This document shows, piece by piece, positions 1 through 64,000 of a stretch of 64,000 nucleotides of DNA (position 1 is the first letter of the stretch; each line of letters starts with the position of its first letter). Location: the NCBI GenBank assembly GCA_013314775.1, contig JABUFB010000008.1:310001-374000 (forward strand). Reading direction: 5' to 3'. The notes beneath the pieces were generated by a model. It did no database searches. It had not been told where the DNA came from and saw only the letters and a program-made list of their open reading frames with translations. The translations under genes and the position numbers were made by a program. Source of the stretch: Armatimonadota bacterium (lineage in GTDB: Bacteria; Armatimonadota; Zipacnadia; Zipacnadales; JABUFB01).

Positions 1-245
1 GGGTCGCACTCCGGCGGGGAGTACTGCAGCAGTTCCAGGACTTTCGCCCGGCCCTGGGCTTTCCATGCTTCCACGTCGGTGAACCGGTCATTGAGAAATG
101 ACAGGTCCAGCGGGGAGCCGGCAGCGGTCGCGCGTACGAAGGGATACAGGCTGCCCATCTGCGCGTTCGGCACTTCTGGCTGCTGCGCGGAGCAGGCGGA
201 AAGAAAAAGGGCAATCAGGGCAATGGCGAGGACCAGGGATGTCAT
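1..245 (-). CDS. Secreted lipoprotein, probable alpha/beta-hydrolase N-terminus (partial)
   Basis: The gene runs off the left edge, so only the first 81 residues are visible. They begin with a lipoprotein-type signal: a hydrophobic run ending in LSAC at about residues 15-18, so the mature protein is probably anchored through that cysteine. The rest (SFLNDRFTDVEAWKAQGR and onwards) resembles the helical lead-in of large acetyl-xylan-esterase-like alpha/beta hydrolases, as in the hydrolase at 45955-47973. The catalytic domain lies outside the window, so the enzyme call is inference from the N-terminus. The start is fixed by a strong GAGGAGG ribosome site seven bases upstream. It lies 109 bases downstream of the PKD protein on the same strand. 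Confidence 0.55.
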   Translation of the reverse strand, partial: MTSLVLAIALIALFLSACSAQQPEVPNAQMGSLYPFVRATAAGSPLDLSFLNDRFTDVEAWKAQGRAKVLELLQYSPPECD

Positions 246-354
246 AAGCAAGCCTCCTCTCGCGGCTAGAACAGGTCGGGTTTCAGGGAGACGGATGCAG
301 GCACCGAGTAAGGATGGGAATCAAACTCGATGTCAGCACCCCATTTCCGTTTCA

Positions 355-2808
355 CTATTCGTCTATCTCCCACGTGTATTTCTTGCCATTGGTGCGCGGG
401 TCGGAATTGTCTGACGCCGAGAACCACAGGCCGGTCACCCAGTGGGAGTATCGTCCGTTCCCCTTCTCACGCACGTCCACGTGGGGCGCGTGGGCAGGGC
501 CAAGCTCTTTTCCATCCTCGTAGAGCCGCAGCGTAGACGGGAGGCCGCCCGGGATCCCGTCGCCGGGGTATCGTGGCCCCAGAAGGTACGTGTAGCAGTG
601 GCCCAACTCGCCCGTGATCTTCCCCGCTACCAGAGATCCCCGGAGCGGCAACCCGTACCGGTAGCCGTCCTCATCGACGATACGGTAGCCCGGGACTTCT
701 CTTGGGCCATCAGTGTTCGATATCCAGTCCAGATAGTCGAGGTTCAACCCGGTCCCGTCCGGATTGCGCAGTCGAACCGCATGCCTGCCCGCATTTAGCT
801 TGAATGCGACCGGCTCTCCTGCATCCCCCCGGAGAACCGCGTACGCCCAATTGTCCGCGCCCTGGGACCCATACCCTCCTGAAGACGGGAACCGCATGGC
901 CACTTCCTGCCCGTTTAGTCTCAGGATGCGCGTGGCGTTCTCGGGCGTGGCGTAACGGGCCACCAGGAAATACTCGCCTTCCTGTGGGATGTCCAATTCC
1001 CACTCCAGCCAGTGATCCTGGGTGTTCCAGTGGGACAGCGACAGCCCCGACGCATTCAGCTTGTCATTGCGCAACTGTATGTCCCCGCCGCCCTGAGCCA
1101 CGAACCCCTCAGACTCGGTTCGCAGGACAAGCCCCCATTTGGCGAGCCCAAAGTCCCCTGGAGTTGGGGGCATCTGCACCGTGCGCGTCGAGGAGGCTTC
1201 GTGGCCCGCTGCATCCCGTACCGTGAGCGTCACCGTCACGGGTCCGCTCTCCGCGAGCGCATACTGGACCTGTCTGCCCGTCACCTCATTTCCGCCGATG
1301 TCCCACGTGTAACCGGCGATCTCGCCCTGCGCCGCAACTGAATGGGTCGCATCGAGGTTCAGCACCGCGCCTGCTTCCGACTGGCGCGCAGTCCATGTGA
1401 AGTCCGCCAGCACCTCGTTCAGCAGTCTGATGCGGGCATAGGTAAGCCCAGGCATGCCGTTGGCCTGCCCGAGCACGTCAAGCACTTCACTCGGGGGCGA
1501 GCCGCCGCGTTCGGTGGCAGTCATAAAACTGGTGAACGGTGCCTGCAGAGGCACGCGCACGGGCGTGCCCACGGTCCCATCGGGAAAGAGTTCGACCACG
1601 CGGTTCTCCGCGATGCCTTTGCCGGTTTCATCGGTGCCCGAGCAGTAATAGAATACGAAGAGCCTGCCATCAGGTGTTTTCTGGAAACGCGCGTAGCCGG
1701 GGATCACTGACGACTTCCCCTCTCCGCCTTCGGCAATGGTCCTCCGCTGCACTACCTGTCCACTGTCCACCACACAAGTCTCCAGTGAGTAGGTGATGGG
1801 GACATCCGGGAAGAACTTGTCCCGCACCTTGGGGTTCCACACGCTCTGATCCAGCCAAAGCAGGTGCGCCCGGCCGCTCTCGTCCACCGAAATGTCCAGG
1901 TTCGTGATGTGCCCCGCGGTCTTCTCTCGGCTGGCTATCTCCACCCACTCGCTGAACGGCTCGTTGACGATATCCGGCGTCCATGCGTAGAACAACCGTC
2001 GGAAATCGTAGTCCCAGGTTCGCCCGTTGTTCAGTTCCAGCTTGTACTCGCGCCAGGCTTTCACCGGCTCAATGATGTCGCTGATTGCCAAGACGTGCGC
2101 CGCGCGGTTCTTCAGCGCCACCACCGGGTAACACAGGCGGATCGGTTCCGGCACCTCGTAATCCACGCCCATCGGGAACACCAGCCTGCCGCACTTGGAC
2201 CAGTTCCCCTGGCGGTCGCGGAAGCTCCAGTGCTGCGCCTCGTGCAGCAGGATATTGAGGAGCAGGAGTTCGTTCCCAGGTCCGTCAGCTGCGAACCCCC
2301 GATACGAGTGCTCGGTGAATCCCGGCGAACCCTCCCATGCCGGCAGCAACACCTGCGGCGGGTCCGTCGGTGAAGCCGCTGAGAACTGGAGCACCTGCGG
2401 CTGGGCCGGGCCGTTGTATGCGCCGGGCTCCGTGAGCGTCGGGTTGGCCGAGATGAAGAGCCGGCCGTCCGGGAAAGCGCCGATGGGACAACCCTCCCGG
2501 GTGCGGCCTGTCGGGTCCGCCTGCATCAGGTCCCAGCCCGTCGAGCCACGCTTGAAAAGCATCCAACGCGTGTTGTTCAGCGGCTTTTGGTCTTTCAGGG
2601 TTTCCAATCCACTGACGAACACGTCGTCACCGATACGCGCAATGCATGTCGAGCCGTAGCACCACATCGGCCCCGCGCCGTTGTTCGCCGGCTCGTATGT
2701 GTACACTGTCTCCTGGACCTCAACGACAGGCAGTAGGGGTTTCTGTGCTTGTGCGGTCATTGCGAGCGTCACTCCCAGTACTATCGCGGCGGCACAGGTT
2801 GTCTTCAT
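355..2808 (-). CDS. Secreted protein with propeller-like N-terminus, PKD domain and CBM-like domain
   Basis: An 817-aa exported protein; residues 1-22 are a clean Sec signal peptide ending in AQAQ. Residues 25-460 look like a repetitive beta-rich BNR/sialidase-type propeller (WYGS/W-rich blades) with no catalytic set I can identify. A PKD domain follows at about 470-550 (LDATHSVAAQGEIAGYTWD), then a carbohydrate-binding-like beta-sandwich at about 565-700 (WLEWELDIPQEGEYFLVARY) of the CBM35 type. The C-terminal 110 residues are unassigned. The ATG overlaps the stop of the upstream deacetylase-like gene by four bases (ATGA), implying translational coupling. It probably binds or acts on an extracellular glycan; substrate unknown. 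Confidence 0.7.
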   Translation of the reverse strand: MKTTCAAAIVLGVTLAMTAQAQKPLLPVVEVQETVYTYEPANNGAGPMWCYGSTCIARIGDDVFVSGLETLKDQKPLNNTRWMLFKRGSTGWDLMQADPTGRTREGCPIGAFPDGRLFISANPTLTEPGAYNGPAQPQVLQFSAASPTDPPQVLLPAWEGSPGFTEHSYRGFAADGPGNELLLLNILLHEAQHWSFRDRQGNWSKCGRLVFPMGVDYEVPEPIRLCYPVVALKNRAAHVLAISDIIEPVKAWREYKLELNNGRTWDYDFRRLFYAWTPDIVNEPFSEWVEIASREKTAGHITNLDISVDESGRAHLLWLDQSVWNPKVRDKFFPDVPITYSLETCVVDSGQVVQRRTIAEGGEGKSSVIPGYARFQKTPDGRLFVFYYCSGTDETGKGIAENRVVELFPDGTVGTPVRVPLQAPFTSFMTATERGGSPPSEVLDVLGQANGMPGLTYARIRLLNEVLADFTWTARQSEAGAVLNLDATHSVAAQGEIAGYTWDIGGNEVTGRQVQYALAESGPVTVTLTVRDAAGHEASSTRTVQMPPTPGDFGLAKWGLVLRTESEGFVAQGGGDIQLRNDKLNASGLSLSHWNTQDHWLEWELDIPQEGEYFLVARYATPENATRILRLNGQEVAMRFPSSGGYGSQGADNWAYAVLRGDAGEPVAFKLNAGRHAVRLRNPDGTGLNLDYLDWISNTDGPREVPGYRIVDEDGYRYGLPLRGSLVAGKITGELGHCYTYLLGPRYPGDGIPGGLPSTLRLYEDGKELGPAHAPHVDVREKGNGRYSHWVTGLWFSASDNSDPRTNGKKYTWEIDE

Positions 2809-4637
2809 CCGAGGCCTCCGTCTTCACATGTTGCGGCGGCGAGGACCACATCATGCGCACCGGGCGGCAAGGCGATGAAGGCCCAGTGCGCGCCGAACTC
2901 CCGTGCTATCCGCACCGGCGCGCACTCACCGTTCACTATCGCCGACACGGCGGGTGTCTCGCCCGTACAGACTTTCACCACGAAACCACCCTGGTAATTG
3001 CAGGTCGCCCGGAAGCAGACGCGTCCGTCTACCTCGCGCACATCCTCAACAGTTGCTTCGGCCCTTGCCAGCCACCAGCGGGCAAGTTCGTCGCTGCCCA
3101 TGAAAACGCAGGTTGCCTTGCGCTCAGCCAGATACCGCAGCAGCTCATCCACTGCCGCGCGGCATGCAGGGAAAGTCGCCAGGTATATCGGGTGGTAGAA
3201 AAACCCCAGGGTCAGTCGGTATCGCAGGGCGAGGTCCACGGCCTCGTGGATTCTCGCAGGATCCGTCTCATCCTGCAGATACCCCACCTCGTATGCACCG
3301 ATATGTTCCTCCACGAAGTCGATACGCTCGTTCCCGTTTCGCCAGTCATCCCAGACGCGTCGCGGGAAGGCGGTTCCGAAGGAGAGGTCGATGCTATTCA
3401 CCGGGTTGACCGGCGGCGATATCAGTCCCATCCAGCTATTATCACCAAGCTGCCCTTCCTCAGCCATCCACCGCGCCGGTTCACACCAGCCGACCCAGCG
3501 CACCCAGTGGTTCACCGAACACACCGCCGGACGCCCGAAGACCTCCTTGAACAGGGCCGACTGCCGGCGCACATCCTCCCGCGTGAAACCGGTTGGGTGG
3601 TCAAAACCCGCCATGAAATCATAGTGCAGCGAAAGCTCGTGACCGTTGCCCTCAATGTGCCTGATTTCATCGGCGCTCAGGGCGAAACGTCCCTCAACCG
3701 GCATGCAGTTGATATGGTATGGCAGTCCGCGGCTGCGCATGAAATCGGAGGCTGTCACCTGATATTCAGGAGTGCCTTCGTCGTCGCCTCCGAAGGAGAT
3801 CAGAGCGTCGGCCACTTCACCATCCGCCGGCGGGATCTGGTGGATCATCGGTACCGGCTGGCGGCCGATCATATTCTGCAGCAGAAAGTGGAGCTCATCA
3901 CTGTAGCCCACTTCGCGCTGGTTCTGCTCGATGATCCTGGCGTCCATAGCTCGCAGGTATCCGTCTCCGTCGAAGTCGGCTTCGACCGGACGTCCCTGGT
4001 GGACCGCCCACATCGTCTGCGCCACGTCGAATGCGAAGTAGAATGCGTGCCCTGCCCCAACGTCGCGGCCGGTGATGGCTGCGAAGCCAGTGGGGAGTGC
4101 GGCCCTGCCCCGACCGGGATCATCCGGTGCTGGTCGCAGCAGTCGAGCTATCGTCTCGGCGCCACGCGGCATAACGAGACGCACCGGTGATACCGCAATC
4201 AATGGCTGGTCGGGATGCAGGTCCGAATGGATGCCCTGCGTGACCGGTGTCTCGGTCAGTTCCAGATAGGCGCAGATGCTGAATTCATCGGGGCTCTGCC
4301 GCCACCAGTCTCCGCCCTCAATTCCAAAGACCTCATTCAGTCCTCCGCACGCAAAACCGATGAGCGTGCCGCCACCGGAAATCCAGTCCATGAGGACTGA
4401 TGCAGCCGCCGGGTCGAAAGATGTGCAATCCATGCCGCCCGCGATGAGGACGCGGTACCCGGAGAGGCGCTCTTCGTCAGCCAGAAGGGCAGGCGGCAGA
4501 GAGTCAGCGTTCACGCCAAGACGGTTGAGTATCTCCTCGCAGTACCGGTGCCAGTAATTCCGTCCGCAGGCATTGAGTTGGGCATGCAGCCCCGCATCGT
4601 AGGTCCAGGCGACCTTTATCCGGGCACCGGGCGGCAT
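2805..4637 (-). CDS. GATase-like / NodB-like polysaccharide deacetylase-related protein
   Basis: A 610-aa protein without a signal peptide. The N-terminal third (about 1-180) resembles the class I glutamine-amidotransferase-like fold that accompanies glycosidases (VLIAGGMDCTSF, then ISGGGTLIGFACGG). From about residue 275 comes a NodB-homology-like region: SFGGDDEG in place of the usual TFDDG metal motif and GHELSLHYD as the His motif. The divergent first motif makes deacetylase activity uncertain. An upstream in-frame extension is possible, but the ATG at 4637 overlaps the aminotransferase stop by one base (TGATG), which decides the start. Between an aminotransferase and a secreted glycan-binding protein, a role in amino-sugar handling is plausible but inferred. 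Confidence 0.7.
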   Translation of the reverse strand: MPPGARIKVAWTYDAGLHAQLNACGRNYWHRYCEEILNRLGVNADSLPPALLADEERLSGYRVLIAGGMDCTSFDPAAASVLMDWISGGGTLIGFACGGLNEVFGIEGGDWWRQSPDEFSICAYLELTETPVTQGIHSDLHPDQPLIAVSPVRLVMPRGAETIARLLRPAPDDPGRGRAALPTGFAAITGRDVGAGHAFYFAFDVAQTMWAVHQGRPVEADFDGDGYLRAMDARIIEQNQREVGYSDELHFLLQNMIGRQPVPMIHQIPPADGEVADALISFGGDDEGTPEYQVTASDFMRSRGLPYHINCMPVEGRFALSADEIRHIEGNGHELSLHYDFMAGFDHPTGFTREDVRRQSALFKEVFGRPAVCSVNHWVRWVGWCEPARWMAEEGQLGDNSWMGLISPPVNPVNSIDLSFGTAFPRRVWDDWRNGNERIDFVEEHIGAYEVGYLQDETDPARIHEAVDLALRYRLTLGFFYHPIYLATFPACRAAVDELLRYLAERKATCVFMGSDELARWWLARAEATVEDVREVDGRVCFRATCNYQGGFVVKVCTGETPAVSAIVNGECAPVRIAREFGAHWAFIALPPGAHDVVLAAATCEDGGLG

Positions 4638-5794
4638 CAGCACAGTCTCCCAACCGCGTTGTGTAGGCGCTCGGCGTCGGCCTTCGCAGCGTCTTCGGCC
4701 TGGAACGGGTAGGCCAGCATGATCCGCGGGAATAGCGCCTCCGCCTGTGGACACAGGCCGCGCGGGTATTGGTTGCCCGATCCCTGGTAGAGGGGGCAGT
4801 CCAGCGGGCAGCCCCGGCCGTAGCCCATCCGGTTCCGTATGAGAGGATGGTCATATGCGGGCATGTTGGTGTATCCCAGGCTCACTCCACAACCCTCCTC
4901 CTGCAGGACCCGCGAAAAATCGTCTCGCGAAATGCCCCTTTCCGCGCCATTGAAATTGGCGCCCCACAGGTGGAATGTGTGGTCCGAGCCTTCCGGGCCT
5001 CTCTGCAGGGTGATCCAGTCGCAGTCGGCAACAGCGGCATCGTATGCGGCCGCGTTGCATTTCATTGTCTCGATGTAGCCTGCCACCACCTCCAACTGGG
5101 CCAGTCCGATTGCCGCGATCGGCTCAGTTATCCGATAGTTGAAGTGCAGCCCGTGGGCCACGGAAAGGAAGGTGGGCGCTCCAGCGTGTAGCGCCAGTTC
5201 TTTCGCCAGATCCTCGCGGTTCGTAATCGCCATTCCGCCGTCACCCAGGCCAAGCTGTTTGCTGGCCTGGAAACTGAAAGAGCCGATATCGCCCCAGGTG
5301 CCTACAAACCTCCCCTTGTAACGGCACAGCACCGCGTGGGCGCAGTCCTCGATAACCAGCAGACCGTTGCGATGGGCGATCTCCACGATCCGGTCCATCT
5401 CGGCCGCGAGACCGCAGACGTGAGTCACGATGAGCGCCTTGGTGCGATCGGTAATGCAAGCCTCAATACAGTCCGGGTCCATATTCCACGTGACCGGGTT
5501 GACGTCCACGAAGACCGGAACCGCATTGTTGTACATCACCGCCATTGCCCCAAACACACACACGGGATCGCACAGGACCTCATCCCCAGCACCTGCTCCG
5601 GCGGCGATCACGGATGCATGCAAGACGGACATCGCCGAGTTCATCGCCACCCCGTAGCGAGCGCCGTGTGCTCCGGCGAATGCCTCCTCGAACCGGGCGG
5701 TGAACTGTCCCCCACCGAGACACGACAACTGCCCCGACTCCAGCACCTTCCTGACGTTCTCAAGCTCTCGCTCGCCGAAACTGCGAACGGGCAT
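4637..5794 (-). CDS. DegT/DnrJ/EryC1/StrS family PLP-dependent aminotransferase
   Basis: A 385-aa cytoplasmic fold-type I PLP enzyme of the sugar aminotransferase family. Features seen: N-terminal MPVRSFGERELENV with LESGQLSCLGGG at about 22-33, the EDCAHA segment, and SFQASKQLG with the Schiff-base lysine at about K179. The family transfers an amino group to a keto sugar, normally a nucleotide sugar, or acts on a ketocyclitol. The ATG at 5794 is chosen over the one at 5824 because GGAGGTGGACTT sits just before it. First gene of a coupled minus-strand operon with the GATase/NodB-like and PKD proteins. The substrate cannot be read from sequence. Confidence 0.88.
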   Translation of the reverse strand: MPVRSFGERELENVRKVLESGQLSCLGGGQFTARFEEAFAGAHGARYGVAMNSAMSVLHASVIAAGAGAGDEVLCDPVCVFGAMAVMYNNAVPVFVDVNPVTWNMDPDCIEACITDRTKALIVTHVCGLAAEMDRIVEIAHRNGLLVIEDCAHAVLCRYKGRFVGTWGDIGSFSFQASKQLGLGDGGMAITNREDLAKELALHAGAPTFLSVAHGLHFNYRITEPIAAIGLAQLEVVAGYIETMKCNAAAYDAAVADCDWITLQRGPEGSDHTFHLWGANFNGAERGISRDDFSRVLQEEGCGVSLGYTNMPAYDHPLIRNRMGYGRGCPLDCPLYQGSGNQYPRGLCPQAEALFPRIMLAYPFQAEDAAKADAERLHNAVGRLC

Positions 5795-6244
5795 AAGTCC
5801 ACCTCCGAGAGGTTTTGCCGGCACCGTGGCCGCGACTTCCCGCCACGTATTCGCCTATCTCGGGGCTGTTCCCTGCTAGGGTCCGGGAGCCCTTACGGAG
5901 CCGACGCTGTTTTCTCCCTGCGGCTGTTAGCACAGGTTCCGACGGAGTGTGACTTTTACGGCAGACTGCTGTACTAATGTCTGAAATTGGTGGACAGAAG
6001 ACTATATAGAATCTTTAGGTTTTCTTTCTTGAACATGGATTGAACGGAGTTGGCTTTTGCATAGAATAGATCCTGTACTCAAGAAGCTCATGATTTGATG
6101 TCAAAAAGAGCGAATAGAGAGCGATGCTCTCGTTTAGTTCAGCGAAATTGAGCAACGGCTCTGGGGAAGAAACCAGCCTCAGATAGAAATCAGAACAGTC
6201 CGCGCGGGGGCAGCGGCTCTTTGAGAGAGACGGGGTGATTTGAG
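5795..6244. other. Intergenic region with AT-rich leader ahead of the pilin cluster
   Basis: There is no convincing gene here. From about 5950 to 6190 the base composition drops well below the surrounding GC-rich DNA. The stretch holds the promoter at 6040-6067 and, in the predicted transcript, a perfect six-base-pair hairpin at 6117-6131 (GAGAGC, loop GAT, GCTCTC). The implied 5' leader is about 170 bases, long enough for regulation. I compared it by eye with GEMM-type cyclic-di-GMP riboswitches and saw no match. Confidence 0.5.
6040..6067 (+). promoter_or_regulatory. Sigma70-type promoter for the Tad/Flp-like cluster
   Basis: TTGAAC at 6040-6045 and TAGAAT at 6062-6067 are separated by 16 bases within an AT-rich island, about 180 bases upstream of the TadE-like start. 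The hexamers differ from consensus at two and one positions. No other comparable pair was seen between 5795 and 6244. Confidence 0.5.
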
Positions 6245-6733
6245 ATGATCAACACAGTCGTGTCGCGAAGCCTCCGCCGCAGTCGGGGAATGGCCACGGT
6301 CGAGTTGGCGATGGTCCTGCCCATTCTCATGGTTATCCTGTTCGGCATGATCGAATTCGGATACCTCATCAGCACGACCGGGCAGCTCTACAATCTGGCG
6401 CGCGAAGGGGCACGCGCAGCAGCGGTGGGACTCACGCCAGCGCAGGTCGAGGCGCGTCTTCAGGAATCCCTTGGGGTTCTTGACCCGAGCAGCCTGACCG
6501 TTACCCAGACTTACCGGCCCGACGAGTCTTATCCCGCGGACACCTGGCAAGTTCTTGTGGACGACGGGGTGACCAACACCGCTCCTTACGGAGCTCTCAT
6601 TCGGGTTGAGGTCAGCTATCAGCACAAGCTTCTCGTCCCCGGGCTGTTCGGTTGGTTCCTGGCAACAGGCAGCACGCCTCGGGGCGAGGCAGTGAAGCTT
6701 CTTCACACCAGCGTCACCACTCGCCGCGAGTAG
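6245..6733 (+). CDS. TadE-like pseudopilin
   Basis: A 162-aa protein with the N-terminal pseudopilin signature RGMATVELAMVLPILMVIL (residues about 15-33): a Gly before the presumed prepilin-peptidase cut, Glu at +5, then a transmembrane helix. This is the TadE layout; TadE-type minor pilins act in assembly of Flp/Tad pili in the inner membrane and periplasm. The start ATG follows GGGGTGATTTGAG. First gene after the promoter at 6040, with the TadG-like gene 80 bases downstream. No TadA ATPase, secretin or TadB/C platform lies in this window, so those components must be elsewhere or absent. Confidence 0.82.
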   Translation: MINTVVSRSLRRSRGMATVELAMVLPILMVILFGMIEFGYLISTTGQLYNLAREGARAAAVGLTPAQVEARLQESLGVLDPSSLTVTQTYRPDESYPADTWQVLVDDGVTNTAPYGALIRVEVSYQHKLLVPGLFGWFLATGSTPRGEAVKLLHTSVTTRRE

Positions 6734-6813
6734 TGGCACTCACGCCACGTCGTGAGCCGATGCGTGTACGAGCAGCGAGCGGGCCCAAACCCCATCGGGA
6801 GGGGTGAACCAGA

Positions 6814-7788
6814 GTGAAAAGTTCCAGCGTAGGTGCAGTGAGTTTCCCTGGCAGGCGACGCGGCGGCATCATGCCCATGATCATCGTCGCGATGCCTGTT
6901 GCAATAGCCGCGCTTGGAGCGGCCGTGGACCTCGGTCTTCTTTTCATCGCATGCCAGCAGTGCCAGGTCATTGCGGACGCCGGAGCGTGGGCGGGAGCCC
7001 AGGAGTTACCATGTTTTCAGCGCGCGACCGCTGTCGCGCAGGATGTCAGTGAGCGAAACGTTCCACCCGAGACCCAGTTCGAGATCACCACGAACGTCTA
7101 CACCAGTGGACAGATCATTCCCGAGGTGGGACCTGCCCCAACCGGCGGAGCTCTGGAGGTCAATGTCTCGCGCCGCGTGCAGTACTACTTCCTCCCCGTC
7201 GTTGGACTGCACGGCACCCGCGTCATGCGGTCAGCCGTCACATCGCGCATGGGCGGGAGTACCTGCGTCGTGCCGCTCTGGGTGGATTCAGCGACACCGC
7301 TGGAGTTCGGCACTCAGCTTAGCCTTCTGATCCAGGATACGCCAACCGGCATCCCCGGGAGTTTCGGTTTTCTCGATCCCCGCGGCGGCGCGGATTTCAC
7401 CGAACTCCTTGCTGGCACGGCTACCGAAGACGACTGGGAAGCCCAACGCGTCGATCAGGGAGACCTCTTGTCGGCCTATACCGGCGTGAGGGTTGGGGAA
7501 TGGGTCAACGCACTGCAGTCTCGGATCGACAGCGCGGCACTCCCTCCATGGGCCACCGATACCTTCGGCGACTTCCGGGCCGATAACCCGCGGATAATGA
7601 TGGTGCCCTTGGTGCGGTACAACGGCGGAACCGGCAGCGGCGCGGGTTTCGAGGTGGTTGAGGTCGGCGCTTTCTGGCTGGAGGCAGTAGACGCTGGCGG
7701 CACAAAGAGCATCACCGGGCGCTTTATCGACTTCATCCGACCCGGAGGCGCTGTCGGCAACGTCAGTCCATCAAGGCTGATGAGGTAG
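6814..7788 (+). CDS. TadG-like pilus-assembly protein
   Basis: A 324-aa protein starting at GTG, chosen because GGGAGGGG lies just upstream. Residues 13-45 (GRRRGGIMPMIIVAMPVAIA, then AALGAAVDLG) are the typical TadG N-terminus: a basic Gly-rich lead, a single transmembrane helix and AVDLG. The long extracytoplasmic part is rich in beta-like segments and lacks the von Willebrand A domain found in longer TadG proteins. Expected to be membrane-anchored and to work with the TadE-like protein in pilus biogenesis. Position between TadE-like and Flp-like genes supports the call. Confidence 0.75.
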   Translation: MKSSSVGAVSFPGRRRGGIMPMIIVAMPVAIAALGAAVDLGLLFIACQQCQVIADAGAWAGAQELPCFQRATAVAQDVSERNVPPETQFEITTNVYTSGQIIPEVGPAPTGGALEVNVSRRVQYYFLPVVGLHGTRVMRSAVTSRMGGSTCVVPLWVDSATPLEFGTQLSLLIQDTPTGIPGSFGFLDPRGGADFTELLAGTATEDDWEAQRVDQGDLLSAYTGVRVGEWVNALQSRIDSAALPPWATDTFGDFRADNPRIMMVPLVRYNGGTGSGAGFEVVEVGAFWLEAVDAGGTKSITGRFIDFIRPGGAVGNVSPSRLMR

Positions 7789-7850
7789 GTTAGCTAGCGG
7801 ATGAGCGGGTCGAACGCGGGGCAGAATAGAACGGCGAGGAGATGGGCAGC

Positions 7851-8093
7851 GTGAGTAGTCTGGAGTGGTGTGTGAGGCTTCTGGCAGGCACGACACGGGG
7901 GGCGGCGCTCCGCGGGTTCTGGAACGATCAGGACGGCGTCACCAGCGTGGAGTATGCGCTGGTTCTGGCCGTAGTCGTTGTCAGTTCGGCAGCGGCATGG
8001 CATACGCTCACGGGCAGCATGGTCCGCGCTCTGTCCACCGTAATGGATTCGGTGGACGGGGTCGATGGGCCTGGTAGCGCCGAGCCGTATTGA
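7851..8093 (+). CDS. Flp-type pilin
   Basis: An 80-aa pilin. The core DGVTSVEYALVLAVVVV has the Flp signature: Gly at the predicted prepilin-peptidase site, Glu at +5 followed by Tyr, then a hydrophobic helix. The 25-residue leader before the cleavage site is long and weakly basic, as in Flp prepilins. GTG at 7851 is preferred over ATG at 7842 because GAGGAG abuts the ATG but sits nine bases before the GTG. The mature product would be about 50 residues, the size of Flp major pilins. It sits between the TadG-like and response-regulator genes. Confidence 0.78.
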   Translation: MSSLEWCVRLLAGTTRGAALRGFWNDQDGVTSVEYALVLAVVVVSSAAAWHTLTGSMVRALSTVMDSVDGVDGPGSAEPY

Positions 8094-8138
8094 ACGGGGC
8101 TGAGTTTTGAAGCAGTTGGCACGTGAGGTGGGATGACC

Positions 8139-8816
8139 ATGTCCGATCAGATACTGCTCATCGATGATGACAGTGTGCTGGCTGCCGCAGTCGAGCGTGT
8201 GCTTGCGAGGGCAGGGTATGAGGTGCTCCGTGCCGGGAGCGCCCGTGCCGCAAGGGCGATAATCACTGACACCGAGCCAGGTCTGGTTGTTCTTGACCTC
8301 ATACTGCCGGACGAGGACGGGCTCGATTTCTGCCGGGAGATACGGGCGCGCTCTGATATTCCCATCGTGATCACGTCCTGCCGGACTGACCACGCGGACC
8401 GTATTGTCGGTCTTGAAGCAGGGGCAGATGACTACGTGACCAAGCCGTTCAACCTGTCCGAGTTAGCCTGCAGGATAGGGGCTGTTCTACGGCGCGCGAG
8501 CGCAAGCAGCGGACCGGAGGATGACCGTGGCCGGCCTGTCGAGGGCCAGGTTTCCAGCTCGTTGCCGAACGTGGTGGAGATCTTGGACAGCAAGGTCGCG
8601 CTGACGGAGGCAGAGCGCCGTATTCTCGCCGAGCTCGCCCGACGCTCCGGAGAAGTTGTCAGCCCCGCTGAACTCGCTAGCACACTGGGAAACCGTCGAT
8701 CGCGACACACACGCACCGCGGCCAGCCACATCGCTTCCATACGCAGGAAGTTGGCAGCGGCCGGTGTGCAAGACGTAATCAAGACCGTGAGAGGCTTCGG
8801 GTACCGACTGGGGTGA
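8139..8816 (+). CDS. OmpR/PhoB-family response regulator
   Basis: A 225-aa two-domain transcription factor. The receiver domain (1-115) has the acidic cluster LLIDDD (D9-D11), phospho-acceptor D53 in VVLDLILPDEDG, T79 and K102 in KPF. The C-terminal winged helix (about 145-225) has TEAERRILAELARR and ends in KTVRGFGYRLG, typical of OmpR-type effectors. ATG 8139 fits the GAGGTGGG ribosome site better than ATG 8133. No histidine kinase gene is adjacent, so it is an orphan here. Its position between two pilin genes suggests control of pilus expression, by inference. Confidence 0.9.
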   Translation: MSDQILLIDDDSVLAAAVERVLARAGYEVLRAGSARAARAIITDTEPGLVVLDLILPDEDGLDFCREIRARSDIPIVITSCRTDHADRIVGLEAGADDYVTKPFNLSELACRIGAVLRRASASSGPEDDRGRPVEGQVSSSLPNVVEILDSKVALTEAERRILAELARRSGEVVSPAELASTLGNRRSRHTRTAASHIASIRRKLAAAGVQDVIKTVRGFGYRLG

Positions 8817-8846
8817 CCCGGGCCGTTCCAGCAGGAGGCGAATAGT

Positions 8847-9143
8847 ATGCAGGCGATCACGCGAGCAGGGCCCCACGGCGCGCGTGGCATGACTACCGTC
8901 GAGTTTGCGCTCTTGCTCGGAATCATCGCATGCGCGTCCATCGCCCTTTGGGGCAGCATCGGCGATTCGGCCGGCATGTGTGCGGACGCCACGTGTAACG
9001 GTTTCGACGAGATGGCAGATGCATCCATAGCTCACCCACCCGGCCCGGAGCAGACCAACGGCCCACAAATCACGCTTCCTGACGACGGCGGGGACGAGCC
9101 TGTCTCTCCGAGACGACGGGGACGTCGCCCCCGATGGAGGTAG
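8847..9143 (+). CDS. Flp/TadE-like pilin with charged C-terminal tail
   Basis: A 98-aa protein with the prepilin motif RGMTTVEFALLLGII (about residues 13-27): Gly at -1, Glu at +5 and a short hydrophobic helix, preceded by a 14-residue leader. The mature region contains two cysteines (MCADATC) and ends in a Pro/Asp-rich stretch and an Arg-rich tail (SPRRRGRRPRWR), unlike ordinary Flp pilins. AGGAGG eight bases before the ATG supports the start. Last gene of the pilin cluster, 30 bases after the response regulator. Probably a minor or modified pilin. Confidence 0.65.
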   Translation: MQAITRAGPHGARGMTTVEFALLLGIIACASIALWGSIGDSAGMCADATCNGFDEMADASIAHPPGPEQTNGPQITLPDDGGDEPVSPRRRGRRPRWR

Positions 9144-9749
9144 CCGCCTCAGCGTTCCCTTCGCATTAGCCTTCGCGACACTGGGCTTGCCCCACGTCGG
9201 TTTCACGCCCGGTAAGTGTGAGGCTGCCTGCCTTTCCCTCGCTCTCCCGCCTCACGAAGAAACCCCAGCACCCGGTCGAACCACAGTCTCGAATCGTGTC
9301 GCAATCCCGGTGGGATCCCTGGAAATCCGTGCCGGGAAATGCGGCGTTTCAAGGGCGACCCGATTGGGAATGTCCGGACCTGAAAGGGCTTGTACGGGGA
9401 CTGGCGCCCGGAAGCCCGCCGGGGAGCACCGGGCCACGCACGCGAGGCCGTGCAGGTGCACGAGGCCCCAGACAACCGCCTGCCGGCTCGGTGCTCTCAA
9501 GCCTGCGAGCCTGGGCCGATGTGCTTGGGGACCGCATGGCCGTGACGATCAAGGACAGCGCCGCGGTGCGGGGAGAGCTTCCGGTCAGGCTGGGCCAGCT
9601 TCAGGCTTACTTGCAGGCGGAGTTCAACTCCGACCACGGCGAACAGCACGGCAGCAATCCGGGCTGCCGGCTGGAGACGGTTGACTTGCTGCGGAAGGAT
9701 GCTGGGCGGCTGAGTGCTCAAGTCCGCCCAGCCGCCGCAGCTTCCGAAG
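9144..9749. other. 600-base gap without a supported gene
   Basis: Only short ORFs without convincing codon bias or homology are present. On the minus strand, 9497-9721 encodes a fragment with RGAVLDRHG near its end, which faintly resembles the start of class B penicillin-binding proteins, but it stops right after the motif. A hairpin lies at 9701-9732. Confidence 0.4.
9701..9732 (-). terminator. Hairpin after the heparinase-like gene
   Basis: A perfect nine-base inverted repeat, GCTGGGCGG (9701-9709) and CCGCCCAGC (9724-9732), with a 14-base loop. It lies 18 bases past the stop of the minus-strand gene ending at 9750. No T-run follows on either strand, so it may be a weak terminator or 3' RNA-stabilising structure. 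Confidence 0.35.
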
Positions 9750-12700
9750 CTATTTCAGCCTCGCGCTTCCCCAGACCGCGTGGTCGGAGTTGATCCCGTC
9801 ACCCGCGTCCGTGGTGTACAGGCGCAGCAACTTCGCGCCATCCAGCGGGACTTCAAGGGCGACCGGATCGTCTCCTCCCCGCAGTGTCGGCGAGGTGAAC
9901 AGCGTGCGCCACGGGCCTTCGGCCGCTTCCCCCACCTGCACCTGGAAGGTTGCGCTGCCGTTGCCCCGGCTGGAATCGCTGATTCCGACTTCAGCCAGCA
10001 GCTTCGCATTTCTCAGCTCCTCCGGCACCTGGTAGACGACCCGGCCATGGGCGCCGTCCGGACTGGGTTCCGGGCAGAGGGTGATGCACTTGGGATAGAT
10101 GCGGCCGGCGATTTCCGCCGGATTGCCCACGTAGTCGCGATCGCGGATGAGTCCGCCGTGAGCGAAGGAACTGAGAGCCTTGAGGTCACTCAGGTAAGTC
10201 ACCCCGGTCTCCAGCGGGACCTTGTTGATGAAGGAGATGGAGACGGTGGCGCGATGGCGCTCTACGGACCGGTCGGTCACGCTCACCTCGACCTGGTGCC
10301 TGCGAGGTCTGTGCGCTTCGGAGGCCAGCGCCTCCTGCAGGTCTATTTCCAGCCGCACGCCCTGGCCGTCATCGTCCAGGGCCACCGCGGTAGGGTCTGG
10401 GGGAACACCGTTGATTTTGACCTGGAGGGACTGTGTGTCCAGCGGATTGTCGGCGTCCCTGATGGCCACCGTCAGCTTTCGCGGTGCGTCGATCCAACCA
10501 AGGTCTCTCGCCGCTTCGACCGTCACCGGCTTCCCGTCCAGCGCGATCTCAGCCGCTGCCGGCGCCCCCGCGTCATTGAGGTTGAGCCACTCCGGCTTGG
10601 CGCTGATGATCGTGATCCCGCTAGACCCCAGTTCCGCTGGAGAGAATGACTGGCGACCCTGCGGCGCGTCCTGCCAGGTACCTGCGTCGCTGCGGAATGC
10701 CAGGGCTCCTTCCGTCCCGCGTGTCCTGACCGTGACCGTCCCGGTCCCTCGCAAGCTGTGCTGTTCCCATCCTTCGGCGCGTTCCTTGCGCCACGTCAGG
10801 TCGTTGGCAACCGTGACTCGCAGCCCCGGCCAGACCCCGTAGATCACGTACCAGTCGCCGATCCGGATGCCTTCGGAGCGCAGGTCGACCTCTTCCACCA
10901 GTTCCAGCGTATCGCCGCCGTATCCCCCGCCCACCTCATTGACCCGCCGGATGGTGTATGTGCGGTCGCGCTCCGGGAACCACACTCTGAGCCCGTTGTA
11001 CCAGGGCCCGTTGCCGTGATCCACCATGGGGCGCCAGGTGCGGATGACCCCGGGGCGGTCCTCGGGCATCTCCGTCACCTGGTGCCAGCTTGTGACGAAA
11101 GGCGCGTGATCCTGCACATCCACTCGCACCAACCCGCCGGGCAGTTCGGTCACCTTGTCCAGCCGGTAGCCCTCATTGCAGGCGTCACGTAGCGGGCTCT
11201 CGAAGGTGATGAGCAGTTGCCGGTCGTGCAGGTTGCCTCCCGCCGGCCAGGGCTTGTCCGGCTTGATGATCAGCGCGCTCTGCTGGCGGGTGCCGGTGAG
11301 GTCGCCAATCACGTCCACGATCTCGCCGGTGAAGTCCCCGGGCATCGCGGTCTCCAGTCCGGGCGCCCTCAGGACCGTGCCGCGGCAGACCTCCGCGGTA
11401 CTGACCTCGCCTTCGGCATCGGTCCGGAGCAGCGCATAGCGAGCGTCGGTTTCAATGCCGCCGGGCAGCCGAATCCGTCCCGGTTCTGACTGGTAGATCA
11501 CTGTGTCGGTGTGCCCGCCGGTCATCTCCAGTTCAAGGGCCACGATGTCCCGCTCGTTCCCTTCGATGCTCTCCGCTTTGAGAAGCCGCGCCGACTTGAT
11601 GGCGCTCTGTTCGCCTTCCCTGAAACCTTCCAGCACATGCACATACAGGCTCTCGAGGGGCACATTCCGGGCGGTGCGTCGCTCAATGATGAAGTCCCGT
11701 GCGCCCAGGAAGGCCACATTTCCGTCAACCCGCGCACCACCGGGCAGGGGCTGCTTCACCCAACCAATCCACGGCCCTCTGGCGCTTATCAGCTCGGTGT
11801 TCTCGGGATCCGCGTCCAGTCCCAGCATGCGCAGCCGGACCTTGCCTACGTCCTCGGGCACCGGGCGCTTGAAGGAGCCGTCATTGGGGTCGCGGGGAGC
11901 GAATGCGGCGATGTCGGTCTTCCACGTCACGTCCCAGGAACCGCCGGTCTGACCGAGCCGCGCCACTTCCTTGACCTGCTTGTACGCCCGGTAATCAACG
12001 TTCTCATCCACGCCCTCCCGCGTCTGGATTACCGCCGCGAGGTCCTCCGCCGTCTCCTTCACAGGCGGCAGGTTCGCTTCCGCGCGCACTCCCCACGCGC
12101 TGTTGAGAAGCGCCTGCTCCTCTCCCGCCACGAGTTTCGTCAGGTCCAGAATGTACGGCCTGCCGTCAGGGCCCTCCACACCGATGAGTGTGCGCCGGAA
12201 CTCGGGCGCGGTTACCCCCACGCCTGACCAAGAGTAGTGGTCCTTGACATCCAGCACCTGGAACCCGGATCCAGGCGCGCCGGCTTCCTCGCCACCCTTG
12301 AAGGTGATGACTTCCCCGTATCCCCGGTTGTCACCCCAGCCTTTCCCCGTGCCGATCTGGTCGACAATCGCCCCGTTCTGACACAATGCGCTGTGGGCAT
12401 AGACCCAGGTCCAGCTGTCGAAGCCCCGCGGGCCCTCCTGCATCTCGAAGGGGTAATCCATCTTCTTCAGGGCGGCGAACTCCGGTCGCTCCCACTGCAG
12501 CCGGGCATTGCACCAGTGGGCCGCGTAGCCACCCCGGCGCAGGACCGGCACGCCATCCACCCAGCACTCCAGGCTCAGGGCATCCTGGGCGTTATGCAAA
12601 GAAGCGCGGGTGTATGCCAGGCATGCCTCCTGTCTGTGTCCAGGGCCGCCGACCCGCAGGATCCCGACACCGTAGCCGGGCCAGTTGCGGCTGCCGATCT

Positions 12701-14189
12701 TTTCGTTTTCTCGCACCTGATTGGGATTGTTGATGAAGTTGCTGGGAAATGCGAACTCGTGTTGATCTCCGAACTCCACCTGGATGCCGCGGACGGTGCC
12801 CAATTTCCGCAGCTCCGCATCTGCCGCCCAATAGAACGGGTGGTCTTCAAGGAAGTTGGGGTAGAACTGCAGCCAGCCCTTCGGATCGCGCAGGAATGGG
12901 TAGAAATACCCGCCCGGCATGGCCATGTAGTTTGGGGCGCCCTCACCGTTCATGCCGTCCTGGTACGTGTGATTGTACATCGCCACTTCCTGCGCAGGCC
13001 CGGCGAAGTCCAGCAGTTCCTCGTCGCCCAGAAGAACCCCGAGCATCCACAGGTCCACGTAGTTGGCTTCCTGGTAATTCGTCAGCAGTTTCTGGGAGAA
13101 AACGCTCTTGAACATGAGCGACAGTTCACGCAGAAGCTTCTGCGCGATCTTCCGGTCGAGCGCATCGGGATCGCCGTAGGTTCTCTCTGAATAGTACCGG
13201 AACGCCGGATGCAGATGTACCCGGGCGTAAGGTTCCACCCAGATGTGCTCATCCATCATATTCAGCCAGCCTCGGCTGCCACCGGGCAGTCTGCGGCTCC
13301 ACGCTCCGAGATAGCTGACTTCGAAGATTGCCGGCCGCGGCACGGCCTCCCATTCGGCGCGGGTGAGAGGCTTGCCATCTTTGCCATTGGCCAGTTCGTT
13401 GTGGTCACACAGCGGCAGGCCGTAATAGGTATCCGCCACCTGATCAAGAATCACTGCGATCTTGTGAACGTACAGGGGGTCCGCGGTCTCCTCGAACTTC
13501 CGTCCATAGTTACGCACGAGGTCGCAGCCGACGCTGAGCCAGCGCTTCTGGTCGAAAAAGGTGCGGATGAAAAGCTCCCACTCCACACCATCTCGATCCC
13601 TGTAGAGCGTGCAGGGCACTTCCTGAACAGTCTCGTCCAAATGGAGGAATTGTGCGGTTGCATTGGCCTTGAGCGCATAGTCCGCTGGGGCATCCTGCTC
13701 CCGGCCCCAGAGGTCGGTCTTGCAGCAGTTGGTGGTGGCGTGGTACTCGTTTGCAGGGTCCATCAACACCGAGAACGAGTACGAACCGCAGAAGGGGCAG
13801 TAAGTGTAGAGAGCGGCGCTGGGCTTTGAGGGGTCCACCTTCCCAGATTTCACACGCGCCAGAGGTGCGATGTGTCGCGGGAACTCGGCCCGGATCTCAT
13901 CATCCGTGGGCGCTGCGGTAACGTGCACATTCCAGTCCGCCTCGGGGCTGGACTCGGGGTGCGCGGCCTGCCAGCGCTCGGCCTGTTGGCGAGTCCAGTC
14001 TGCGAACAGCGTGGCGGCGGTCTGCGGGGGAAGCTTTCGGCCTGGTATCAGCTCGGCCACTTTCTTCGCGCGGTCAGGCGCGTCCCACCATGTTCTGCCC
14101 TCAACAGGCTGGTTTTCTCCAGGTTGGCAAAGGGCGGCCGCGCAAAGAGTTATCGCTAGAGCCAGGGAGAACAGCAGATCGTTGCCCAT
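9750..14189 (-). CDS. Very large secreted heparinase II/III-like polysaccharide lyase
   Basis: A 1479-aa exported protein; residues 1-21 form a signal peptide (DLLFSLALAITLCAAALC). A Cys pair (CPFCGSYSF at about 132) and TNCCKTDLWG some 27 residues later look like a small metal-binding knuckle. Residues of about 180-560 are helix-rich with Trp/Tyr-dense segments such as NMMDEHIWVEP and GMNGEGAPNYMAMPGG, matching the (alpha/alpha) toroid of heparinase II/III-like uronate lyases. The remaining 900 residues are beta-rich and contain the expected C-terminal beta-sandwich plus further modules. ATG 14189 is chosen over 14315 because of the signal peptide and GGGAG upstream. It likely cleaves an extracellular uronic-acid polymer; family placement is moderate. 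Confidence 0.7.
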   Translation of the reverse strand: MGNDLLFSLALAITLCAAALCQPGENQPVEGRTWWDAPDRAKKVAELIPGRKLPPQTAATLFADWTRQQAERWQAAHPESSPEADWNVHVTAAPTDDEIRAEFPRHIAPLARVKSGKVDPSKPSAALYTYCPFCGSYSFSVLMDPANEYHATTNCCKTDLWGREQDAPADYALKANATAQFLHLDETVQEVPCTLYRDRDGVEWELFIRTFFDQKRWLSVGCDLVRNYGRKFEETADPLYVHKIAVILDQVADTYYGLPLCDHNELANGKDGKPLTRAEWEAVPRPAIFEVSYLGAWSRRLPGGSRGWLNMMDEHIWVEPYARVHLHPAFRYYSERTYGDPDALDRKIAQKLLRELSLMFKSVFSQKLLTNYQEANYVDLWMLGVLLGDEELLDFAGPAQEVAMYNHTYQDGMNGEGAPNYMAMPGGYFYPFLRDPKGWLQFYPNFLEDHPFYWAADAELRKLGTVRGIQVEFGDQHEFAFPSNFINNPNQVRENEKIGSRNWPGYGVGILRVGGPGHRQEACLAYTRASLHNAQDALSLECWVDGVPVLRRGGYAAHWCNARLQWERPEFAALKKMDYPFEMQEGPRGFDSWTWVYAHSALCQNGAIVDQIGTGKGWGDNRGYGEVITFKGGEEAGAPGSGFQVLDVKDHYSWSGVGVTAPEFRRTLIGVEGPDGRPYILDLTKLVAGEEQALLNSAWGVRAEANLPPVKETAEDLAAVIQTREGVDENVDYRAYKQVKEVARLGQTGGSWDVTWKTDIAAFAPRDPNDGSFKRPVPEDVGKVRLRMLGLDADPENTELISARGPWIGWVKQPLPGGARVDGNVAFLGARDFIIERRTARNVPLESLYVHVLEGFREGEQSAIKSARLLKAESIEGNERDIVALELEMTGGHTDTVIYQSEPGRIRLPGGIETDARYALLRTDAEGEVSTAEVCRGTVLRAPGLETAMPGDFTGEIVDVIGDLTGTRQQSALIIKPDKPWPAGGNLHDRQLLITFESPLRDACNEGYRLDKVTELPGGLVRVDVQDHAPFVTSWHQVTEMPEDRPGVIRTWRPMVDHGNGPWYNGLRVWFPERDRTYTIRRVNEVGGGYGGDTLELVEEVDLRSEGIRIGDWYVIYGVWPGLRVTVANDLTWRKERAEGWEQHSLRGTGTVTVRTRGTEGALAFRSDAGTWQDAPQGRQSFSPAELGSSGITIISAKPEWLNLNDAGAPAAAEIALDGKPVTVEAARDLGWIDAPRKLTVAIRDADNPLDTQSLQVKINGVPPDPTAVALDDDGQGVRLEIDLQEALASEAHRPRRHQVEVSVTDRSVERHRATVSISFINKVPLETGVTYLSDLKALSSFAHGGLIRDRDYVGNPAEIAGRIYPKCITLCPEPSPDGAHGRVVYQVPEELRNAKLLAEVGISDSSRGNGSATFQVQVGEAAEGPWRTLFTSPTLRGGDDPVALEVPLDGAKLLRLYTTDAGDGINSDHAVWGSARLK

Positions 14190-14667
14190 GAGTTCAGCTC
14201 CCGTGCGTCTTGACAATGTTGGGTGCCACATGCAGCGTCCCACACTCCACGACTCACCCCGACCGCACTCGTTCCGCAAGAGTCGCTCCACGCTTGCCTG
14301 CGCATTCCGGGTCACCGGGAATACAGGGGCCGCAGTGTCAGGTCATCGGTTATGAACTATCCGCCGGGACCCGCCTGACGGATGCTGTCGACGCCAAGCC
14401 GTCCAGCGTGTACTTCGACGGCGAGACACGAGGCCATCTGCGACAACATGGTCCCTCCGCACATCCCAACCGCCATGTTCTCAGGCACCCCTGGAGGGAC
14501 TGGTCTCAGGTGTCTAGCGTTCGCAGCGACATCCTGTGGCGAACGAAGCGCCCTACCCCATTCTTCCCGGCCCTTCACTCATCCTGCCGCATCCACGGGC
14601 AGACAATGAGAGACAGCCGGCGGCATATTAGCCCCGCCTGCAAAGGTCTGGTCGGACGAGCCTTGCC
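14190..14667. other. 480-base gap between two minus-strand glycan genes
   Basis: No ORF here has a ribosome site, signal peptide or recognisable domain. It must hold the promoter of the minus-strand heparinase-like gene, but I could not identify a convincing hexamer pair. Nothing else was seen. Confidence 0.4.
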
Positions 14668-17600
14668 TCAACCCTCCGCCTTGTACCACTTGCCTTCCCA
14701 GGGCGCCAGATCCACCGTGAACCACACGTACCCGTCTTCACCCATCCTCAGTTCCAGCCCCGGGTACTTTCGCCCTTCATCACGCATCAGCCCTATCCGG
14801 ACGGGGCCGCCAATTCCGGCCCGCTCCCGGATCAGGATCATCTCCCCCCGGCTGGCAAGATACACCCGCACATTGTGTGGGGCGATCACCGGACGATCTA
14901 TCCAGGCCTCGCCGGCCAGGTAGTCGAACAAAGGCGCCATTGCGTCCCGTGGCTCTTGCCTCGGCTCCAGTCCCCAGAGCGGCTCGTGCGCGAACCCAAG
15001 CGGGAAGCCGAAAGCGAAGACTGACGCGTAGCCCCTCCGTGTGCGCGCACCAATCACCGAACCGTCGCCAGCCTTCAGCACTGGCTCGCCCTGGTCGAAT
15101 GTCCCCACTGGCGGCACCTTTCCGAAGTTCAACATCAGCTCGCGTGTCCCGGGCTCTTCGACCAATTCCACCGTCTGCTTCCCTTTGAGGTCCGCTGTGC
15201 CGGCATAGTCCCACATGCCCACCCATCTTTGCAGCACGGGGTGGAACGCCTTCTTCGGTTCCAGCCTCGGCCCACGCTTGCCTACCCATCCCAGTGCGAG
15301 CACTTTCGGGCCGTCTTCCGTCGCGCCATTGAGCCAGGCGTCCAGCGCGGTCCAGGCGCAGGCGGGGAAGTCGATGGCCATTTGTGGGATGATCACCAGA
15401 CGGTAGGGCGACAGGTCCACCTTGAAGGGCGGGCAGTCCCCGGCCGGCGCGTACACCAGGTCGCGGTCCTGCACGATGTCGAACTCCACGTTGAGCTGTG
15501 TCAGGAACTCGGCCACCGCCCGCACATTGCCGTAGTCCAGTCCGCTCATGTTGGAGTGCGCGAGATTGGTATTGCGCACGATCAGCACCTGCACCGGGCG
15601 GTCCAGGGGGAACTCTATGCCCTCGGTGGCGGGTATGAATTCGCCCATCCATTCCAGCACCGGCGTCCTGTGGGGCTTCGCACCGTCGTGGGCACCGCTC
15701 ATGTGCGGCCACGCGTAGGTTTGCGTCCACGCCGCGCCGCCGCCGATCTCGTCGAAAAGCGCACCACGGTAGTAGTTGAGGATCTCCTGCGGCCGATCGC
15801 GGTTGCCGCCCTCTCCCTCCCCTGACGCAATGCCGACGGACGGACTGCCTGGGGCCAACGCGTACGGCCTGTAGGCCGAGATCACTTTGATCGCCTTGCG
15901 CACCGTGGCCCACGGAGGCAGATCGGCCAAGTCGGTATTGCTGTCGTGGCAGCCCACGCCGATCACGTCAAAGGGCAGCTCGGCCCGGCGGTACAGGTGC
16001 AGAAAATGCCAGCTTGCAGTGAGGTCCTGGGCGTTGGAGTAGAAAAGCAGCTGATTAGGCATCGCCTGACGCACGATTTTCGCCCAGTTCACCAGCATGT
16101 CGAACAGCAGTTCGTCCTCGCGCATCTCGTAGAAGTCAATCCACAGCGGGTCTTCGGGCGAGAACTGGTTGTGGGAGGTACACGCGCCCTTGCGCACGTG
16201 GGGTTCGGAGACGCCCAACGGCCACGGCCACAATGGCAGCGGAATATCTTCCCACGTCGTGGCATCGGCGAAAGGGTCTTCCCTGCCTCTGAAGCCGGGC
16301 ACCAGCACCTGCTCGCGGGGCTTCCCGGGCCAATGTTCCGCCGTCCATTCGCGCTGATCATATGCCGAGCGGTCCGCGTAGTCATACCCCCACGACGTCT
16401 GGCGTCTGAACTCCTCGAGAGTGCCGTACTTGCGGGCGAGGAAGTCCGCGAAGAGCGCCTTCTGGTGAGGGTTGTCCAGGTCGTGCTCCAGGACAATGTC
16501 CTCCTCGCCGATCATCATTCCCAGTACGTGGGGACACTGGGAGTACCGGGCCATGATCTTCCGGGTCGCGAGCGCCTGCGCTTCCAGCACTTCCGGGTAA
16601 AGGTGGTATCGCGCCCGGTATGGCGGAGGCACGATAGGGTGCGCAGACCAGTAGAAATCACCTTCGAACACAATGTAGCGTCCGTGAGCCCAGGCGCGGC
16701 GCACGAAATGGTCCAGCAGGTCCACGGTGCGGTCAAAGTGGAGGTTCAAAGCAACCGAGCCGGATGGTTGCTTTTCCAGCTTCGCCCACTCGCCATTCTC
16801 ATCAAGCAGCGATCCCCAGCCCAGCATGCGCACGTAAAGATTCACGCCACTGTCAGCCATGAGGTCCAGGTCGGCCTCAAGCTGATCCAGGTCCCAGCCT
16901 GTCACACCCAGCCCACCGGACTGGCCGTAGATGGTGAAGAACAGATGTCGCACCTTGCCCGATCCGTCCCGCAGTTGCCCGGTTGCGGGGTCGATGCGCG
17001 AGAAGTCGGCAAACTGCGCAGCCCATTCCGGACGCTCGGGCGGCGTATCCATGCGGATAGCATTAGCCCGGTCTGCCACCCAAGAGTCGCGAAGCGCCTG
17101 ATTATGCGCCGCGAAGCGTTTCTGAAGCAATTCGCGGGGCAGGATTGCGAAATCCCGGCCCCAGAAAGCGCCGTCTCCCGCTGCGTAGCCGCCCTGATCG
17201 GTCACGGGCACCCACTCTCCCCCACCCTCACCACGCTCCCAGCCCTCGGGCGGATCGTCGCACCACTGCCAGGTCAGGTCGGTGATGTAGTCCTTCCACG
17301 TCCCGTCCTCATACTCCACGCGCATCTGGACATACAACTGCGGGGTCCAGTCCGAGTGAACCTTGGCCGCAAGGCGCACGGTTCTAGGGTGAACGAGGTC
17401 GGTCACGTCAATCCAGACCGGCGTCGCCTGATGGGTGTCGTGCCCCTCGGCGATGAGTTTGCCCTCGAGGTAGAGGGCCACGGTCATTCGCGGCGCAGTA
17501 CACAGGACCGCGCGCTTGATGCCATCTTCGAGTTCCCAGCTTCCCCGGAAATGGGTCAGCTTCGAGTTCCCGGCACCGATGAACCGGGCATCATCCGGAA

Positions 17601-17703
17601 CATAAGGCGAAGGTTCCGTGGGCGGGTACCATACCGGCTCCTGCGCGATGCCAAACCCGCACGAGAGCCACAATACGCCAGCGATCAGGGCGGTGTTGCG
17701 CAT
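14668..17703 (-). CDS. Secreted GH42-like glycoside hydrolase
   Basis: A 1011-aa exported protein with a signal peptide at 1-20 ending in GIAQ. Residues 50-150 form a beta-sandwich like the N-terminal domain of GH2-type enzymes (TVALYLEGKLIAEG). From about 235 a TIM-barrel begins; MMIGEED at about 400-406 is the beta4 acid/base region, and FADFLARKYGTLEEFRRQ is a hallmark of beta-galactosidase-like GH42 relatives. The 700-850 segment resembles the trimerisation/GATase-like domain (VIIPQMAIDFPACAW). The substrate may differ from beta-galactosides. It is divergent from the IclR gene, 180 bases away, whose promoter-operator lies between them. Confidence 0.78.
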   Translation of the reverse strand: MRNTALIAGVLWLSCGFGIAQEPVWYPPTEPSPYVPDDARFIGAGNSKLTHFRGSWELEDGIKRAVLCTAPRMTVALYLEGKLIAEGHDTHQATPVWIDVTDLVHPRTVRLAAKVHSDWTPQLYVQMRVEYEDGTWKDYITDLTWQWCDDPPEGWERGEGGGEWVPVTDQGGYAAGDGAFWGRDFAILPRELLQKRFAAHNQALRDSWVADRANAIRMDTPPERPEWAAQFADFSRIDPATGQLRDGSGKVRHLFFTIYGQSGGLGVTGWDLDQLEADLDLMADSGVNLYVRMLGWGSLLDENGEWAKLEKQPSGSVALNLHFDRTVDLLDHFVRRAWAHGRYIVFEGDFYWSAHPIVPPPYRARYHLYPEVLEAQALATRKIMARYSQCPHVLGMMIGEEDIVLEHDLDNPHQKALFADFLARKYGTLEEFRRQTSWGYDYADRSAYDQREWTAEHWPGKPREQVLVPGFRGREDPFADATTWEDIPLPLWPWPLGVSEPHVRKGACTSHNQFSPEDPLWIDFYEMREDELLFDMLVNWAKIVRQAMPNQLLFYSNAQDLTASWHFLHLYRRAELPFDVIGVGCHDSNTDLADLPPWATVRKAIKVISAYRPYALAPGSPSVGIASGEGEGGNRDRPQEILNYYRGALFDEIGGGAAWTQTYAWPHMSGAHDGAKPHRTPVLEWMGEFIPATEGIEFPLDRPVQVLIVRNTNLAHSNMSGLDYGNVRAVAEFLTQLNVEFDIVQDRDLVYAPAGDCPPFKVDLSPYRLVIIPQMAIDFPACAWTALDAWLNGATEDGPKVLALGWVGKRGPRLEPKKAFHPVLQRWVGMWDYAGTADLKGKQTVELVEEPGTRELMLNFGKVPPVGTFDQGEPVLKAGDGSVIGARTRRGYASVFAFGFPLGFAHEPLWGLEPRQEPRDAMAPLFDYLAGEAWIDRPVIAPHNVRVYLASRGEMILIRERAGIGGPVRIGLMRDEGRKYPGLELRMGEDGYVWFTVDLAPWEGKWYKAEG

Positions 17704-17809
17704 GATGGACAGCCCTCCGTGAACGCCCTTGTGTCAGCAGTCAGCTTTTCGCTGAAAGAGCGGAGTTCCCTTCTCCCACCGCTACCGGTGGCCGGAGTTC
17801 GATGACCGC

Positions 17810-17838
17810 TTGACCCCTCCGCATGACTTCACTATAAT
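17810..17838 (+). promoter_or_regulatory. Near-consensus sigma70 promoter of the IclR gene
   Basis: TTGACC at 17810-17815 and a perfect TATAAT at 17833-17838 are separated by exactly 17 bases. Transcription would start near 17845, leaving a 39-base leader before the GTG at 17884. The -10 element lies inside the palindrome at 17828-17862. Confidence 0.75.
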
Positions 17839-17862
17839 TGAAGTGTCTTCAATTATAATGAA
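17828..17862. promoter_or_regulatory. 35-bp palindromic operator overlapping the IclR promoter
   Basis: Arms TATAATTGAAG (17833-17843) and CTTCAATTATA (17847-17857) are perfect reverse complements around TGT. The symmetry continues outward after one mismatch as TTCA (17828-17831) and TGAA (17859-17862), giving 15 of 16 matched positions per arm. It covers the -10 element and predicted start site, as expected for autorepression by the adjacent IclR protein. AT-rich palindromes are typical IclR-family operators. Confidence 0.7.
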
Positions 17863-17883
17863 TATCCAGAGGAGCGCCGCACC

Positions 17884-18633
17884 GTGATTCAGTCCATCGA
17901 ACGGGCCTTCAGCGTCCTGGACTACCTGGTTCTGCGGTCACTGTCAGGTGACGGCGCTCCTTTGCAGGACATCGCCCGGCATTTGGATGTTGCGGCTCCC
18001 ACAGCCCACAACATCCTGAAGACCATGGTGGGCTGCGGATACCTGGGGCGGGATGATCAGGGCGGCTATACCCTGGGACCTCGCTGCAGGGATATCGCCC
18101 GTGGAAGCGCCCTTTCTGGGGGGCTCATCGCAGCTGCAACCGGCGCTGTTCACGCCCTCGCCGAGCTCACAGGGGAATCGGTCGTGCTCGCCACGCTGGT
18201 CCATGGCAAGCGGCTGCCCGTCCTGCGTGCTGAGGGGCAAGAGGTGGTGCGTGTGGCAACCAGCGTCGAGACAGGCAGCGGCTACTGGGGAATGGTGACC
18301 GGTCGCGTGCTTGCCGCCTGGGCTGATGCCCAGGAACTGAGGGAGATTCTGGACGCGAACGGGCTGCCCGGAGAAGCCTGGGGTGGCATCGAAAGCGAGA
18401 CCGAATTGGCCGAAGCTCTTGGCGCGGTGCGGCGAGACGGGCACGCGGTGCAGATCGAGGAAGACCGGGGCATCGCGGCGCTCGCGGTCCCGGTTTTCGA
18501 TCCCGGCGGGCAGGTGCTCGCGGCGCTGGGGGTCTACCTCCCATCCATGCGCGCCAACCCGGAGCGCATGGAAGCCCTTCTCGCCGATGCGCGCAGCTCC
18601 GCGGACCGCCTTGGCACGCATGCGCTGGACTGA
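17884..18633 (+). CDS. IclR-family transcriptional regulator
   Basis: A 249-aa DNA-binding regulator. The N-terminal winged helix-turn-helix spans about residues 3-65 (SIERAFSVLDYLV, then LQDIARHLDVAAPTAHNILK). The C-terminal IclR effector domain runs from about 75 to 245 (LTGESVVLATLVHGKRLPVL and ALAVPVFDPGGQVLAALGV). IclR proteins are dimers or tetramers that bind small metabolites, often aromatic or sugar-derived acids. Start is GTG, with AGAGGAG nine bases upstream. A palindrome sits on its own promoter, so it is probably autoregulated and may also control the divergent GH42-like gene or the Fe-S protein 120 bases downstream. The effector is unknown. Confidence 0.9.
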   Translation: MIQSIERAFSVLDYLVLRSLSGDGAPLQDIARHLDVAAPTAHNILKTMVGCGYLGRDDQGGYTLGPRCRDIARGSALSGGLIAAATGAVHALAELTGESVVLATLVHGKRLPVLRAEGQEVVRVATSVETGSGYWGMVTGRVLAAWADAQELREILDANGLPGEAWGGIESETELAEALGAVRRDGHAVQIEEDRGIAALAVPVFDPGGQVLAALGVYLPSMRANPERMEALLADARSSADRLGTHALD

Positions 18634-18752
18634 TTCACAATGTGCTCGTTACTGCTTTTCGACTGTGCGGAGCCTTACTCGCCCGACGGCGCGAGCAAAC
18701 CGTGCCCTAGCCCCATCTACCGTCCACTTTTCCCAGGAGGACCCTTCCCACG

Positions 18753-21035
18753 ATGGACCTCACCTGCACCCACAGAGTCGTAGACAGCGCACTTACCGGG
18801 CGCGTCAAGCAGTACGCCTACCAATCCCTGCGCGTGGATCTCGTGGGGATCGCCAACATTGAGCGCTTCGCCAAGGCTCCAGCGCGCATGTCGCCCCAGG
18901 GCATCCTGCCAACAGCGAAATCCGTGGTGGTCATGGCCATCCACCACCCCGACGCTGCTATCGAAATGGGTGGGATCAAGCATCCCCAGGAGATCGGTCC
19001 ATACCGGGTTCAGTACTGGATGAACTCGCGGCTGGACGAGATCTCGTACCGTCTCGGGCTTATGCTGGAACGCGAAGGCTACGCGGCTGTGCCCATTGTC
19101 AGCTCCAATATCTGGCGCTACAAGGGCTACAAGGACCTCACAGCCCATTTCGCGCCGGACGTGAGTCACATTCACGCTGCAGTGGCTGCCGGGCTTGCCG
19201 AGCACGGGTACAACGGGCTCGCGATTACACCCGAGTTCGGCGCGAGGCAGCGGTATGTGACGGTCATTACCGACGCGGTGTTGGAGCCCACGCCGCTGCT
19301 GGAGCCCGGCAGCGTCTGCGACATGTGCAATCTGTGCGTGAAGCACTGTCTTTCAGGGGCTCTGTCCAAGGAAGTCGATGGTCTCAATGTGGTGGAGATC
19401 GAGGATAAGCGCTACACCTTCGCCCGGAAGAACCTGTGGCGCTGCGCTTGGGGTGAACATTTCGATCTGGACCTCGACCTGCCGATCCCCGACACGGTTG
19501 ATGAAGACGTGATCCTGGAGCAGGTGGCGATCCACGGATTCCGGGGCGGCGAGATGGGGAGCTGTCTGCGCTACTGCGTTCCCGCGAACAAGCGCTACTT
19601 CCAGCCCGAATACACAAATGCCCCGCGGCGCAGACGGGACCTTGAGCCGGCGCCGGTGGTGGACCGGAGCTTCCAGGATCAGCTTGCGGCGGTGGCCCAG
19701 GGGCAAGGTGTGGAGTTCGTTGTGGTCAGTTCCGCTCAAGACCTGGCCGCCGAGGGCATCGATCTGAAAAAGGAACTGCCGGACGCCGTGAGCGCCATGA
19801 CACTCGGGGTCTTCTATCGCAAACCCGAGGGCCGCGACACGGTGGCTTCAGCCCGTCAGTACCTCGTAGAGCTCGCGGCCTATGACGTCGCTCGAATGCT
19901 GGAGCGCCGGGGTTACAGTGCCATGTCCTGCACGGAGTTCCCGGAGAAAGCGTTCCAGGCAACATTGCAGGGGATCCCTGGGAATTGGCAGGTTGCCACT
20001 GCAACCGTGATCAGCAGCGCGCCGCTGTGCCCCACCTCCCGCGAACTCAAGGCGCCGGAAGCGCCGCGAGCGTGTCCGGACGAGGCGGCGAGGGCTTTGA
20101 AGCGATTCCTCACCGAGCTGGGCGCTGATCTTGTGGGAGTAGCCCCCGCTTCGCGTATTGCGGAGATGCAGCCCGCGTTGGCCCAACTGTTCGACGGAAA
20201 AGAGCATCTCGTTGCAAGAGACAAGTCCCAGCGGATGCATCCCTATGAGCCGGAAATCCACGTCGAAACGATCAGGACGAAAACGCCGGATGACCACCTG
20301 CCCGGCGCGAAATCGGTAATCGTGGTGGGCTTGCGTCTGCCCAGAGCCAGCGTTGAACGCACCGCGCTGGAGCCTGCCGAAGCGGTGGGCCCGTACGCAT
20401 TTGCCCAATACGAGAGCATCAACCTTCTGGCCCTCTGGGGCTTCCGGGCGATGCGCTGGCTGGAGGACCGGGGACACCGCGCCGCGCTCACTTTCGACCT
20501 CACCGGGACCGGTTCTGTGGTCGGTAACCCTCGCGGCGAGCAGCCCGATGCCTTCTGCAATCGCTTCGCGGCGGTGGCTGCAGGGCTTGGGCGCATCGGC
20601 AAAGGGGGGTTCGTGCTGACACCGGAGTTCGGGCCGAATGTACGCTTCGCAGCGATCGTGACGGACGCCGAGATTGCCCCGGATGGTTTTCCTGCGGATG
20701 CGGCGGTTCTTTCCACTTGCGAGAATTGCTCGCGCTGCGTGGACGCCTGCCGCACCTGCGCTTTCACCGACCAGGTGCGCCTCGATCTTGGCGGGATCAC
20801 CGAAACCTTTCACCTGTTGGATCGGGATCGCTGCGATTGGGCGAAGCGGTACTCGCTGGTGGGTGAGGAGGGCGTGAACTTCGTGGGTTGGGAGATGAAC
20901 GTGGAAATTCCGGACAAAATCGACGCAGACACCCTGGATGCAGCCCTGCGGCAGCAGCCGGCAATTCCGAAGCATCGCCCGTGCAACTTCGAGGCGTGCG
21001 TACTGGCATGCCCGCTGGCCAGGGAGCAGGGATAG
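18753..21035 (+). CDS. Tandem-duplicated QueG/RdhA-like iron-sulfur protein
   Basis: A 760-aa cytoplasmic protein made of two halves with the epoxyqueuosine-reductase (QueG)/reductive-dehalogenase layout. Half 1 (about 1-310) has CDMCNLCVKHC (C189, C192, C195, C199), then RCAW and SCLRYC. Half 2 (about 440-760) has CENCSRCVDAC (C656, C659, C662, C666), then RCDW and PCNFEACVLACP. Each half could therefore carry two [4Fe-4S] clusters. Both share LITPEFG/VLTPEFG followed by a V(T/V)D segment. QueG and RdhA use cobalamin; whether either half binds it is unproven. There is no Tat signal. AGGAGG lies upstream of the ATG. Its reaction is unknown, and a duplicated single chain is unusual. Confidence 0.72.
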   Translation: MDLTCTHRVVDSALTGRVKQYAYQSLRVDLVGIANIERFAKAPARMSPQGILPTAKSVVVMAIHHPDAAIEMGGIKHPQEIGPYRVQYWMNSRLDEISYRLGLMLEREGYAAVPIVSSNIWRYKGYKDLTAHFAPDVSHIHAAVAAGLAEHGYNGLAITPEFGARQRYVTVITDAVLEPTPLLEPGSVCDMCNLCVKHCLSGALSKEVDGLNVVEIEDKRYTFARKNLWRCAWGEHFDLDLDLPIPDTVDEDVILEQVAIHGFRGGEMGSCLRYCVPANKRYFQPEYTNAPRRRRDLEPAPVVDRSFQDQLAAVAQGQGVEFVVVSSAQDLAAEGIDLKKELPDAVSAMTLGVFYRKPEGRDTVASARQYLVELAAYDVARMLERRGYSAMSCTEFPEKAFQATLQGIPGNWQVATATVISSAPLCPTSRELKAPEAPRACPDEAARALKRFLTELGADLVGVAPASRIAEMQPALAQLFDGKEHLVARDKSQRMHPYEPEIHVETIRTKTPDDHLPGAKSVIVVGLRLPRASVERTALEPAEAVGPYAFAQYESINLLALWGFRAMRWLEDRGHRAALTFDLTGTGSVVGNPRGEQPDAFCNRFAAVAAGLGRIGKGGFVLTPEFGPNVRFAAIVTDAEIAPDGFPADAAVLSTCENCSRCVDACRTCAFTDQVRLDLGGITETFHLLDRDRCDWAKRYSLVGEEGVNFVGWEMNVEIPDKIDADTLDAALRQQPAIPKHRPCNFEACVLACPLAREQG

Positions 21036-21060
21036 ACGAGGGGATATGCGCCGGGTTGAC

Positions 21061-22065
21061 TTACCTTTCCAGCCCGACCACTTTCGCCACGATCTCCCCT
21101 GCCGTCACATACGGGTGCTGGGCTGCCAGGGACACATCGCAGTTTTCTCGCGGGCAGCCCAGCACTGAAAGCCGTCCGGCCACCGGTGCGGTCAGCGGCA
21201 GCGTCACTAGACTCTCTTCCGCCAGCACATGCCCCAGCAGGTGCCCTTCATCCACGAAATCACACAGCTTCACCGCTGATTGCACCCAAAGGCCGTTCGC
21301 CGGCGCGGGGACCTCATGCTGGATAGCTGTGTCCAGCCAGACCTGCGGTTCGGCGGGAATCTCCGGCTCTCCCGGCAGCAGGCCCAGGTGCCGGGCGATG
21401 TTCACTGCGCACCGCAGGCCCAGGGCCACCTGGTCCAGGTCCACGAGGTACTGTCCGGCAAGCTCGACACTCAATGCCGCCCGGCCGCTGTCATTGAACA
21501 GCGCGCCCATAGTGTTGGGATGCTCGCGGCTGATTGGGTTCTGGGAGCGCGGGCGAGGGTTCACAAATGGCAACGCGCCAATGCGTGCGAGTTCCAGGCT
21601 GGGCGCGTAATCCTGGCGCGGCAGGGCGGTGGGTGTGGTGAACTTATTCCAGCAGTGGATGTCCAGGCAGTGCGTGGCCCGCACGCAAACGGCGTCGTGG
21701 ATTGCCGCCGACATGCGCTGGCTGTCATTGCCCTGTGGGTCCCCCGGCCACGTGAGATTCATGTTGTGACCGTCCGCGTCACCGTAAGGGCGCTCGGGGC
21801 CCGAGGAGATGTGTGGACGGCGCTTGCGAATCGCCACCAGGTTCCCGAAGGGCACCGCGAGGACCGAGCCGCGCTGCAGGTCGGTCCGGGCAATATCCAC
21901 CAGGCGACGGATGACCTCGATCCCCTGCACCTCATTGCCATGCTGGGCGGCGATGAGCATGAGCGCAGGTCCCTCCACGCCGCTGAGCACTTCCCAGTAC
22001 GGAACGCGGAGCAGATCGGAGGACTCAAGCAGCACCTCGATGTGGTTCACGCGCACTTCCGGCAT
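21061..22065 (-). CDS. Succinylglutamate desuccinylase/aspartoacylase-family zinc deacylase
   Basis: A 334-aa M14-like metalloenzyme of the AstE/AspA superfamily. Zinc ligands fit H42 and E45 in AAQHGNEVQG and H137 in LDIHCW. The DADGHNMNLTWPGD segment at about 96-109 matches the substrate-binding Asn region. Family members hydrolyse N-acyl amino acids or related amides in the cytoplasm. A C-terminal beta-rich domain (about 250-334, AGRLSVLG) is present, as in longer homologues. ATG 22065 is preferred to the in-frame upstream ATG at 22188 because GGGAGG lies eight bases before it. It converges on the Fe-S protein gene with 25 bases between stops. Confidence 0.85.
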   Translation of the reverse strand: MPEVRVNHIEVLLESSDLLRVPYWEVLSGVEGPALMLIAAQHGNEVQGIEVIRRLVDIARTDLQRGSVLAVPFGNLVAIRKRRPHISSGPERPYGDADGHNMNLTWPGDPQGNDSQRMSAAIHDAVCVRATHCLDIHCWNKFTTPTALPRQDYAPSLELARIGALPFVNPRPRSQNPISREHPNTMGALFNDSGRAALSVELAGQYLVDLDQVALGLRCAVNIARHLGLLPGEPEIPAEPQVWLDTAIQHEVPAPANGLWVQSAVKLCDFVDEGHLLGHVLAEESLVTLPLTAPVAGRLSVLGCPRENCDVSLAAQHPYVTAGEIVAKVVGLER

Positions 22066-22286
22066 GGGGTGACCTCCCGGGATGAATTGGGGGCATTGTA
22101 GCACGGGCGCTGATGAAGGCAGGAGGAAAAGGCGGCGCGGGCGAAGGGGCCTCCGCAAAGAGTGTGCCACTGCTTTCCGCACCTGCAACCGCCTGCGGTT
22201 GCCGCAGAGCAGTTGTGCCCTGGGAGCACACCACTGTGAAGCGGCGTCTGCCGATGACGTCAGCCCTGCAACGGAGGATGCGAGTC

Positions 22287-25200
22287 ATGTCTCTGCGCGT
22301 TGTGCGCCCTGGCCTGCTTGCGGCCCTGATCATCCCCGCGGCTGTGGCGGCAATGGACAACCCACACTTCGGCCTTGACTGCCCCCGGGAGTCCGCGATC
22401 ATCGCGGGAAGGCCCGAGTACTGCAAGCCGCCGATAACCGTTGAATGCATGGCACGGCTCACGGACAAGCAATCTTACAACATCCTCGTGGCCAATGAGA
22501 CCAAGGCCTCGGCCACCCACTGGGAGCTTTTCACCACGCCCCGAGACGGCATTTTCACCGCCTATCTGCCTGGTCGCAGGCCGGACCATGTTCGCGCGAA
22601 CACTGACATCGTGGATGGTAAATGGCACCGGATCGGGATGATCATGGAAGAGCGCCGGGTCCGGTTGTACGTGGACGGCGAGATGAAAGCAGACCAGACG
22701 GTTACGGCCCTGGAGAAGGAGGGCATCCCGGGCGGACTTGCGGTGGGTGCGTTAGTGACCGGCGAGTTGTCCTGCTGGGGCCGCATCGGCTCACTCAGTA
22801 TCCTCAGAGGGGCCCAGGTGCCGCTGAAGGGCCCAGTGGAGCCCTCCGGCGTCAATATGCCTGCCGGTCCGGATCATGTCGGCGTGTGGGTCTTCGCTAC
22901 CCCTGTTGACGGCAAGTTCAAAGACCAGTCACCTTTGGGGAACGATGCTGCTCTCAAACGTGACACAGCCTGGGTCTACACCGGCCAGCAGCGCATCCCG
23001 GGCGGTATGCCCACCAATCTGCAGCCCCTCCCTGCGCCTGAAGACGCTGCGCCGCTGAGGCACGCGCTGGAGGGCATCACAGCCCGGCTGAGCCTGCAGT
23101 CTGTGGACTGCCCGGCGATTCGGGACAATGTCCTGCGCGCGTGGAACCGGGAACTTTCCGGATACGGGCAGAGAGACTATGCGGATTCTCGACCATCCGC
23201 CGCCGATCCACAGGCCGTGCGCGAGCAAGTTTTCGACCCGCACGCGCTGATCTGGGAGGACGATGGCGGGCCCGTGGGGACGGCTCTGCGCCGCACATCG
23301 GCGCTCATCACCCGTCTGCGCGACTTAGGCGCGGGGGAGCAACTCGAACCTGTGGCGGCGGACCTGGCAGTACTCAAGGCAGCCTGGAATGGAGAGCCCA
23401 GCCACGAGGATGTGGTCACTGTGGGTCCATACTATCTGGCTGCCTGTGCCCTGCGGCGCAAGGCCTCTCTGCTCAACCCGTTGCTGGATTTCGACGACAT
23501 CCTCTGCGTTGCCCGGGGGACCTTCGCGGGCTCAGTACGCTCGAACCCGGCAAATGCGGATTACCAGGGCGGACATTTCTCCACACAGTATTTCGGCTTC
23601 AATGCCCTGCCCGGCGGCGGATTGTTCATCATCAGGAACTTTCGGGATAAGCCGGTCGCGGTCAACATCCTGGAAAACTCCGTGGTCCAGAACGGACGCC
23701 TCAGGGGCCGCAAGCTCGACCGCGGGGCCTTCGCGACACCCGACCTGTCATACGACGGGAAAACCGTGGTTTTCGCCTGGACCGAGAACTCCGAGCATCG
23801 CTGGACGTACTCGCGCAAGACCGCCTGGCACCTGTTTCGGGTGAACATCGATGGGAGCGAACTGACGCAACTCACCGACGGGCCGTATAGCGATTTCGAC
23901 CCGTGCTGGTTACCCAATGGACGCATCGCCTTTATCTCCGAGCGGCGCGGCGGGCACATCCGGTGTTTCGCGGCGTATCTCAAGGTCCGCAACTACACGC
24001 TGTTTTCCATGAAGGCCGACGGAACCAACATTGTGCCGCTGAGCTACTACGAGACCGCCGAATGGAACCCCTCGGTGGACAACGACGGGCGCCTGGTGTT
24101 CACGCGCTGGGACTACACTGACCGCGAGAACTGCCTGGGCACCCGCATCTGGATCAGCAACCCGGATGGCACCGACCCGCGCGCACTCCACGGCAATTAC
24201 CCTCACCCGTACCACACTTTCCCGGATCACAAGCCCTGGGGCGTCTACCCCAATGGGCGCGAGTTCGACAGCAGAATGGGCGCGCCGCTGGTGGAGATGG
24301 GCATTCGCGCGGTGCCTGGCTCGCACAAGTACATCTGCACCGCCGCACCCCACCACGGCGAAGTATATGGGTCCCTTGCGATGCTGGATCTGCGGGTCGA
24401 AGACGACGGACACATGTCCCAGGTGCGCCGTGTCACGCCAGACGAGCATTTTCCCGAGACTGAGGTTCCTGGTCGACGGCATTACAAATACGGTACCCCC
24501 TGGCCGCTCAGTGAGGATTTCTACCTGTGCAATGTGTGGGAAGACCTGGCGCTGGTGGATCGTTTCGGGAATACCGAACTTCTCTGCGAGTTAGCAGCCC
24601 TCCCATGCCCGCAGGATGAGCGCCTGCGAATAGTCGAGCCAATTCCCGTGAAGCCACGACCGCTGCCGCCTGTCATGCCCCCGCGCACCCGACAGGGCGA
24701 ATCCGCGGCTGAGGATGCCCCGAAGGCTACGGTCGCGGTGATGAATGTCTACGATTCCGACCTGCCCTTCCCGCCGGGCACGAAGATCAAGTGGCTGCGG
24801 GTCACGCAGAACATCCTCAAAGAGAACCACGCCATGGGCGAACCGATGATCGGCTACGAGCGCGAGAACACGCCGCGCATCCCGCTGGGGATTGTGCCGG
24901 TCGAGGAGGACGGGAGCGCGTACTTCGAAGCGCCGGTGGCGAAGGAACTCATCTTCCAGGCGCTGGACGAGAACTACATGGCGGTGCAGTCCATGCGTTC
25001 GGTGGCCTTCGTGCATCCCGGCGAGCAACTGAGTTGCGTGGGTTGCCATGAGCCAAAAGAGACCGCCCCGAGAGTGGCGAACAAACCCATTGCGCTCTTG
25101 AGAGAGCCTTCGCAACTGCAGCCGGAGATCGATCCCATCGAGCCCATCAGCTATTACCGGCAGATCAAGCCGATCTTCGAAAACACCTGCCTGAAATGCC

Positions 25201-26429
25201 ACCAGGCCCAGGGCAAGGGCCCGCAGGATATGAGCTACGAGGCCCTGCGGGAGGATTACACATTCTGGTTCTCCGGTGCCATGTACACCGACATGGCCAA
25301 TGCGTACAGCGGCGTGCATGGCGGGTCGCGCACGATCCCCGGCCGCTTCGGCGCGAGAGCCTCCAAGATCGGGCAGGCATTGCTGGGCGAAGAGCACCGG
25401 AAGGTCGTCTCTGAACGAGACCGGCGCACGGTGAACCTGTGGCTGGACTCCAATTCCCTCCGCCTGGGCGCATACACACGGGAAGCCGCGCAACTGCGGG
25501 GCGAACTGGTCTGGCCGGGGTTGGACGTGGATCCACTAAACATTCTGGGCGTCGAGGGCCGCGGCAGGCCGCTGAAACGGAACTTTTGGCATGAGAATAT
25601 GTACGGCCCACACCCGCTTCTGCTTTCAGAACACGCGCATGATCGCGTGGTGATCCTCGACGCTGCCGGGTTGGTTCGCTGGGAATACAGTATTCCCCAC
25701 CCGCAGGACGTGTGGATGCTTCCAGACGGCAATGTTCTCGTCGCGTGGACCCACGGCGTGCGCGAGGTGGACAGGGAAGGACGCACCGTCTGGGAGTACA
25801 AGACCGATCCCCCCAATGAGATTCCCAACTGTCAGCCCCTGCCCGACGGTAGGGTGCTCATCGGCATCGTGGGCGAATGTCGCCTGATCGAGATAGACCG
25901 CACCGGCAAGATTACCCACGAAGTGAAGCTGTCCACGTCGGTCAGGGAACCGCACGCGCAGTTCCGCTTCTGCCGTAAGACCCCGCAGGGGACGTATCTC
26001 GTGCCCTTCACCGCCGAGGGTGCGGTTCGCGAATTGGACCGCGACGGCAAGGTCATCCGCGAGTTCCCCCGAAGGCCCATGCCGGTCTCCGCGGTGCGGC
26101 TGGATGACGGGCACACCCTCATCACCGCCGGTGGCGCGGTCACTGAATATGACGCGAACGGCGCGGTCTGTTGGGAGCTGTCGCCCAATGACCTCGCGGA
26201 CATCAACGTTGGCACTCTTGCGGGTATGCAGCGACTGGAAAACGGAAACACCATCGTGTGCAACTGGAATACCCGGGATGAAGGCGACCTGATCGGCGCC
26301 CACATCCTCGAAGTGACCCCAGACCAGCGCATCGTCTGGCAACTCACGGGAGACACCGTGGGACAGGTGGCCCAGTGCCAGGTTCTCACGCCGGAGCTTG
26401 GCTACCGGAATGAGCGGGTGTGGCGGTAG
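22287..26429 (+). CDS. Secreted LamG / HzsA-like propeller / diheme / ASST-like propeller fusion
   Basis: A 1380-aa exported protein. The signal peptide is residues 1-23 (LLAALIIPAAVAA). Residues 40-200 form a LamG/concanavalin-type beta-sandwich (GKWHRIGMIMEERRVRLYVD). From about 400 there is a TolB/PD40-type propeller (GSELTQLTDGPYSDFDPCWL) with a region like the hydrazine-synthase alpha middle domain. Two c-type heme motifs follow: CVGCH at C917 and CLKCH at C968. The last 270 residues are a second propeller with repeated Asp-Gly-Trp motifs, like arylsulfotransferase/PQQ-type proteins (VILDAAGLVRWEYSIPHPQD). Heme and exported location imply a periplasmic or surface redox role; the substrate is unknown. 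ATG 22287 has ACGGAGG nine bases upstream. Confidence 0.75.
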   Translation: MSLRVVRPGLLAALIIPAAVAAMDNPHFGLDCPRESAIIAGRPEYCKPPITVECMARLTDKQSYNILVANETKASATHWELFTTPRDGIFTAYLPGRRPDHVRANTDIVDGKWHRIGMIMEERRVRLYVDGEMKADQTVTALEKEGIPGGLAVGALVTGELSCWGRIGSLSILRGAQVPLKGPVEPSGVNMPAGPDHVGVWVFATPVDGKFKDQSPLGNDAALKRDTAWVYTGQQRIPGGMPTNLQPLPAPEDAAPLRHALEGITARLSLQSVDCPAIRDNVLRAWNRELSGYGQRDYADSRPSAADPQAVREQVFDPHALIWEDDGGPVGTALRRTSALITRLRDLGAGEQLEPVAADLAVLKAAWNGEPSHEDVVTVGPYYLAACALRRKASLLNPLLDFDDILCVARGTFAGSVRSNPANADYQGGHFSTQYFGFNALPGGGLFIIRNFRDKPVAVNILENSVVQNGRLRGRKLDRGAFATPDLSYDGKTVVFAWTENSEHRWTYSRKTAWHLFRVNIDGSELTQLTDGPYSDFDPCWLPNGRIAFISERRGGHIRCFAAYLKVRNYTLFSMKADGTNIVPLSYYETAEWNPSVDNDGRLVFTRWDYTDRENCLGTRIWISNPDGTDPRALHGNYPHPYHTFPDHKPWGVYPNGREFDSRMGAPLVEMGIRAVPGSHKYICTAAPHHGEVYGSLAMLDLRVEDDGHMSQVRRVTPDEHFPETEVPGRRHYKYGTPWPLSEDFYLCNVWEDLALVDRFGNTELLCELAALPCPQDERLRIVEPIPVKPRPLPPVMPPRTRQGESAAEDAPKATVAVMNVYDSDLPFPPGTKIKWLRVTQNILKENHAMGEPMIGYERENTPRIPLGIVPVEEDGSAYFEAPVAKELIFQALDENYMAVQSMRSVAFVHPGEQLSCVGCHEPKETAPRVANKPIALLREPSQLQPEIDPIEPISYYRQIKPIFENTCLKCHQAQGKGPQDMSYEALREDYTFWFSGAMYTDMANAYSGVHGGSRTIPGRFGARASKIGQALLGEEHRKVVSERDRRTVNLWLDSNSLRLGAYTREAAQLRGELVWPGLDVDPLNILGVEGRGRPLKRNFWHENMYGPHPLLLSEHAHDRVVILDAAGLVRWEYSIPHPQDVWMLPDGNVLVAWTHGVREVDREGRTVWEYKTDPPNEIPNCQPLPDGRVLIGIVGECRLIEIDRTGKITHEVKLSTSVREPHAQFRFCRKTPQGTYLVPFTAEGAVRELDRDGKVIREFPRRPMPVSAVRLDDGHTLITAGGAVTEYDANGAVCWELSPNDLADINVGTLAGMQRLENGNTIVCNWNTRDEGDLIGAHILEVTPDQRIVWQLTGDTVGQVAQCQVLTPELGYRNERVWR

Positions 26430-26756
26430 ATGCACGCAAGAAATGTCAGCATGGAGGGGAATCGCATTCGACTGGCGCGTGCAGAACGGGGAAGCCGAAC
26501 ACGACGCCGGGTGGATCTCCTCACGCTTGACGGCGTATTCGTCTGGATCAGGCCCCCCGCGCTCGTGAAAACCCAGAACAGCCGGCACGACAGCGTGGTG
26601 GACTTCGCTTTCTGCACTCAGCCCGAACGCTTCTTGCACATCGAATCCGGGATCGTACAGGTGGAGGGTGACTTCGATTGGGGAAATGTCGCGGACGCTC
26701 CCGACCACCGGCCTATCACTGCACATGTCATTTTCAAGACACAGGAGCCACGATGA
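26430..26756 (+). pseudogene. Endonuclease/exonuclease/phosphatase C-terminal remnant
   Basis: A 108-codon frame starts immediately after the preceding stop. Residues 50-100 resemble the end of the EEP nuclease/phosphatase fold: SVVDFAFC, then EGDFD, then DHRPITAHV, where DHRP normally holds the catalytic Asp and His. A full EEP protein is about 250 residues; the N-terminal half with its Asn and Glu metal residues is missing, so this looks like a truncated remnant. Its stop overlaps the next start (ATGATG), so it may still be translated. Confidence 0.4.
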
Positions 26757-27976
26757 TGAAACCCCTGACCGCTCTGCTCTGCGCTTTGCTCTCAGCCGCG
26801 TCCTTCGCTCAGACCGACCTTCTCAATGTGCGCGAGTTCGGCGCAATTGGCGACGGCCAGGCTGACGATACCCAGGCCTTCCTCAATGCTGTAGCCGCCG
26901 GGAGGGACTCCGGCCGCCATGTGTATGTGCCGCGTGGCTCCTATCGCATCTCCGCAACCATCGCCCTGGAGAACATCGGAATCACCGGGCCGACAGTGGG
27001 TGCGTGGCCGGCGGACATCAACGCGCTCCCGGCGATTATCCCCACTCACACCGACGGCCCGGCCTTCCATCTCGGGGCGGGAGGGTCGCTGCAGGGCATC
27101 GACATCACCTGTTCACCCAAAGATGACTGGGAGACCGGACCCGCGGCCATACTCATCTCGGGCATCGGTGCATATGTGCGCAATTGTCGCATTCGCTACC
27201 CGTGGGACGGGATCATCACCGACGGCAAGAGCAATGTGGGCCGGCTGAACATCGAGAACGTGTTCATCGTATCGCCCCGGAACGTGGGCGTGCGGGTGAC
27301 GGGGACATGGGATGTGCCCGCCTTGCGGAACATCGAGGTCTGGAACGCCGGGCTGACAAAGCGCGGCATGGAGAAGGGCATCGCGTTCCATCTCGGTAAG
27401 AATGATCTGATCCGCGTCACCGACTGTTTTGCCTTCGCCATGCGATACGGGTTCCTGCTGGAAGACAAGATCGAAGGCTGCGAGATCGAGGGCGGCACCT
27501 GGGGCTGCCTCACCGGGTGCTCCACAGACTTCTGCCCCCAGGGCATCGTGATCCGCGGCGAGCACACTGTCAGCATCACCGGCGGCACCTACTGGGAGCA
27601 CCAGGAGAGCCTCGTGGTGGACGGAAAATCGCGGGTGCGGGTGACCGGCGCGGAACTGAAATCGAACGGCGCGCCGTCGGTGGTTGTCCGGGATGCGGAC
27701 CATGTGGTCATCACTGGTTGCAGCATCCTGCGGAACATGGACGGCTTCGATGCCCCCGCGGTGTCTTTCGAAGGTGGGAGGCTGGTCCTGGGCGACAACC
27801 ACATCGAAGCGGCCGGGGTCGGCGTGCACATTGGTCCCGGTATTGTGGGCGGCGTGATCCGGGGAAACCTCATCGACGCGCACGGCAACCGGGCAGTCGA
27901 ATGCAGTCCTGAAGCCGAGAGCAAGGTACTTGTGGAGGGGAACCTGGACCAGCCATCCCCTTCACCCGAGGAATAA
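26756..27976 (+). CDS. Secreted pectate-lyase-superfamily right-handed beta-helix protein
   Basis: A 406-aa exported protein with a signal peptide at 1-17 (PLTALLCALLSAASFAQ). It begins VREFGAIGDGQADDTQAF, the diagnostic start of the pectate lyase superfamily domain (PF12708), followed by VYVPRGSYRIS and a series of beta-helix coils (VGRLNIENVFIV, ITGCSILRN). This family acts on polyuronates and related glycans as lyases, hydrolases or epimerases; the catalytic residues cannot be assigned by eye. The start is one of two adjacent ATGs (26753 or 26756) after AGGAG. It is third in a plus-strand run ending in a sugar isomerase. Confidence 0.82.
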   Translation: MKPLTALLCALLSAASFAQTDLLNVREFGAIGDGQADDTQAFLNAVAAGRDSGRHVYVPRGSYRISATIALENIGITGPTVGAWPADINALPAIIPTHTDGPAFHLGAGGSLQGIDITCSPKDDWETGPAAILISGIGAYVRNCRIRYPWDGIITDGKSNVGRLNIENVFIVSPRNVGVRVTGTWDVPALRNIEVWNAGLTKRGMEKGIAFHLGKNDLIRVTDCFAFAMRYGFLLEDKIEGCEIEGGTWGCLTGCSTDFCPQGIVIRGEHTVSITGGTYWEHQESLVVDGKSRVRVTGAELKSNGAPSVVVRDADHVVITGCSILRNMDGFDAPAVSFEGGRLVLGDNHIEAAGVGVHIGPGIVGGVIRGNLIDAHGNRAVECSPEAESKVLVEGNLDQPSPSPEE

Positions 27977-27998
27977 GCACGGGAACGCGAGGGCACCG

Positions 27999-28805
27999 AT
28001 GATCATCGGCGGCATGGTCTGGCGACTGGGCGACGAAGTGGGCTTTTTCGAGCAGATCCGGTGGTTCCGCGATCACGGGATGGAGGGTGTTGCCTTCCAT
28101 ACGGCACCCGCCTTCAGGGGCGCGTGGGCGAGCTTCGACGTGCGCACTGCGACGACTGAGGATCGAGCGAAACTGCGGAAAGCGGTCGCAGGCTTCGCTG
28201 AGGTAAGCATTCACGCGGAGTTTGACAACTACGACGTGAGCCTGTGTAGCCCGAATGAACTGGTGCGCCGGGCCTCGGTGGAGACGCTCCGGGGATCGCT
28301 CGAACTGGCGGCGGAGCTCGGGGCGCCTGTGGTCACGGTGCATGAGGGCCAGACCCATTCCGACGCGCCCCTTGAGGTTCGCAGGCAGGCGCTTGCGCGA
28401 TCCGTTGATGAACTGGGGCTCCTGGCAGTAGAGATCGGCACCTCAGTGGGGTTCGAATTGACCGCGAACTACGACTTGGTCCTCGAAGCCGAAGGGCCGG
28501 TGGGCATCACCCTCGACGTGGGCCACGTGTCGATGGACGACGGCGCGGGGTATCGCGGCTTCGGCACCATTGGTGGGTTGATCCGGGTGCTTGGGCCGAA
28601 GCTGATCCATGTGCATGTTCACGACTTTGACGGCGCGCGGGACCACATCGCCCTGGGGGCCGGGCACATTGACTTTCTCGAACTGGTGACCGCGCTGCGG
28701 GAGATCGAGTATCAGGGCATGCTCTGCCTGGAACTGGCCCCCGGCGTCACCGAACCGGACGACTACGTGCGCGGGATGAGCCTGTTGCGCGACCTGGGTG
28801 CCTGA
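27999..28805 (+). CDS. Sugar phosphate isomerase/epimerase (xylose-isomerase-like TIM barrel)
   Basis: A 268-aa cytoplasmic TIM-barrel of the AP-endonuclease-2 superfamily. Metal-binding positions expected for the family appear in order: GFELTANYD, ITLDVGHVS, HVHVHDFDG and CLELAPG near the end, giving the Glu, Asp/His, His and Glu set. Such enzymes isomerise or epimerise keto-sugars or inositol derivatives. GAGGG lies ahead of ATG 27999, so the longer in-frame start at 27930 is not used. It follows the beta-helix protein by 22 bases and probably processes its products. Confidence 0.85.
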   Translation: MIIGGMVWRLGDEVGFFEQIRWFRDHGMEGVAFHTAPAFRGAWASFDVRTATTEDRAKLRKAVAGFAEVSIHAEFDNYDVSLCSPNELVRRASVETLRGSLELAAELGAPVVTVHEGQTHSDAPLEVRRQALARSVDELGLLAVEIGTSVGFELTANYDLVLEAEGPVGITLDVGHVSMDDGAGYRGFGTIGGLIRVLGPKLIHVHVHDFDGARDHIALGAGHIDFLELVTALREIEYQGMLCLELAPGVTEPDDYVRGMSLLRDLGA

Positions 28806-28810
28806 GGCCG

Positions 28811-30055
28811 TCAGCTCGCAAACTCTTCGGCCAGCTCCCGGGCGATCTGCGCCCATTCCCACAGACGCTGCGGCTGTCGCATGACCGTGCTAATGTCTTT
28901 CAGAACGATCTCCACCACGCACCCCTGCAGCTGCTCCAGTTCCCGTCGTAGCTCTCGCCGCGCGACTTCCGGGTCCCAGGTGGTCATCGCCAGGATCGCC
29001 GGATTCGGTTTGAGCGAGGCCACGTAATCGCGCCCCAGTTGCCGGGCCATCGAGACCTTGTCACATTTGGGGCTGACCGACACCTTGCGCAGGTTGGGTA
29101 TCTGCCGCAACAGGTCCATCTTCGTGTGCAGGGGCTCGCAGCAACCGTAGTAGGTCAGTCCCCAGTGCGTGAGCCAGCGCATCTCGTGGCGCAGGGCGAA
29201 CTCCCAGTGCATTTCGGGCGAGATCTCTGAAAAGATCTGGGGCGTTGCGCAACCCCACAGGTCGCACGGGCGCACCTTGTCCGGGTTGCAGTCCGGCGGG
29301 GGCAGTTCATCAGTCGCGCTCAGGCCGCCTGAACCCGCCCGGTCGTTTGCACTGGGAAGCGACAGCAGATTCAGTTCCTGCCAGCGGGCCAATCGCGCCA
29401 GGTGCCCGTCCACCAGGCGCTCCATGCAGGCGTTCACCAGGTCCGGATTCAGCACCATGTCCAGCATGGCGCGTTCCACGCCATACCAGGTAATGAGCAG
29501 GTCCCAGGGCGCGAACCACATGTGGGTGATGCCCCGTTTGCGTACGGGCATGATGTCTCCGAACAGATCGGACAGGTACTCAAAGCCCCGTTCGGTAGCC
29601 TCCTCGTCGTGGTACACCTCCGGGATCTGGATCTCCATAACATCCTCGAGACTGTGGAACTGCTCATGAAAATGCCGGCTGGCGAGGCCGCTCTCAGTGG
29701 TGACGTCAGCGTCCTCGGAGATGCCGAACCCGGTGTCGCGGATGGCCAGCCCCGACCAGACGATGCCGTCGAAGACCTGGTCGTCCTGAAGATGCTCCCA
29801 CTGGTAGATGCGCTGGCGCATCCCCATCTCCATACCGTGCAGCCCCGGGTCTTCGCAGCGCGGCGTCAGCTCATCATTTACATTCATCTCGTGCCACGGG
29901 ATCTGGTAGATGAGCAGCATGGGGCGCACTGGACGCAGGGAGTTCAGGCTTTTCCACTGGGAGAAACGCTCGGCCTGCACCGGGAGCGCAGAGATCTCAG
30001 CGATGCGTTTCGCCAGGTCCCGAAGGACGTTGCGGTCAGAGTCGGACATGGGCAT
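28811..30055 (-). CDS. Uroporphyrinogen-decarboxylase-like (URO-D/MtaA superfamily) protein
   Basis: A 414-aa cytoplasmic protein. The second half carries the URO-D-like barrel signature WGLTYYGCCEPLHTKMDLLR with Cys-Cys, then VSVSPKCDKV 25 residues on; this resembles the Cys-rich metal site of methyltransferase MtaA-type members rather than heme-pathway HemE. MtaA-type proteins transfer methyl groups between corrinoid and a thiol. Whether this one does is unknown. ATG 30055 follows GGGAG by six bases. Last of three minus-strand genes, after an FAD oxidoreductase and a second URO-D-like gene. It converges on the isomerase, five bases between stops. Confidence 0.75.
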   Translation of the reverse strand: MPMSDSDRNVLRDLAKRIAEISALPVQAERFSQWKSLNSLRPVRPMLLIYQIPWHEMNVNDELTPRCEDPGLHGMEMGMRQRIYQWEHLQDDQVFDGIVWSGLAIRDTGFGISEDADVTTESGLASRHFHEQFHSLEDVMEIQIPEVYHDEEATERGFEYLSDLFGDIMPVRKRGITHMWFAPWDLLITWYGVERAMLDMVLNPDLVNACMERLVDGHLARLARWQELNLLSLPSANDRAGSGGLSATDELPPPDCNPDKVRPCDLWGCATPQIFSEISPEMHWEFALRHEMRWLTHWGLTYYGCCEPLHTKMDLLRQIPNLRKVSVSPKCDKVSMARQLGRDYVASLKPNPAILAMTTWDPEVARRELRRELEQLQGCVVEIVLKDISTVMRQPQRLWEWAQIARELAEEFAS

Positions 30056-30094
30056 GGGGGGGCTCCCTGTCATCTAGACGAATGGATTCGAGCG

Positions 30095-31354
30095 CTACTG
30101 CTGGTAACCTCGCGCGGACATCTCGCCCACGAGATCAGACACCGGAAAGCCGCGTAGACCGCAGCCGGAGTCGAGAGCCATACGGGCAGCAATCGCGGCA
30201 GCCTCGCCCATGGCGTAGCAGTCGGCGATGATCCGGTAACTCGCCTCGGCCTCATGATCGCCGCCGATGCAGCGCCCGGCGACGATGATGCCTTCCAGAC
30301 CCGCGGGCAGCAAGGCACGATACGGCACATGGTACGGCTGCACCTTCTCCACATAAATCGCCGGCTCGTCTGCGCGGCATTTGTGGATGTCGATAGCCTG
30401 GGTGACGGTGAACAATCCGTCCTCGTGGCGGGTCCCGGCGCGCACATCCTCGAGCATAATGTTCGCATCACAGACGATGCGCCGGCTCTCGCGAATGCCC
30501 GGGATCGGCGACAGATGCCCATACTCGATGCCCGCGAACTGGGGCACATGATCGCGCAGAGCGTGGAAAATGGTGTCGGCCTGCTTCCGCAGAGCGACGA
30601 TAGCCTGGGAGAGCTGCTCTGCGTCCAGCGGACTGAGATCCGTTACGTGAGACAGCCCGGACCAGTACGAGTGCGCAGTGGCGGGCAGAGTGCGCACGTC
30701 CGCACGGTCGTAGGGCAGGAGCTTCGCGATCCCCGCCTTCTCCCCCGCCTCCTGGGCCAGGCGGGCGAAGTCATCGCGCTTGATATAACCACCCGTGTAG
30801 TTTGTGATGAGATGGAACAGGGTGATCGACTGCCACGCGCCGTCCGACGGCCTGCCAAAGCGAAAGTCTGCACCGGCGCGGGCTGCAATGTCGGCGTCCC
30901 CGGTGGCGTCAATGACCACCTTTGCGCGGATAGCGTGGCGGCCGCTCTTGGATTCGACGATGACACCACCGAGCTGTCCATCCTCGACCATAAGTGGCGC
31001 GACCGCGGCGGACAGGTACAACGGGCGCACCCCCGCTTCGGCAATCAGCGAGTCGAAGTAAGGGACAACTTCAAAGGGATTGTAGTACGGCCACTTGCAG
31101 ATGCCCCGGTGGTTGATTTCCTCCAGGAACTCTCTCGCGAAGCCGCCCTTGTTTTCGAAATCGCTGAGCCACGTGGTGACCTGAGTCACCATCCCGCCGG
31201 GGGTGGCGGAGTTCTCCACCATAACCACGGAAAGGCCAAGTCGCGCGGCGCAGACAGCGGCAGCGACACCGGCAGTTCCGCCGCCAGCGACCACCAGATC
31301 CACGTCGTGCGAGACGGGTATGTGTCGCTCTGGTTCGGTGACGAAGTCGGTCAT
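30095..31354 (-). CDS. FAD-dependent oxidoreductase
   Basis: A 419-aa cytoplasmic flavoprotein of the FAD_oxidored type (PF12831). The Rossmann motif is VVAGGGTAGVAAAVCAARLG (residues about 21-40), followed by SATPGGMVTQ. VVIDATGDADIAARAG at about 146-161 and IIVAGRCIGGD at about 368 are the second and third FAD contacts. A conserved IPGIRESRR lies near 291. The substrate is undetermined; relatives sit beside sugar and corrinoid-type enzymes in uncultured bacteria. GGAG precedes the ATG. It lies between two URO-D-like genes on the same strand. Confidence 0.88.
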   Translation of the reverse strand: MTDFVTEPERHIPVSHDVDLVVAGGGTAGVAAAVCAARLGLSVVMVENSATPGGMVTQVTTWLSDFENKGGFAREFLEEINHRGICKWPYYNPFEVVPYFDSLIAEAGVRPLYLSAAVAPLMVEDGQLGGVIVESKSGRHAIRAKVVIDATGDADIAARAGADFRFGRPSDGAWQSITLFHLITNYTGGYIKRDDFARLAQEAGEKAGIAKLLPYDRADVRTLPATAHSYWSGLSHVTDLSPLDAEQLSQAIVALRKQADTIFHALRDHVPQFAGIEYGHLSPIPGIRESRRIVCDANIMLEDVRAGTRHEDGLFTVTQAIDIHKCRADEPAIYVEKVQPYHVPYRALLPAGLEGIIVAGRCIGGDHEAEASYRIIADCYAMGEAAAIAARMALDSGCGLRGFPVSDLVGEMSARGYQQ

Positions 31355-31421
31355 GTCTCGGTCTCCAGTACAAGACTTCGCGTCCGGCAGGACAACCGGG
31401 CCGAACAGACAGCAGACGGCG

Positions 31422-31477
31422 GCGGGCGAGACGCCCGCACCACGCAGAGGACCGCGTAGACCGACCGTCCCGGTCGG
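31422..31477. repeat. Pair of short intergenic hairpins
   Basis: Two perfect seven-base stems with three-base loops, GCGGGCG-AGA-CGCCCGC (31422-31438) and CCGACCG-TCC-CGGTCGG (31461-31477), lie 22 bases apart in the gap between two same-strand genes. They may be a REP-like dispersed element or an RNA-processing site. Confidence 0.5.
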
Positions 31478-31490
31478 CGGTGCGTCTGCC

Positions 31491-32579
31491 CTACCCCGCT
31501 ACACCCGCGCGGTCCGTCCGCGGACAATGGGCGCGCATGTCATCCAGCCACCTGCGGCCTTGGTCCACGTCGGTTACGTCACGCACAAAGATGAACCGCG
31601 TGCCCTCGGGCGCATTGTCGATAAGCCGGCGGATATCGGCATCCGTGATCCAACTGATCACATGCACTGGCGCATCGGGGCCGCCGAAGTGCTCCAGGAT
31701 CGGGTCCCAGCCACGCCGTGCTGGAACGCGATTGAAGGCGTAGAACCCGGGCACTTCCTTGAACAGCGGGAACTGGTGCTCAGCATCGGCACAGCAGTGA
31801 ACACCCAGGCCGCCGAAGGTCTCGGCCAGATCCAGCAGTTCAGGTTGGACGAACCGCCGGTAGGTCTCGTTGTTGACCGCACCGCACTCGTCGTTGCTCA
31901 ACCACGGAGCGCGTTCCGGAGGTGCCCAGGCGGCAGGGCAGTGGCAGGGGCTCATGTTGGGAAACTCCCGCCGAAGTTCGGCGAGAAAGGTCTTCAGGAG
32001 CCGCGCGCACTTCCCGATCAGGCGCTCTGCGGCAAGTGACTCTTCGTCGTCCATCATCGCCATGAAGAAATCCTGTTTGTTCCAGACCAGACAGGCGGTG
32101 TCGAAGCCACTCTGGACATCGCACGGGCCGAAGTAGAAGTCGGGCCTCAGTTCCTTCCGCACGAGGTCGCCCAGTTCGAAGACCCGGTACAGCACCGGCT
32201 GCTTCCAGATGTCCGGCTCCGGAAGCGCGTCGGCTTCTTCGGCGGTGCGAACCAGGGGCAGGGCAGCGGGGTTGCTCTCTTCGAAAAGGTGAACGGGGCA
32301 GCCAAAAGCCGCGGCGTAGATGTGGGTGCCCGTGGAAAGCTTAGCGGTAGGAACCGCGTCATCGCCAACGGCTTCCAGCATATCCACCTGTCGCTGGTAG
32401 TTGTCCACGATCCACGGGACCCACTCACTGACGGGACGGTCCGAGAGGGTGTAGTCGCCATGCTCAAGAGTGTGGATGGGAGTGGATGCGGCATGCAGGC
32501 AGAACGCGTGGCCCTCGAAGGGCCCTTTGTCGTAGATGTTCCGCAGGAAAGCCTCGTTCCGCGCGATCAGGCTGGTCAT
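31491..32579 (-). CDS. Uroporphyrinogen-decarboxylase-like protein
   Basis: A 362-aa cytoplasmic protein of the URO-D-like barrel superfamily. Features include SPCHCPAAWAPPERAPWLSND (about 210-230) and GVHCCADAEHQFPLFKEVPG near 255, where the His-Cys-Cys corresponds to the metal site of MtaA/CmuA-type methyltransferases. It is shorter than, and only distantly like, the gene at 28811, so the pair is probably not a recent duplication. First gene of the minus-strand operon, divergent from the glycosidase-like gene at 32702. Substrate and cofactor unknown. Confidence 0.7.
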   Translation of the reverse strand: MTSLIARNEAFLRNIYDKGPFEGHAFCLHAASTPIHTLEHGDYTLSDRPVSEWVPWIVDNYQRQVDMLEAVGDDAVPTAKLSTGTHIYAAAFGCPVHLFEESNPAALPLVRTAEEADALPEPDIWKQPVLYRVFELGDLVRKELRPDFYFGPCDVQSGFDTACLVWNKQDFFMAMMDDEESLAAERLIGKCARLLKTFLAELRREFPNMSPCHCPAAWAPPERAPWLSNDECGAVNNETYRRFVQPELLDLAETFGGLGVHCCADAEHQFPLFKEVPGFYAFNRVPARRGWDPILEHFGGPDAPVHVISWITDADIRRLIDNAPEGTRFIFVRDVTDVDQGRRWLDDMRAHCPRTDRAGVAG

Positions 32580-32624
32580 GGTTGCACTCCCGGGAAGTCA
32601 TGGCGCTTGTGGCCCGCGCCCGTC

Positions 32625-32631
32625 TATAATA
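32625..32631. promoter_or_regulatory. Bidirectional -10-like element
   Basis: TATAATA gives TATAAT on the plus strand (for the gene at 32702) and TATTAT on the minus strand (for the gene at 32579). The best minus-strand -35 is TTGCAG 17 bases away; no plus-strand -35 is clear. Tentative. Confidence 0.25.
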
Positions 32632-32701
32632 GAAGAGGGAATTGTAGGCTGCAAGGGTGCCGTCACCCCGTTACACGATACCCGCCAGAGAAGGGGCTGC
32701 C

Positions 32702-33811
32702 ATGCTGCGCACCTTGGCCGCGCTGACCGGACTTGTGATCCTTACCTGCACCCACTGCGGAGCGTGGGAGATGGACTCTTTCCTGATCGGCGTCTGGGGC
32801 CAACCGGGAGACGACATCGAGGCATCGGCCTTCCGCAGAGCCGGGTTTACCACGGTCTTCGCCACGCCCGAGACGCTGGACCTGTGCAAGCAGCACGGGC
32901 TGACGGTGCTCCTGAAGGACTACAGTCCTGAGCAGGTCAACGCGCTGCGCGATGACCCGGCGATCTGGGGGTATTTCGTGCACGATGAGCCCAAGGCGGA
33001 GCAGTTCGAGGAAATTGGGCAGAAGGTGGCGGCCTTGCATGAGGCCGATCCGTCACATCCTGCGTACGTGAATCTTATGGCGTGGATGAACCTCGAAGAC
33101 TACATCGCCAAGGTGCAGCCTCGGGTGCTGAGCTACGACTACTACCAGTGGTGGTGGGGAACCGAGAACCACATCTGGCGTCTCGAGGCTCACCGCGCCG
33201 CGGCGTTGAAGGCCGGCATCCCGCTGGTCTGCTGGATCGAGGGCAATGCCGACAAGCGCTGGGAGTGGGGCGAAAAGGGACAGACCACCCTGCCGGACAA
33301 TGGTCCCAAACTACGCCAGAGCGTGTACACAAGTCTCGCTTACGGGGTCAAGGGAGTGCTCTGGTTCAACAGCTACGTGATCTTCGAACATGGCAGCGGA
33401 CGGAAGATCCGGCCACAGCTGCGCAAAGGCGGCAGGGACGTGGCGCAGCTCAACCGGGAGATGCGCGCCATGGGGCCGGAACTGGTGCGGCTGCAGTCCG
33501 TGGACGTGGTCCACACGGACCCGGTGCCCAAGAACGCCCGGGGGATCGGTCCTGACTGCCCCGTGCAACTCCAAGGGCGGGAACTGACCCTCGGGCTTTT
33601 CGAGGACCCCGAGGGCCGGACACTGGCGATGATCGTGAACCGGAGCATCACGCGGCCCAGTTACGCCATCTTGAGATTCCCGCAGGAACAAGCGATGATG
33701 TTCGACCGAGAGAAGGGCCGGTGGGAATGCATGGTGCCACCGGCCAGACCTGGTACCGCGGAAATGATTCTCCAGCCAGGTGATGGGGTACTGCTGAGGC
33801 TGGAACATTGA
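32702..33811 (+). CDS. Secreted TIM-barrel glycoside-hydrolase-like protein
   Basis: A 369-aa exported protein; residues 1-20 are a signal peptide. Residues 28-300 form a barrel with alternating strands (GFTTVFATPET, TVLLKDY, IWGYFVHDEP). The YFVHDEP motif at about 91-97 corresponds to the catalytic-acid strand of GH-A type enzymes, and LSYDYYQWWWG and LVCWIEGN follow. The C-terminal 60 residues are a small beta-sandwich. It resembles the C-terminal domain of the 959-aa protein at 36255. Substrate unknown. GAAGGGG lies before ATG 32702; the longer in-frame start at 32657 would disrupt the signal peptide. Confidence 0.75.
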   Translation: MLRTLAALTGLVILTCTHCGAWEMDSFLIGVWGQPGDDIEASAFRRAGFTTVFATPETLDLCKQHGLTVLLKDYSPEQVNALRDDPAIWGYFVHDEPKAEQFEEIGQKVAALHEADPSHPAYVNLMAWMNLEDYIAKVQPRVLSYDYYQWWWGTENHIWRLEAHRAAALKAGIPLVCWIEGNADKRWEWGEKGQTTLPDNGPKLRQSVYTSLAYGVKGVLWFNSYVIFEHGSGRKIRPQLRKGGRDVAQLNREMRAMGPELVRLQSVDVVHTDPVPKNARGIGPDCPVQLQGRELTLGLFEDPEGRTLAMIVNRSITRPSYAILRFPQEQAMMFDREKGRWECMVPPARPGTAEMILQPGDGVLLRLEH

Positions 33812-33930
33812 GACACGCAGATGCGACCGACGAAGGACAGGGGGCCGGTGCTCCTCCCCGTATCCCGCCGGGACCATTGGCTCTGAATCCGCTTACCCAA
33901 CTTCGCCCAATGGCGTCGCTCAGGGCGCAG

Positions 33931-35124
33931 CTACCTCGGGACCTCCACCCGTCGGCCCTCGGATGCGGAGACGTACGCGGCGAAGATCACCGCCACCACG
34001 TCCCGCGCCAGCATCCAGCCCGAAAGCGGCTCCCGATCGTGAACGACGCAGTCCACGAAATCCTGTATCTCCTGGTGATACCCGCTGGCCCAGTGCTCAT
34101 CCGGCGAAGCGAAGTTCCAGCCCGCGCGTGTGGAGATTTTCTCGGCCAGATACTCATTGCCCCAGGAGTCCTCAGACGGACCGTATGCCATACAGGCGTC
34201 GTTGGGGTTGATGCGACACTGGATTCGTCCCGTGCTCAGGAATACGTCGAGATGATTGTAGATGCCGCCAAGAACCACGTCGGATGAACACACCTGTGCC
34301 ATGGAGCCATCCTCGAAGGTGATGATGACCACCCCGAAGTCCTCGCAGTCTACAAGCCCTGTCTTCAGATACTTGCGCGGCTCCTCCACGAAGGACTCGA
34401 TCCGCGTCAGGAAACCCGTATCGGCCATGACATGGGCCGGACGGATCGGAGCGCCCTTGCGCGCGAGCCCCTCCGCCTGCTTCATGTAACAGACCCCGCC
34501 CACCGGATGGGAGCCGGTGCGCAGGAGCGATCCGCCGCCCGCAAGCCGCCAATACTTGGCGTAGGATGCGTGGGACCCGGGGTGTGACTCTTCAGCCACC
34601 ATGCGCAGCACCGTTCCCCCGCTGGATTCCATGAGTCTGCGGGCTTTCTGTACCGCGGGTGCGTAGACCCAGTTCTCCGCATACATGAACTTCACGCCGG
34701 TCTCTCGCAGAACACTCTCCATTTGGTCGCAGGCGCCCATCACATAGTCCATCATGTGCGCACGGGGGATCGTGTCGCCGATGTTCTCGTCAGGGGCCTG
34801 TCCGGGTTCGCCGCAATAACCTGTGAGGGGCTTCTCAACGACCACATGCTTGCCCGCCTGCGCCGCGAGTTGCGCCATGGGCAGGTGAACGTTGGTGGGC
34901 ACGCACAGGTCGATTACATCCACATCTACGGTATCCAGCATCTCCTCGAGGGATGCGCAGACGTGGGGAACGCTGAACTTCGAGGCGAAAGCATTGCGGC
35001 TCTCCTCGCGCTGGGAGGTGACAGCGACGACGCGGGCGTCGACGCCTTTGGCATCGTGGTACGCGAGAGCATGAAAATCAGCGGCGAAACCCGCTCCGAC
35101 CATGCCAATGCGCAATTCGTCCAT
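33931..35124 (-). CDS. Gfo/Idh/MocA-family NAD(P)-dependent oxidoreductase
   Basis: A 397-aa cytoplasmic dehydrogenase. The N-terminal Rossmann fold has GMVGAGFAADFHALAY (about residues 7-22) and the conserved VVVEKPL near 93-99, where the Lys is the catalytic or cofactor-contacting residue. The second half is the alpha/beta C-terminal domain with substrate-contacting HPVGG near 205. Family members oxidise inositols, glucose or other sugar substrates. GGGAGTCTCCCC upstream fixes ATG 35124. It is divergent from the amidohydrolase at 35280 and convergent with the glycosidase-like gene at 32702. Confidence 0.9.
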   Translation of the reverse strand: MDELRIGMVGAGFAADFHALAYHDAKGVDARVVAVTSQREESRNAFASKFSVPHVCASLEEMLDTVDVDVIDLCVPTNVHLPMAQLAAQAGKHVVVEKPLTGYCGEPGQAPDENIGDTIPRAHMMDYVMGACDQMESVLRETGVKFMYAENWVYAPAVQKARRLMESSGGTVLRMVAEESHPGSHASYAKYWRLAGGGSLLRTGSHPVGGVCYMKQAEGLARKGAPIRPAHVMADTGFLTRIESFVEEPRKYLKTGLVDCEDFGVVIITFEDGSMAQVCSSDVVLGGIYNHLDVFLSTGRIQCRINPNDACMAYGPSEDSWGNEYLAEKISTRAGWNFASPDEHWASGYHQEIQDFVDCVVHDREPLSGWMLARDVVAVIFAAYVSASEGRRVEVPR

Positions 35125-35279
35125 TGGGGAGACTCCCTTCGCGGTGTTTGGCGGATTGTAGCGGAAAGAGGGTCGACTGACCAGAACCGAACTTTTCGCG
35201 AAGGACACCCGTGAGCGCGGAGGGAAATAACCTGAAGCATCAACCACCAATCAGACAACCATAGGTAGGGAGCCAGCCC

Positions 35280-36155
35280 ATGTTCATTGACATCCACACC
35301 CATTCCATTCTGCTCAATGACCCCCGACAGCGCGCGATCAGCCGCTGGACTAGCCCCGAAGAGCTTCTATCCATGTGGGACGACCTGGGGATCGACCGGG
35401 GCGTTGTTCTGCCTCTGGTGCATCACGAAATCGGAATGATTCTGCAGACTACCGAGAACGTGCTGGACATCCAGGCGAACTATGGCGACCGCATCATCCC
35501 CTTCTGCAACCTGGACCCGCGCTGGCATTACAACCGGCCCGACGTGGATTTCACACCGGTGCTCGAGCACTACAAGGAACTTGGGTGCAAGGGGGTCGGC
35601 GAGATGACTGCCAATCTGTGGTGGGATGACGACCGAGTGCTGAACCTCCTGAAGCATATCGAGAAGGCGCGACTGCCCATGATCTTTCACGTCGCAAGCC
35701 GTGACAGAGGCATGTATGGCCTTGTGGACCAGCTCGGCCTGCCGAAGCTGGAGAAGGTGCTGGGAATGTTCCCGGAGCTGCCCTTTATCGGGCACTCGAT
35801 GGCCTTCTGGACCGCCATCGACGGTGGCGTTACCGAGGACGACTGGATGGGCTACCCGAAAGGCCCGGTGCGCGAGGGGGGACGACTCATCGAGCTCCTG
35901 CGGCGCTATGACAACCTGTGGTGCGACATCTCCGCCGGCAGCGGGTTCAATGCCATCAGCCGCGACCCGGAATTCGGCTACTGGTTCCTGGAAGAGTTCA
36001 GCGACCGCATCCTGTTTGGCACCGACATCTGCCAGGCCGGGCAGGAAGTGCAGCAGGTCGATTATCTGAACTCGGCAGTGGAGAACGGCAAGATCACCCG
36101 CGAGGCATTCGAGAAGATCACTCACACCAACGCGGAAACATTGCTGGGTCTGTAA
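35280..36155 (+). CDS. Amidohydrolase-family (amidohydrolase 2) TIM-barrel enzyme
   Basis: A 291-aa cytoplasmic metal-dependent hydrolase or decarboxylase. Ligands fit the family pattern: H6 and H8 in IDIHTHS, H137 in IFHVAS, H172 in FIGHSM, and D249 in LFGTDICQ. This arrangement is typical of the ACMSD/amidohydrolase 2 clade, which includes lactonases and decarboxylases. GGGAG is upstream of the ATG. It is divergent from the Gfo/Idh/MocA gene and precedes the 959-aa glycosidase, so a lactone-opening role in sugar-acid breakdown is plausible but inferred. Confidence 0.85.
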   Translation: MFIDIHTHSILLNDPRQRAISRWTSPEELLSMWDDLGIDRGVVLPLVHHEIGMILQTTENVLDIQANYGDRIIPFCNLDPRWHYNRPDVDFTPVLEHYKELGCKGVGEMTANLWWDDDRVLNLLKHIEKARLPMIFHVASRDRGMYGLVDQLGLPKLEKVLGMFPELPFIGHSMAFWTAIDGGVTEDDWMGYPKGPVREGGRLIELLRRYDNLWCDISAGSGFNAISRDPEFGYWFLEEFSDRILFGTDICQAGQEVQQVDYLNSAVENGKITREAFEKITHTNAETLLGL

Positions 36156-36254
36156 CGCCGGACGGCAATGTTTCCAGCGGTGCCGAACCAGTGCTGCGCT
36201 GACGAGTCCGCCTGCCGGCATAGCCTGGCCCCCGCATTTTGAAGGAGGACCGCC

Positions 36255-39134
36255 ATGAACCGACTCAATCTCGCGCTCACTTTCGCGTTGATCGTGATTG
36301 TGCTGATGCCGGCTGATTCCACCGCGCAGCAGGTCATCCGCGCCGGCGACTGGAGCGCTACACTCGGCGCCACTGGTCCAGACGAAATCCGCTATCAGGG
36401 CGAGATGGTTGCGCGCAATGGGCGGTTTGCGGGTTACCTCCCGGACTGGAAAGGCACGCGTTTCGCCATGGGTGGGGCGAAGTTGACGGTCGAAGGCGCG
36501 ACGGCCACCTGGACCCGCGCCATCGAGGGCAATCAGGCGGCCACATTGACCCTGGCTCTCACCCCCGAGAAAATGCTTTTCTCACTCAACACCACTGTCA
36601 CCGCCGCAGGGCCCAGCGAGTTTTCGCTGCAGATTCTGCCCGGAGCGGTCTGCACCGACGAGACTCGCTGCTTCGGGTGGCTCAATGGTGCCGGTTTCGA
36701 GGTGCCACTCAATGCCCCGACGCCCTTCGAAAGGATTCTCGGCATCCGTGAGTTCAAGTTTGAGCAGCCCCGGCGCACCGTGACGCTGCGCTGCGAAGGT
36801 TTCGAGATTCAGGACCGCCGCGCGGCGAACGGAGATCTGTTCCTGGTGCAGGTCATCGGCTCGTCGGGAACCGAGCCCCGCACGGTAGAGCGCAGCATCG
36901 AACTCAGTATCGAAGATGCTCCCGCTCATGCGGTGGCAGGACGCGCGGAGTTCCTGCGGCAGCGGATGGTGGAGTATTCTGACGTGGAGTTCGAGAATCC
37001 GGGCTTCGACGCGGATCAGCCGATGTCGGGCTGGACCACCAACCCGAATGCGGCAGTGGATACAGCGACCTTCCACTCGCAGCCTGCTTCAATCAGGATC
37101 AAGCTCGACGGCACCGAGGCCGACGAGAACCCGTACGTGACGCGGCAAGTCCCGATCAGCGCCGGACACCTCTACCAGGTCGAAACGTGGATCAAGGCGC
37201 AGGGTGTCACCGCAGCTACCAAGCGCGGGATGGCCACCACGGGGGCAACCGTGATATTGGAGTTCGCCGACAAGAACGGTAAGTGGTTCGCCTCCGGGTC
37301 GTACGCGAAAGGCATCTACGGAACGAAAGACTGGACACGCGTGGCCACCGATCCTGTCCGCGCGCCGGCGGGAGCGGGCTATGCCATCATATTCCTGAGT
37401 CTGCGGGCCAACGGCACGGCGTGGTTCGATGATGTGAAGCTCTCCACGGTGAAGTACTCCACCATGCTCATGGAGCCCCTTCCCGGCGCGACGGAGGATG
37501 ACAACACCCCGCGTTTTTCGTGGCGAACCCAGCTTCTCGGCAACGGCGTGGTCCAGCTTTCACAGGACCCGGCATTTCCCGAAGGCCGGACCATCGAGGT
37601 CGCAGCTCCGGACGGCCCCTCCGTCGAGCTGAGAAAAGCGCTGGCGCCCGGCACATGGCACTGGCGGGTGCGCGTCCCCGAGGTGGACGACACCAGCCAC
37701 TCCTTCAGCTTCGTGCAGACCGCGCCCCTGGACCGCGACTGCACGGAACCCCTGGTTTCTGGGGAGCATGGGTACCTCGAGCGAACCGACTTGCCGGCGG
37801 AGGTGACTATCACCGACGACCACGACCTGACCGAAGCGAAGATCGAGGCTGCGGTCAATGGCGAGCCGGCCCGAATCACGCGGAGCGAAGTGATTCGCAA
37901 AGATGGCGGCGATTATTCGGTCACGGTGCAAGTGCGTCCTGCCCAGACATGGGCAAAGGGTCTCAATAAGGTCACGGTCACTGCCACGGACGAGGCCGGA
38001 AACGTGGGAGCGGGAACGATCTTCCGGACCTGGTGTGAGCCAATGCCGAAGATCGTCTGGACCACGCACCACGGCATCCAGGTCGACGGGCAGCGCAAGT
38101 TTCCCTTCGGCATGTACGGCGTCCTGGCCGAGCACGTGGCGATCATGGAAGAAGCCGGGTTCGACCTCGTCCACAACTACACTTGGGACGGCGCCGGCAG
38201 TCTCGCATCAGCCATCGAGTACCTGGACACCGCAAACGCCCACGGGATGCAGGCCTTCATAGGGCTTGACCGCAAGATGCTCCAGGCAGGGAACGAGGAG
38301 TTTGTGGCCGAGCGCGTCGGCGCGCTTATGAGCCACCCGGGACTGCTCTGCTGGTACCTGTACGACGAGCCAGACCTATTACACCAATACGTCTCGCCGC
38401 AATGGCTGGAGCGCTTCTATCGGCTGATCAAGGCACTGGACCCCTTCCACCCAGTGGTCGTCACGTGTGCGGGAGACGGGCCAGTGGGCCAGTACAAGAA
38501 CTCATTCGATGTCCATTGGACCCAGGTCTATGGCGCCACGAGCTTCGTGGCCAGTCGCATTCCCAGGCACCGCGCCCTCATGAAACCCGACTGGCCCCTG
38601 GCGGCGATTCTCCATTGCTATGACCGCGCCCAGACGGGTCTCGCGGATTCGGGCGCTCAATTCGACCCCGACAAGTTCCAGCCGGACGCCCGGGTCCTGC
38701 GCGCCAACGCCTTCATGGCCGTGGCGAAGGAGAGCAGTGGCCTGCTCTGGTGGTGGTGGGGCCAGGGGTCCCCTCGTTACATGACCGTGGCACAGGTCCC
38801 GTGGGCCTGGGATGCGCTGAAGCAGGTTGTTGCGGATATCAAGTCGCTGGAGCCGATCCTGGTTGCAGACGGCACCGATCACACCTGGATCGAGACTCCC
38901 GAAGCGGGTATCGAGGTGCATTTCCGAGAGAAGCGGACTGCGGACACGACGCTGATCATCGCCGTAAACCGCGACGATAAGCCGTGCCGAGTCACCTTCC
39001 GCCCGCGCTCACTGCCTGCCGACTGCCGGCCTGCGGTGCTCTTCGAGGACCGGCAGATTACCGTCAGCGATGGCGAGGTCACCGATGAGTTCGCGGGTCT
39101 CGCAGTACACGTGTACCAGTTCCCCGCGCCCTAG
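36255..39134 (+). CDS. Secreted multidomain glycosidase: CBM-like, Ig-like and TIM-barrel domains
   Basis: A 959-aa exported protein with a signal peptide at 1-24 ending in STAQ. Residues 26-235 are an unassigned beta-rich domain. Residues 248-397 match a CBM4/9-type jelly roll (FENPGFDADQP then YQVETWIKAQGVT). Two Ig/FN3-like segments follow to about 590. A TIM barrel starts near 598 (GIQVDGQRKFPFGMYG), with LLCWYLYDEPD at about 698-708 carrying the probable catalytic acid. A terminal beta-sandwich completes it. It shares the DEP barrel motif with the protein at 32702. Likely an extracellular glycanase. AAGGAGG lies upstream. Confidence 0.78.
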   Translation: MNRLNLALTFALIVIVLMPADSTAQQVIRAGDWSATLGATGPDEIRYQGEMVARNGRFAGYLPDWKGTRFAMGGAKLTVEGATATWTRAIEGNQAATLTLALTPEKMLFSLNTTVTAAGPSEFSLQILPGAVCTDETRCFGWLNGAGFEVPLNAPTPFERILGIREFKFEQPRRTVTLRCEGFEIQDRRAANGDLFLVQVIGSSGTEPRTVERSIELSIEDAPAHAVAGRAEFLRQRMVEYSDVEFENPGFDADQPMSGWTTNPNAAVDTATFHSQPASIRIKLDGTEADENPYVTRQVPISAGHLYQVETWIKAQGVTAATKRGMATTGATVILEFADKNGKWFASGSYAKGIYGTKDWTRVATDPVRAPAGAGYAIIFLSLRANGTAWFDDVKLSTVKYSTMLMEPLPGATEDDNTPRFSWRTQLLGNGVVQLSQDPAFPEGRTIEVAAPDGPSVELRKALAPGTWHWRVRVPEVDDTSHSFSFVQTAPLDRDCTEPLVSGEHGYLERTDLPAEVTITDDHDLTEAKIEAAVNGEPARITRSEVIRKDGGDYSVTVQVRPAQTWAKGLNKVTVTATDEAGNVGAGTIFRTWCEPMPKIVWTTHHGIQVDGQRKFPFGMYGVLAEHVAIMEEAGFDLVHNYTWDGAGSLASAIEYLDTANAHGMQAFIGLDRKMLQAGNEEFVAERVGALMSHPGLLCWYLYDEPDLLHQYVSPQWLERFYRLIKALDPFHPVVVTCAGDGPVGQYKNSFDVHWTQVYGATSFVASRIPRHRALMKPDWPLAAILHCYDRAQTGLADSGAQFDPDKFQPDARVLRANAFMAVAKESSGLLWWWWGQGSPRYMTVAQVPWAWDALKQVVADIKSLEPILVADGTDHTWIETPEAGIEVHFREKRTADTTLIIAVNRDDKPCRVTFRPRSLPADCRPAVLFEDRQITVSDGEVTDEFAGLAVHVYQFPAP

Positions 39135-39148
39135 CTGGAGGCAGGCCG

Positions 39149-40372
39149 GTGGCTGTGCGGTGCGGAAACACAGACTATGACACGGCGGAGATGGTGCGCA
39201 TCATGAAGCCGCCACGGATCGGGTGGGCGCTTTGCATCTTGTCTTTGCTGCCTTGCGTCCCGTTGTGGGCGCGGGAGACCGCGGATGTCTCCCTGGGGCC
39301 AGAACGGACCCGGCCTTTGACCACCTACAAAGGCCATGAGACGCAGATCCTTCACGAGCGCGAGGCCCGGTTCAACCTGGGCGAACATGGGTACGCCATC
39401 GCCTACAAGGCCGGGTACGACCCTGCAATCCCCGACAAAGCCTTCCCGCTGGAAGGCTACATCGGAATGCCGTACCCCACGAGCTGCAACTGGTACCACA
39501 GTGGCTTTCTGTTCGTAAGGATCAACGGCGACGACGTTGGCAACGTCCCACTGAGCAGCATGACCGTCTCCGAAGCAGGCCCTCGCGCCATCGTTGATCT
39601 GGTCTGGCATCACCCGGCAGCGGACGTCCGCGTGCGGTTCCTGGGCGAACCCGATGCCGATCACCTCAAGTGTGAGATTGCCATTGACCCGCTGACGCAG
39701 ATCACGTCCGTGTCCGTTGAGACCCGCTGTTACCCCAGTTTCTTCACCGCCCACCACAAGCGCGAGGGCGCCCGGCGAATCCAGACGCCGACCTTGCTTG
39801 TGAGGGAAAACGAGCCCCGATCCGGCCCGGCTGCTGAGAACTGGTGGAGTGTGTACTACGATGAAGTCTTCGACGTGGCCAAAGGCGAAGGCGCCGGGCC
39901 GTGCGCCATGATGTTCCTCCCCGAGCAGGCCCTGGAAGCACACTTCGCGCCGGGCGGCTATGGTGTGGCCACGCGGATCACCTATCCGCCCGAGACACGT
40001 AGCATCAGGCTGGCATTCTGGGAGTTCCCCAATTTCCCCAACGCCCAGGCGTTGAATGACTTTCGCGCGAAATCCGATGCGGCTCGTGATGCCCTCGCGT
40101 CGGCGGATTTCACGCCGGCCCCCTTGCGCAACCTCGACCTGCCGGGCATGAGAGCGGAGGTCGAGCGCGCGGTCGCCGTTCCCGAAGTGGCGAAGTCGTT
40201 GGGGCAAAAGATTGACACCATCCGCAGTTGGCTTGCAAGCCAGCCGATCGCAGCAGCTGACAACCCGGGAGCCATGGGTGTCCGGGCTCAGGAGAGTTAC
40301 CTGGCGTCCGTCGACAGTTACCAGCAGTTTGCATGGGAAGTGAAACTTGCCGAACTGCTTGCGGGACTGTGA
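39149..40372 (+). CDS. Secreted protein of unknown function, glycan-associated
   Basis: A 407-aa protein. A hydrophobic signal-like run (WALCILSLLPCVPLWA) occupies about residues 25-40 from the GTG start. The GTG at 39149 has GGAGG seven bases upstream; the internal ATG at 39203 would leave a conventional short signal peptide but has a poor ribosome site, so the start is uncertain. The body is beta-rich (EGYIGMPYPTSCNWYHSG, RAIVDLVWHHPAADVRVRFL) and I recognise no named domain. It lies 14 bases after the multidomain glycosidase and 60 before the GH42-like gene, so it is probably part of the same expression unit. Confidence 0.6.
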   Translation: MAVRCGNTDYDTAEMVRIMKPPRIGWALCILSLLPCVPLWARETADVSLGPERTRPLTTYKGHETQILHEREARFNLGEHGYAIAYKAGYDPAIPDKAFPLEGYIGMPYPTSCNWYHSGFLFVRINGDDVGNVPLSSMTVSEAGPRAIVDLVWHHPAADVRVRFLGEPDADHLKCEIAIDPLTQITSVSVETRCYPSFFTAHHKREGARRIQTPTLLVRENEPRSGPAAENWWSVYYDEVFDVAKGEGAGPCAMMFLPEQALEAHFAPGGYGVATRITYPPETRSIRLAFWEFPNFPNAQALNDFRAKSDAARDALASADFTPAPLRNLDLPGMRAEVERAVAVPEVAKSLGQKIDTIRSWLASQPIAAADNPGAMGVRAQESYLASVDSYQQFAWEVKLAELLAGL

Positions 40373-40431
40373 TGCACACCAGCCGACGTGTGGACGTGCC
40401 TGATTGACGACTGCACCGGGAGTGATTGCAG

Positions 40432-43400
40432 ATGTCGCGTAGAGCGCCGGTCGTCATGACCACGGTCGTATTGGCCGCGCTGGGCCTTGTCCTGCCCGTC
40501 AGCGCTCAGGACATGGCAGAACTGGAAGTCGACCACGCCCTGACAATGGACTTCCCCACCCCGCACACCGACTGGGCGCAGCCGTATGCCTACGGGAAGA
40601 CCCGCGTGCTGTTCTTCGTAGACGGGCGCGGCGTCAACCCGCGCGAATGCGTGGAGGTCATGCAACGCTTCGAGATCGAGGCGGAGGCAGTCTTCTGGGC
40701 GCAAATCGTGGACAGCGTTGAGACCCACTGGCACGGCGGCGCAACCGGTGAGCGCCGTATGCTCAACCTGCTGGAGAAGCAGTGGGACGCCTACGTTTTC
40801 CTGGGGCTGGACCTGTCCAACATGTCCCCCGAGCAGCAGTACAAGGTGCTCAAACCCGTGACCGACGGCGCGGGGATCGTCTTCGTCGGCGCCAATGACG
40901 CGCGAATCCTCAAAGATCAAAACAAGCTCACAGAGCTTCCCCCGTTCCTCGCGCAAGGCCCGGTTGGTGAGGCGTTCACGGTGGGCAAAGGACGCGGAAT
41001 CCGTCTGCCGAAGCAGCCGTCCATCGAGTATGCGCCGGGGTGGGAGACAGTCTACGACTACTGGGCCCAGCGCCTGGGCAACGCGATCTTGTGGGCCGCG
41101 GGCAAGGAGCCCAAGGCGCAAATCGCGCTGAGCATCGATAAGAGCACCTTCGCCCGTGACGAGGGCGCCCAGATCACCGGGCAGGTGACCGGTACGCTGC
41201 TGCAGGGCAAAGCATGGGTGCGAAAGCGCTACGTCAGCCACACGGGCGAACCTGTTCCCATTGCCCGGATCGCAATGATCGAGGAAGTGTCTTCCCCCGG
41301 GATGGTCTCTGAGCGCGTGCCCCCATTGCCCGCGGGAGACTACCATTTCGACGTCTGGTTGCGGAGCGACAGGGGGATCGAGAGCTGGGCGTCCGTTCCT
41401 TTCACCGTCACCTCGAGCCGCAAGGTCAGCGAACTCAAGCTTCATGAGACCTGGGGCGAGCCCGGCGACAGCATCGCGGGGACGGTCTCTGTCGAGGGCG
41501 AGCCGCTGCCCGCCGAGGTACTCCAGATTGAGCTTCTGGACCGGCGCGGGAGGATCCTGGCCCAGCGCTCGGTGGCTCCAAGCAATGATCCCGCGCAGTT
41601 CGATTTCACAATTGAGCCCTGGTTTCCCATGCTCGTGACGGTGCGGGCGCGGCTGATCACAAAGCTGGATGAGGTGTCCCGCGCATGGCAGTTCTTCCGG
41701 GTCTGCAAACGCAACCGGGGCCGGTTCAACTTCCTCATGTGGGACGTGCCGCGGGGCACGCTGGCCCCGTATGCGGAAGAGAGTCTGGTGAAACACTCGG
41801 TTACGCTGCAGCTCGCCGGCGGCACCCCGCCGCCGTACCTGTCCGCCTACAATGTCGCCTGGGTCCCCTATACCACACGAATCATGGCCCAGCGAGACGC
41901 GGATGGGATCATGAAGCCCTTCTGCTGGAATGACGTCGAGGCCGTGCAGGCGCATGTGCAGCAGAAGGCCCGGGAATACACTGGCGCGCGGGAACATGGG
42001 GTGTTCGTCTACTCCCTGGGCGATGAGGTGGACACCAAGGGCGCATGTCTGTCCCCGCACTGCGCCGAAGCCTACCGCGTGTTTCTCCAGGAGCAGTACG
42101 GCACGCTGGATGCGCTCAACGCCTCATGGGGGACGGACTTCGCCACTTGGAGCGAGGTCGGTTTGGCGGACCCCAAGGACAGCGATGAAGCGGTGTCGCT
42201 GCGCGAGAAGAACTACCCGCGGTGGTTCGATCGCCAGGCGTACAAGTCCTGGAACTTCGTGAAGTTCTGCGGCGCATATAAGGAGGCTTACCGAAGCATC
42301 GACCCCGATTCGAAGACCGGGTTCGAGGGCGCCGGGGTGTTGGAGCATGGCGACGATCTGGACCTGATCATCCGCAACAACGAGTTCTGGTCGCCCTACC
42401 CTGGAATGGCCGATGAAGTGGTGCGCTCCCTGGCGCCGCGCAGCTTCCCGCGCTCTAACTGGATGGGCTACACGAAAGACGCGGACTCCCTGCTGCAGAA
42501 GTACTGGCGCATGGTGACCCGCGGCTGCGACTCAGTGTGGTGGTGGCGTTGGGACTGTATCGGCCGGTTTCACGGGTGGCTTGCGCCTGATCTCCGGCCA
42601 TTCCCGGCGGTGGCCGAGATCCTCGAAGATACCCAGATCGTGCGCGACGGACTGGGCGACCTTCTGCTCCAGTCCGAGATGTTGGATGACGGCATTGCAG
42701 TTCTGTACTCGCATCCGTCAGTGTACGCTCATAACCTGGATGAGGGCGCGAGTTACGGCGGATATGCGGGATCCCACAGCGCAGTGCATACCATGGTGCG
42801 GGAACTGGGCATGCAGTTCCGGTACGTAAGCGACCGCATGCTGCGCTTGGGCGAGTTCGACGCGCACAGGTATAAGGTGCTGATTTTGCCCCGTGCTGAA
42901 GCGATTGGTGACGCCGAAGCCGAGGTGATCCGCAACTTTGCCGCCGGCGGTGGCACGGTCATGGCCGACGTGCGACCGGGCATCTACGACGGTCACTGCA
43001 AGCCGCGGGATGCAGGGGTTTTGGACGACGTATTCGGCATTGAACGCACCGCGAAGCCTGCAGCCCAAAAGGTGGAGGTAGAGGGCATCGGCGCAGTCAA
43101 GGCCGACACCGGCGTGCGGTTGACAACGGGTGTGGCTCAGGTGACGGCAGACGGAGCGCCGCTTTTCATCGCGAACAAGGTCGGCGAAGGCTCGGCGTAC
43201 ATGACCAACTTCGACATGAGCAGCTACCCGCGGCTGGACGTGGCCGATACTCCCGAGGAGATCGCCCAGGAAACTCGCGACCTGTTCGCCAAGGCCGGCA
43301 TCTTCCCCCGCTATCGTCTCGTGGGCGAGAACGGCCTGCGTGAACGAAATGTCGAGATCGTCCGTTGGGCGAACGGCAGCATGGAGATCGTGGCGTTGTT

Positions 43401-43842
43401 CCGCACCGGCGGCCTGCAGACGAACGCCACCATGTTCCTGCCCCAGCCGCGCTTCGTGTATGACCTGCGCAACCGCAAGTCTCTGGGGCAGGTGGAACAC
43501 TTCCCGGTGACAATCATCCCCAACCGCGCCACGTTCCTGGTGTTGGCGACGAGGGCCGTCCCTGAGGCCGGCCTGACCCTCGAACCCTCCGATGTGTCCC
43601 GGGGGACCGTTGCGACGGCCCGCATATCCGTCCCGGGCGCCGAGGGCCTGCATGCCTTCCGCATCCGGGTCACCAACGGTGGCGAGCATCTGGACTGGCT
43701 GGATCAGATCGTGATCGCTGGCGAGGAAGCCGCAGAGTTCCCGATCCCAGTGGCGTTCAATGACCCCACCGGGCGCTGGAGAATCGAGGCGACAGACCTG
43801 TTCACGAATGAGCCCGTGACGGAGGAACTGGCGGTGCGGTGA
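40432..43842 (+). CDS. Secreted GH42-like beta-galactosidase-type protein
   Basis: A 1136-aa exported protein with a signal peptide at 1-25. The N-terminal part (30-250) resembles a GATase/ThuA-like fold (VLFFVDGRGVNP, DAYVFLGLDLS), followed by beta-sandwiches. The TIM barrel spans about 440-740, with YSLGDEVDT at about 527-535 holding the likely acid/base Glu532 (the GDE of GH42-type enzymes); the nucleophile cannot be fixed by eye. A second GATase-like/trimerisation domain (VLILPRAEAIGD) follows at about 790-880. ATG 40432 sits nine bases after GGGAG. Part of a plus-strand run with the CBM9-like protein 32 bases downstream. Confidence 0.77.
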   Translation: MSRRAPVVMTTVVLAALGLVLPVSAQDMAELEVDHALTMDFPTPHTDWAQPYAYGKTRVLFFVDGRGVNPRECVEVMQRFEIEAEAVFWAQIVDSVETHWHGGATGERRMLNLLEKQWDAYVFLGLDLSNMSPEQQYKVLKPVTDGAGIVFVGANDARILKDQNKLTELPPFLAQGPVGEAFTVGKGRGIRLPKQPSIEYAPGWETVYDYWAQRLGNAILWAAGKEPKAQIALSIDKSTFARDEGAQITGQVTGTLLQGKAWVRKRYVSHTGEPVPIARIAMIEEVSSPGMVSERVPPLPAGDYHFDVWLRSDRGIESWASVPFTVTSSRKVSELKLHETWGEPGDSIAGTVSVEGEPLPAEVLQIELLDRRGRILAQRSVAPSNDPAQFDFTIEPWFPMLVTVRARLITKLDEVSRAWQFFRVCKRNRGRFNFLMWDVPRGTLAPYAEESLVKHSVTLQLAGGTPPPYLSAYNVAWVPYTTRIMAQRDADGIMKPFCWNDVEAVQAHVQQKAREYTGAREHGVFVYSLGDEVDTKGACLSPHCAEAYRVFLQEQYGTLDALNASWGTDFATWSEVGLADPKDSDEAVSLREKNYPRWFDRQAYKSWNFVKFCGAYKEAYRSIDPDSKTGFEGAGVLEHGDDLDLIIRNNEFWSPYPGMADEVVRSLAPRSFPRSNWMGYTKDADSLLQKYWRMVTRGCDSVWWWRWDCIGRFHGWLAPDLRPFPAVAEILEDTQIVRDGLGDLLLQSEMLDDGIAVLYSHPSVYAHNLDEGASYGGYAGSHSAVHTMVRELGMQFRYVSDRMLRLGEFDAHRYKVLILPRAEAIGDAEAEVIRNFAAGGGTVMADVRPGIYDGHCKPRDAGVLDDVFGIERTAKPAAQKVEVEGIGAVKADTGVRLTTGVAQVTADGAPLFIANKVGEGSAYMTNFDMSSYPRLDVADTPEEIAQETRDLFAKAGIFPRYRLVGENGLRERNVEIVRWANGSMEIVALFRTGGLQTNATMFLPQPRFVYDLRNRKSLGQVEHFPVTIIPNRATFLVLATRAVPEAGLTLEPSDVSRGTVATARISVPGAEGLHAFRIRVTNGGEHLDWLDQIVIAGEEAAEFPIPVAFNDPTGRWRIEATDLFTNEPVTEELAVR

Positions 43843-43874
43843 GAACGCAAGCCGGACACAGGAGTGATGGGCCC

Positions 43875-44930
43875 ATGCGAAAACTGATCTGGCTGTCTGC
43901 GCTGGCATGCCTGATCCCGGGCATCGTCTGCCACGCTGAAGATGACTACGACATCAAGGTATACCCGGGCGCGCGCACGTATGACAGGATCATCGTCGAC
44001 GGAAAGATGACGGAGCGATCGTGGGAATATGCGCCCCTGGCCGGCGGGTTCACTTACTACGACCGTCCGGAGCTTGTCCAGCCCCAGACCTTCCTGCGAG
44101 TGATCTACAGCACGACCCACCTGATTTTCGGGGTCCGCTGCGATGAGCCGCTCATGGACAAGCTCACCCCGGTGGCACAGACTCGGGACGCCCACGCGGT
44201 GTTCTCCACGGAAGCGGTAGAGTTCTTCGTGGACCCGAAGCACAGCCACGGTGATTACTTCCAGTTCGCGGTGAACGTGGCCGGGAGCGTCTACGATTCC
44301 CACCTGACAGAACCCTCCTGGAACGCGAAAGTCGAGGCTGCGACGGACTTGCAGGCCGATCACTGGACGATCGAGATAGCCATCCCGTGGGTCGATCTGG
44401 GCGTCAGGCCCGAAGCCGGCATGGTCATCGGGTTCAATGTCTGCCGCGACCGGCTGATTGGCCCACAAAGACACTGGTCGAATTGGGCGCAGACGAAAGC
44501 CAACTTCCACGACCCGGAGCGTTTCGCCCACCTGGTCCTGTCACCATCGGCGGCGATCCTCGGCAAGCTGGGCGATGAGTTCCGTACGGGCGGCCGAACA
44601 GGGCAGATCGTGATCTACACGCGCCAGGGATTTGCGCACACCACCTACCGCGCCCTTGCCGTGAATGCTCTGCAGAACCTGGACGGGCTGCTGGCGGCGC
44701 TGGATGCGCAGGCGGCGTCCGAGAATGATGAACTGACCCAGGCCGAACTGCGACGTCTTGCCGCGGACTACCGGGCGCAGACCATCCCGGTGCGCGAAGC
44801 CCTCACAGGCAAGAGAAAACTGGACGCCGCCGAATGGACGCGTATGGATTACCAGCTCAATCATCTCGCGTCCCAGTTGAGCGAAGCCGTCTGGCAGGCG
44901 CGGCTGAATGCTTTGCTTTCTCAGATATAG
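43875..44930 (+). CDS. Secreted CBM9-like carbohydrate-binding protein
   Basis: A 351-aa exported protein; residues 1-22 are a signal peptide ending in CHA. Residues 30-220 fit the CBM9/endoxylanase-type binding domain: DGKMTERSWEYAPLAGGF, then LIFGVRCDEP, EAVEFFVDPKHSHGDYFQFA and WTIEIAIPWVDLG. In xylanases this domain binds sugar ends. The remaining 130 residues are helical and unassigned. Probably a surface sugar sensor or targeting protein for the adjacent glycosidases. Its ATG lies 33 bases after the GH42-like stop. Confidence 0.8.
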   Translation: MRKLIWLSALACLIPGIVCHAEDDYDIKVYPGARTYDRIIVDGKMTERSWEYAPLAGGFTYYDRPELVQPQTFLRVIYSTTHLIFGVRCDEPLMDKLTPVAQTRDAHAVFSTEAVEFFVDPKHSHGDYFQFAVNVAGSVYDSHLTEPSWNAKVEAATDLQADHWTIEIAIPWVDLGVRPEAGMVIGFNVCRDRLIGPQRHWSNWAQTKANFHDPERFAHLVLSPSAAILGKLGDEFRTGGRTGQIVIYTRQGFAHTTYRALAVNALQNLDGLLAALDAQAASENDELTQAELRRLAADYRAQTIPVREALTGKRKLDAAEWTRMDYQLNHLASQLSEAVWQARLNALLSQI

Positions 44931-44963
44931 ACACTGACCAACCAATCCAGGGAGTGACCACCG

Positions 44964-45902
44964 TTGGCTGATCCTATCACAAGCATCATCGACACTGTGT
45001 CCGAGGAAAACATCCGGCAGTGGCTGTACAGTCTGTGTGAGGACCCTCTGCCCTATCGCAAGCTCAACTACACACTGCCCGGACATGAGAAGTGCACCTT
45101 GCACGAGGCCGACGATTTCATCGAAAGCAAGCTCAGGGAGTGGGGCTGGCAGACGGAGCGCGACGAGACCCGGGTCCAGGCATATCGCTGCGATGAGACC
45201 AAGAACATCCACCACCGATACTCCCCGCCTGCCCCGGAGGACCCCTGGTACACTGCCTACAACGTGTACGCAAAGAAGATCGGCTCCGAGAAACCCGAGG
45301 AGATCATCGTCGCTATCGCCCACAAGGACTCCCAGAGTTGGGTGGACTCTCCCGGCGCAAACGACAACGCCGTTGGCACGGTGGGAATCCTGGAGATGGC
45401 CAGGGTACTGGCGGACTACCCCACAAAGCGCTCCCTGTGGTTCATCTGGTGCAATGAGGAGCATACCCCGTGGACCAGTGTCACCGCCGCGCAGACAGCG
45501 AAAGAGCGCGGCGACAACATCATCGCGGTCTTCAACGTTGACGGCATCGGCCGCAAGTCCCCCGAGGACACTGAGGCGGGTATGCTGACCCACTGCACCG
45601 GGTTCACCGAGCCGGAAGGGGAGCGTATCGCGGATCTGGTCCTCAAGACCAACGAGGACTACAACCTCGGGCTGATTGCGTCGAAGTTCAAACGCGAGCA
45701 CCCCGGCGACGATGACGGGTCCTTCGTGAAAGCCGGTTACCCGGCGGCGGTGATAAACATCGGCTGCTACCCGTACAAAGACCCGAATTACCACCTTCCG
45801 GGCGACCGGTGGGATACCGTGGATGTGCCGAATGCCGCGCTGGCGGTAAAGCTGTTGACCGCCGCGATCTTGCGAGTGGACGAAGGTGCTTTGGAGGGCT
45901 GA
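44964..45902 (+). CDS. M28-family zinc metallopeptidase
   Basis: A 312-aa di-zinc aminopeptidase-type enzyme with no signal peptide. The M28 ligand set is visible: H120 and D122 in AIAHKDSQ, D134 in GANDNAVGT, E165-E166 in CNEEHTP, D193 in NVDGIG and H277 in NYHLPGDRWD. The family removes N-terminal amino acids or hydrolyses other amides. It starts at a TTG preceded by GGGAGTG, which is uncommon but is the only start with a ribosome site here. Cytoplasmic location is inferred from the missing signal. It lies 34 bases after the CBM9-like gene. Confidence 0.85.
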   Translation: MADPITSIIDTVSEENIRQWLYSLCEDPLPYRKLNYTLPGHEKCTLHEADDFIESKLREWGWQTERDETRVQAYRCDETKNIHHRYSPPAPEDPWYTAYNVYAKKIGSEKPEEIIVAIAHKDSQSWVDSPGANDNAVGTVGILEMARVLADYPTKRSLWFIWCNEEHTPWTSVTAAQTAKERGDNIIAVFNVDGIGRKSPEDTEAGMLTHCTGFTEPEGERIADLVLKTNEDYNLGLIASKFKREHPGDDDGSFVKAGYPAAVINIGCYPYKDPNYHLPGDRWDTVDVPNAALAVKLLTAAILRVDEGALEG

Positions 45903-45954
45903 GGGCACACGGCCACAGCCCGCCGCATCCAGAATGAGCCACAAGGAGCCGACC

Positions 45955-47973
45955 GTGGACTACCGCAACCGCTTTCCGCAGATGCTGCAGATCAACCTCA
46001 TGCGCCGGGTGCGAGAGATCGAGGAGCAGGCCAATGCTCTGAAGTTTGCCATGAAAACCCGACAGGACGCATTGGACTACCAGGCGGCCCTCCGACGCAA
46101 GATGCGCAAGGTGTTCGGCCCACTGCCCAAGCGCACGCCACTGAACGCCGAGGTCACGGGGGCTTTCGAGCGCGACGCGTACCGGGTCGAGAAAGTGCTG
46201 TTCGAAAGCCGCCCGGGCTTTCCCGTGACCGGCCTGCTGTACATACCCAAGCGCCACCAACTGCCCTGCCCTGGAGTACTCGCTCCCTGCGGGCATTCGG
46301 CCAACGGCAAGGCCTGCGACGCCTACCAGTCCTTCTGCCAGGGCCTGGCGAGTAAGGGTTACGTGGTATTCCAGTATGACCCCATGAGCCAGGGGGAGCG
46401 ACTGCAATACCCTGGGAAAGACGGCAACTCGTGGGTGGGTGGGTGCTGCGCCGAACACAACCACGCCGGCCGGCAACAGTTGCTGGTGGGAGAGTTCTTC
46501 GGCACCTGGCGCGCCTGGGACGGCATACGCGCCTGCGACTATCTGCTAAGCCGGCCAGAGGTGGATCCCACGCACCTGGGCATCACTGGAAACTCCGGCG
46601 GGGGAACGCTGACAACCCTCATCTGCGCCCTGGACCAGCGCTATACCATGGCGGGCCCGGGCTGTTACGTCACCACCTGGCGCCGGAATGCCGAGAACGA
46701 ACTCCCCGCCGACGCCGAGCAGCAGCCGCCCTTCGCTCTCCAGCTGGGTCTGGACATTGACGACTTCTTCGGTCTGCACGCGCCGAAGCCGCTGATCCTT
46801 CTGACGCAGCAACTTGACTTTTTCGACCAGCGCGGCGCACAGGAGGCCTACCAGCGCCTGCGCCATCTCTATCGGCTGCTCGGTGCGGAAGACAACGTTG
46901 CTATCTTCACCGGCGAGGGCCACCATGGCTACGCCCAGCCCCTTCGTGAGGCGATGTACGGATTCTTCAACAAGGCCTGCGGGAAGTCCGAAGAGACCAG
47001 CGAAGAGCCGCCGGTGACCATCGAGCCCGATGAGACCCTCTGGGTCACGAAGACCGGCCAGGTGGCAGATCTCAAGCCCAGGCCGAAGAACGTGTTCAGC
47101 TTCACGAAGGAGAGCGCTGAGACTCTCCTGCAGGGTCGTGCGCCGCTATCCGGGGATGCACTGCGTAAGGAACTGGGCAAGCTGCTGAACATGCCGAGAC
47201 GCAAAGGCGTACCTGAGTACCGCATCCTGCGCCAGTCGGGACGGATCGAGGAATACCCGCGGCCCTTCGCCACTACTTACGTGGTTGAGACGGAAGCTGA
47301 CATCCAGGCCATCGTGTACAAGCTGGAGGACGATGCTTTGGCTTCCCCCGTTCCACCCGGCGAGAGGGCTGTCTTGTACGTTCCGCACATGTCCAGCGAT
47401 GAGGACCTGCGCACCGACGCGCTCGCCCGCAAGCTGGGAGCCGATACCGCCCGGGCTTTCTTCGCAGTGGACCCGCGCGGAATCGGCGAGTCCATCCCCA
47501 ACACCTGCGACCGAGACTCGTACCTCAATATCTACGGCTCGGACTACTTCTACGCCTCATACGGCCTGATGCTGGGCGAACCGACCCTGGGCCGGCGCAC
47601 CCATGACATCCTGTCCGTCCTGGATTGGATGCAGTCATACGGTTACGAGGACGTGCACATCGTCGGGCGCGGCTGGGGATCACTCCCGGCGACCTTCGCC
47701 GCGGTGCTGGATGAGCGCATTACATCGGTGACCCTGAAAAACGCGCCCATCGCTTTCTCCGAATGGGCGACGCAGGAAGACATGCGCTGGCCGCTCTCAG
47801 CCTGTCTGCCGTATGTGCTCAGAATCCTGGATTTGCCGGACTGCTACAGGGAACTTCAGAAACGGAATCTACGGATTCTTGAGCCCTGGAACGCGCGCAT
47901 GGAGCGCCTGACTAAGAGTGCCGGTCGGAAGCTTCTCGCAGCATTTGGAGGGCCCGAGGGGGTAATATTGTAG
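45955..47973 (+). CDS. Two-domain alpha/beta hydrolase (acetyl xylan esterase-like)
   Basis: A 672-aa cytoplasmic protein. The N-terminal half is an acetyl-xylan-esterase/dienelactone-hydrolase-type domain: PCGHSANGK, then GITGNSGGG (nucleophile Ser) and the conserved EGHHGY near residue 325 (acid/base His). The second half repeats the hydrolase outline: VLYVPHMSSDED, DPRGIGES and VGRGWGSLPA. In the second copy WGS replaces the usual nucleophile elbow, so it may be inactive or structural. Start is GTG, with AAGGAG six bases upstream; the ATG at 45934 lacks a ribosome site. Probably deacylates glycan fragments. Compare the partial lipoprotein at 1-245. Confidence 0.75.
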   Translation: MDYRNRFPQMLQINLMRRVREIEEQANALKFAMKTRQDALDYQAALRRKMRKVFGPLPKRTPLNAEVTGAFERDAYRVEKVLFESRPGFPVTGLLYIPKRHQLPCPGVLAPCGHSANGKACDAYQSFCQGLASKGYVVFQYDPMSQGERLQYPGKDGNSWVGGCCAEHNHAGRQQLLVGEFFGTWRAWDGIRACDYLLSRPEVDPTHLGITGNSGGGTLTTLICALDQRYTMAGPGCYVTTWRRNAENELPADAEQQPPFALQLGLDIDDFFGLHAPKPLILLTQQLDFFDQRGAQEAYQRLRHLYRLLGAEDNVAIFTGEGHHGYAQPLREAMYGFFNKACGKSEETSEEPPVTIEPDETLWVTKTGQVADLKPRPKNVFSFTKESAETLLQGRAPLSGDALRKELGKLLNMPRRKGVPEYRILRQSGRIEEYPRPFATTYVVETEADIQAIVYKLEDDALASPVPPGERAVLYVPHMSSDEDLRTDALARKLGADTARAFFAVDPRGIGESIPNTCDRDSYLNIYGSDYFYASYGLMLGEPTLGRRTHDILSVLDWMQSYGYEDVHIVGRGWGSLPATFAAVLDERITSVTLKNAPIAFSEWATQEDMRWPLSACLPYVLRILDLPDCYRELQKRNLRILEPWNARMERLTKSAGRKLLAAFGGPEGVIL

Positions 47974-48024
47974 TCTTCCAGAGATTTCCTTGACTAAAAG
48001 AGCAAGAAAAAATCAAGAAATCGG

Positions 48025-48052
48025 TTTACAAAACCCGGTACCTGGTTATACT
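48025..48052 (+). promoter_or_regulatory. Sigma70-type promoter of the small membrane protein
   Basis: TTTACA (48025-48030) and TATACT (48047-48052) with a 16-base spacer lie 40 bases upstream of the ATG at 48093. An imperfect inverted repeat (GATTTC-C-TTGA at 47983-47993; TCAAGAAATC at 48013-48022) lies just upstream of the -35 and may be an operator or the terminator of the hydrolase gene. Confidence 0.4.
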
Positions 48053-48092
48053 TAAACGGGCAGACGCGGGTCGGGGACACGGAGGCTGCGCT

Positions 48093-48308
48093 ATGCGATA
48101 CTTCCTCGACGAATTGCTCTACTGGTACTGGGTCGATCCGGTCGTACACTCAATCATTCTGGTGGGCGCGGTCCTGCTGACCCTCTCCGTCATCGGGGCC
48201 GTGATGTTCTCACCGGGGCGACAGAACAGCTGGACCCTTCGTATGGCGATGCTGTCGCTCAGCGTGATGGGGTGCGGCTATCTCCTGTCGCACTACTATG
48301 CCTATTGA
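48093..48308 (+). CDS. Small two-helix membrane protein, unknown function
   Basis: A 71-aa protein with two predicted transmembrane helices: about 17-40 (VVHSIILVGAVLLTLSVIGA) and about 50-69 (RMAMLSLSVMGCGYLLSHYY), separated by a short basic loop (SPGRQNSW). CGGAGG lies upstream of the ATG. No domain is recognised. Its stop overlaps that of the convergent SGNH hydrolase gene by seven bases. A dedicated promoter suggests it is expressed independently of the catabolic genes. Confidence 0.6.
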   Translation: MRYFLDELLYWYWVDPVVHSIILVGAVLLTLSVIGAVMFSPGRQNSWTLRMAMLSLSVMGCGYLLSHYYAY

Positions 48309-49504
48309 GGCCCGGGTCGGGACAGTCCAGCCGCGAGTACAGCCTGAAGTTCAAAGCGGTTCCCTCCGCTCGCTTCGGCGCGCTCCTCCAGGAGCGTGAT
48401 TCGTAGCGTGTGCGGGCCGGGGCCCAGGTCCTGCCCCACCATCTCGCATGCCGAGTAGCCGCCCCAGTCAGCGTTGAACCACGCGTTCATGCGCACCGCT
48501 GGTCGATCATCGATCTGTGCCTCAACGATCCCCATATCGCGCTTGATCCGGTGGAAGACTAGCGATACCGCAGTGCCCGGGACGCTCAGTTCCAGGACGC
48601 TCCCGGGCTGATCTGCTGCCCAGCCGGGCCCAAAGGGACAGCTGGGCAGTTCCGTCCACCCCTCGGCTCTCAGCGGCGCCAGGTTTCCTGAGTTCAAAAT
48701 CGCGGTGTGTTCGTAGGTGTCGCTGATGAGCGGTGCGGGGATTGGCTTGATTGCCGGCAGTTCCCCATCCGGCGGCAGAGCGTCAGCGACTTTCGCAACC
48801 ACCGCATTGACGAACTGGGCGCAATAGTGGTGGCCCCGCTTGTTAGGGTGAACCTCGTCGGCCTCCACGTCCTCCCACTTCATCCTCCCGGCCTCAATCT
48901 CCGGCCACAGCGCGTCCCGGAAACTCACCATGGGCAGTTCGTAATGCCTACCGATCTTCGAATGCCATTCCTGTGCATTGCCGCCCTGGCGGTGCATGGT
49001 AAACAGGAGCATGGCCGCGGGCTGGTTGGGCTCCCGCAGGATTTGACGAACCAGACCCTCGAGGGTCTCCGCCGCGAGTTCCGTATTGGGGTCATTTACG
49101 CCGAACTCGATGACAACGAAGTCCGGCTTGTGCTTGATAAGATGATCCTGCGCCCGGTGGGCGGCGATGTTCGACCCGGTAGCGCCGATACCTGCGTTGA
49201 CGAACTGCACCTCAGCGTTCGGGAAACGCTGCCTCCACCACGCGGCAATGATGTTCCCGTAGCGGTCCTCCACCGCGCCCGCAGACGCTCCTTGAGTGAT
49301 CGATCCGCCGATGACAGCAACGACCACCTTCTCGCCGCGGCGTGCCTTCGCAAGAGCATGCTGAAGGCGTGCGGTGTCGCCCATGCTCACCAGTGAACGG
49401 GCCTGGATCGCCGCTTCATCCGCGCCAGGGGTATCTGACGCCGCTGCTGTGATCAGGAAGACGACTGCGAACAGCATGAGGACTGCCAGGGGAGCAACGT
49501 GCAT
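48302..49504 (-). CDS. Secreted SGNH/GDSL-family hydrolase (carbohydrate esterase-like)
   Basis: A 400-aa exported protein with a hydrophobic signal at about 1-22 (PLAVLMLFAVVFLITAAAS). The SGNH blocks are all present: GGSITQG with nucleophile Ser near 66, a Gly in block II (AGIGATGSN), EFGVNDPN with the block III Asn, and ADEVHPNKRG (Asp and His near 211-214). The C-terminal 120 residues form a beta-sandwich (VSLVFHRIKRDM), as in CE2-type or galactose-binding-like fusions. Likely an acetyl-esterase acting on glycans. The ATG at 49504 follows AAGGAG by 11 bases. It is divergent from the SDR gene. Confidence 0.87.
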   Translation of the reverse strand: MHVAPLAVLMLFAVVFLITAAASDTPGADEAAIQARSLVSMGDTARLQHALAKARRGEKVVVAVIGGSITQGASAGAVEDRYGNIIAAWWRQRFPNAEVQFVNAGIGATGSNIAAHRAQDHLIKHKPDFVVIEFGVNDPNTELAAETLEGLVRQILREPNQPAAMLLFTMHRQGGNAQEWHSKIGRHYELPMVSFRDALWPEIEAGRMKWEDVEADEVHPNKRGHHYCAQFVNAVVAKVADALPPDGELPAIKPIPAPLISDTYEHTAILNSGNLAPLRAEGWTELPSCPFGPGWAADQPGSVLELSVPGTAVSLVFHRIKRDMGIVEAQIDDRPAVRMNAWFNADWGGYSACEMVGQDLGPGPHTLRITLLEERAEASGGNRFELQAVLAAGLSRPGPQ

Positions 49505-49646
49505 ACTTTCGGCATCTCCTTGAATGTCAGGTATCGCACCCCCAGCCCCGCTTTCGCCGGGAGGTCCAGGCATACCTTCCGCTGATTGGAGAAGGCCTTT
49601 GGCGCCGCGAGGGCGAAATTGGATTCGGATTCGAAGGAGGAATGGC

Positions 49647-50411
49647 ATGGAGTTTCCGAACTTCGTTCTCAGGGGCAGGAAGGCGCTGGTCACCGGGGCC
49701 AGTCGGGGAATCGGGCATCACGCTGCGCTCTCGCTGGCACACGCTGGGTGCGAGTTGGTGGTTACGGGGCGCGACAGGTCTGCTTTGGAGCACGTTGCGG
49801 CTGAGATCGCGGACCTTGGCGCACATGCGCACATTCTGACAGCGGACCTGGCGGATACCCGCGCAGCCATCGAGATGGCCCGGGCGGCTGACAGGCTCCT
49901 GGGCGGCGTTGATATCCTGGTCAACAACGCCGGCATCTCATTCCCGGAGAGTGCGCTGCAGACCAGCCTGGAGCACTGGGAGACGACGATGGCGGTGAAC
50001 CTGACGGCCCCGATGTTTGTGAGCCGCGAGATCGCACCCGGCATGATCGCTCGCGGCGGAGGGAAGATCATCATGATCTGCTCCAACGCCGGAATTGTCG
50101 GTCTTGCCGACCACGCAGCCTACTGCGCTTCCAAAGGCGGCATGGTCCAGCTGACCAAGGTGTTAGCTATTGAGTGGGCGCGGCACAATGTGAACGTGAA
50201 CGCGATCGCGCCCACAGTCATCTTGACACCCATGGGCGAGCAGGTCTGGGGGACGCCGGAGAAGCGCGACCCGATGCTCGCGAAGATACCCGCCGGGCGC
50301 TTCGGGAAGCCTGTGGATGTCTCGGGCGCAATTCTCTTCCTGGCCTCTTCTGCATCCGACCTGATGCACGGGGAGACGATCCTGGTGGATGGGGGCTACG
50401 CGGCACAGTAA
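49647..50411 (+). CDS. Short-chain dehydrogenase/reductase (SDR)
   Basis: A 254-aa classical SDR. Cofactor motif TGASRGIG (about 16-23), NNAG at about 93-96, catalytic Ser146 (CSNAG), Tyr159 and Lys163 (YCASK), then the C-terminal MHGETILVDGGYAAQ. It is a soluble NAD(P)-dependent oxidoreductase, commonly acting on sugar or sugar-acid substrates in this context. AAGGAGG precedes ATG 49647. The heparinase-like gene starts 35 bases downstream, so the two are probably co-transcribed; a keto-deoxy-sugar reductase role after lyase action is a reasonable guess. Confidence 0.92.
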   Translation: MEFPNFVLRGRKALVTGASRGIGHHAALSLAHAGCELVVTGRDRSALEHVAAEIADLGAHAHILTADLADTRAAIEMARAADRLLGGVDILVNNAGISFPESALQTSLEHWETTMAVNLTAPMFVSREIAPGMIARGGGKIIMICSNAGIVGLADHAAYCASKGGMVQLTKVLAIEWARHNVNVNAIAPTVILTPMGEQVWGTPEKRDPMLAKIPAGRFGKPVDVSGAILFLASSASDLMHGETILVDGGYAAQ

Positions 50412-50445
50412 TCCGGGCGATAACAAGACTCGAGAGAGTGACAAG

Positions 50446-53400
50446 ATGACGGTCAACCACCACGCGACGCTCGTTCTGCTTGCATGCGCGATCTTGATAG
50501 GGACGGTGAGTTCCCTGGCAGCGGATGATCTCGACCCCAAAGACTGGTCCGCCTGGGAGCGGTTCCGCGCAACCGTGCAACATCCCTGCGCCGCCATCAA
50601 ACCCGCCGATCTCGAACGCGCCAGAAAGAACATTGAGAAGCACGGCTGGGCGCGGGAGTATGTGAGCCGCCTGCGGAGTTCGGCAGACTCAATCTGCGCA
50701 CAAGTGACCCCCGAATACCTGGAGCGCATGCTGGAGCACACCACCCCCGGCTGCACCGGTCCGTGTCCCGCCTGTCGCGCGAAGGGGCTACCGTGGCATC
50801 CCAACGGCCAATGGAGCTGGAACCCCAACCGCCCGGATCAGCTTGCGTGCAAGGTCTGCAAGACTGTCTTCCCCAATGACGAGTTCCCAGAGACGGTCAT
50901 CGTGCAGAGCACCTGGGATCCGGCCCAGAAGTTTAGCTTCGTGGGTGGCGACACTTTCCGCTGTTTCAGCTACACCCACGCCCGGCCCAGTATCTCGGGG
51001 ATCATCCGCGGGTACAAGGTCGGGCACGTCATCGCCCAACTTAGCAATCTCGGGCTGGCATACGCCCTCACGGGCGACACGGCGTACGCGAGGGCGACCA
51101 GAGCGATCCTGCTGCGCATTGCCGAGGTGCTACCAAAGTATCTCGTCTTCGCAGGGTACGGCTACGGGGAGTACGCGGACTGCGACCCGCACGTGGCGGC
51201 TGAGCGCATCAATAACCTGCCGGTGGATGAGCTTGTATACCCGCCGAATCAGCCGGACCGCAAGATTCACACCGGCTATTGGTCCGCCAGCAGGCTGGGC
51301 AGCAGCGGCATGGACGGCGGCTATGTAATCCGCATGGCTCAAGCCTATGATCTGACTTGCGAAGCGCGAGATGAAAACGGGCCTGTCTATTCAGACCAAG
51401 ACCGGGTGCGCATTGAACGTGACGTGCTGCTGGAATCCGCCTATCTGGGCGCCTGTGACGTCGCGATCAATAACAAGTCAGTGGGCAACCGCGCCGGCGT
51501 CGCGACCGTGGGCATGGTTGTGGGACACCCGGGGATGGTGCGGTTCGGGCTGGACGGCTTCGTGCGCACCATCGAAGAGTGGTTCCTGCCCGACGGCGGC
51601 ACATCGGAATCGCCGGCATATGCCATGATGACCATGAGCGGCATCCGTGATTTCGCCCTGATGTTCCGCAACTACACCGACCCTCAAGGTTTTACGGGGC
51701 CCGACGGCACGCGGCTTGAGGGCTTCGACGCCTGCCGCGATACGCGTTACGGCGACTGCTGGCAGAGCCTTATCTGGACGCTCCAGGGCGATCTGACACA
51801 CCCTCCCAGCGCGGATTCGTACCGGACCACAACCATCGGAGCGGATTTCGCGGAACTCATCGCCCTTGGGTATCCCACCCCCCAACACAAGGCGCTCCTG
51901 CGGGAGTACTCGGACGGTCAGGAGGCACCAAAGGCCGAAGCACGAGCCATCTTCTACCGTGACCCGGAGGCCACGACTGAGACGCTGCCCCCATTCGCGC
52001 TCCCGGACATCGTCTTCCCCTTCCTGGCCCAGGGATACCTGCGGACCGGCGAGTATGGACGCGACAGCCTGGCTCTGCTCAATGCCAGTGACTACGGCGG
52101 GCATCATCACCTCGACAGCCTCGACCTGTATTACTGGAAGGACGGGCGCGAACTGCTGTCCGACCTCGGCTATCTGTGGGATCATCCGGACTCCTACCAG
52201 ACTCGGCGCACTCTGTCACACAACACGGTGCTGATAGACTCCGCCGACCAGCAGACCAGGGACCGCCGGGGGAGCTTTCACCTCTTCGCTCAACTCCCGT
52301 TCATGAAGGCGATGGCAGCTTCATCCAATGCGTACCCCACCGCCCACGTGTACCGGCGAGATGTGATCCAGATCGACCACGGCCAAGGCCGTTCTTACCT
52401 GCTGGACATCTTCCGGGTGCACGGGGGCAAGCGGAACCAGTACGTGTTCCATGGTCCGAACAACTCGTGGTCGGTGGAAGGCCTCAAGCCTGCGCCTGCT
52501 GCGGAGCAGGAAGCGCCGGTTCGATTCGCGGTTCGATTGCATCTGGGGCAGCTTGCGGAGATCTGCATCAGGAACGTTGAGATCAGGCAGGTGCTTTCGG
52601 ATGGCAGGGAGGGGCCCAATCTGGCTCCGAACGGGGATCTCGCGCAGGGGCAGGTGGGCAGATGCCCGCCAGGATTCGGGCTGTATTCGGGCGAGGGCGC
52701 GTATGCATGTGAGCTCGCGGACGGCGAGAATGGCAGGTACCTGCGCTTCGAGGCTACGAAGCCCCACGAGAACGGGAAAGTCAACGTGGCCCTCCTCATT
52801 GGCGATTCAAACGGCTATGTCGGCCCCAATGCGCTGCTGGGTGCGCGCGGCGGCACTTACCGCGTGCGCTTCCACATCCGCGGCAATGCGCCGCAGGTGA
52901 GCGTCGGGCCGGTGATGTGGCCAGATGACCCGAACGACCCCGGCGACCGAACATACGCCGGATCGGACCGTATTGCGGCGACGGACGACTGGACGAAGTA
53001 CGCGGGAGAATTCACACTCCGGAGTGCCGCGCTGCAGTTGGATAACCGGCGCTACGGCAGGCCTGAAGCGCCGTGGAGCGCGTCCTGGGTGCTTCCGGGC
53101 GACTACGGCTTCAGCGCGCACATGCCCGCGGCACCGGGCGAACAGGTGATCCTCGCGGACGGCTGGGGCCAGCGCGATCACCGGAACACCGACCGCGGCG
53201 CAACCCTCCCATACGTAGTTCGCGAGGCCACCGGTGCACAACTGAACGCCTTCGTGAGTGTGTTCGAAGGTGCGCCCATCGGCGAGGCGATCGTACGCGG
53301 CGTCGAGGTTCTGCCCCTGACCGCGGACGCGCCCGAAGATGCGGTGGCCGTGCGGGTACTCACGGAACTGGGCGAGGATATCGTGGTCTCAATGCCCAAC

Positions 53401-53808
53401 CCGCAACGGCTGAGTCTCGCGACCCGATTGGGGACCCTCGAGACGGACGGGACCCTCACGGCGGTTCTTGGCACTGGCGATTCAGCAAGCGCAGCGGCAT
53501 TGGTCGGAGGCAGCAACATGTGCGTTGGGCAGGCCGCTATCACGTGCAATGTGCGGGAGCAATCCGGGAAGATCCTCTCCGTGGGAAGCGGGCGAGGCGA
53601 CTCCTGGTTCGAGCTTGACAGCGCATCGCCGGACCTGTGCGTGGGCTGTGTGCTGCTGGTGACAGACGGTGCCTTCGAGCGAGCCTATCCCATCCGGGCA
53701 GTGAACGACACCCGCGCATACACCAAGCAGGGGAACACGGGCTTCGAGGCCAGAGGCGGCACGAGCTGGAGAGTTCTCTCGCAGGCATCCTGGCAGCGGG
53801 TTCCATGA
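50446..53808 (+). CDS. Secreted heparinase II/III-like lyase with N-terminal Cys4 motif
   Basis: A 1120-aa exported protein; residues 1-26 are a signal peptide ending in SSLAA. At about 107 is a Cys4 set, CPAC then ACKVC 24 residues on, a probable zinc knuckle also hinted at in the protein at 9750. Residues 130-520 are the helical toroid (GMVRFGLDGFVRTIEEW, GTSESPAYAMMTMSG). GGHHHLDSLDLYYWKDG at about 548 and LSHNTVLID at about 590 are typical of the heparinase II/III C-terminal domain. The remaining 500 residues are further beta modules. It probably cleaves uronic-acid polysaccharides. The start ATG is supported by GAGAGAG and the signal peptide. Confidence 0.8.
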   Translation: MTVNHHATLVLLACAILIGTVSSLAADDLDPKDWSAWERFRATVQHPCAAIKPADLERARKNIEKHGWAREYVSRLRSSADSICAQVTPEYLERMLEHTTPGCTGPCPACRAKGLPWHPNGQWSWNPNRPDQLACKVCKTVFPNDEFPETVIVQSTWDPAQKFSFVGGDTFRCFSYTHARPSISGIIRGYKVGHVIAQLSNLGLAYALTGDTAYARATRAILLRIAEVLPKYLVFAGYGYGEYADCDPHVAAERINNLPVDELVYPPNQPDRKIHTGYWSASRLGSSGMDGGYVIRMAQAYDLTCEARDENGPVYSDQDRVRIERDVLLESAYLGACDVAINNKSVGNRAGVATVGMVVGHPGMVRFGLDGFVRTIEEWFLPDGGTSESPAYAMMTMSGIRDFALMFRNYTDPQGFTGPDGTRLEGFDACRDTRYGDCWQSLIWTLQGDLTHPPSADSYRTTTIGADFAELIALGYPTPQHKALLREYSDGQEAPKAEARAIFYRDPEATTETLPPFALPDIVFPFLAQGYLRTGEYGRDSLALLNASDYGGHHHLDSLDLYYWKDGRELLSDLGYLWDHPDSYQTRRTLSHNTVLIDSADQQTRDRRGSFHLFAQLPFMKAMAASSNAYPTAHVYRRDVIQIDHGQGRSYLLDIFRVHGGKRNQYVFHGPNNSWSVEGLKPAPAAEQEAPVRFAVRLHLGQLAEICIRNVEIRQVLSDGREGPNLAPNGDLAQGQVGRCPPGFGLYSGEGAYACELADGENGRYLRFEATKPHENGKVNVALLIGDSNGYVGPNALLGARGGTYRVRFHIRGNAPQVSVGPVMWPDDPNDPGDRTYAGSDRIAATDDWTKYAGEFTLRSAALQLDNRRYGRPEAPWSASWVLPGDYGFSAHMPAAPGEQVILADGWGQRDHRNTDRGATLPYVVREATGAQLNAFVSVFEGAPIGEAIVRGVEVLPLTADAPEDAVAVRVLTELGEDIVVSMPNPQRLSLATRLGTLETDGTLTAVLGTGDSASAAALVGGSNMCVGQAAITCNVREQSGKILSVGSGRGDSWFELDSASPDLCVGCVLLVTDGAFERAYPIRAVNDTRAYTKQGNTGFEARGGTSWRVLSQASWQRVP

Positions 53809-53823
53809 TCCCCCGAGCGCGGG

Positions 53824-56800
53824 TCACTCGCTATAGGCGCGGATCTCGAACACTCGGGCCGACTCCGAACCGTTCGTCGCCGTCACGGTCAGGCGAAGGC
53901 GCGAGGTGGTCACTGGGTCGAAGCGGTGTACCCGCTTGCGCTGGAAGTTGCCTTTCTCACGGGCAAGCGTGCGCCATTCGCCCTCAACCTCGCAGGCAAG
54001 CTCGTAGTCCCGTACACACTGAGGCGGCAACGGGGCCGTGTGATAGGCCATGTTCATGTCCGTGTCGAAGGTGAGATGCACGGTGTTCACGGTCACAGGC
54101 TGATCCCAGCTGAGTTGCACCCATTGCGGGAGGGGCTCCTCGGCAGCCGACGCCCACATGTTGGCCTCGGCACCCACGATGCGCGCAATACCATTGATTA
54201 CATTCTCCGGCCGAAACGCAGTGCGCACAGCGATGAGCGGATCGGTGTAGAGCGCGTAGTATTGGCCCTTCACCACCGTCCAGTCGCCGGTCTGCCCCCC
54301 ACCGTATGCCCTGCAGCATCCGAGCGGAGCTGAGTCCATCAGGTACCAATGCACCCCCGGCGCGACTTCCAGCCAGACCCAGGCGAAGGGCTGCTCCAGG
54401 TCGCGGTCGAAACGGAACTCCACCCAGTTGTCGCCGGGCTTGAGCTCGGCCTGTGCCACCGCGATGTCATCCTTCGATCCGAACTCTCCCGCAGCCGCCG
54501 ATTCCCGCAGGTGCATAGTGACCGCAACGGGTTTATCCGCAGTATTCCGCAGGAGCGCATGCACTGCGTTCAGCCGCTTCTCGGGGCCAACAGGGAACAA
54601 CATGGCGCGCGATGTCTCCATCGGGTGCAGGAGGCCCGTGTGCACATCGCTTCTGCCGAAGTATTCGAACTCCGCGGTGCTCGAGGCGGTGACCGTTGCG
54701 GCCCGGGCAAGGTCGGCGGGGTCTCGATTCGGCACATTGGGGATGTACTGGTCGTTCTTCAGCAGCAATTGCTGGAACTCGGCCATGTGGTCGGTGTAGA
54801 TCCGCCGGGGCGTGATACCGTGTTTCACGGCGTATGCCGCCGCGGTCCCCGCCGCCTGTCCCGTGGTGGCCAGCGTTCCTTGCACGCGAACGGAACCCAG
54901 GGCAATGTGAGTCACGCTCATGCAGCGCCCTGCCATAAGCAAGTTGTCGATGTTTTTCGAGTACAGGCTGCGGTAAGGGATGGTGTAGATGGGCACATAG
55001 GCGTTGGTGTGGAAAGGACCTTCGGGACCCGAGTAGATGCCCTCCGGGTGATGCACATCCAGGGGCCAGCCGCCGTATGAGATGGCATCCTCGAACTGCC
55101 GGGCGCTTTGGCAATCGTTCTGATTGAGGATGTAGTCGCCCACGATCCGCCTCGACTCCCGCTTTGCGTCGAGTATCGGGATGCTGACAAGTTCGAAGTT
55201 GCGGGCCCGTTCCTTTCCGGCCCAGTGATTCTTGATGTGGTTCCAGTAGGCGAAAGACACGAGGATCAGGGCGTCGCGTGCCTGTTCGGCGTCCCAGGTG
55301 TCGTCGATGTCGCCGGGGTGTTCCAGCCACCATTCCCCGCTTGTGACGCCGCGGATGTTCCGCCCGAACTGGTCATCGGGCGGCAGCTTCGGCACCCACG
55401 CGGGGGGCACGAACTCCGTAGGTCTTCCTGTGTCCACCGAACGGAAGGACAGGGAATGGCCGTCCATGAGGCAGCCGCTCATAGTGATTTTGTCCGCCTT
55501 CTCCGGCGCGAGACTCTCACCGAACTCGGCTCGAGCTTCCCGGCCCTGACGGAACTCAGCCCCGGCGTAGAAACCCACCCAGCCGTCCCCCGTGCAGTCC
55601 ACGAACATCCGCCCGGTGTACCGGCTGACAGTGTTTTTCAGCGTGTCCACTGCGAGAACCGCGGCAATGTGCTGGGCGTCGGCCATCTCCACTGCAAACA
55701 CGTGCTGGTTCACAAAGACCGACAAATTCGGCTCGCTTTCGGCCAGCACACGGAAGGGTTCGCTCATCTTCGGGTAGCCGAAACGCGCTTTGATGCGCCC
55801 CGCCTCCTCGATGATCCCCGCTTCGCGCGCGTTGGGGTGGGCGCTTGCCGCGCCGTTGATCGGCACGCCCATTTCGTCGCTGGAGTTGCCGCCGAGTATC
55901 GGGCGATTCTGTATGAGCGCGGTCCTCGCACCCATTCGCGCCGCCGCGAGAGCCGCCGGGCTCCCCGCAGAACCTGCGCCCACGACGATCACGTCGAAGT
56001 CACCGGCCGGCACGGGCTCCAGGGATATGCCGGTCAGACGGGCCCGCTCCTTTCGAACACCCTCCAAGTCTGTGGCCGGTGTGTATGTTTTGTCGGTGGT
56101 GAGGATCAGCGCGTCGCAGCGGCCGTAATATCCGGTGAGATCCTGCAGCGCGAGGGGCACTTTCCCTGCCGGGAGGTCAAAGTCTCCCCCATTCTCCCAC
56201 AGCCACTCGTCGCTGTGCGCGGCACCGAACACACCCTCAGTGCTCCTGTCCCCTATGCGTACCCGGAATTGCCCGGGGGAGTGGTCCTTGAGCCAGTTGC
56301 GGCTACGCACCCACAGTCTCCAGGAGCCGGCGGTGGGAATGTCCACCTCTACGGTTGCATCTGCCACAGGCTTCCCAACGCCCGCAGCTATCAAGTATGC
56401 CGAGCCCATGAGGTGCACGAACTGGGTGTCCAACGACCAGCCGCCGTAGTTGGTGAAGTCCTCGGCATCGATCCACAGGAAACCGTCCTGAACCATAGTG
56501 ATCTCCCTAGCGGGCTTGCGGAATGGCGGCTTCGGCTTGCCGATGAGCACCGGCTCCACAGTGATACCGGCCTGGGCAGCCAGGGCGTCGCGTCCGGCAG
56601 CATAGTGTTGGGCGACCTCTTCGGCAGAGAGCGCCCGGTCATAGACGCGGACGTCGTCAATACCGCCCTTGAACGCATATTGGCCGCGGTTCGAGCCGAT
56701 GTACGCGCCCGCAACGCCCGCATGCACCGTACCGGGACGGACTAGAGGGGAAGCCGGATCCAGCTGTCCGTCGATATACAGGCGCATTGCGTTGCCGTCG

Positions 56801-57270
56801 TAAGTACCAACGACGTGGTACCAGGTGCCCGGCACCCACTCCGTCTTCGCCGATTGCAGCGAGACAGGATTCCCGGCGAACCATAGCAGGAACCCCAGCG
56901 AACGGTCGGTGAAGCGCAGGGCATAAGCGCCGTCAAGACGGATCACGGCCGGAAAGCCCTGGAAATGTGAGGTCGCAGGGCGGACCCAGGCCTCGAGCGT
57001 CAGCGCTGGGTTCTGCTTCCCCGACGCCGCTCCGAGACAGATCACTGTTGACGCCTCGCCATCGAAATCCAGGCCTCGGCCGTCGACACCTTTGGTGACC
57101 GTGGCCAGGTTGACCTGCGCATCATTACCATTGCCGGATACGTCAGGCGCCGTGGTCCCCTGAATATGCTCGAAGTCCCAATGGGCAATGGGGCCGTCCT
57201 GGGCCAGCGCATGCAGCGCCCACAGCAGGAGAATCACAAGAACAGGAAAACGGAAAGGGCAAGTACGCAT
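53824..57270 (-). CDS. Secreted LamG / carbohydrate-binding / FAD oxidoreductase fusion
   Basis: A 1148-aa protein with a signal peptide at about 1-23. Residues 24-225 are a LamG domain (WYHVVGTYDGNAMRLYIDG). About 260-390 is a beta-sandwich (FLWIDAEDFTNYGGWS) like glycan-binding domains. About 420-850 is an FAD-dependent oxidoreductase: VIVVGAGSAGSPAALAAARM, NRPILGGNSSDEMG, MFVDCTGDGWVGFYAG and NIDNLLMAGRC. The C-terminal 270 residues look galactose-binding. An exported flavoprotein without a twin-arginine signal is odd, since FAD is usually inserted in the cytoplasm. ATG 57270 follows AGGA; GTG 57279 is possible. It faces the heparinase-like gene, 15 bases between stops. Confidence 0.8.
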   Translation of the reverse strand: MRTCPFRFPVLVILLLWALHALAQDGPIAHWDFEHIQGTTAPDVSGNGNDAQVNLATVTKGVDGRGLDFDGEASTVICLGAASGKQNPALTLEAWVRPATSHFQGFPAVIRLDGAYALRFTDRSLGFLLWFAGNPVSLQSAKTEWVPGTWYHVVGTYDGNAMRLYIDGQLDPASPLVRPGTVHAGVAGAYIGSNRGQYAFKGGIDDVRVYDRALSAEEVAQHYAAGRDALAAQAGITVEPVLIGKPKPPFRKPAREITMVQDGFLWIDAEDFTNYGGWSLDTQFVHLMGSAYLIAAGVGKPVADATVEVDIPTAGSWRLWVRSRNWLKDHSPGQFRVRIGDRSTEGVFGAAHSDEWLWENGGDFDLPAGKVPLALQDLTGYYGRCDALILTTDKTYTPATDLEGVRKERARLTGISLEPVPAGDFDVIVVGAGSAGSPAALAAARMGARTALIQNRPILGGNSSDEMGVPINGAASAHPNAREAGIIEEAGRIKARFGYPKMSEPFRVLAESEPNLSVFVNQHVFAVEMADAQHIAAVLAVDTLKNTVSRYTGRMFVDCTGDGWVGFYAGAEFRQGREARAEFGESLAPEKADKITMSGCLMDGHSLSFRSVDTGRPTEFVPPAWVPKLPPDDQFGRNIRGVTSGEWWLEHPGDIDDTWDAEQARDALILVSFAYWNHIKNHWAGKERARNFELVSIPILDAKRESRRIVGDYILNQNDCQSARQFEDAISYGGWPLDVHHPEGIYSGPEGPFHTNAYVPIYTIPYRSLYSKNIDNLLMAGRCMSVTHIALGSVRVQGTLATTGQAAGTAAAYAVKHGITPRRIYTDHMAEFQQLLLKNDQYIPNVPNRDPADLARAATVTASSTAEFEYFGRSDVHTGLLHPMETSRAMLFPVGPEKRLNAVHALLRNTADKPVAVTMHLRESAAAGEFGSKDDIAVAQAELKPGDNWVEFRFDRDLEQPFAWVWLEVAPGVHWYLMDSAPLGCCRAYGGGQTGDWTVVKGQYYALYTDPLIAVRTAFRPENVINGIARIVGAEANMWASAAEEPLPQWVQLSWDQPVTVNTVHLTFDTDMNMAYHTAPLPPQCVRDYELACEVEGEWRTLAREKGNFQRKRVHRFDPVTTSRLRLTVTATNGSESARVFEIRAYSE

Positions 57271-57516
57271 GAGATTCACTTCCTGGCAAGGATTTCTCGA
57301 CGTTTACAATACTCTTCGCGGGCAGGTGGCCACGGACCTCCGGAAACCTACCGGGCCCGTCCCGAGCACAACGACGTTGCCTGCACATTCATCGACCCGA
57401 AGAAGGAGATTGCGTTCCGATAGTGAATTGTAGCCGTCACGCCCGGACCCGGACCGCATCTACCCCGCTCTCGTGTCCCTGTCCCGCGCGAGTTCACCCG
57501 AACGGAGCATCACACC

Positions 57517-59172
57517 ATGCTGGAGAGGTTTCTGAACCAAGTGGACTTCTCGTCCTGGGACGACTTCTGCGACAACTTCCACATCCATGCGCCTGAAGGT
57601 TTCAATTTCGCGTTCGACGTGGTGGACGAACTTGCCGCGAAGTGCCCGGACGAACGCGCCCTGGTGTGGTGCAATGATCACGGCGAGCGTGCGGAGTTCA
57701 CTTTCGCTCGAATGTCAGAAGAAAGCGCGAAGATGGCTCACGCGCTGAAACGGCTGGGAATCCGCAAGGGCGACTTCGTGATGCTCGTGCTCAAGCGCCG
57801 GTACGAGTTCTGGTTCTGCCTGCTGGCCCTGCACCGGATCGGGGCGGTGGCGGTTCCCGCCACTCACCTTCTGACGTGCAAGGACATCTCGTATCGCTGC
57901 CAGGCCGCCGACATCAAAGCGATCATCACAGTGCCCGACCAGCGCATCCTGGAGCAGGTACGTCTCGCCGAACCCCAGTCGCCCACGCTTCAGGTCAAGG
58001 CGCTGGCTTACGGACAGGCGGAAGGCTGGGTGTCCCTGGATGCCCTCGCGGCTCAGTGCGAGCCGGTCTTCCCCCGGGGCGAAGGGGACGACAGCGCGGG
58101 AGGCTCGGACCCACTGCTCACATACTTCACGTCCGGCACCACCGGCATGCCGAAGATGGTGATGCATGACCACACGTACCCGCTTGGACACATCCTGACC
58201 GCCCGGTACTGGCAGAATGCACGCAAAGGCGGTCTGCACCTGACAGTTGCCGACACGGGCTGGGCGAAGACCGCCTGGGGCAAGATCTACGGCCAGTGGC
58301 TCTGCGAGTCGGCAGTGATGGCCTATGATATGGACCGCTTTGAACCCCACCGTCTGTTGGACGTGGTGTCGCGGGAGCGCGTGACCACTTTCTGCGCCCC
58401 CCCCACAGTGTTCCGCTACCTAATCAAGGAGGACCTGTCACAGTACGATCTGAGCGCCATCGAATACTGTGTTGTCGCGGGCGAGCCGCTGAATCCCGAG
58501 GTCTACCAGGCATGGCTTCGCGGCACCGGCCTGCGTCTGATGGAGGGATTTGGGCAGACCGAGACAGTGGTGAGCATCGCCAACTACCCGTGGTTTGAAC
58601 CCCGGCCGGGCTCCACCGGCCGCCCTTCTCCTGGCTGGAAGGTGGACCTGCTCAATGACGACGGCGCGCCTTGTGACCCGGGTGAACCAGGGGAGATCGT
58701 GATCTACACCGGTGCCGAACCGCCTGTGGGATTGTTTCGGGGTTACTACAAGGATGAAGAACTCACTCAGTCGGTCTGGTCCCATGGGGTCTACCACACG
58801 GGCGATCTGGCATGGCGCGACGAAGACGGCTACTACTGGTTCCTGGGTCGGGCGGATGACATTATCAAGACTTCCGGCTACCGGGTGGGACCCTTCGAAG
58901 TGGAAAGCGTCCTGCTTGAACATCCGGCAGTGACGGAATGCGCGGTGACCGGGGTGCCCGACGAGATGCGTGGCCAGGCTATCAAGGCTACCTGCGTTCT
59001 GTCCAAAGGCTACGAACCGTCCGACGACCTTGTGCGCGAACTCCAGGATCATGTAAAGACTGCGACCGCGCCGTACAAGTACCCTCGCATCGTGGAGTTC
59101 GTGCAGGAGCTGCCGAAGACCATCAGCGGCAAGGTGAAGCGCAACACTATCCGCGATCAGGACGCCTGCTGA
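57517..59172 (+). CDS. Acyl-CoA synthetase (AMP-forming, medium-chain/acetyl-type)
   Basis: A 551-aa member of the ANL superfamily, cytoplasmic. Motifs in order: YFTSGTTGMPKMV near 203 (A3, ATP loop), EGFGQTET near 346 (A5), YHTGDLAWRDEDGYYWFLGR near 428 (A7 and A8 hinge) and PKTISGKVKRN near 533-543, containing the catalytic Lys. The pattern matches acetyl-/medium-chain acyl-CoA synthetases of the AcsM type. It activates a carboxylic acid via an acyl-AMP. GGAG is eight bases before the ATG. Its end overlaps the convergent glycosyltransferase gene by 16 bases. Confidence 0.92.
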   Translation: MLERFLNQVDFSSWDDFCDNFHIHAPEGFNFAFDVVDELAAKCPDERALVWCNDHGERAEFTFARMSEESAKMAHALKRLGIRKGDFVMLVLKRRYEFWFCLLALHRIGAVAVPATHLLTCKDISYRCQAADIKAIITVPDQRILEQVRLAEPQSPTLQVKALAYGQAEGWVSLDALAAQCEPVFPRGEGDDSAGGSDPLLTYFTSGTTGMPKMVMHDHTYPLGHILTARYWQNARKGGLHLTVADTGWAKTAWGKIYGQWLCESAVMAYDMDRFEPHRLLDVVSRERVTTFCAPPTVFRYLIKEDLSQYDLSAIEYCVVAGEPLNPEVYQAWLRGTGLRLMEGFGQTETVVSIANYPWFEPRPGSTGRPSPGWKVDLLNDDGAPCDPGEPGEIVIYTGAEPPVGLFRGYYKDEELTQSVWSHGVYHTGDLAWRDEDGYYWFLGRADDIIKTSGYRVGPFEVESVLLEHPAVTECAVTGVPDEMRGQAIKATCVLSKGYEPSDDLVRELQDHVKTATAPYKYPRIVEFVQELPKTISGKVKRNTIRDQDAC

Positions 59173-60488
59173 TTCGCATTCCTGGTCAGGATTTCGTCCA
59201 AGGCCGCCAGCATCGCATCCACGACCACCGACGCCTCATGGTTCTCGGCGACCCCGCGCGCACCGGCCTCGCCTAACGCATCCGCCTCGTCCGGGTGGTC
59301 CATGAGCCGCGCCAGCGCCGCCGCCAGGGCATCCGGGTTCTCGCTCGGCACGAGAAGCCCTCCCGGCGCCAGGCTGAGCATTTCCGGGTATACGCCCGCG
59401 TCCGGCGCCACCACCGGCACGCCTGCAGCCAGGGCCTCCAGGACCGCCATGCCCCGGGTCTCTCGCTGTCTGCTGGGCACGCTGAAAGCGCTGCATGCGT
59501 GCAGAAAGCTGATCTTGCCGGGGAAATCTACTTCGCCCAGGACCTCGAACCTGCCGCCCCTCGCGGCCTTGAGAGAGCGTTCCACGTGCTTCCAGTAGCT
59601 GGGGTCCATGACCCGCCCGGCAATCTTCAGGACCACATCACGCCCACCTCCCACCAGTTTGCGCCAGGCATCCACCAGTATGTCAAGGCCTTTGGGGCGG
59701 CCTATAATAGACAGATAGCCAACTGTGAAGGGCTCCCGCACGCGGGGGCCCGGTCGCCTGTATTCGGCGGTCACGATCCCCGCACGCACCACGCGGACCC
59801 GATCGCGACTGACCTGGAGCAGGTCAGCCATCAGGTCGGCGTAGCTGTCTCCGGGCGACAGGAACAGGTTGATGGATTGCGCATTGCGCCGCATGTGGTC
59901 GAGGGCTTGTTCGCGATGCGGCGATCCCAGGGAGTTTACGAAGACGTCCTCGCCCTGAATCCCACAAAGGACCGGCACTTTGAAACGGGCTTTGAGTGTT
60001 GGCGCGATGCCGCTAAGGAGGGTATTGGTGATCACGAAGGCGTCCGGCACGCCCATGGCTTCAAGAAACCCCAGCAGACGGTCGAGTTCCTTCGCCTGGT
60101 TCCCATCTTGCCCCGCGAGGACCGAAACAGTCATGGCACCCAACTTCGAGGGCGCGGTGCTGATTGCGAACCGCGAGACCCAGCGCAGAAGCGCGGGGTT
60201 GTCCAGAAATCGGTCGAGGGCAGGCGGCAGACGGCGGAAAAAGCCGGACTTTTGCTGCAGGTAGGCGTTGATACCCCCGAGGAAGACTGGCTCAGTCTCC
60301 ACCGGCTTCGAGCCGTCAACGCGCAGGGGCGTGTACAGGGGCACTACGGTCACATCATGTCCACGTTCCATGAGTGCGCGGACCAGCGCGATATCACGGG
60401 CGCACGCGCCGCAGTACATCGGGCCGGCGCCGGCGGCGATGTACACAATCTTCAGAGGGCGATCTGCCGAGGCGTTTTGCACCATCAT
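59157..60488 (-). CDS. GT4-family glycosyltransferase
   Basis: A 443-aa GT-B fold enzyme, cytoplasmic or membrane-associated. The N-terminal domain opens IVYIAAGAGPMYCGACARD, with the MYCG(A/S)C segment typical of a GT4 subgroup common in planctomycete-like genomes. The C-terminal donor-binding domain has YLSIIGRPKGLDILVDAWRK and ends with ETRGMAVLEALAAGVPVVAP, the EX7E region. The acceptor is unknown; next to isoprenoid genes it may be a lipid-linked glycan. Three ATGs lie at 60494, 60488 and 60485; 60488 has the best spacing to GGAGG, while 60494 would overlap the upstream stop (ATGA). Confidence 0.87.
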   Translation of the reverse strand: MMVQNASADRPLKIVYIAAGAGPMYCGACARDIALVRALMERGHDVTVVPLYTPLRVDGSKPVETEPVFLGGINAYLQQKSGFFRRLPPALDRFLDNPALLRWVSRFAISTAPSKLGAMTVSVLAGQDGNQAKELDRLLGFLEAMGVPDAFVITNTLLSGIAPTLKARFKVPVLCGIQGEDVFVNSLGSPHREQALDHMRRNAQSINLFLSPGDSYADLMADLLQVSRDRVRVVRAGIVTAEYRRPGPRVREPFTVGYLSIIGRPKGLDILVDAWRKLVGGGRDVVLKIAGRVMDPSYWKHVERSLKAARGGRFEVLGEVDFPGKISFLHACSAFSVPSRQRETRGMAVLEALAAGVPVVAPDAGVYPEMLSLAPGGLLVPSENPDALAAALARLMDHPDEADALGEAGARGVAENHEASVVVDAMLAALDEILTRNANQQAS

Positions 60489-60490
60489 TC

Positions 60491-61504
60491 TCATCCTCCA
60501 GCAGCAATCCCCGCCAGCAGAGCGAGGGTCCCTATACCGTAGTAAGTGTACTCCACGTCTGTCTGCTGGTCGCCGGGATATGCGCCGAAACCGCCGGCCG
60601 GATGGGCACAGTCTCTGACGAACTCCCCCAGCCCAGGCAGATCAAGGCAGGAAGCGCGCCCGGCAAGCCAAAGAGCCAGCAGGGCAGTGAATGTCGACAG
60701 AAGATCCCCGGAGACCGCTCCAGCCCACGCTTTGAGCCCGCCGTCAGACGCCTGCATGGAGAGGAGGAAGTTTGCTGCGGGGTCCCGGACATCAGGGCCG
60801 GAGAGTCCTGACGCCTCAAGTAACGTGAGGACGGCGGCTGTGGCGCTGGTCTGCGCCACAGGTTCCCCCGCGGCCTCGCTGAAGCCCCCTGCCGGCGTTT
60901 CCAGGCCTCGCATTGCCGCGGACACGACATGCAGGTCGGCGGGCTTGTCCAGCATCTGCAGGCACAACGCGGCGACGAACGTGTTGTAGGCGCTCAAAGG
61001 GCCCGCGGGGCCTCTCGCCCAGCCCCCTGATGGCAGCTCGGACCTTGCGATGCAGTCCAGCAGCGGGTGGGGGTCAGGCGCGAAGCTGAGTCCACGCATG
61101 GAGAGCATCCGCCGGAGGTTCAGGATCGAGAAACACTCCACCACTGTCGCCGGTCTGGGCCGCCTTTCAGCCAACCACGCCAGCACTCCTTCGAGAGGTT
61201 CGCGCGGGCAGTCCAGGAGCAGCATCACGCGGGTGGCGAACTCCGTGTAGTACAGGTCCGACCCCCCGCGCCTGCCGGAGAATCCGCCGTCTGGTGACTG
61301 GCGCGCGCATATATATTGCAACGCGTCCTGACATAGTGCGGGGCTGAAACGGGAGAGCCCGATCCTCAGTGCGTCGTCTATGAGGTCGAGATGAGTGGCA
61401 CCCAGGGCCCTCAGCCCCGATCTCGAGCCGTGCGCAGGGGCAGGAGGTTCCGAACAAGGAAGCGCATCAAGGCTGGCAGGCTTGGGTGTTCGAAGGAGTC
61501 GCAC
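60491..61504 (-). CDS. Prenyltransferase/squalene-cyclase-type alpha-barrel protein
   Basis: A 337-aa repeat protein of the prenyltransferase beta-subunit/squalene-hopene-cyclase superfamily. Repeats contain QSPDGGFSGRRGG, ELPSGGWARGP, ETPAGGFSEAAGE, QASDGGLKAWAG and HPAGGFGAYPGD, each closing a helix pair. The last, with Cys just upstream and DVEYTYYGIG, resembles the zinc site of geranylgeranyltransferase beta subunits; the cyclase DxDD motif is not seen. The start is uncertain: the only canonical codon is GTG 61504, 94 bases inside the upstream gene, and residues 1-33 look like shadow translation. The core begins near 61405. Confidence 0.7.
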   Translation of the reverse strand: MRLLRTPKPASLDALPCSEPPAPAHGSRSGLRALGATHLDLIDDALRIGLSRFSPALCQDALQYICARQSPDGGFSGRRGGSDLYYTEFATRVMLLLDCPREPLEGVLAWLAERRPRPATVVECFSILNLRRMLSMRGLSFAPDPHPLLDCIARSELPSGGWARGPAGPLSAYNTFVAALCLQMLDKPADLHVVSAAMRGLETPAGGFSEAAGEPVAQTSATAAVLTLLEASGLSGPDVRDPAANFLLSMQASDGGLKAWAGAVSGDLLSTFTALLALWLAGRASCLDLPGLGEFVRDCAHPAGGFGAYPGDQQTDVEYTYYGIGTLALLAGIAAGG

Positions 61505-63144
61505 AGATCCAGCGCCCGTTCCCGCAGGCGCTGATAGAGAAGCTCTGCTTTGTCGAAGGCCCCGAGTTCGCGGTACGCCATGTGCAAGCGCTGAGCGATG
61601 TCTCCTCCCGACGCGGCCGCCTCGCGCAGGGCATTGGCGCCACCGGCCTCGAGCGCGAATGCCCGCAGCACCGTGGGGCGTTGCGCCAGCGCATCCACCG
61701 CAGGCCCCTTCCGGCTCTCCGCCTCGTCCTCCCAGTCTCGCAGGTCATTGAGGACCTGGTATCCCTCGCCGACAAGGGTCGCGAAGCGGCGCAGGAGGTC
61801 GTCCGGCACGTGAACCCCTGCAGGGCGCAGCCCCGCATAGAGTGCTAGCTCGAAGGCGGGAGCAGTTTTCAGGGCGCCGATACGCAGAGTGTCCTCGGGC
61901 CGCAGGTTCTCGCCACCGCGCTCTTGCCAGAGGAGGTCGGCTCCCTGGCCATTGCACAATTGCAGGTGGGCCAAGGAAAGGCGCTGGAGGATGTCAGATA
62001 CACATGCATCGCCCAGTTCGGGGGCCTGCGCTGAGACCAGCCGGTACCCCAGCCCCACCAGATAGTCCCCCACATTGATGGCCAATGCAGTGCCGTGTCG
62101 CCGGTGAAGGGCCGGCTCTCCATATCGGTAATCGTCCCGGTCCTCAATGTCATCATGCGCCAGCGAAGCTTTGTGAAGGGCCTCAATCGCCACTGCGATC
62201 TTGCCCACGGCGGCTGGGATCAGACTTTGGAGGTCAGTGTTCACATCGAGCGCTCGGTCACCGTGACGGGCAACAGCGTAGGCAGCCAATGTGACGAAAG
62301 GTCGCATGCGCTTCCCGCCAAGAATCAGCCAGTCAAAGGCAATCTCCCGGGTGCGCGCAAGCGGATGGCCGGGACGCGCGCTGGACGCGCCCAGATCCGG
62401 CAGACCTGCGAACAGCGCGGCAAGAGCATCATGGGCGAAAAGTTCGGCAGTGTGTCGCAGGAGAGGCAGGTAACAGTGTTTCACACCCTCGCCGGCCGGC
62501 GCAGTGGCATTCATCAGCGCACGTACCAGATCAGGTTCGGCTTCGGTGTCGCGACACCCATCGCGAAGGAGTGGGACCGCCTGGTGTGGGATGCCCAGTT
62601 CGGCGATGCCCTCGAAGGACTTCTCCAGCGAGTCCAGACAGGCAACCCCGAGGATCGCGTCCGCCTCGCCCTCGAGCACTTTTAAGATCACCGAAGACGT
62701 GCCCTCGGCAACCACAACCTGATAGCCGAGGGATTCGGCTTCAGACTTCAGGCCGCCGATCTCGCAGCAACCACAACCGGTGCAGTGCAGGCCAACGGAA
62801 TCGATCTCGGCAGCGCACTTGGCCGGATCATTGAGGCACTTGGGCAGGAGCAGCAATCGCCGGCGGAAGGGCACAGCGCGGTAAGCGTCGTGCCAGAACG
62901 CATTGTCCACGCAAACCATTGCGAAGCCCTGGAAACCCGAAGGCAGCCCCAGGTCCGCGAGGGCAGCATCAGCGGCCTGCTCCAGTTCCTTGCGCCCAGG
63001 CGGGCGGTCGCGGACCAGGAGGGCCGCTTCTCGCGCCGCCCTCGTCCTGACCTCAAAGCGCAGCCGGGGGTCTGCGGGGACTAGCCTGATGCTGTCCGCG
63101 GTTCCCGCCTGATGCGATGCCTGTGTTCCTGTGTTCAAGCTCAT
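61411..63144 (-). CDS. DUF116 - polyprenyl diphosphate synthase fusion
   Basis: A 577-aa two-domain protein. Residues 45-235 are DUF116, with the Cys-rich HCTGCGCCE near 118-126 followed by VVVAEGTSSVILKVLEGEAD and ILGVACLDSLEKS; the cysteines suggest metal or Fe-S binding. Residues 255-570 are an isoprenyl diphosphate synthase: GGKRMRPFVTLAAY, first Asp-rich motif HDDIEDRDD near 330 and second motif LNDLRDWEDE near 468, where Asn replaces the first Asp of DDxxD. It condenses IPP with an allylic diphosphate; chain length is not predictable here. ATG 63144 has GAGGA eight bases upstream. First gene of the isoprenoid cassette. Confidence 0.82.
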   Translation of the reverse strand: MSLNTGTQASHQAGTADSIRLVPADPRLRFEVRTRAAREAALLVRDRPPGRKELEQAADAALADLGLPSGFQGFAMVCVDNAFWHDAYRAVPFRRRLLLLPKCLNDPAKCAAEIDSVGLHCTGCGCCEIGGLKSEAESLGYQVVVAEGTSSVILKVLEGEADAILGVACLDSLEKSFEGIAELGIPHQAVPLLRDGCRDTEAEPDLVRALMNATAPAGEGVKHCYLPLLRHTAELFAHDALAALFAGLPDLGASSARPGHPLARTREIAFDWLILGGKRMRPFVTLAAYAVARHGDRALDVNTDLQSLIPAAVGKIAVAIEALHKASLAHDDIEDRDDYRYGEPALHRRHGTALAINVGDYLVGLGYRLVSAQAPELGDACVSDILQRLSLAHLQLCNGQGADLLWQERGGENLRPEDTLRIGALKTAPAFELALYAGLRPAGVHVPDDLLRRFATLVGEGYQVLNDLRDWEDEAESRKGPAVDALAQRPTVLRAFALEAGGANALREAAASGGDIAQRLHMAYRELGAFDKAELLYQRLRERALDLCDSFEHPSLPALMRFLVRNLLPLRTARDRG

Positions 63145-63196
63145 CCGCGGCGTCCTCAAGCGAGTAGTGCGCTCTCAAGTGGGCCTTGTCCGACGG

Positions 63197-64000
63197 CTAC
63201 CCCTCGCCAACCGGGGCAAGGCAATACAGGTTGTTCAGCCCGCGGATATAACACTTGTCGCCGATGAACACCGGGCAACAGCGGAATGGCTCAAGCTCGT
63301 TCATGGCGACTTGTTCGAAAGTCCGTCCTGGCTTGATGACCGCGGTCTTCCCATTATCGGAACTCACGTACAGATAGTCGCCGGCCATGGTCACACTGGG
63401 GTAGATCGTCCCCTTACCGAACTCCAGATTTCGCTCATAGACGACCTCCCCCGTCGCGGCATCGATGGCGCTGAAGACGCTGACCTGGTTGATCGCATAG
63501 ACCAGTCCGTCATGGATCACGGGCGACGCGTAGTAGCGCTCCTTCTTCGGCTGTGTCTGCCAGAGCTGCTCGGCAGTCAGAGCCTCGCCGTCTTCAGTGA
63601 GCGACAGGCGGAACGCCTTTCCACCGTTTTGGATGAAGTAGACCACGTCGCCCTCGACCACCGGGCTGTTGTACTCCAGCCGGAACAGCTTCTGGGCCAT
63701 CACCTTGCCATCGCTGACGCGGATCACCGTGCCGGAACCGTCGATGGCTACGATCGTGTCACCCAGCGGCATAAGAGCCGGCGTGCCCCAGTTCCACTCA
63801 CTTGCCGGGCTGTAGCGTGTCTCACCCGTAAGTTTGTCCAGCCCGAAGAGGTGGTGGATGTGGATCAGCACAATGTCGTCCACCACAACGGGTGATGAGC
63901 ACGACCCCCACGTGATGTTCGGCTTTTCCACCATGCGCCGCCAGATCAGGTTACCGTCCAGGTCATAGCAGGCCACAATACCGGTGGCGAAAGACACCCA
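63197..64000 (-). CDS. PQQ-like beta-propeller protein (partial)
   Basis: The gene enters from the right edge, so its N-terminus is missing and 267 residues remain. Repeats such as IVACYDLDGNLIWRRMVEKP, HIHHLFGLDKLTGETRYSP, AIDAATGEVVYERNLEFG and VSSDNGKTAVIKPG are blades of a PQQ/BamB-like eight-bladed propeller. Without the N-terminus, a signal peptide and enzyme identity cannot be judged; non-enzymatic scaffold or dehydrogenase roles are both open. It lies 52 bases upstream of the DUF116-synthase start, on the same strand. Confidence 0.8.
   Translation of the reverse strand, partial: WVSFATGIVACYDLDGNLIWRRMVEKPNITWGSCSSPVVVDDIVLIHIHHLFGLDKLTGETRYSPASEWNWGTPALMPLGDTIVAIDGSGTVIRVSDGKVMAQKLFRLEYNSPVVEGDVVYFIQNGGKAFRLSLTEDGEALTAEQLWQTQPKKERYYASPVIHDGLVYAINQVSVFSAIDAATGEVVYERNLEFGKGTIYPSVTMAGDYLYVSSDNGKTAVIKPGRTFEQVAMNELEPFRCCPVFIGDKCYIRGLNNLYCLAPVGEG

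Follow-up and report, generated by a model that had tools for sequence, protein, structure and literature searches.

Gene and Domain Architecture

The window analyzed here, a stretch of 64,000 nucleotides from an Armatimonadota contig, contains at 22287..26429 a gene for a 1380-residue protein in which a diheme core like that of the hydrazine synthase alpha subunit, HzsA, lies between a LamG domain and a C-terminal propeller. All features described below lie on the forward strand unless noted. The open frame runs uninterrupted from 22113 to 26429, and residue numbers for the diheme protein count from this longer frame. The start chosen in the initial annotation, ATG 22287, is the better one: GGAGG lies upstream, and a Sec-type signal peptide follows (MSLRVVRPGLLAALIIPAAVAAMDN; predicted peptide, 22287..22355, read from the sequence as MSLRVVRPGLLAALIIPAAVAA), by which the protein is predicted to be exported. 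No frameshift divides the gene into two, and the same single-chain architecture occurs in many genomes, at 51–69% identity.

Profile searches of the individual segments returned Pfam matches for LamG, PD40, HZS_alpha, Cytochrom_C, Mala_s_1-like, and Arylsulfotrans, all of which exceed gathering scores. The N-terminal piece is predicted to form a jellyroll followed by a helical domain. The concanavalin-like jellyroll (22434..22802) corresponds to Laminin_G_3 (PF13385; residues 108–230, E = 5e-7), and its Foldseek matches are to laminin G and pentraxin domains. A conserved helical linker domain (23040..23477; pLDDT mostly 80–97) joins it to the core, and a profile built for this linker matches all window-type homologs and, more weakly, many paralogs. 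The HzsA-type N-terminal beta-propeller (23520..24767), delimited by profile alignment to 5c2v_A and by Foldseek, includes a PD40 match at residues 584–614 (E = 1e-6). It is followed by the HZS_alpha middle domain, PF18582 (24822..25052; residues 904–980), with an E value of 2.1e-19 and 70.3 bits against a gathering threshold of 26.6, and then by a Cytochrom_C match at residues 1019–1079 (E = 6e-4). The initial annotation had described a propeller like the HZS alpha middle domain; an HzsA-type propeller is indeed present, as the PD40 segment, but the middle domain itself is not a propeller.

The second propeller, six-bladed and located at 25590..26402, had been annotated as arylsulfotransferase-type, and this holds: both relevant families score above their thresholds. 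Mala_s_1-like PF22701 (residues 1197–1385, E = 5e-24, 85.5 bits versus 27.5) is the better match; Arylsulfotrans PF05935 covers only about 80 residues (1174–1250, E = 5e-7, 29.6 bits versus 24.2). The closest structural comparison is with PDB 3no2 (BACCAC_01654), for which we know of no function (profile E = 1e-42; Foldseek TM 0.86); unlike 3no2, the window propeller is fused to a diheme core. A set of His, Arg, Asn, and Asp residues is invariant in window-type C-terminal propellers and could constitute a binding or active site. Taken as a whole, the initial description of an exported multidomain redox protein with a lectin-type domain is supported.

Relationship to HzsA

The core of the window protein is homologous to HzsA. 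A single-sequence Phmmer search missed the relationship, which emerged with profiles: one built from 44 relatives aligns with 5c2v_A (E = 1.1e-28) over the propeller, middle domain, heme 1, and heme 2 domain. An AlphaFold model of residues 239–1438 computed with 44 sequences (mean pLDDT 85, pTM 0.87) likewise has 5c2v_A as its best PDB match in Foldseek (E = 7e-23). As in HzsA of Kuenenia stuttgartiensis (PDB 5c2v/5c2w), the PD40 propeller precedes the HZS_alpha middle domain, which precedes two CxxCH hemes, and the C-terminal cytochrome domain has a counterpart of the distal ligand His772. The proteins differ in that structural identity is about 15% and that the window protein adds the N-terminal LamG and helical domains and the C-terminal ASST-like propeller. 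Direct assignment as HzsA through the NCBIfam equivalog NF052339 was rejected, the score being 37 bits against a cut-off of 800.

Both heme motifs named in the initial annotation are present, and their Cys and His residues are conserved in the family. The motif of heme 1, CVGCH(E) (25035..25049, residues 975–979), aligns with CSGCH of heme alpha-I in 5c2v_A and is kept in 58 of 58 aligned family members. That of heme 2, CLKCH (25188..25202, residues 1026–1030), aligns with CAMCH of heme alpha-II and is kept in all but three members. The exceptions are near-identical proteins of rumen Victivallales (L022, L024, and L025), which read CRDCGH (CxxCGH) at this position but keep heme 1 and the distal His. 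Judged from this motif, heme 2 has probably been lost in these rumen anaerobes, which retain cytochrome-c assembly genes. A paralog in the window genome (L070:7106-11704; G000 C8:484-489 kb) carries HEAT repeats and a single CxxCH motif, that of heme 1.

The roles of the key residues of HzsA have been described (PMC12607021; PMC12758564). His1095 (25395..25397) aligns with His772 in both the profile and the family alignment, so that CLKCH and His1095 match by alignment the CAMCH and His772 of the bis-His heme alpha-II. The column holds His in 42 of 58 aligned relatives; many paralogs have a His one residue earlier, and when 33 diverse alphas were aligned separately, one His proved invariant in this region. 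In contrast, Tyr591, the proximal ligand of heme alpha-I, has no counterpart in the CVGCHEPKE segment or in any aligned relative. The zinc ligand Cys303 is also absent: GNC of HzsA aligns with GNY, and the family-conserved Tyr696 (24198..24200) takes its place. Cys303 is not universal even among anammox proteins (PMC12758564).

Beta-Gamma Partner Gene

The genome from which the window derives has a single gene (G000 C5:72518-74305) in which HzsB- and HzsC-like sequences are fused. The product consists of a seven-bladed YncE-type propeller joined to a CCP/MauG-like (MauG/peroxidase-like) diheme domain. It matches HzsB with E = 8e-53 and HzsC with E = 2e-42. Among NCBIfam models hydrazine_BC ranks first, with gamma and beta the other leading models, and all three score below threshold. 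On contig C5 the gene is flanked by two alpha paralogs, and the same 35 kb hold five genes for alphas together with the cytochrome-c assembly genes ResB and CcsA.

At heme gamma-I, both Asp168 and gamma-Cys165, the residue that supplies the third thioether, are absent, the CGRD segment falling in an alignment gap; across 20 beta-gamma homologs, no Cys is conserved in the stretch that separates the two gamma hemes. In these proteins (L065:12519-14306 and 19 homologs, A4) an additional Cys, absent from HzsC, is nearly invariant and precedes the first gamma heme motif by seven residues. A gene for a tandem Rid-domain protein (PF01042, imine deaminase family) lies near the HzsBC-like gene at five loci, that of the window genome included (L065:5253-6629, L100, L103, L104, and L105). 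Its recurrence hints at amine or imine chemistry. Literature searches on links between Rid and MauG, on cytochromes of Hydrogenedentota, and on the middle domain of HZS_alpha yielded nothing usable.

Alpha and beta-gamma genes occur together. Among 151 genomes of the phylum, PF18582 is found in 23 and beta-gamma in 24; 20 have both, three have alpha only, four beta-gamma only, and 124 neither (Fisher p = 4e-18, a value that overstates independence because the genomes share ancestry). The four genomes with beta-gamma only belong to one family and give much weaker matches. Beta-gamma accompanies window-type alpha in 18 of 20 genomes and was not detected in the other two, which are draft assemblies. 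Alpha adjoins beta-gamma at 13 of 20 beta-gamma loci, and the alphas concerned come from several distinct parts of the alpha tree, which suggests that the alpha partners of beta-gamma may be exchangeable. At three loci (L021, L032, and L033) the adjoining alpha is of the window type, and in a Verrucomicrobiaceae MAG (G166) the sole PF18582 gene is a window-type alpha adjoining the sole beta-gamma gene. The window gene itself does not lie beside beta-gamma in its own genome, nor do most of its orthologs.

Distribution and Accessory Modules

A survey across genomes shows that the full arrangement recurs in about 25 genomes of five phyla: Armatimonadota, Hydrogenedentota, Verrucomicrobiota, Lentisphaerota, and Planctomycetota. 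Two of the loci compared, L012 and L036 (MAG Armatimonadetes CG06), carry identical sequence. Window-type alphas form one supported clade on the alpha tree. The C-terminal propeller is absent in the basal members of this clade and in some others, and we therefore infer that it was added to a protein that already comprised LamG and the core. A Rosetta-stone test failed to reveal a free propeller: loci L027, L028, and L031, whose alphas are without it, adjoin a CtpB-like S41 protease.

The window genome has 11 alpha-like genes, and up to 26 copies occur per genome in the phylum. Accessory modules differ among other alphas: 13 of 33 carry an F5/8C domain (F5/8-type, galactose-binding-like), and some have HEAT repeats. 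In seven of 33 HzsA-like proteins (A6), a match to an FGE/sulfatase-modifying-factor-like domain lies within the one open frame. Differences in these domains support the view that the diheme core of the alphas stays constant while the ligand or targeting modules attached to it vary.

A 2025 study (PMC12758564) described distant homologs of alpha and beta-gamma from non-anammox organisms, without assigning them a function; it likewise judged that homologs of this kind are not hydrazine synthases. Like clades I–IV of that study (Planctomycetota, Desulfobacterota, and others), the present family has alpha co-located with a fused beta-gamma, has lost Tyr591, and does not conserve Cys303. It differs from them in that beta-gamma has no cytochrome c554 extension, in that most alpha-positive genomes of the window phylum have 2–26 alpha paralogs, and in that the core is joined to LamG and an ASST-like propeller. 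His772 is reported absent in clade I, whereas heme 2 in the window family has a His at or next to this position. Clade IV is the likeliest place for the window alpha family, since gene order there is also variable.

Functional Implications

We consider the chances about even that the window protein works as the alpha-type subunit of an exported, multiheme complex that resembles hydrazine synthase but does not make hydrazine. The co-occurrence of alpha and beta-gamma and the adjacency of window-type alpha to beta-gamma in three relatives argue for such a complex. Within it, the diheme domain of beta-gamma would carry out the redox step on a small molecule; alpha's heme 1, having lost the tyrosine ligand of HzsA, would sit in the facing site; and heme 2, with its His at or next to the distal-ligand position of HzsA, may relay electrons. 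LamG and the C-terminal propeller would bind a ligand or surface and so set the location or target of the complex. The weakest step in this proposal is the presumed physical association of the window alpha with a beta-gamma protein whose gene lies far from it in the same genome.

A substantial, if lesser, probability attaches to the idea that the window protein is a stand-alone exported diheme cytochrome, serving in electron transfer at the cell surface or as a sensor. The core would then only pass electrons, LamG and the second propeller would bind extracellular ligands, and beta-gamma would serve other alpha paralogs. The position of the window gene away from beta-gamma, the presence of 11 alpha-like genes beside one beta-gamma gene, and the variation of F5/8C, FGE-like, and HEAT domains between paralogs are all in keeping with this idea, and with about ten alpha genes for each beta-gamma gene, many alphas may work on their own. 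It accords poorly with the 18 of 20 co-occurrences and with the adjacency in three genomes, in one of which the window-type alpha is the sole alpha. It is exceedingly improbable, on the other hand, that the protein is a genuine hydrazine synthase alpha subunit betokening unrecognised anammox. Homology to HzsA might suggest it, as might the fact that the genome encodes a beta-gamma relative, but hydrazine synthesis is excluded by the loss of Tyr591, Cys303, gamma-Cys165, and gamma-Asp168; the score falls far below the NCBIfam cut-off; and a search for an HAO-like octaheme gene, run without a working positive control, gave no PF13447 match in eight genomes.

The initial annotation had placed the protein in a context of glycan degradation and proposed oxidative attack on polysaccharides, such as oxidation of uronic-acid glycans. 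The LamG domain, the carbohydrate-type modules on sister alphas, and a beta-helix protein and an AP_endonuc_2 TIM barrel encoded downstream lend this some appeal. Against it, no neighbour of the window gene, the pectate-lyase-like and sugar-isomerase-like genes included, recurs at 23 ortholog loci; a glycan-degradation operon was thus rejected, and the recurrent redox neighbour of the orthologs is the HzsBC-like diheme protein rather than any glycan gene. The window protein has no known glycan-oxidising domain. Nor does the genome contain a heme-copper oxidase gene, which is absent from most checked relatives as well; the organism is therefore probably anaerobic, which speaks against oxygen-dependent attack. 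The proposal is accordingly improbable. It is plausible from the domain content that LamG binds or tethers the protein to a ligand or glycan, since sister alphas often carry galactose-binding-like domains.

If the window protein is indeed the alpha-type subunit of a complex, then small-molecule heme chemistry other than hydrazine synthesis is the favoured activity. A broader and rather doubtful extension is that anaerobic Armatimonadota, Hydrogenedentota, Verrucomicrobiota, and their relatives share a combinatorial system, in which one catalytic beta-gamma subunit works with many interchangeable alphas and from which hydrazine synthase would have descended as one specialised form. The alphas would differ in the module that each contributes for targeting or ligand binding (LamG with the ASST-like propeller, F5/8C, FGE-like, or HEAT), and the MauG/peroxidase-like beta-gamma subunit would carry out the exported heme chemistry.

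The signature enzyme of anammox, hydrazine synthase, was long believed to have arisen de novo. In the present analysis the alpha family proves to be strongly expanded in one phylum, tied to a single beta-gamma gene, and equipped with exchangeable accessory domains. The Verrucomicrobiaceae MAG, with one window-type alpha adjoining one beta-gamma, offers a minimal, testable system for the role of the ancestral complex.

Other Genes in the Window

Upstream of the diheme gene, 18753-21035 encodes a 760-residue protein related to reductive dehalogenases and QueG (TIGR02486, 94 bits, below the cut-off), likely a cobalamin/4Fe-4S reductase. The reverse-strand gene at 53827-57303 encodes an FAD-dependent oxidoreductase that carries LamG and F5/8 type C domains in the same chain; the protein appears from its domains to be another redox enzyme with lectin-type modules. 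The 1147-residue protein encoded at 50365-53805, on the forward strand, has a heparinase II/III-like C-terminal domain.
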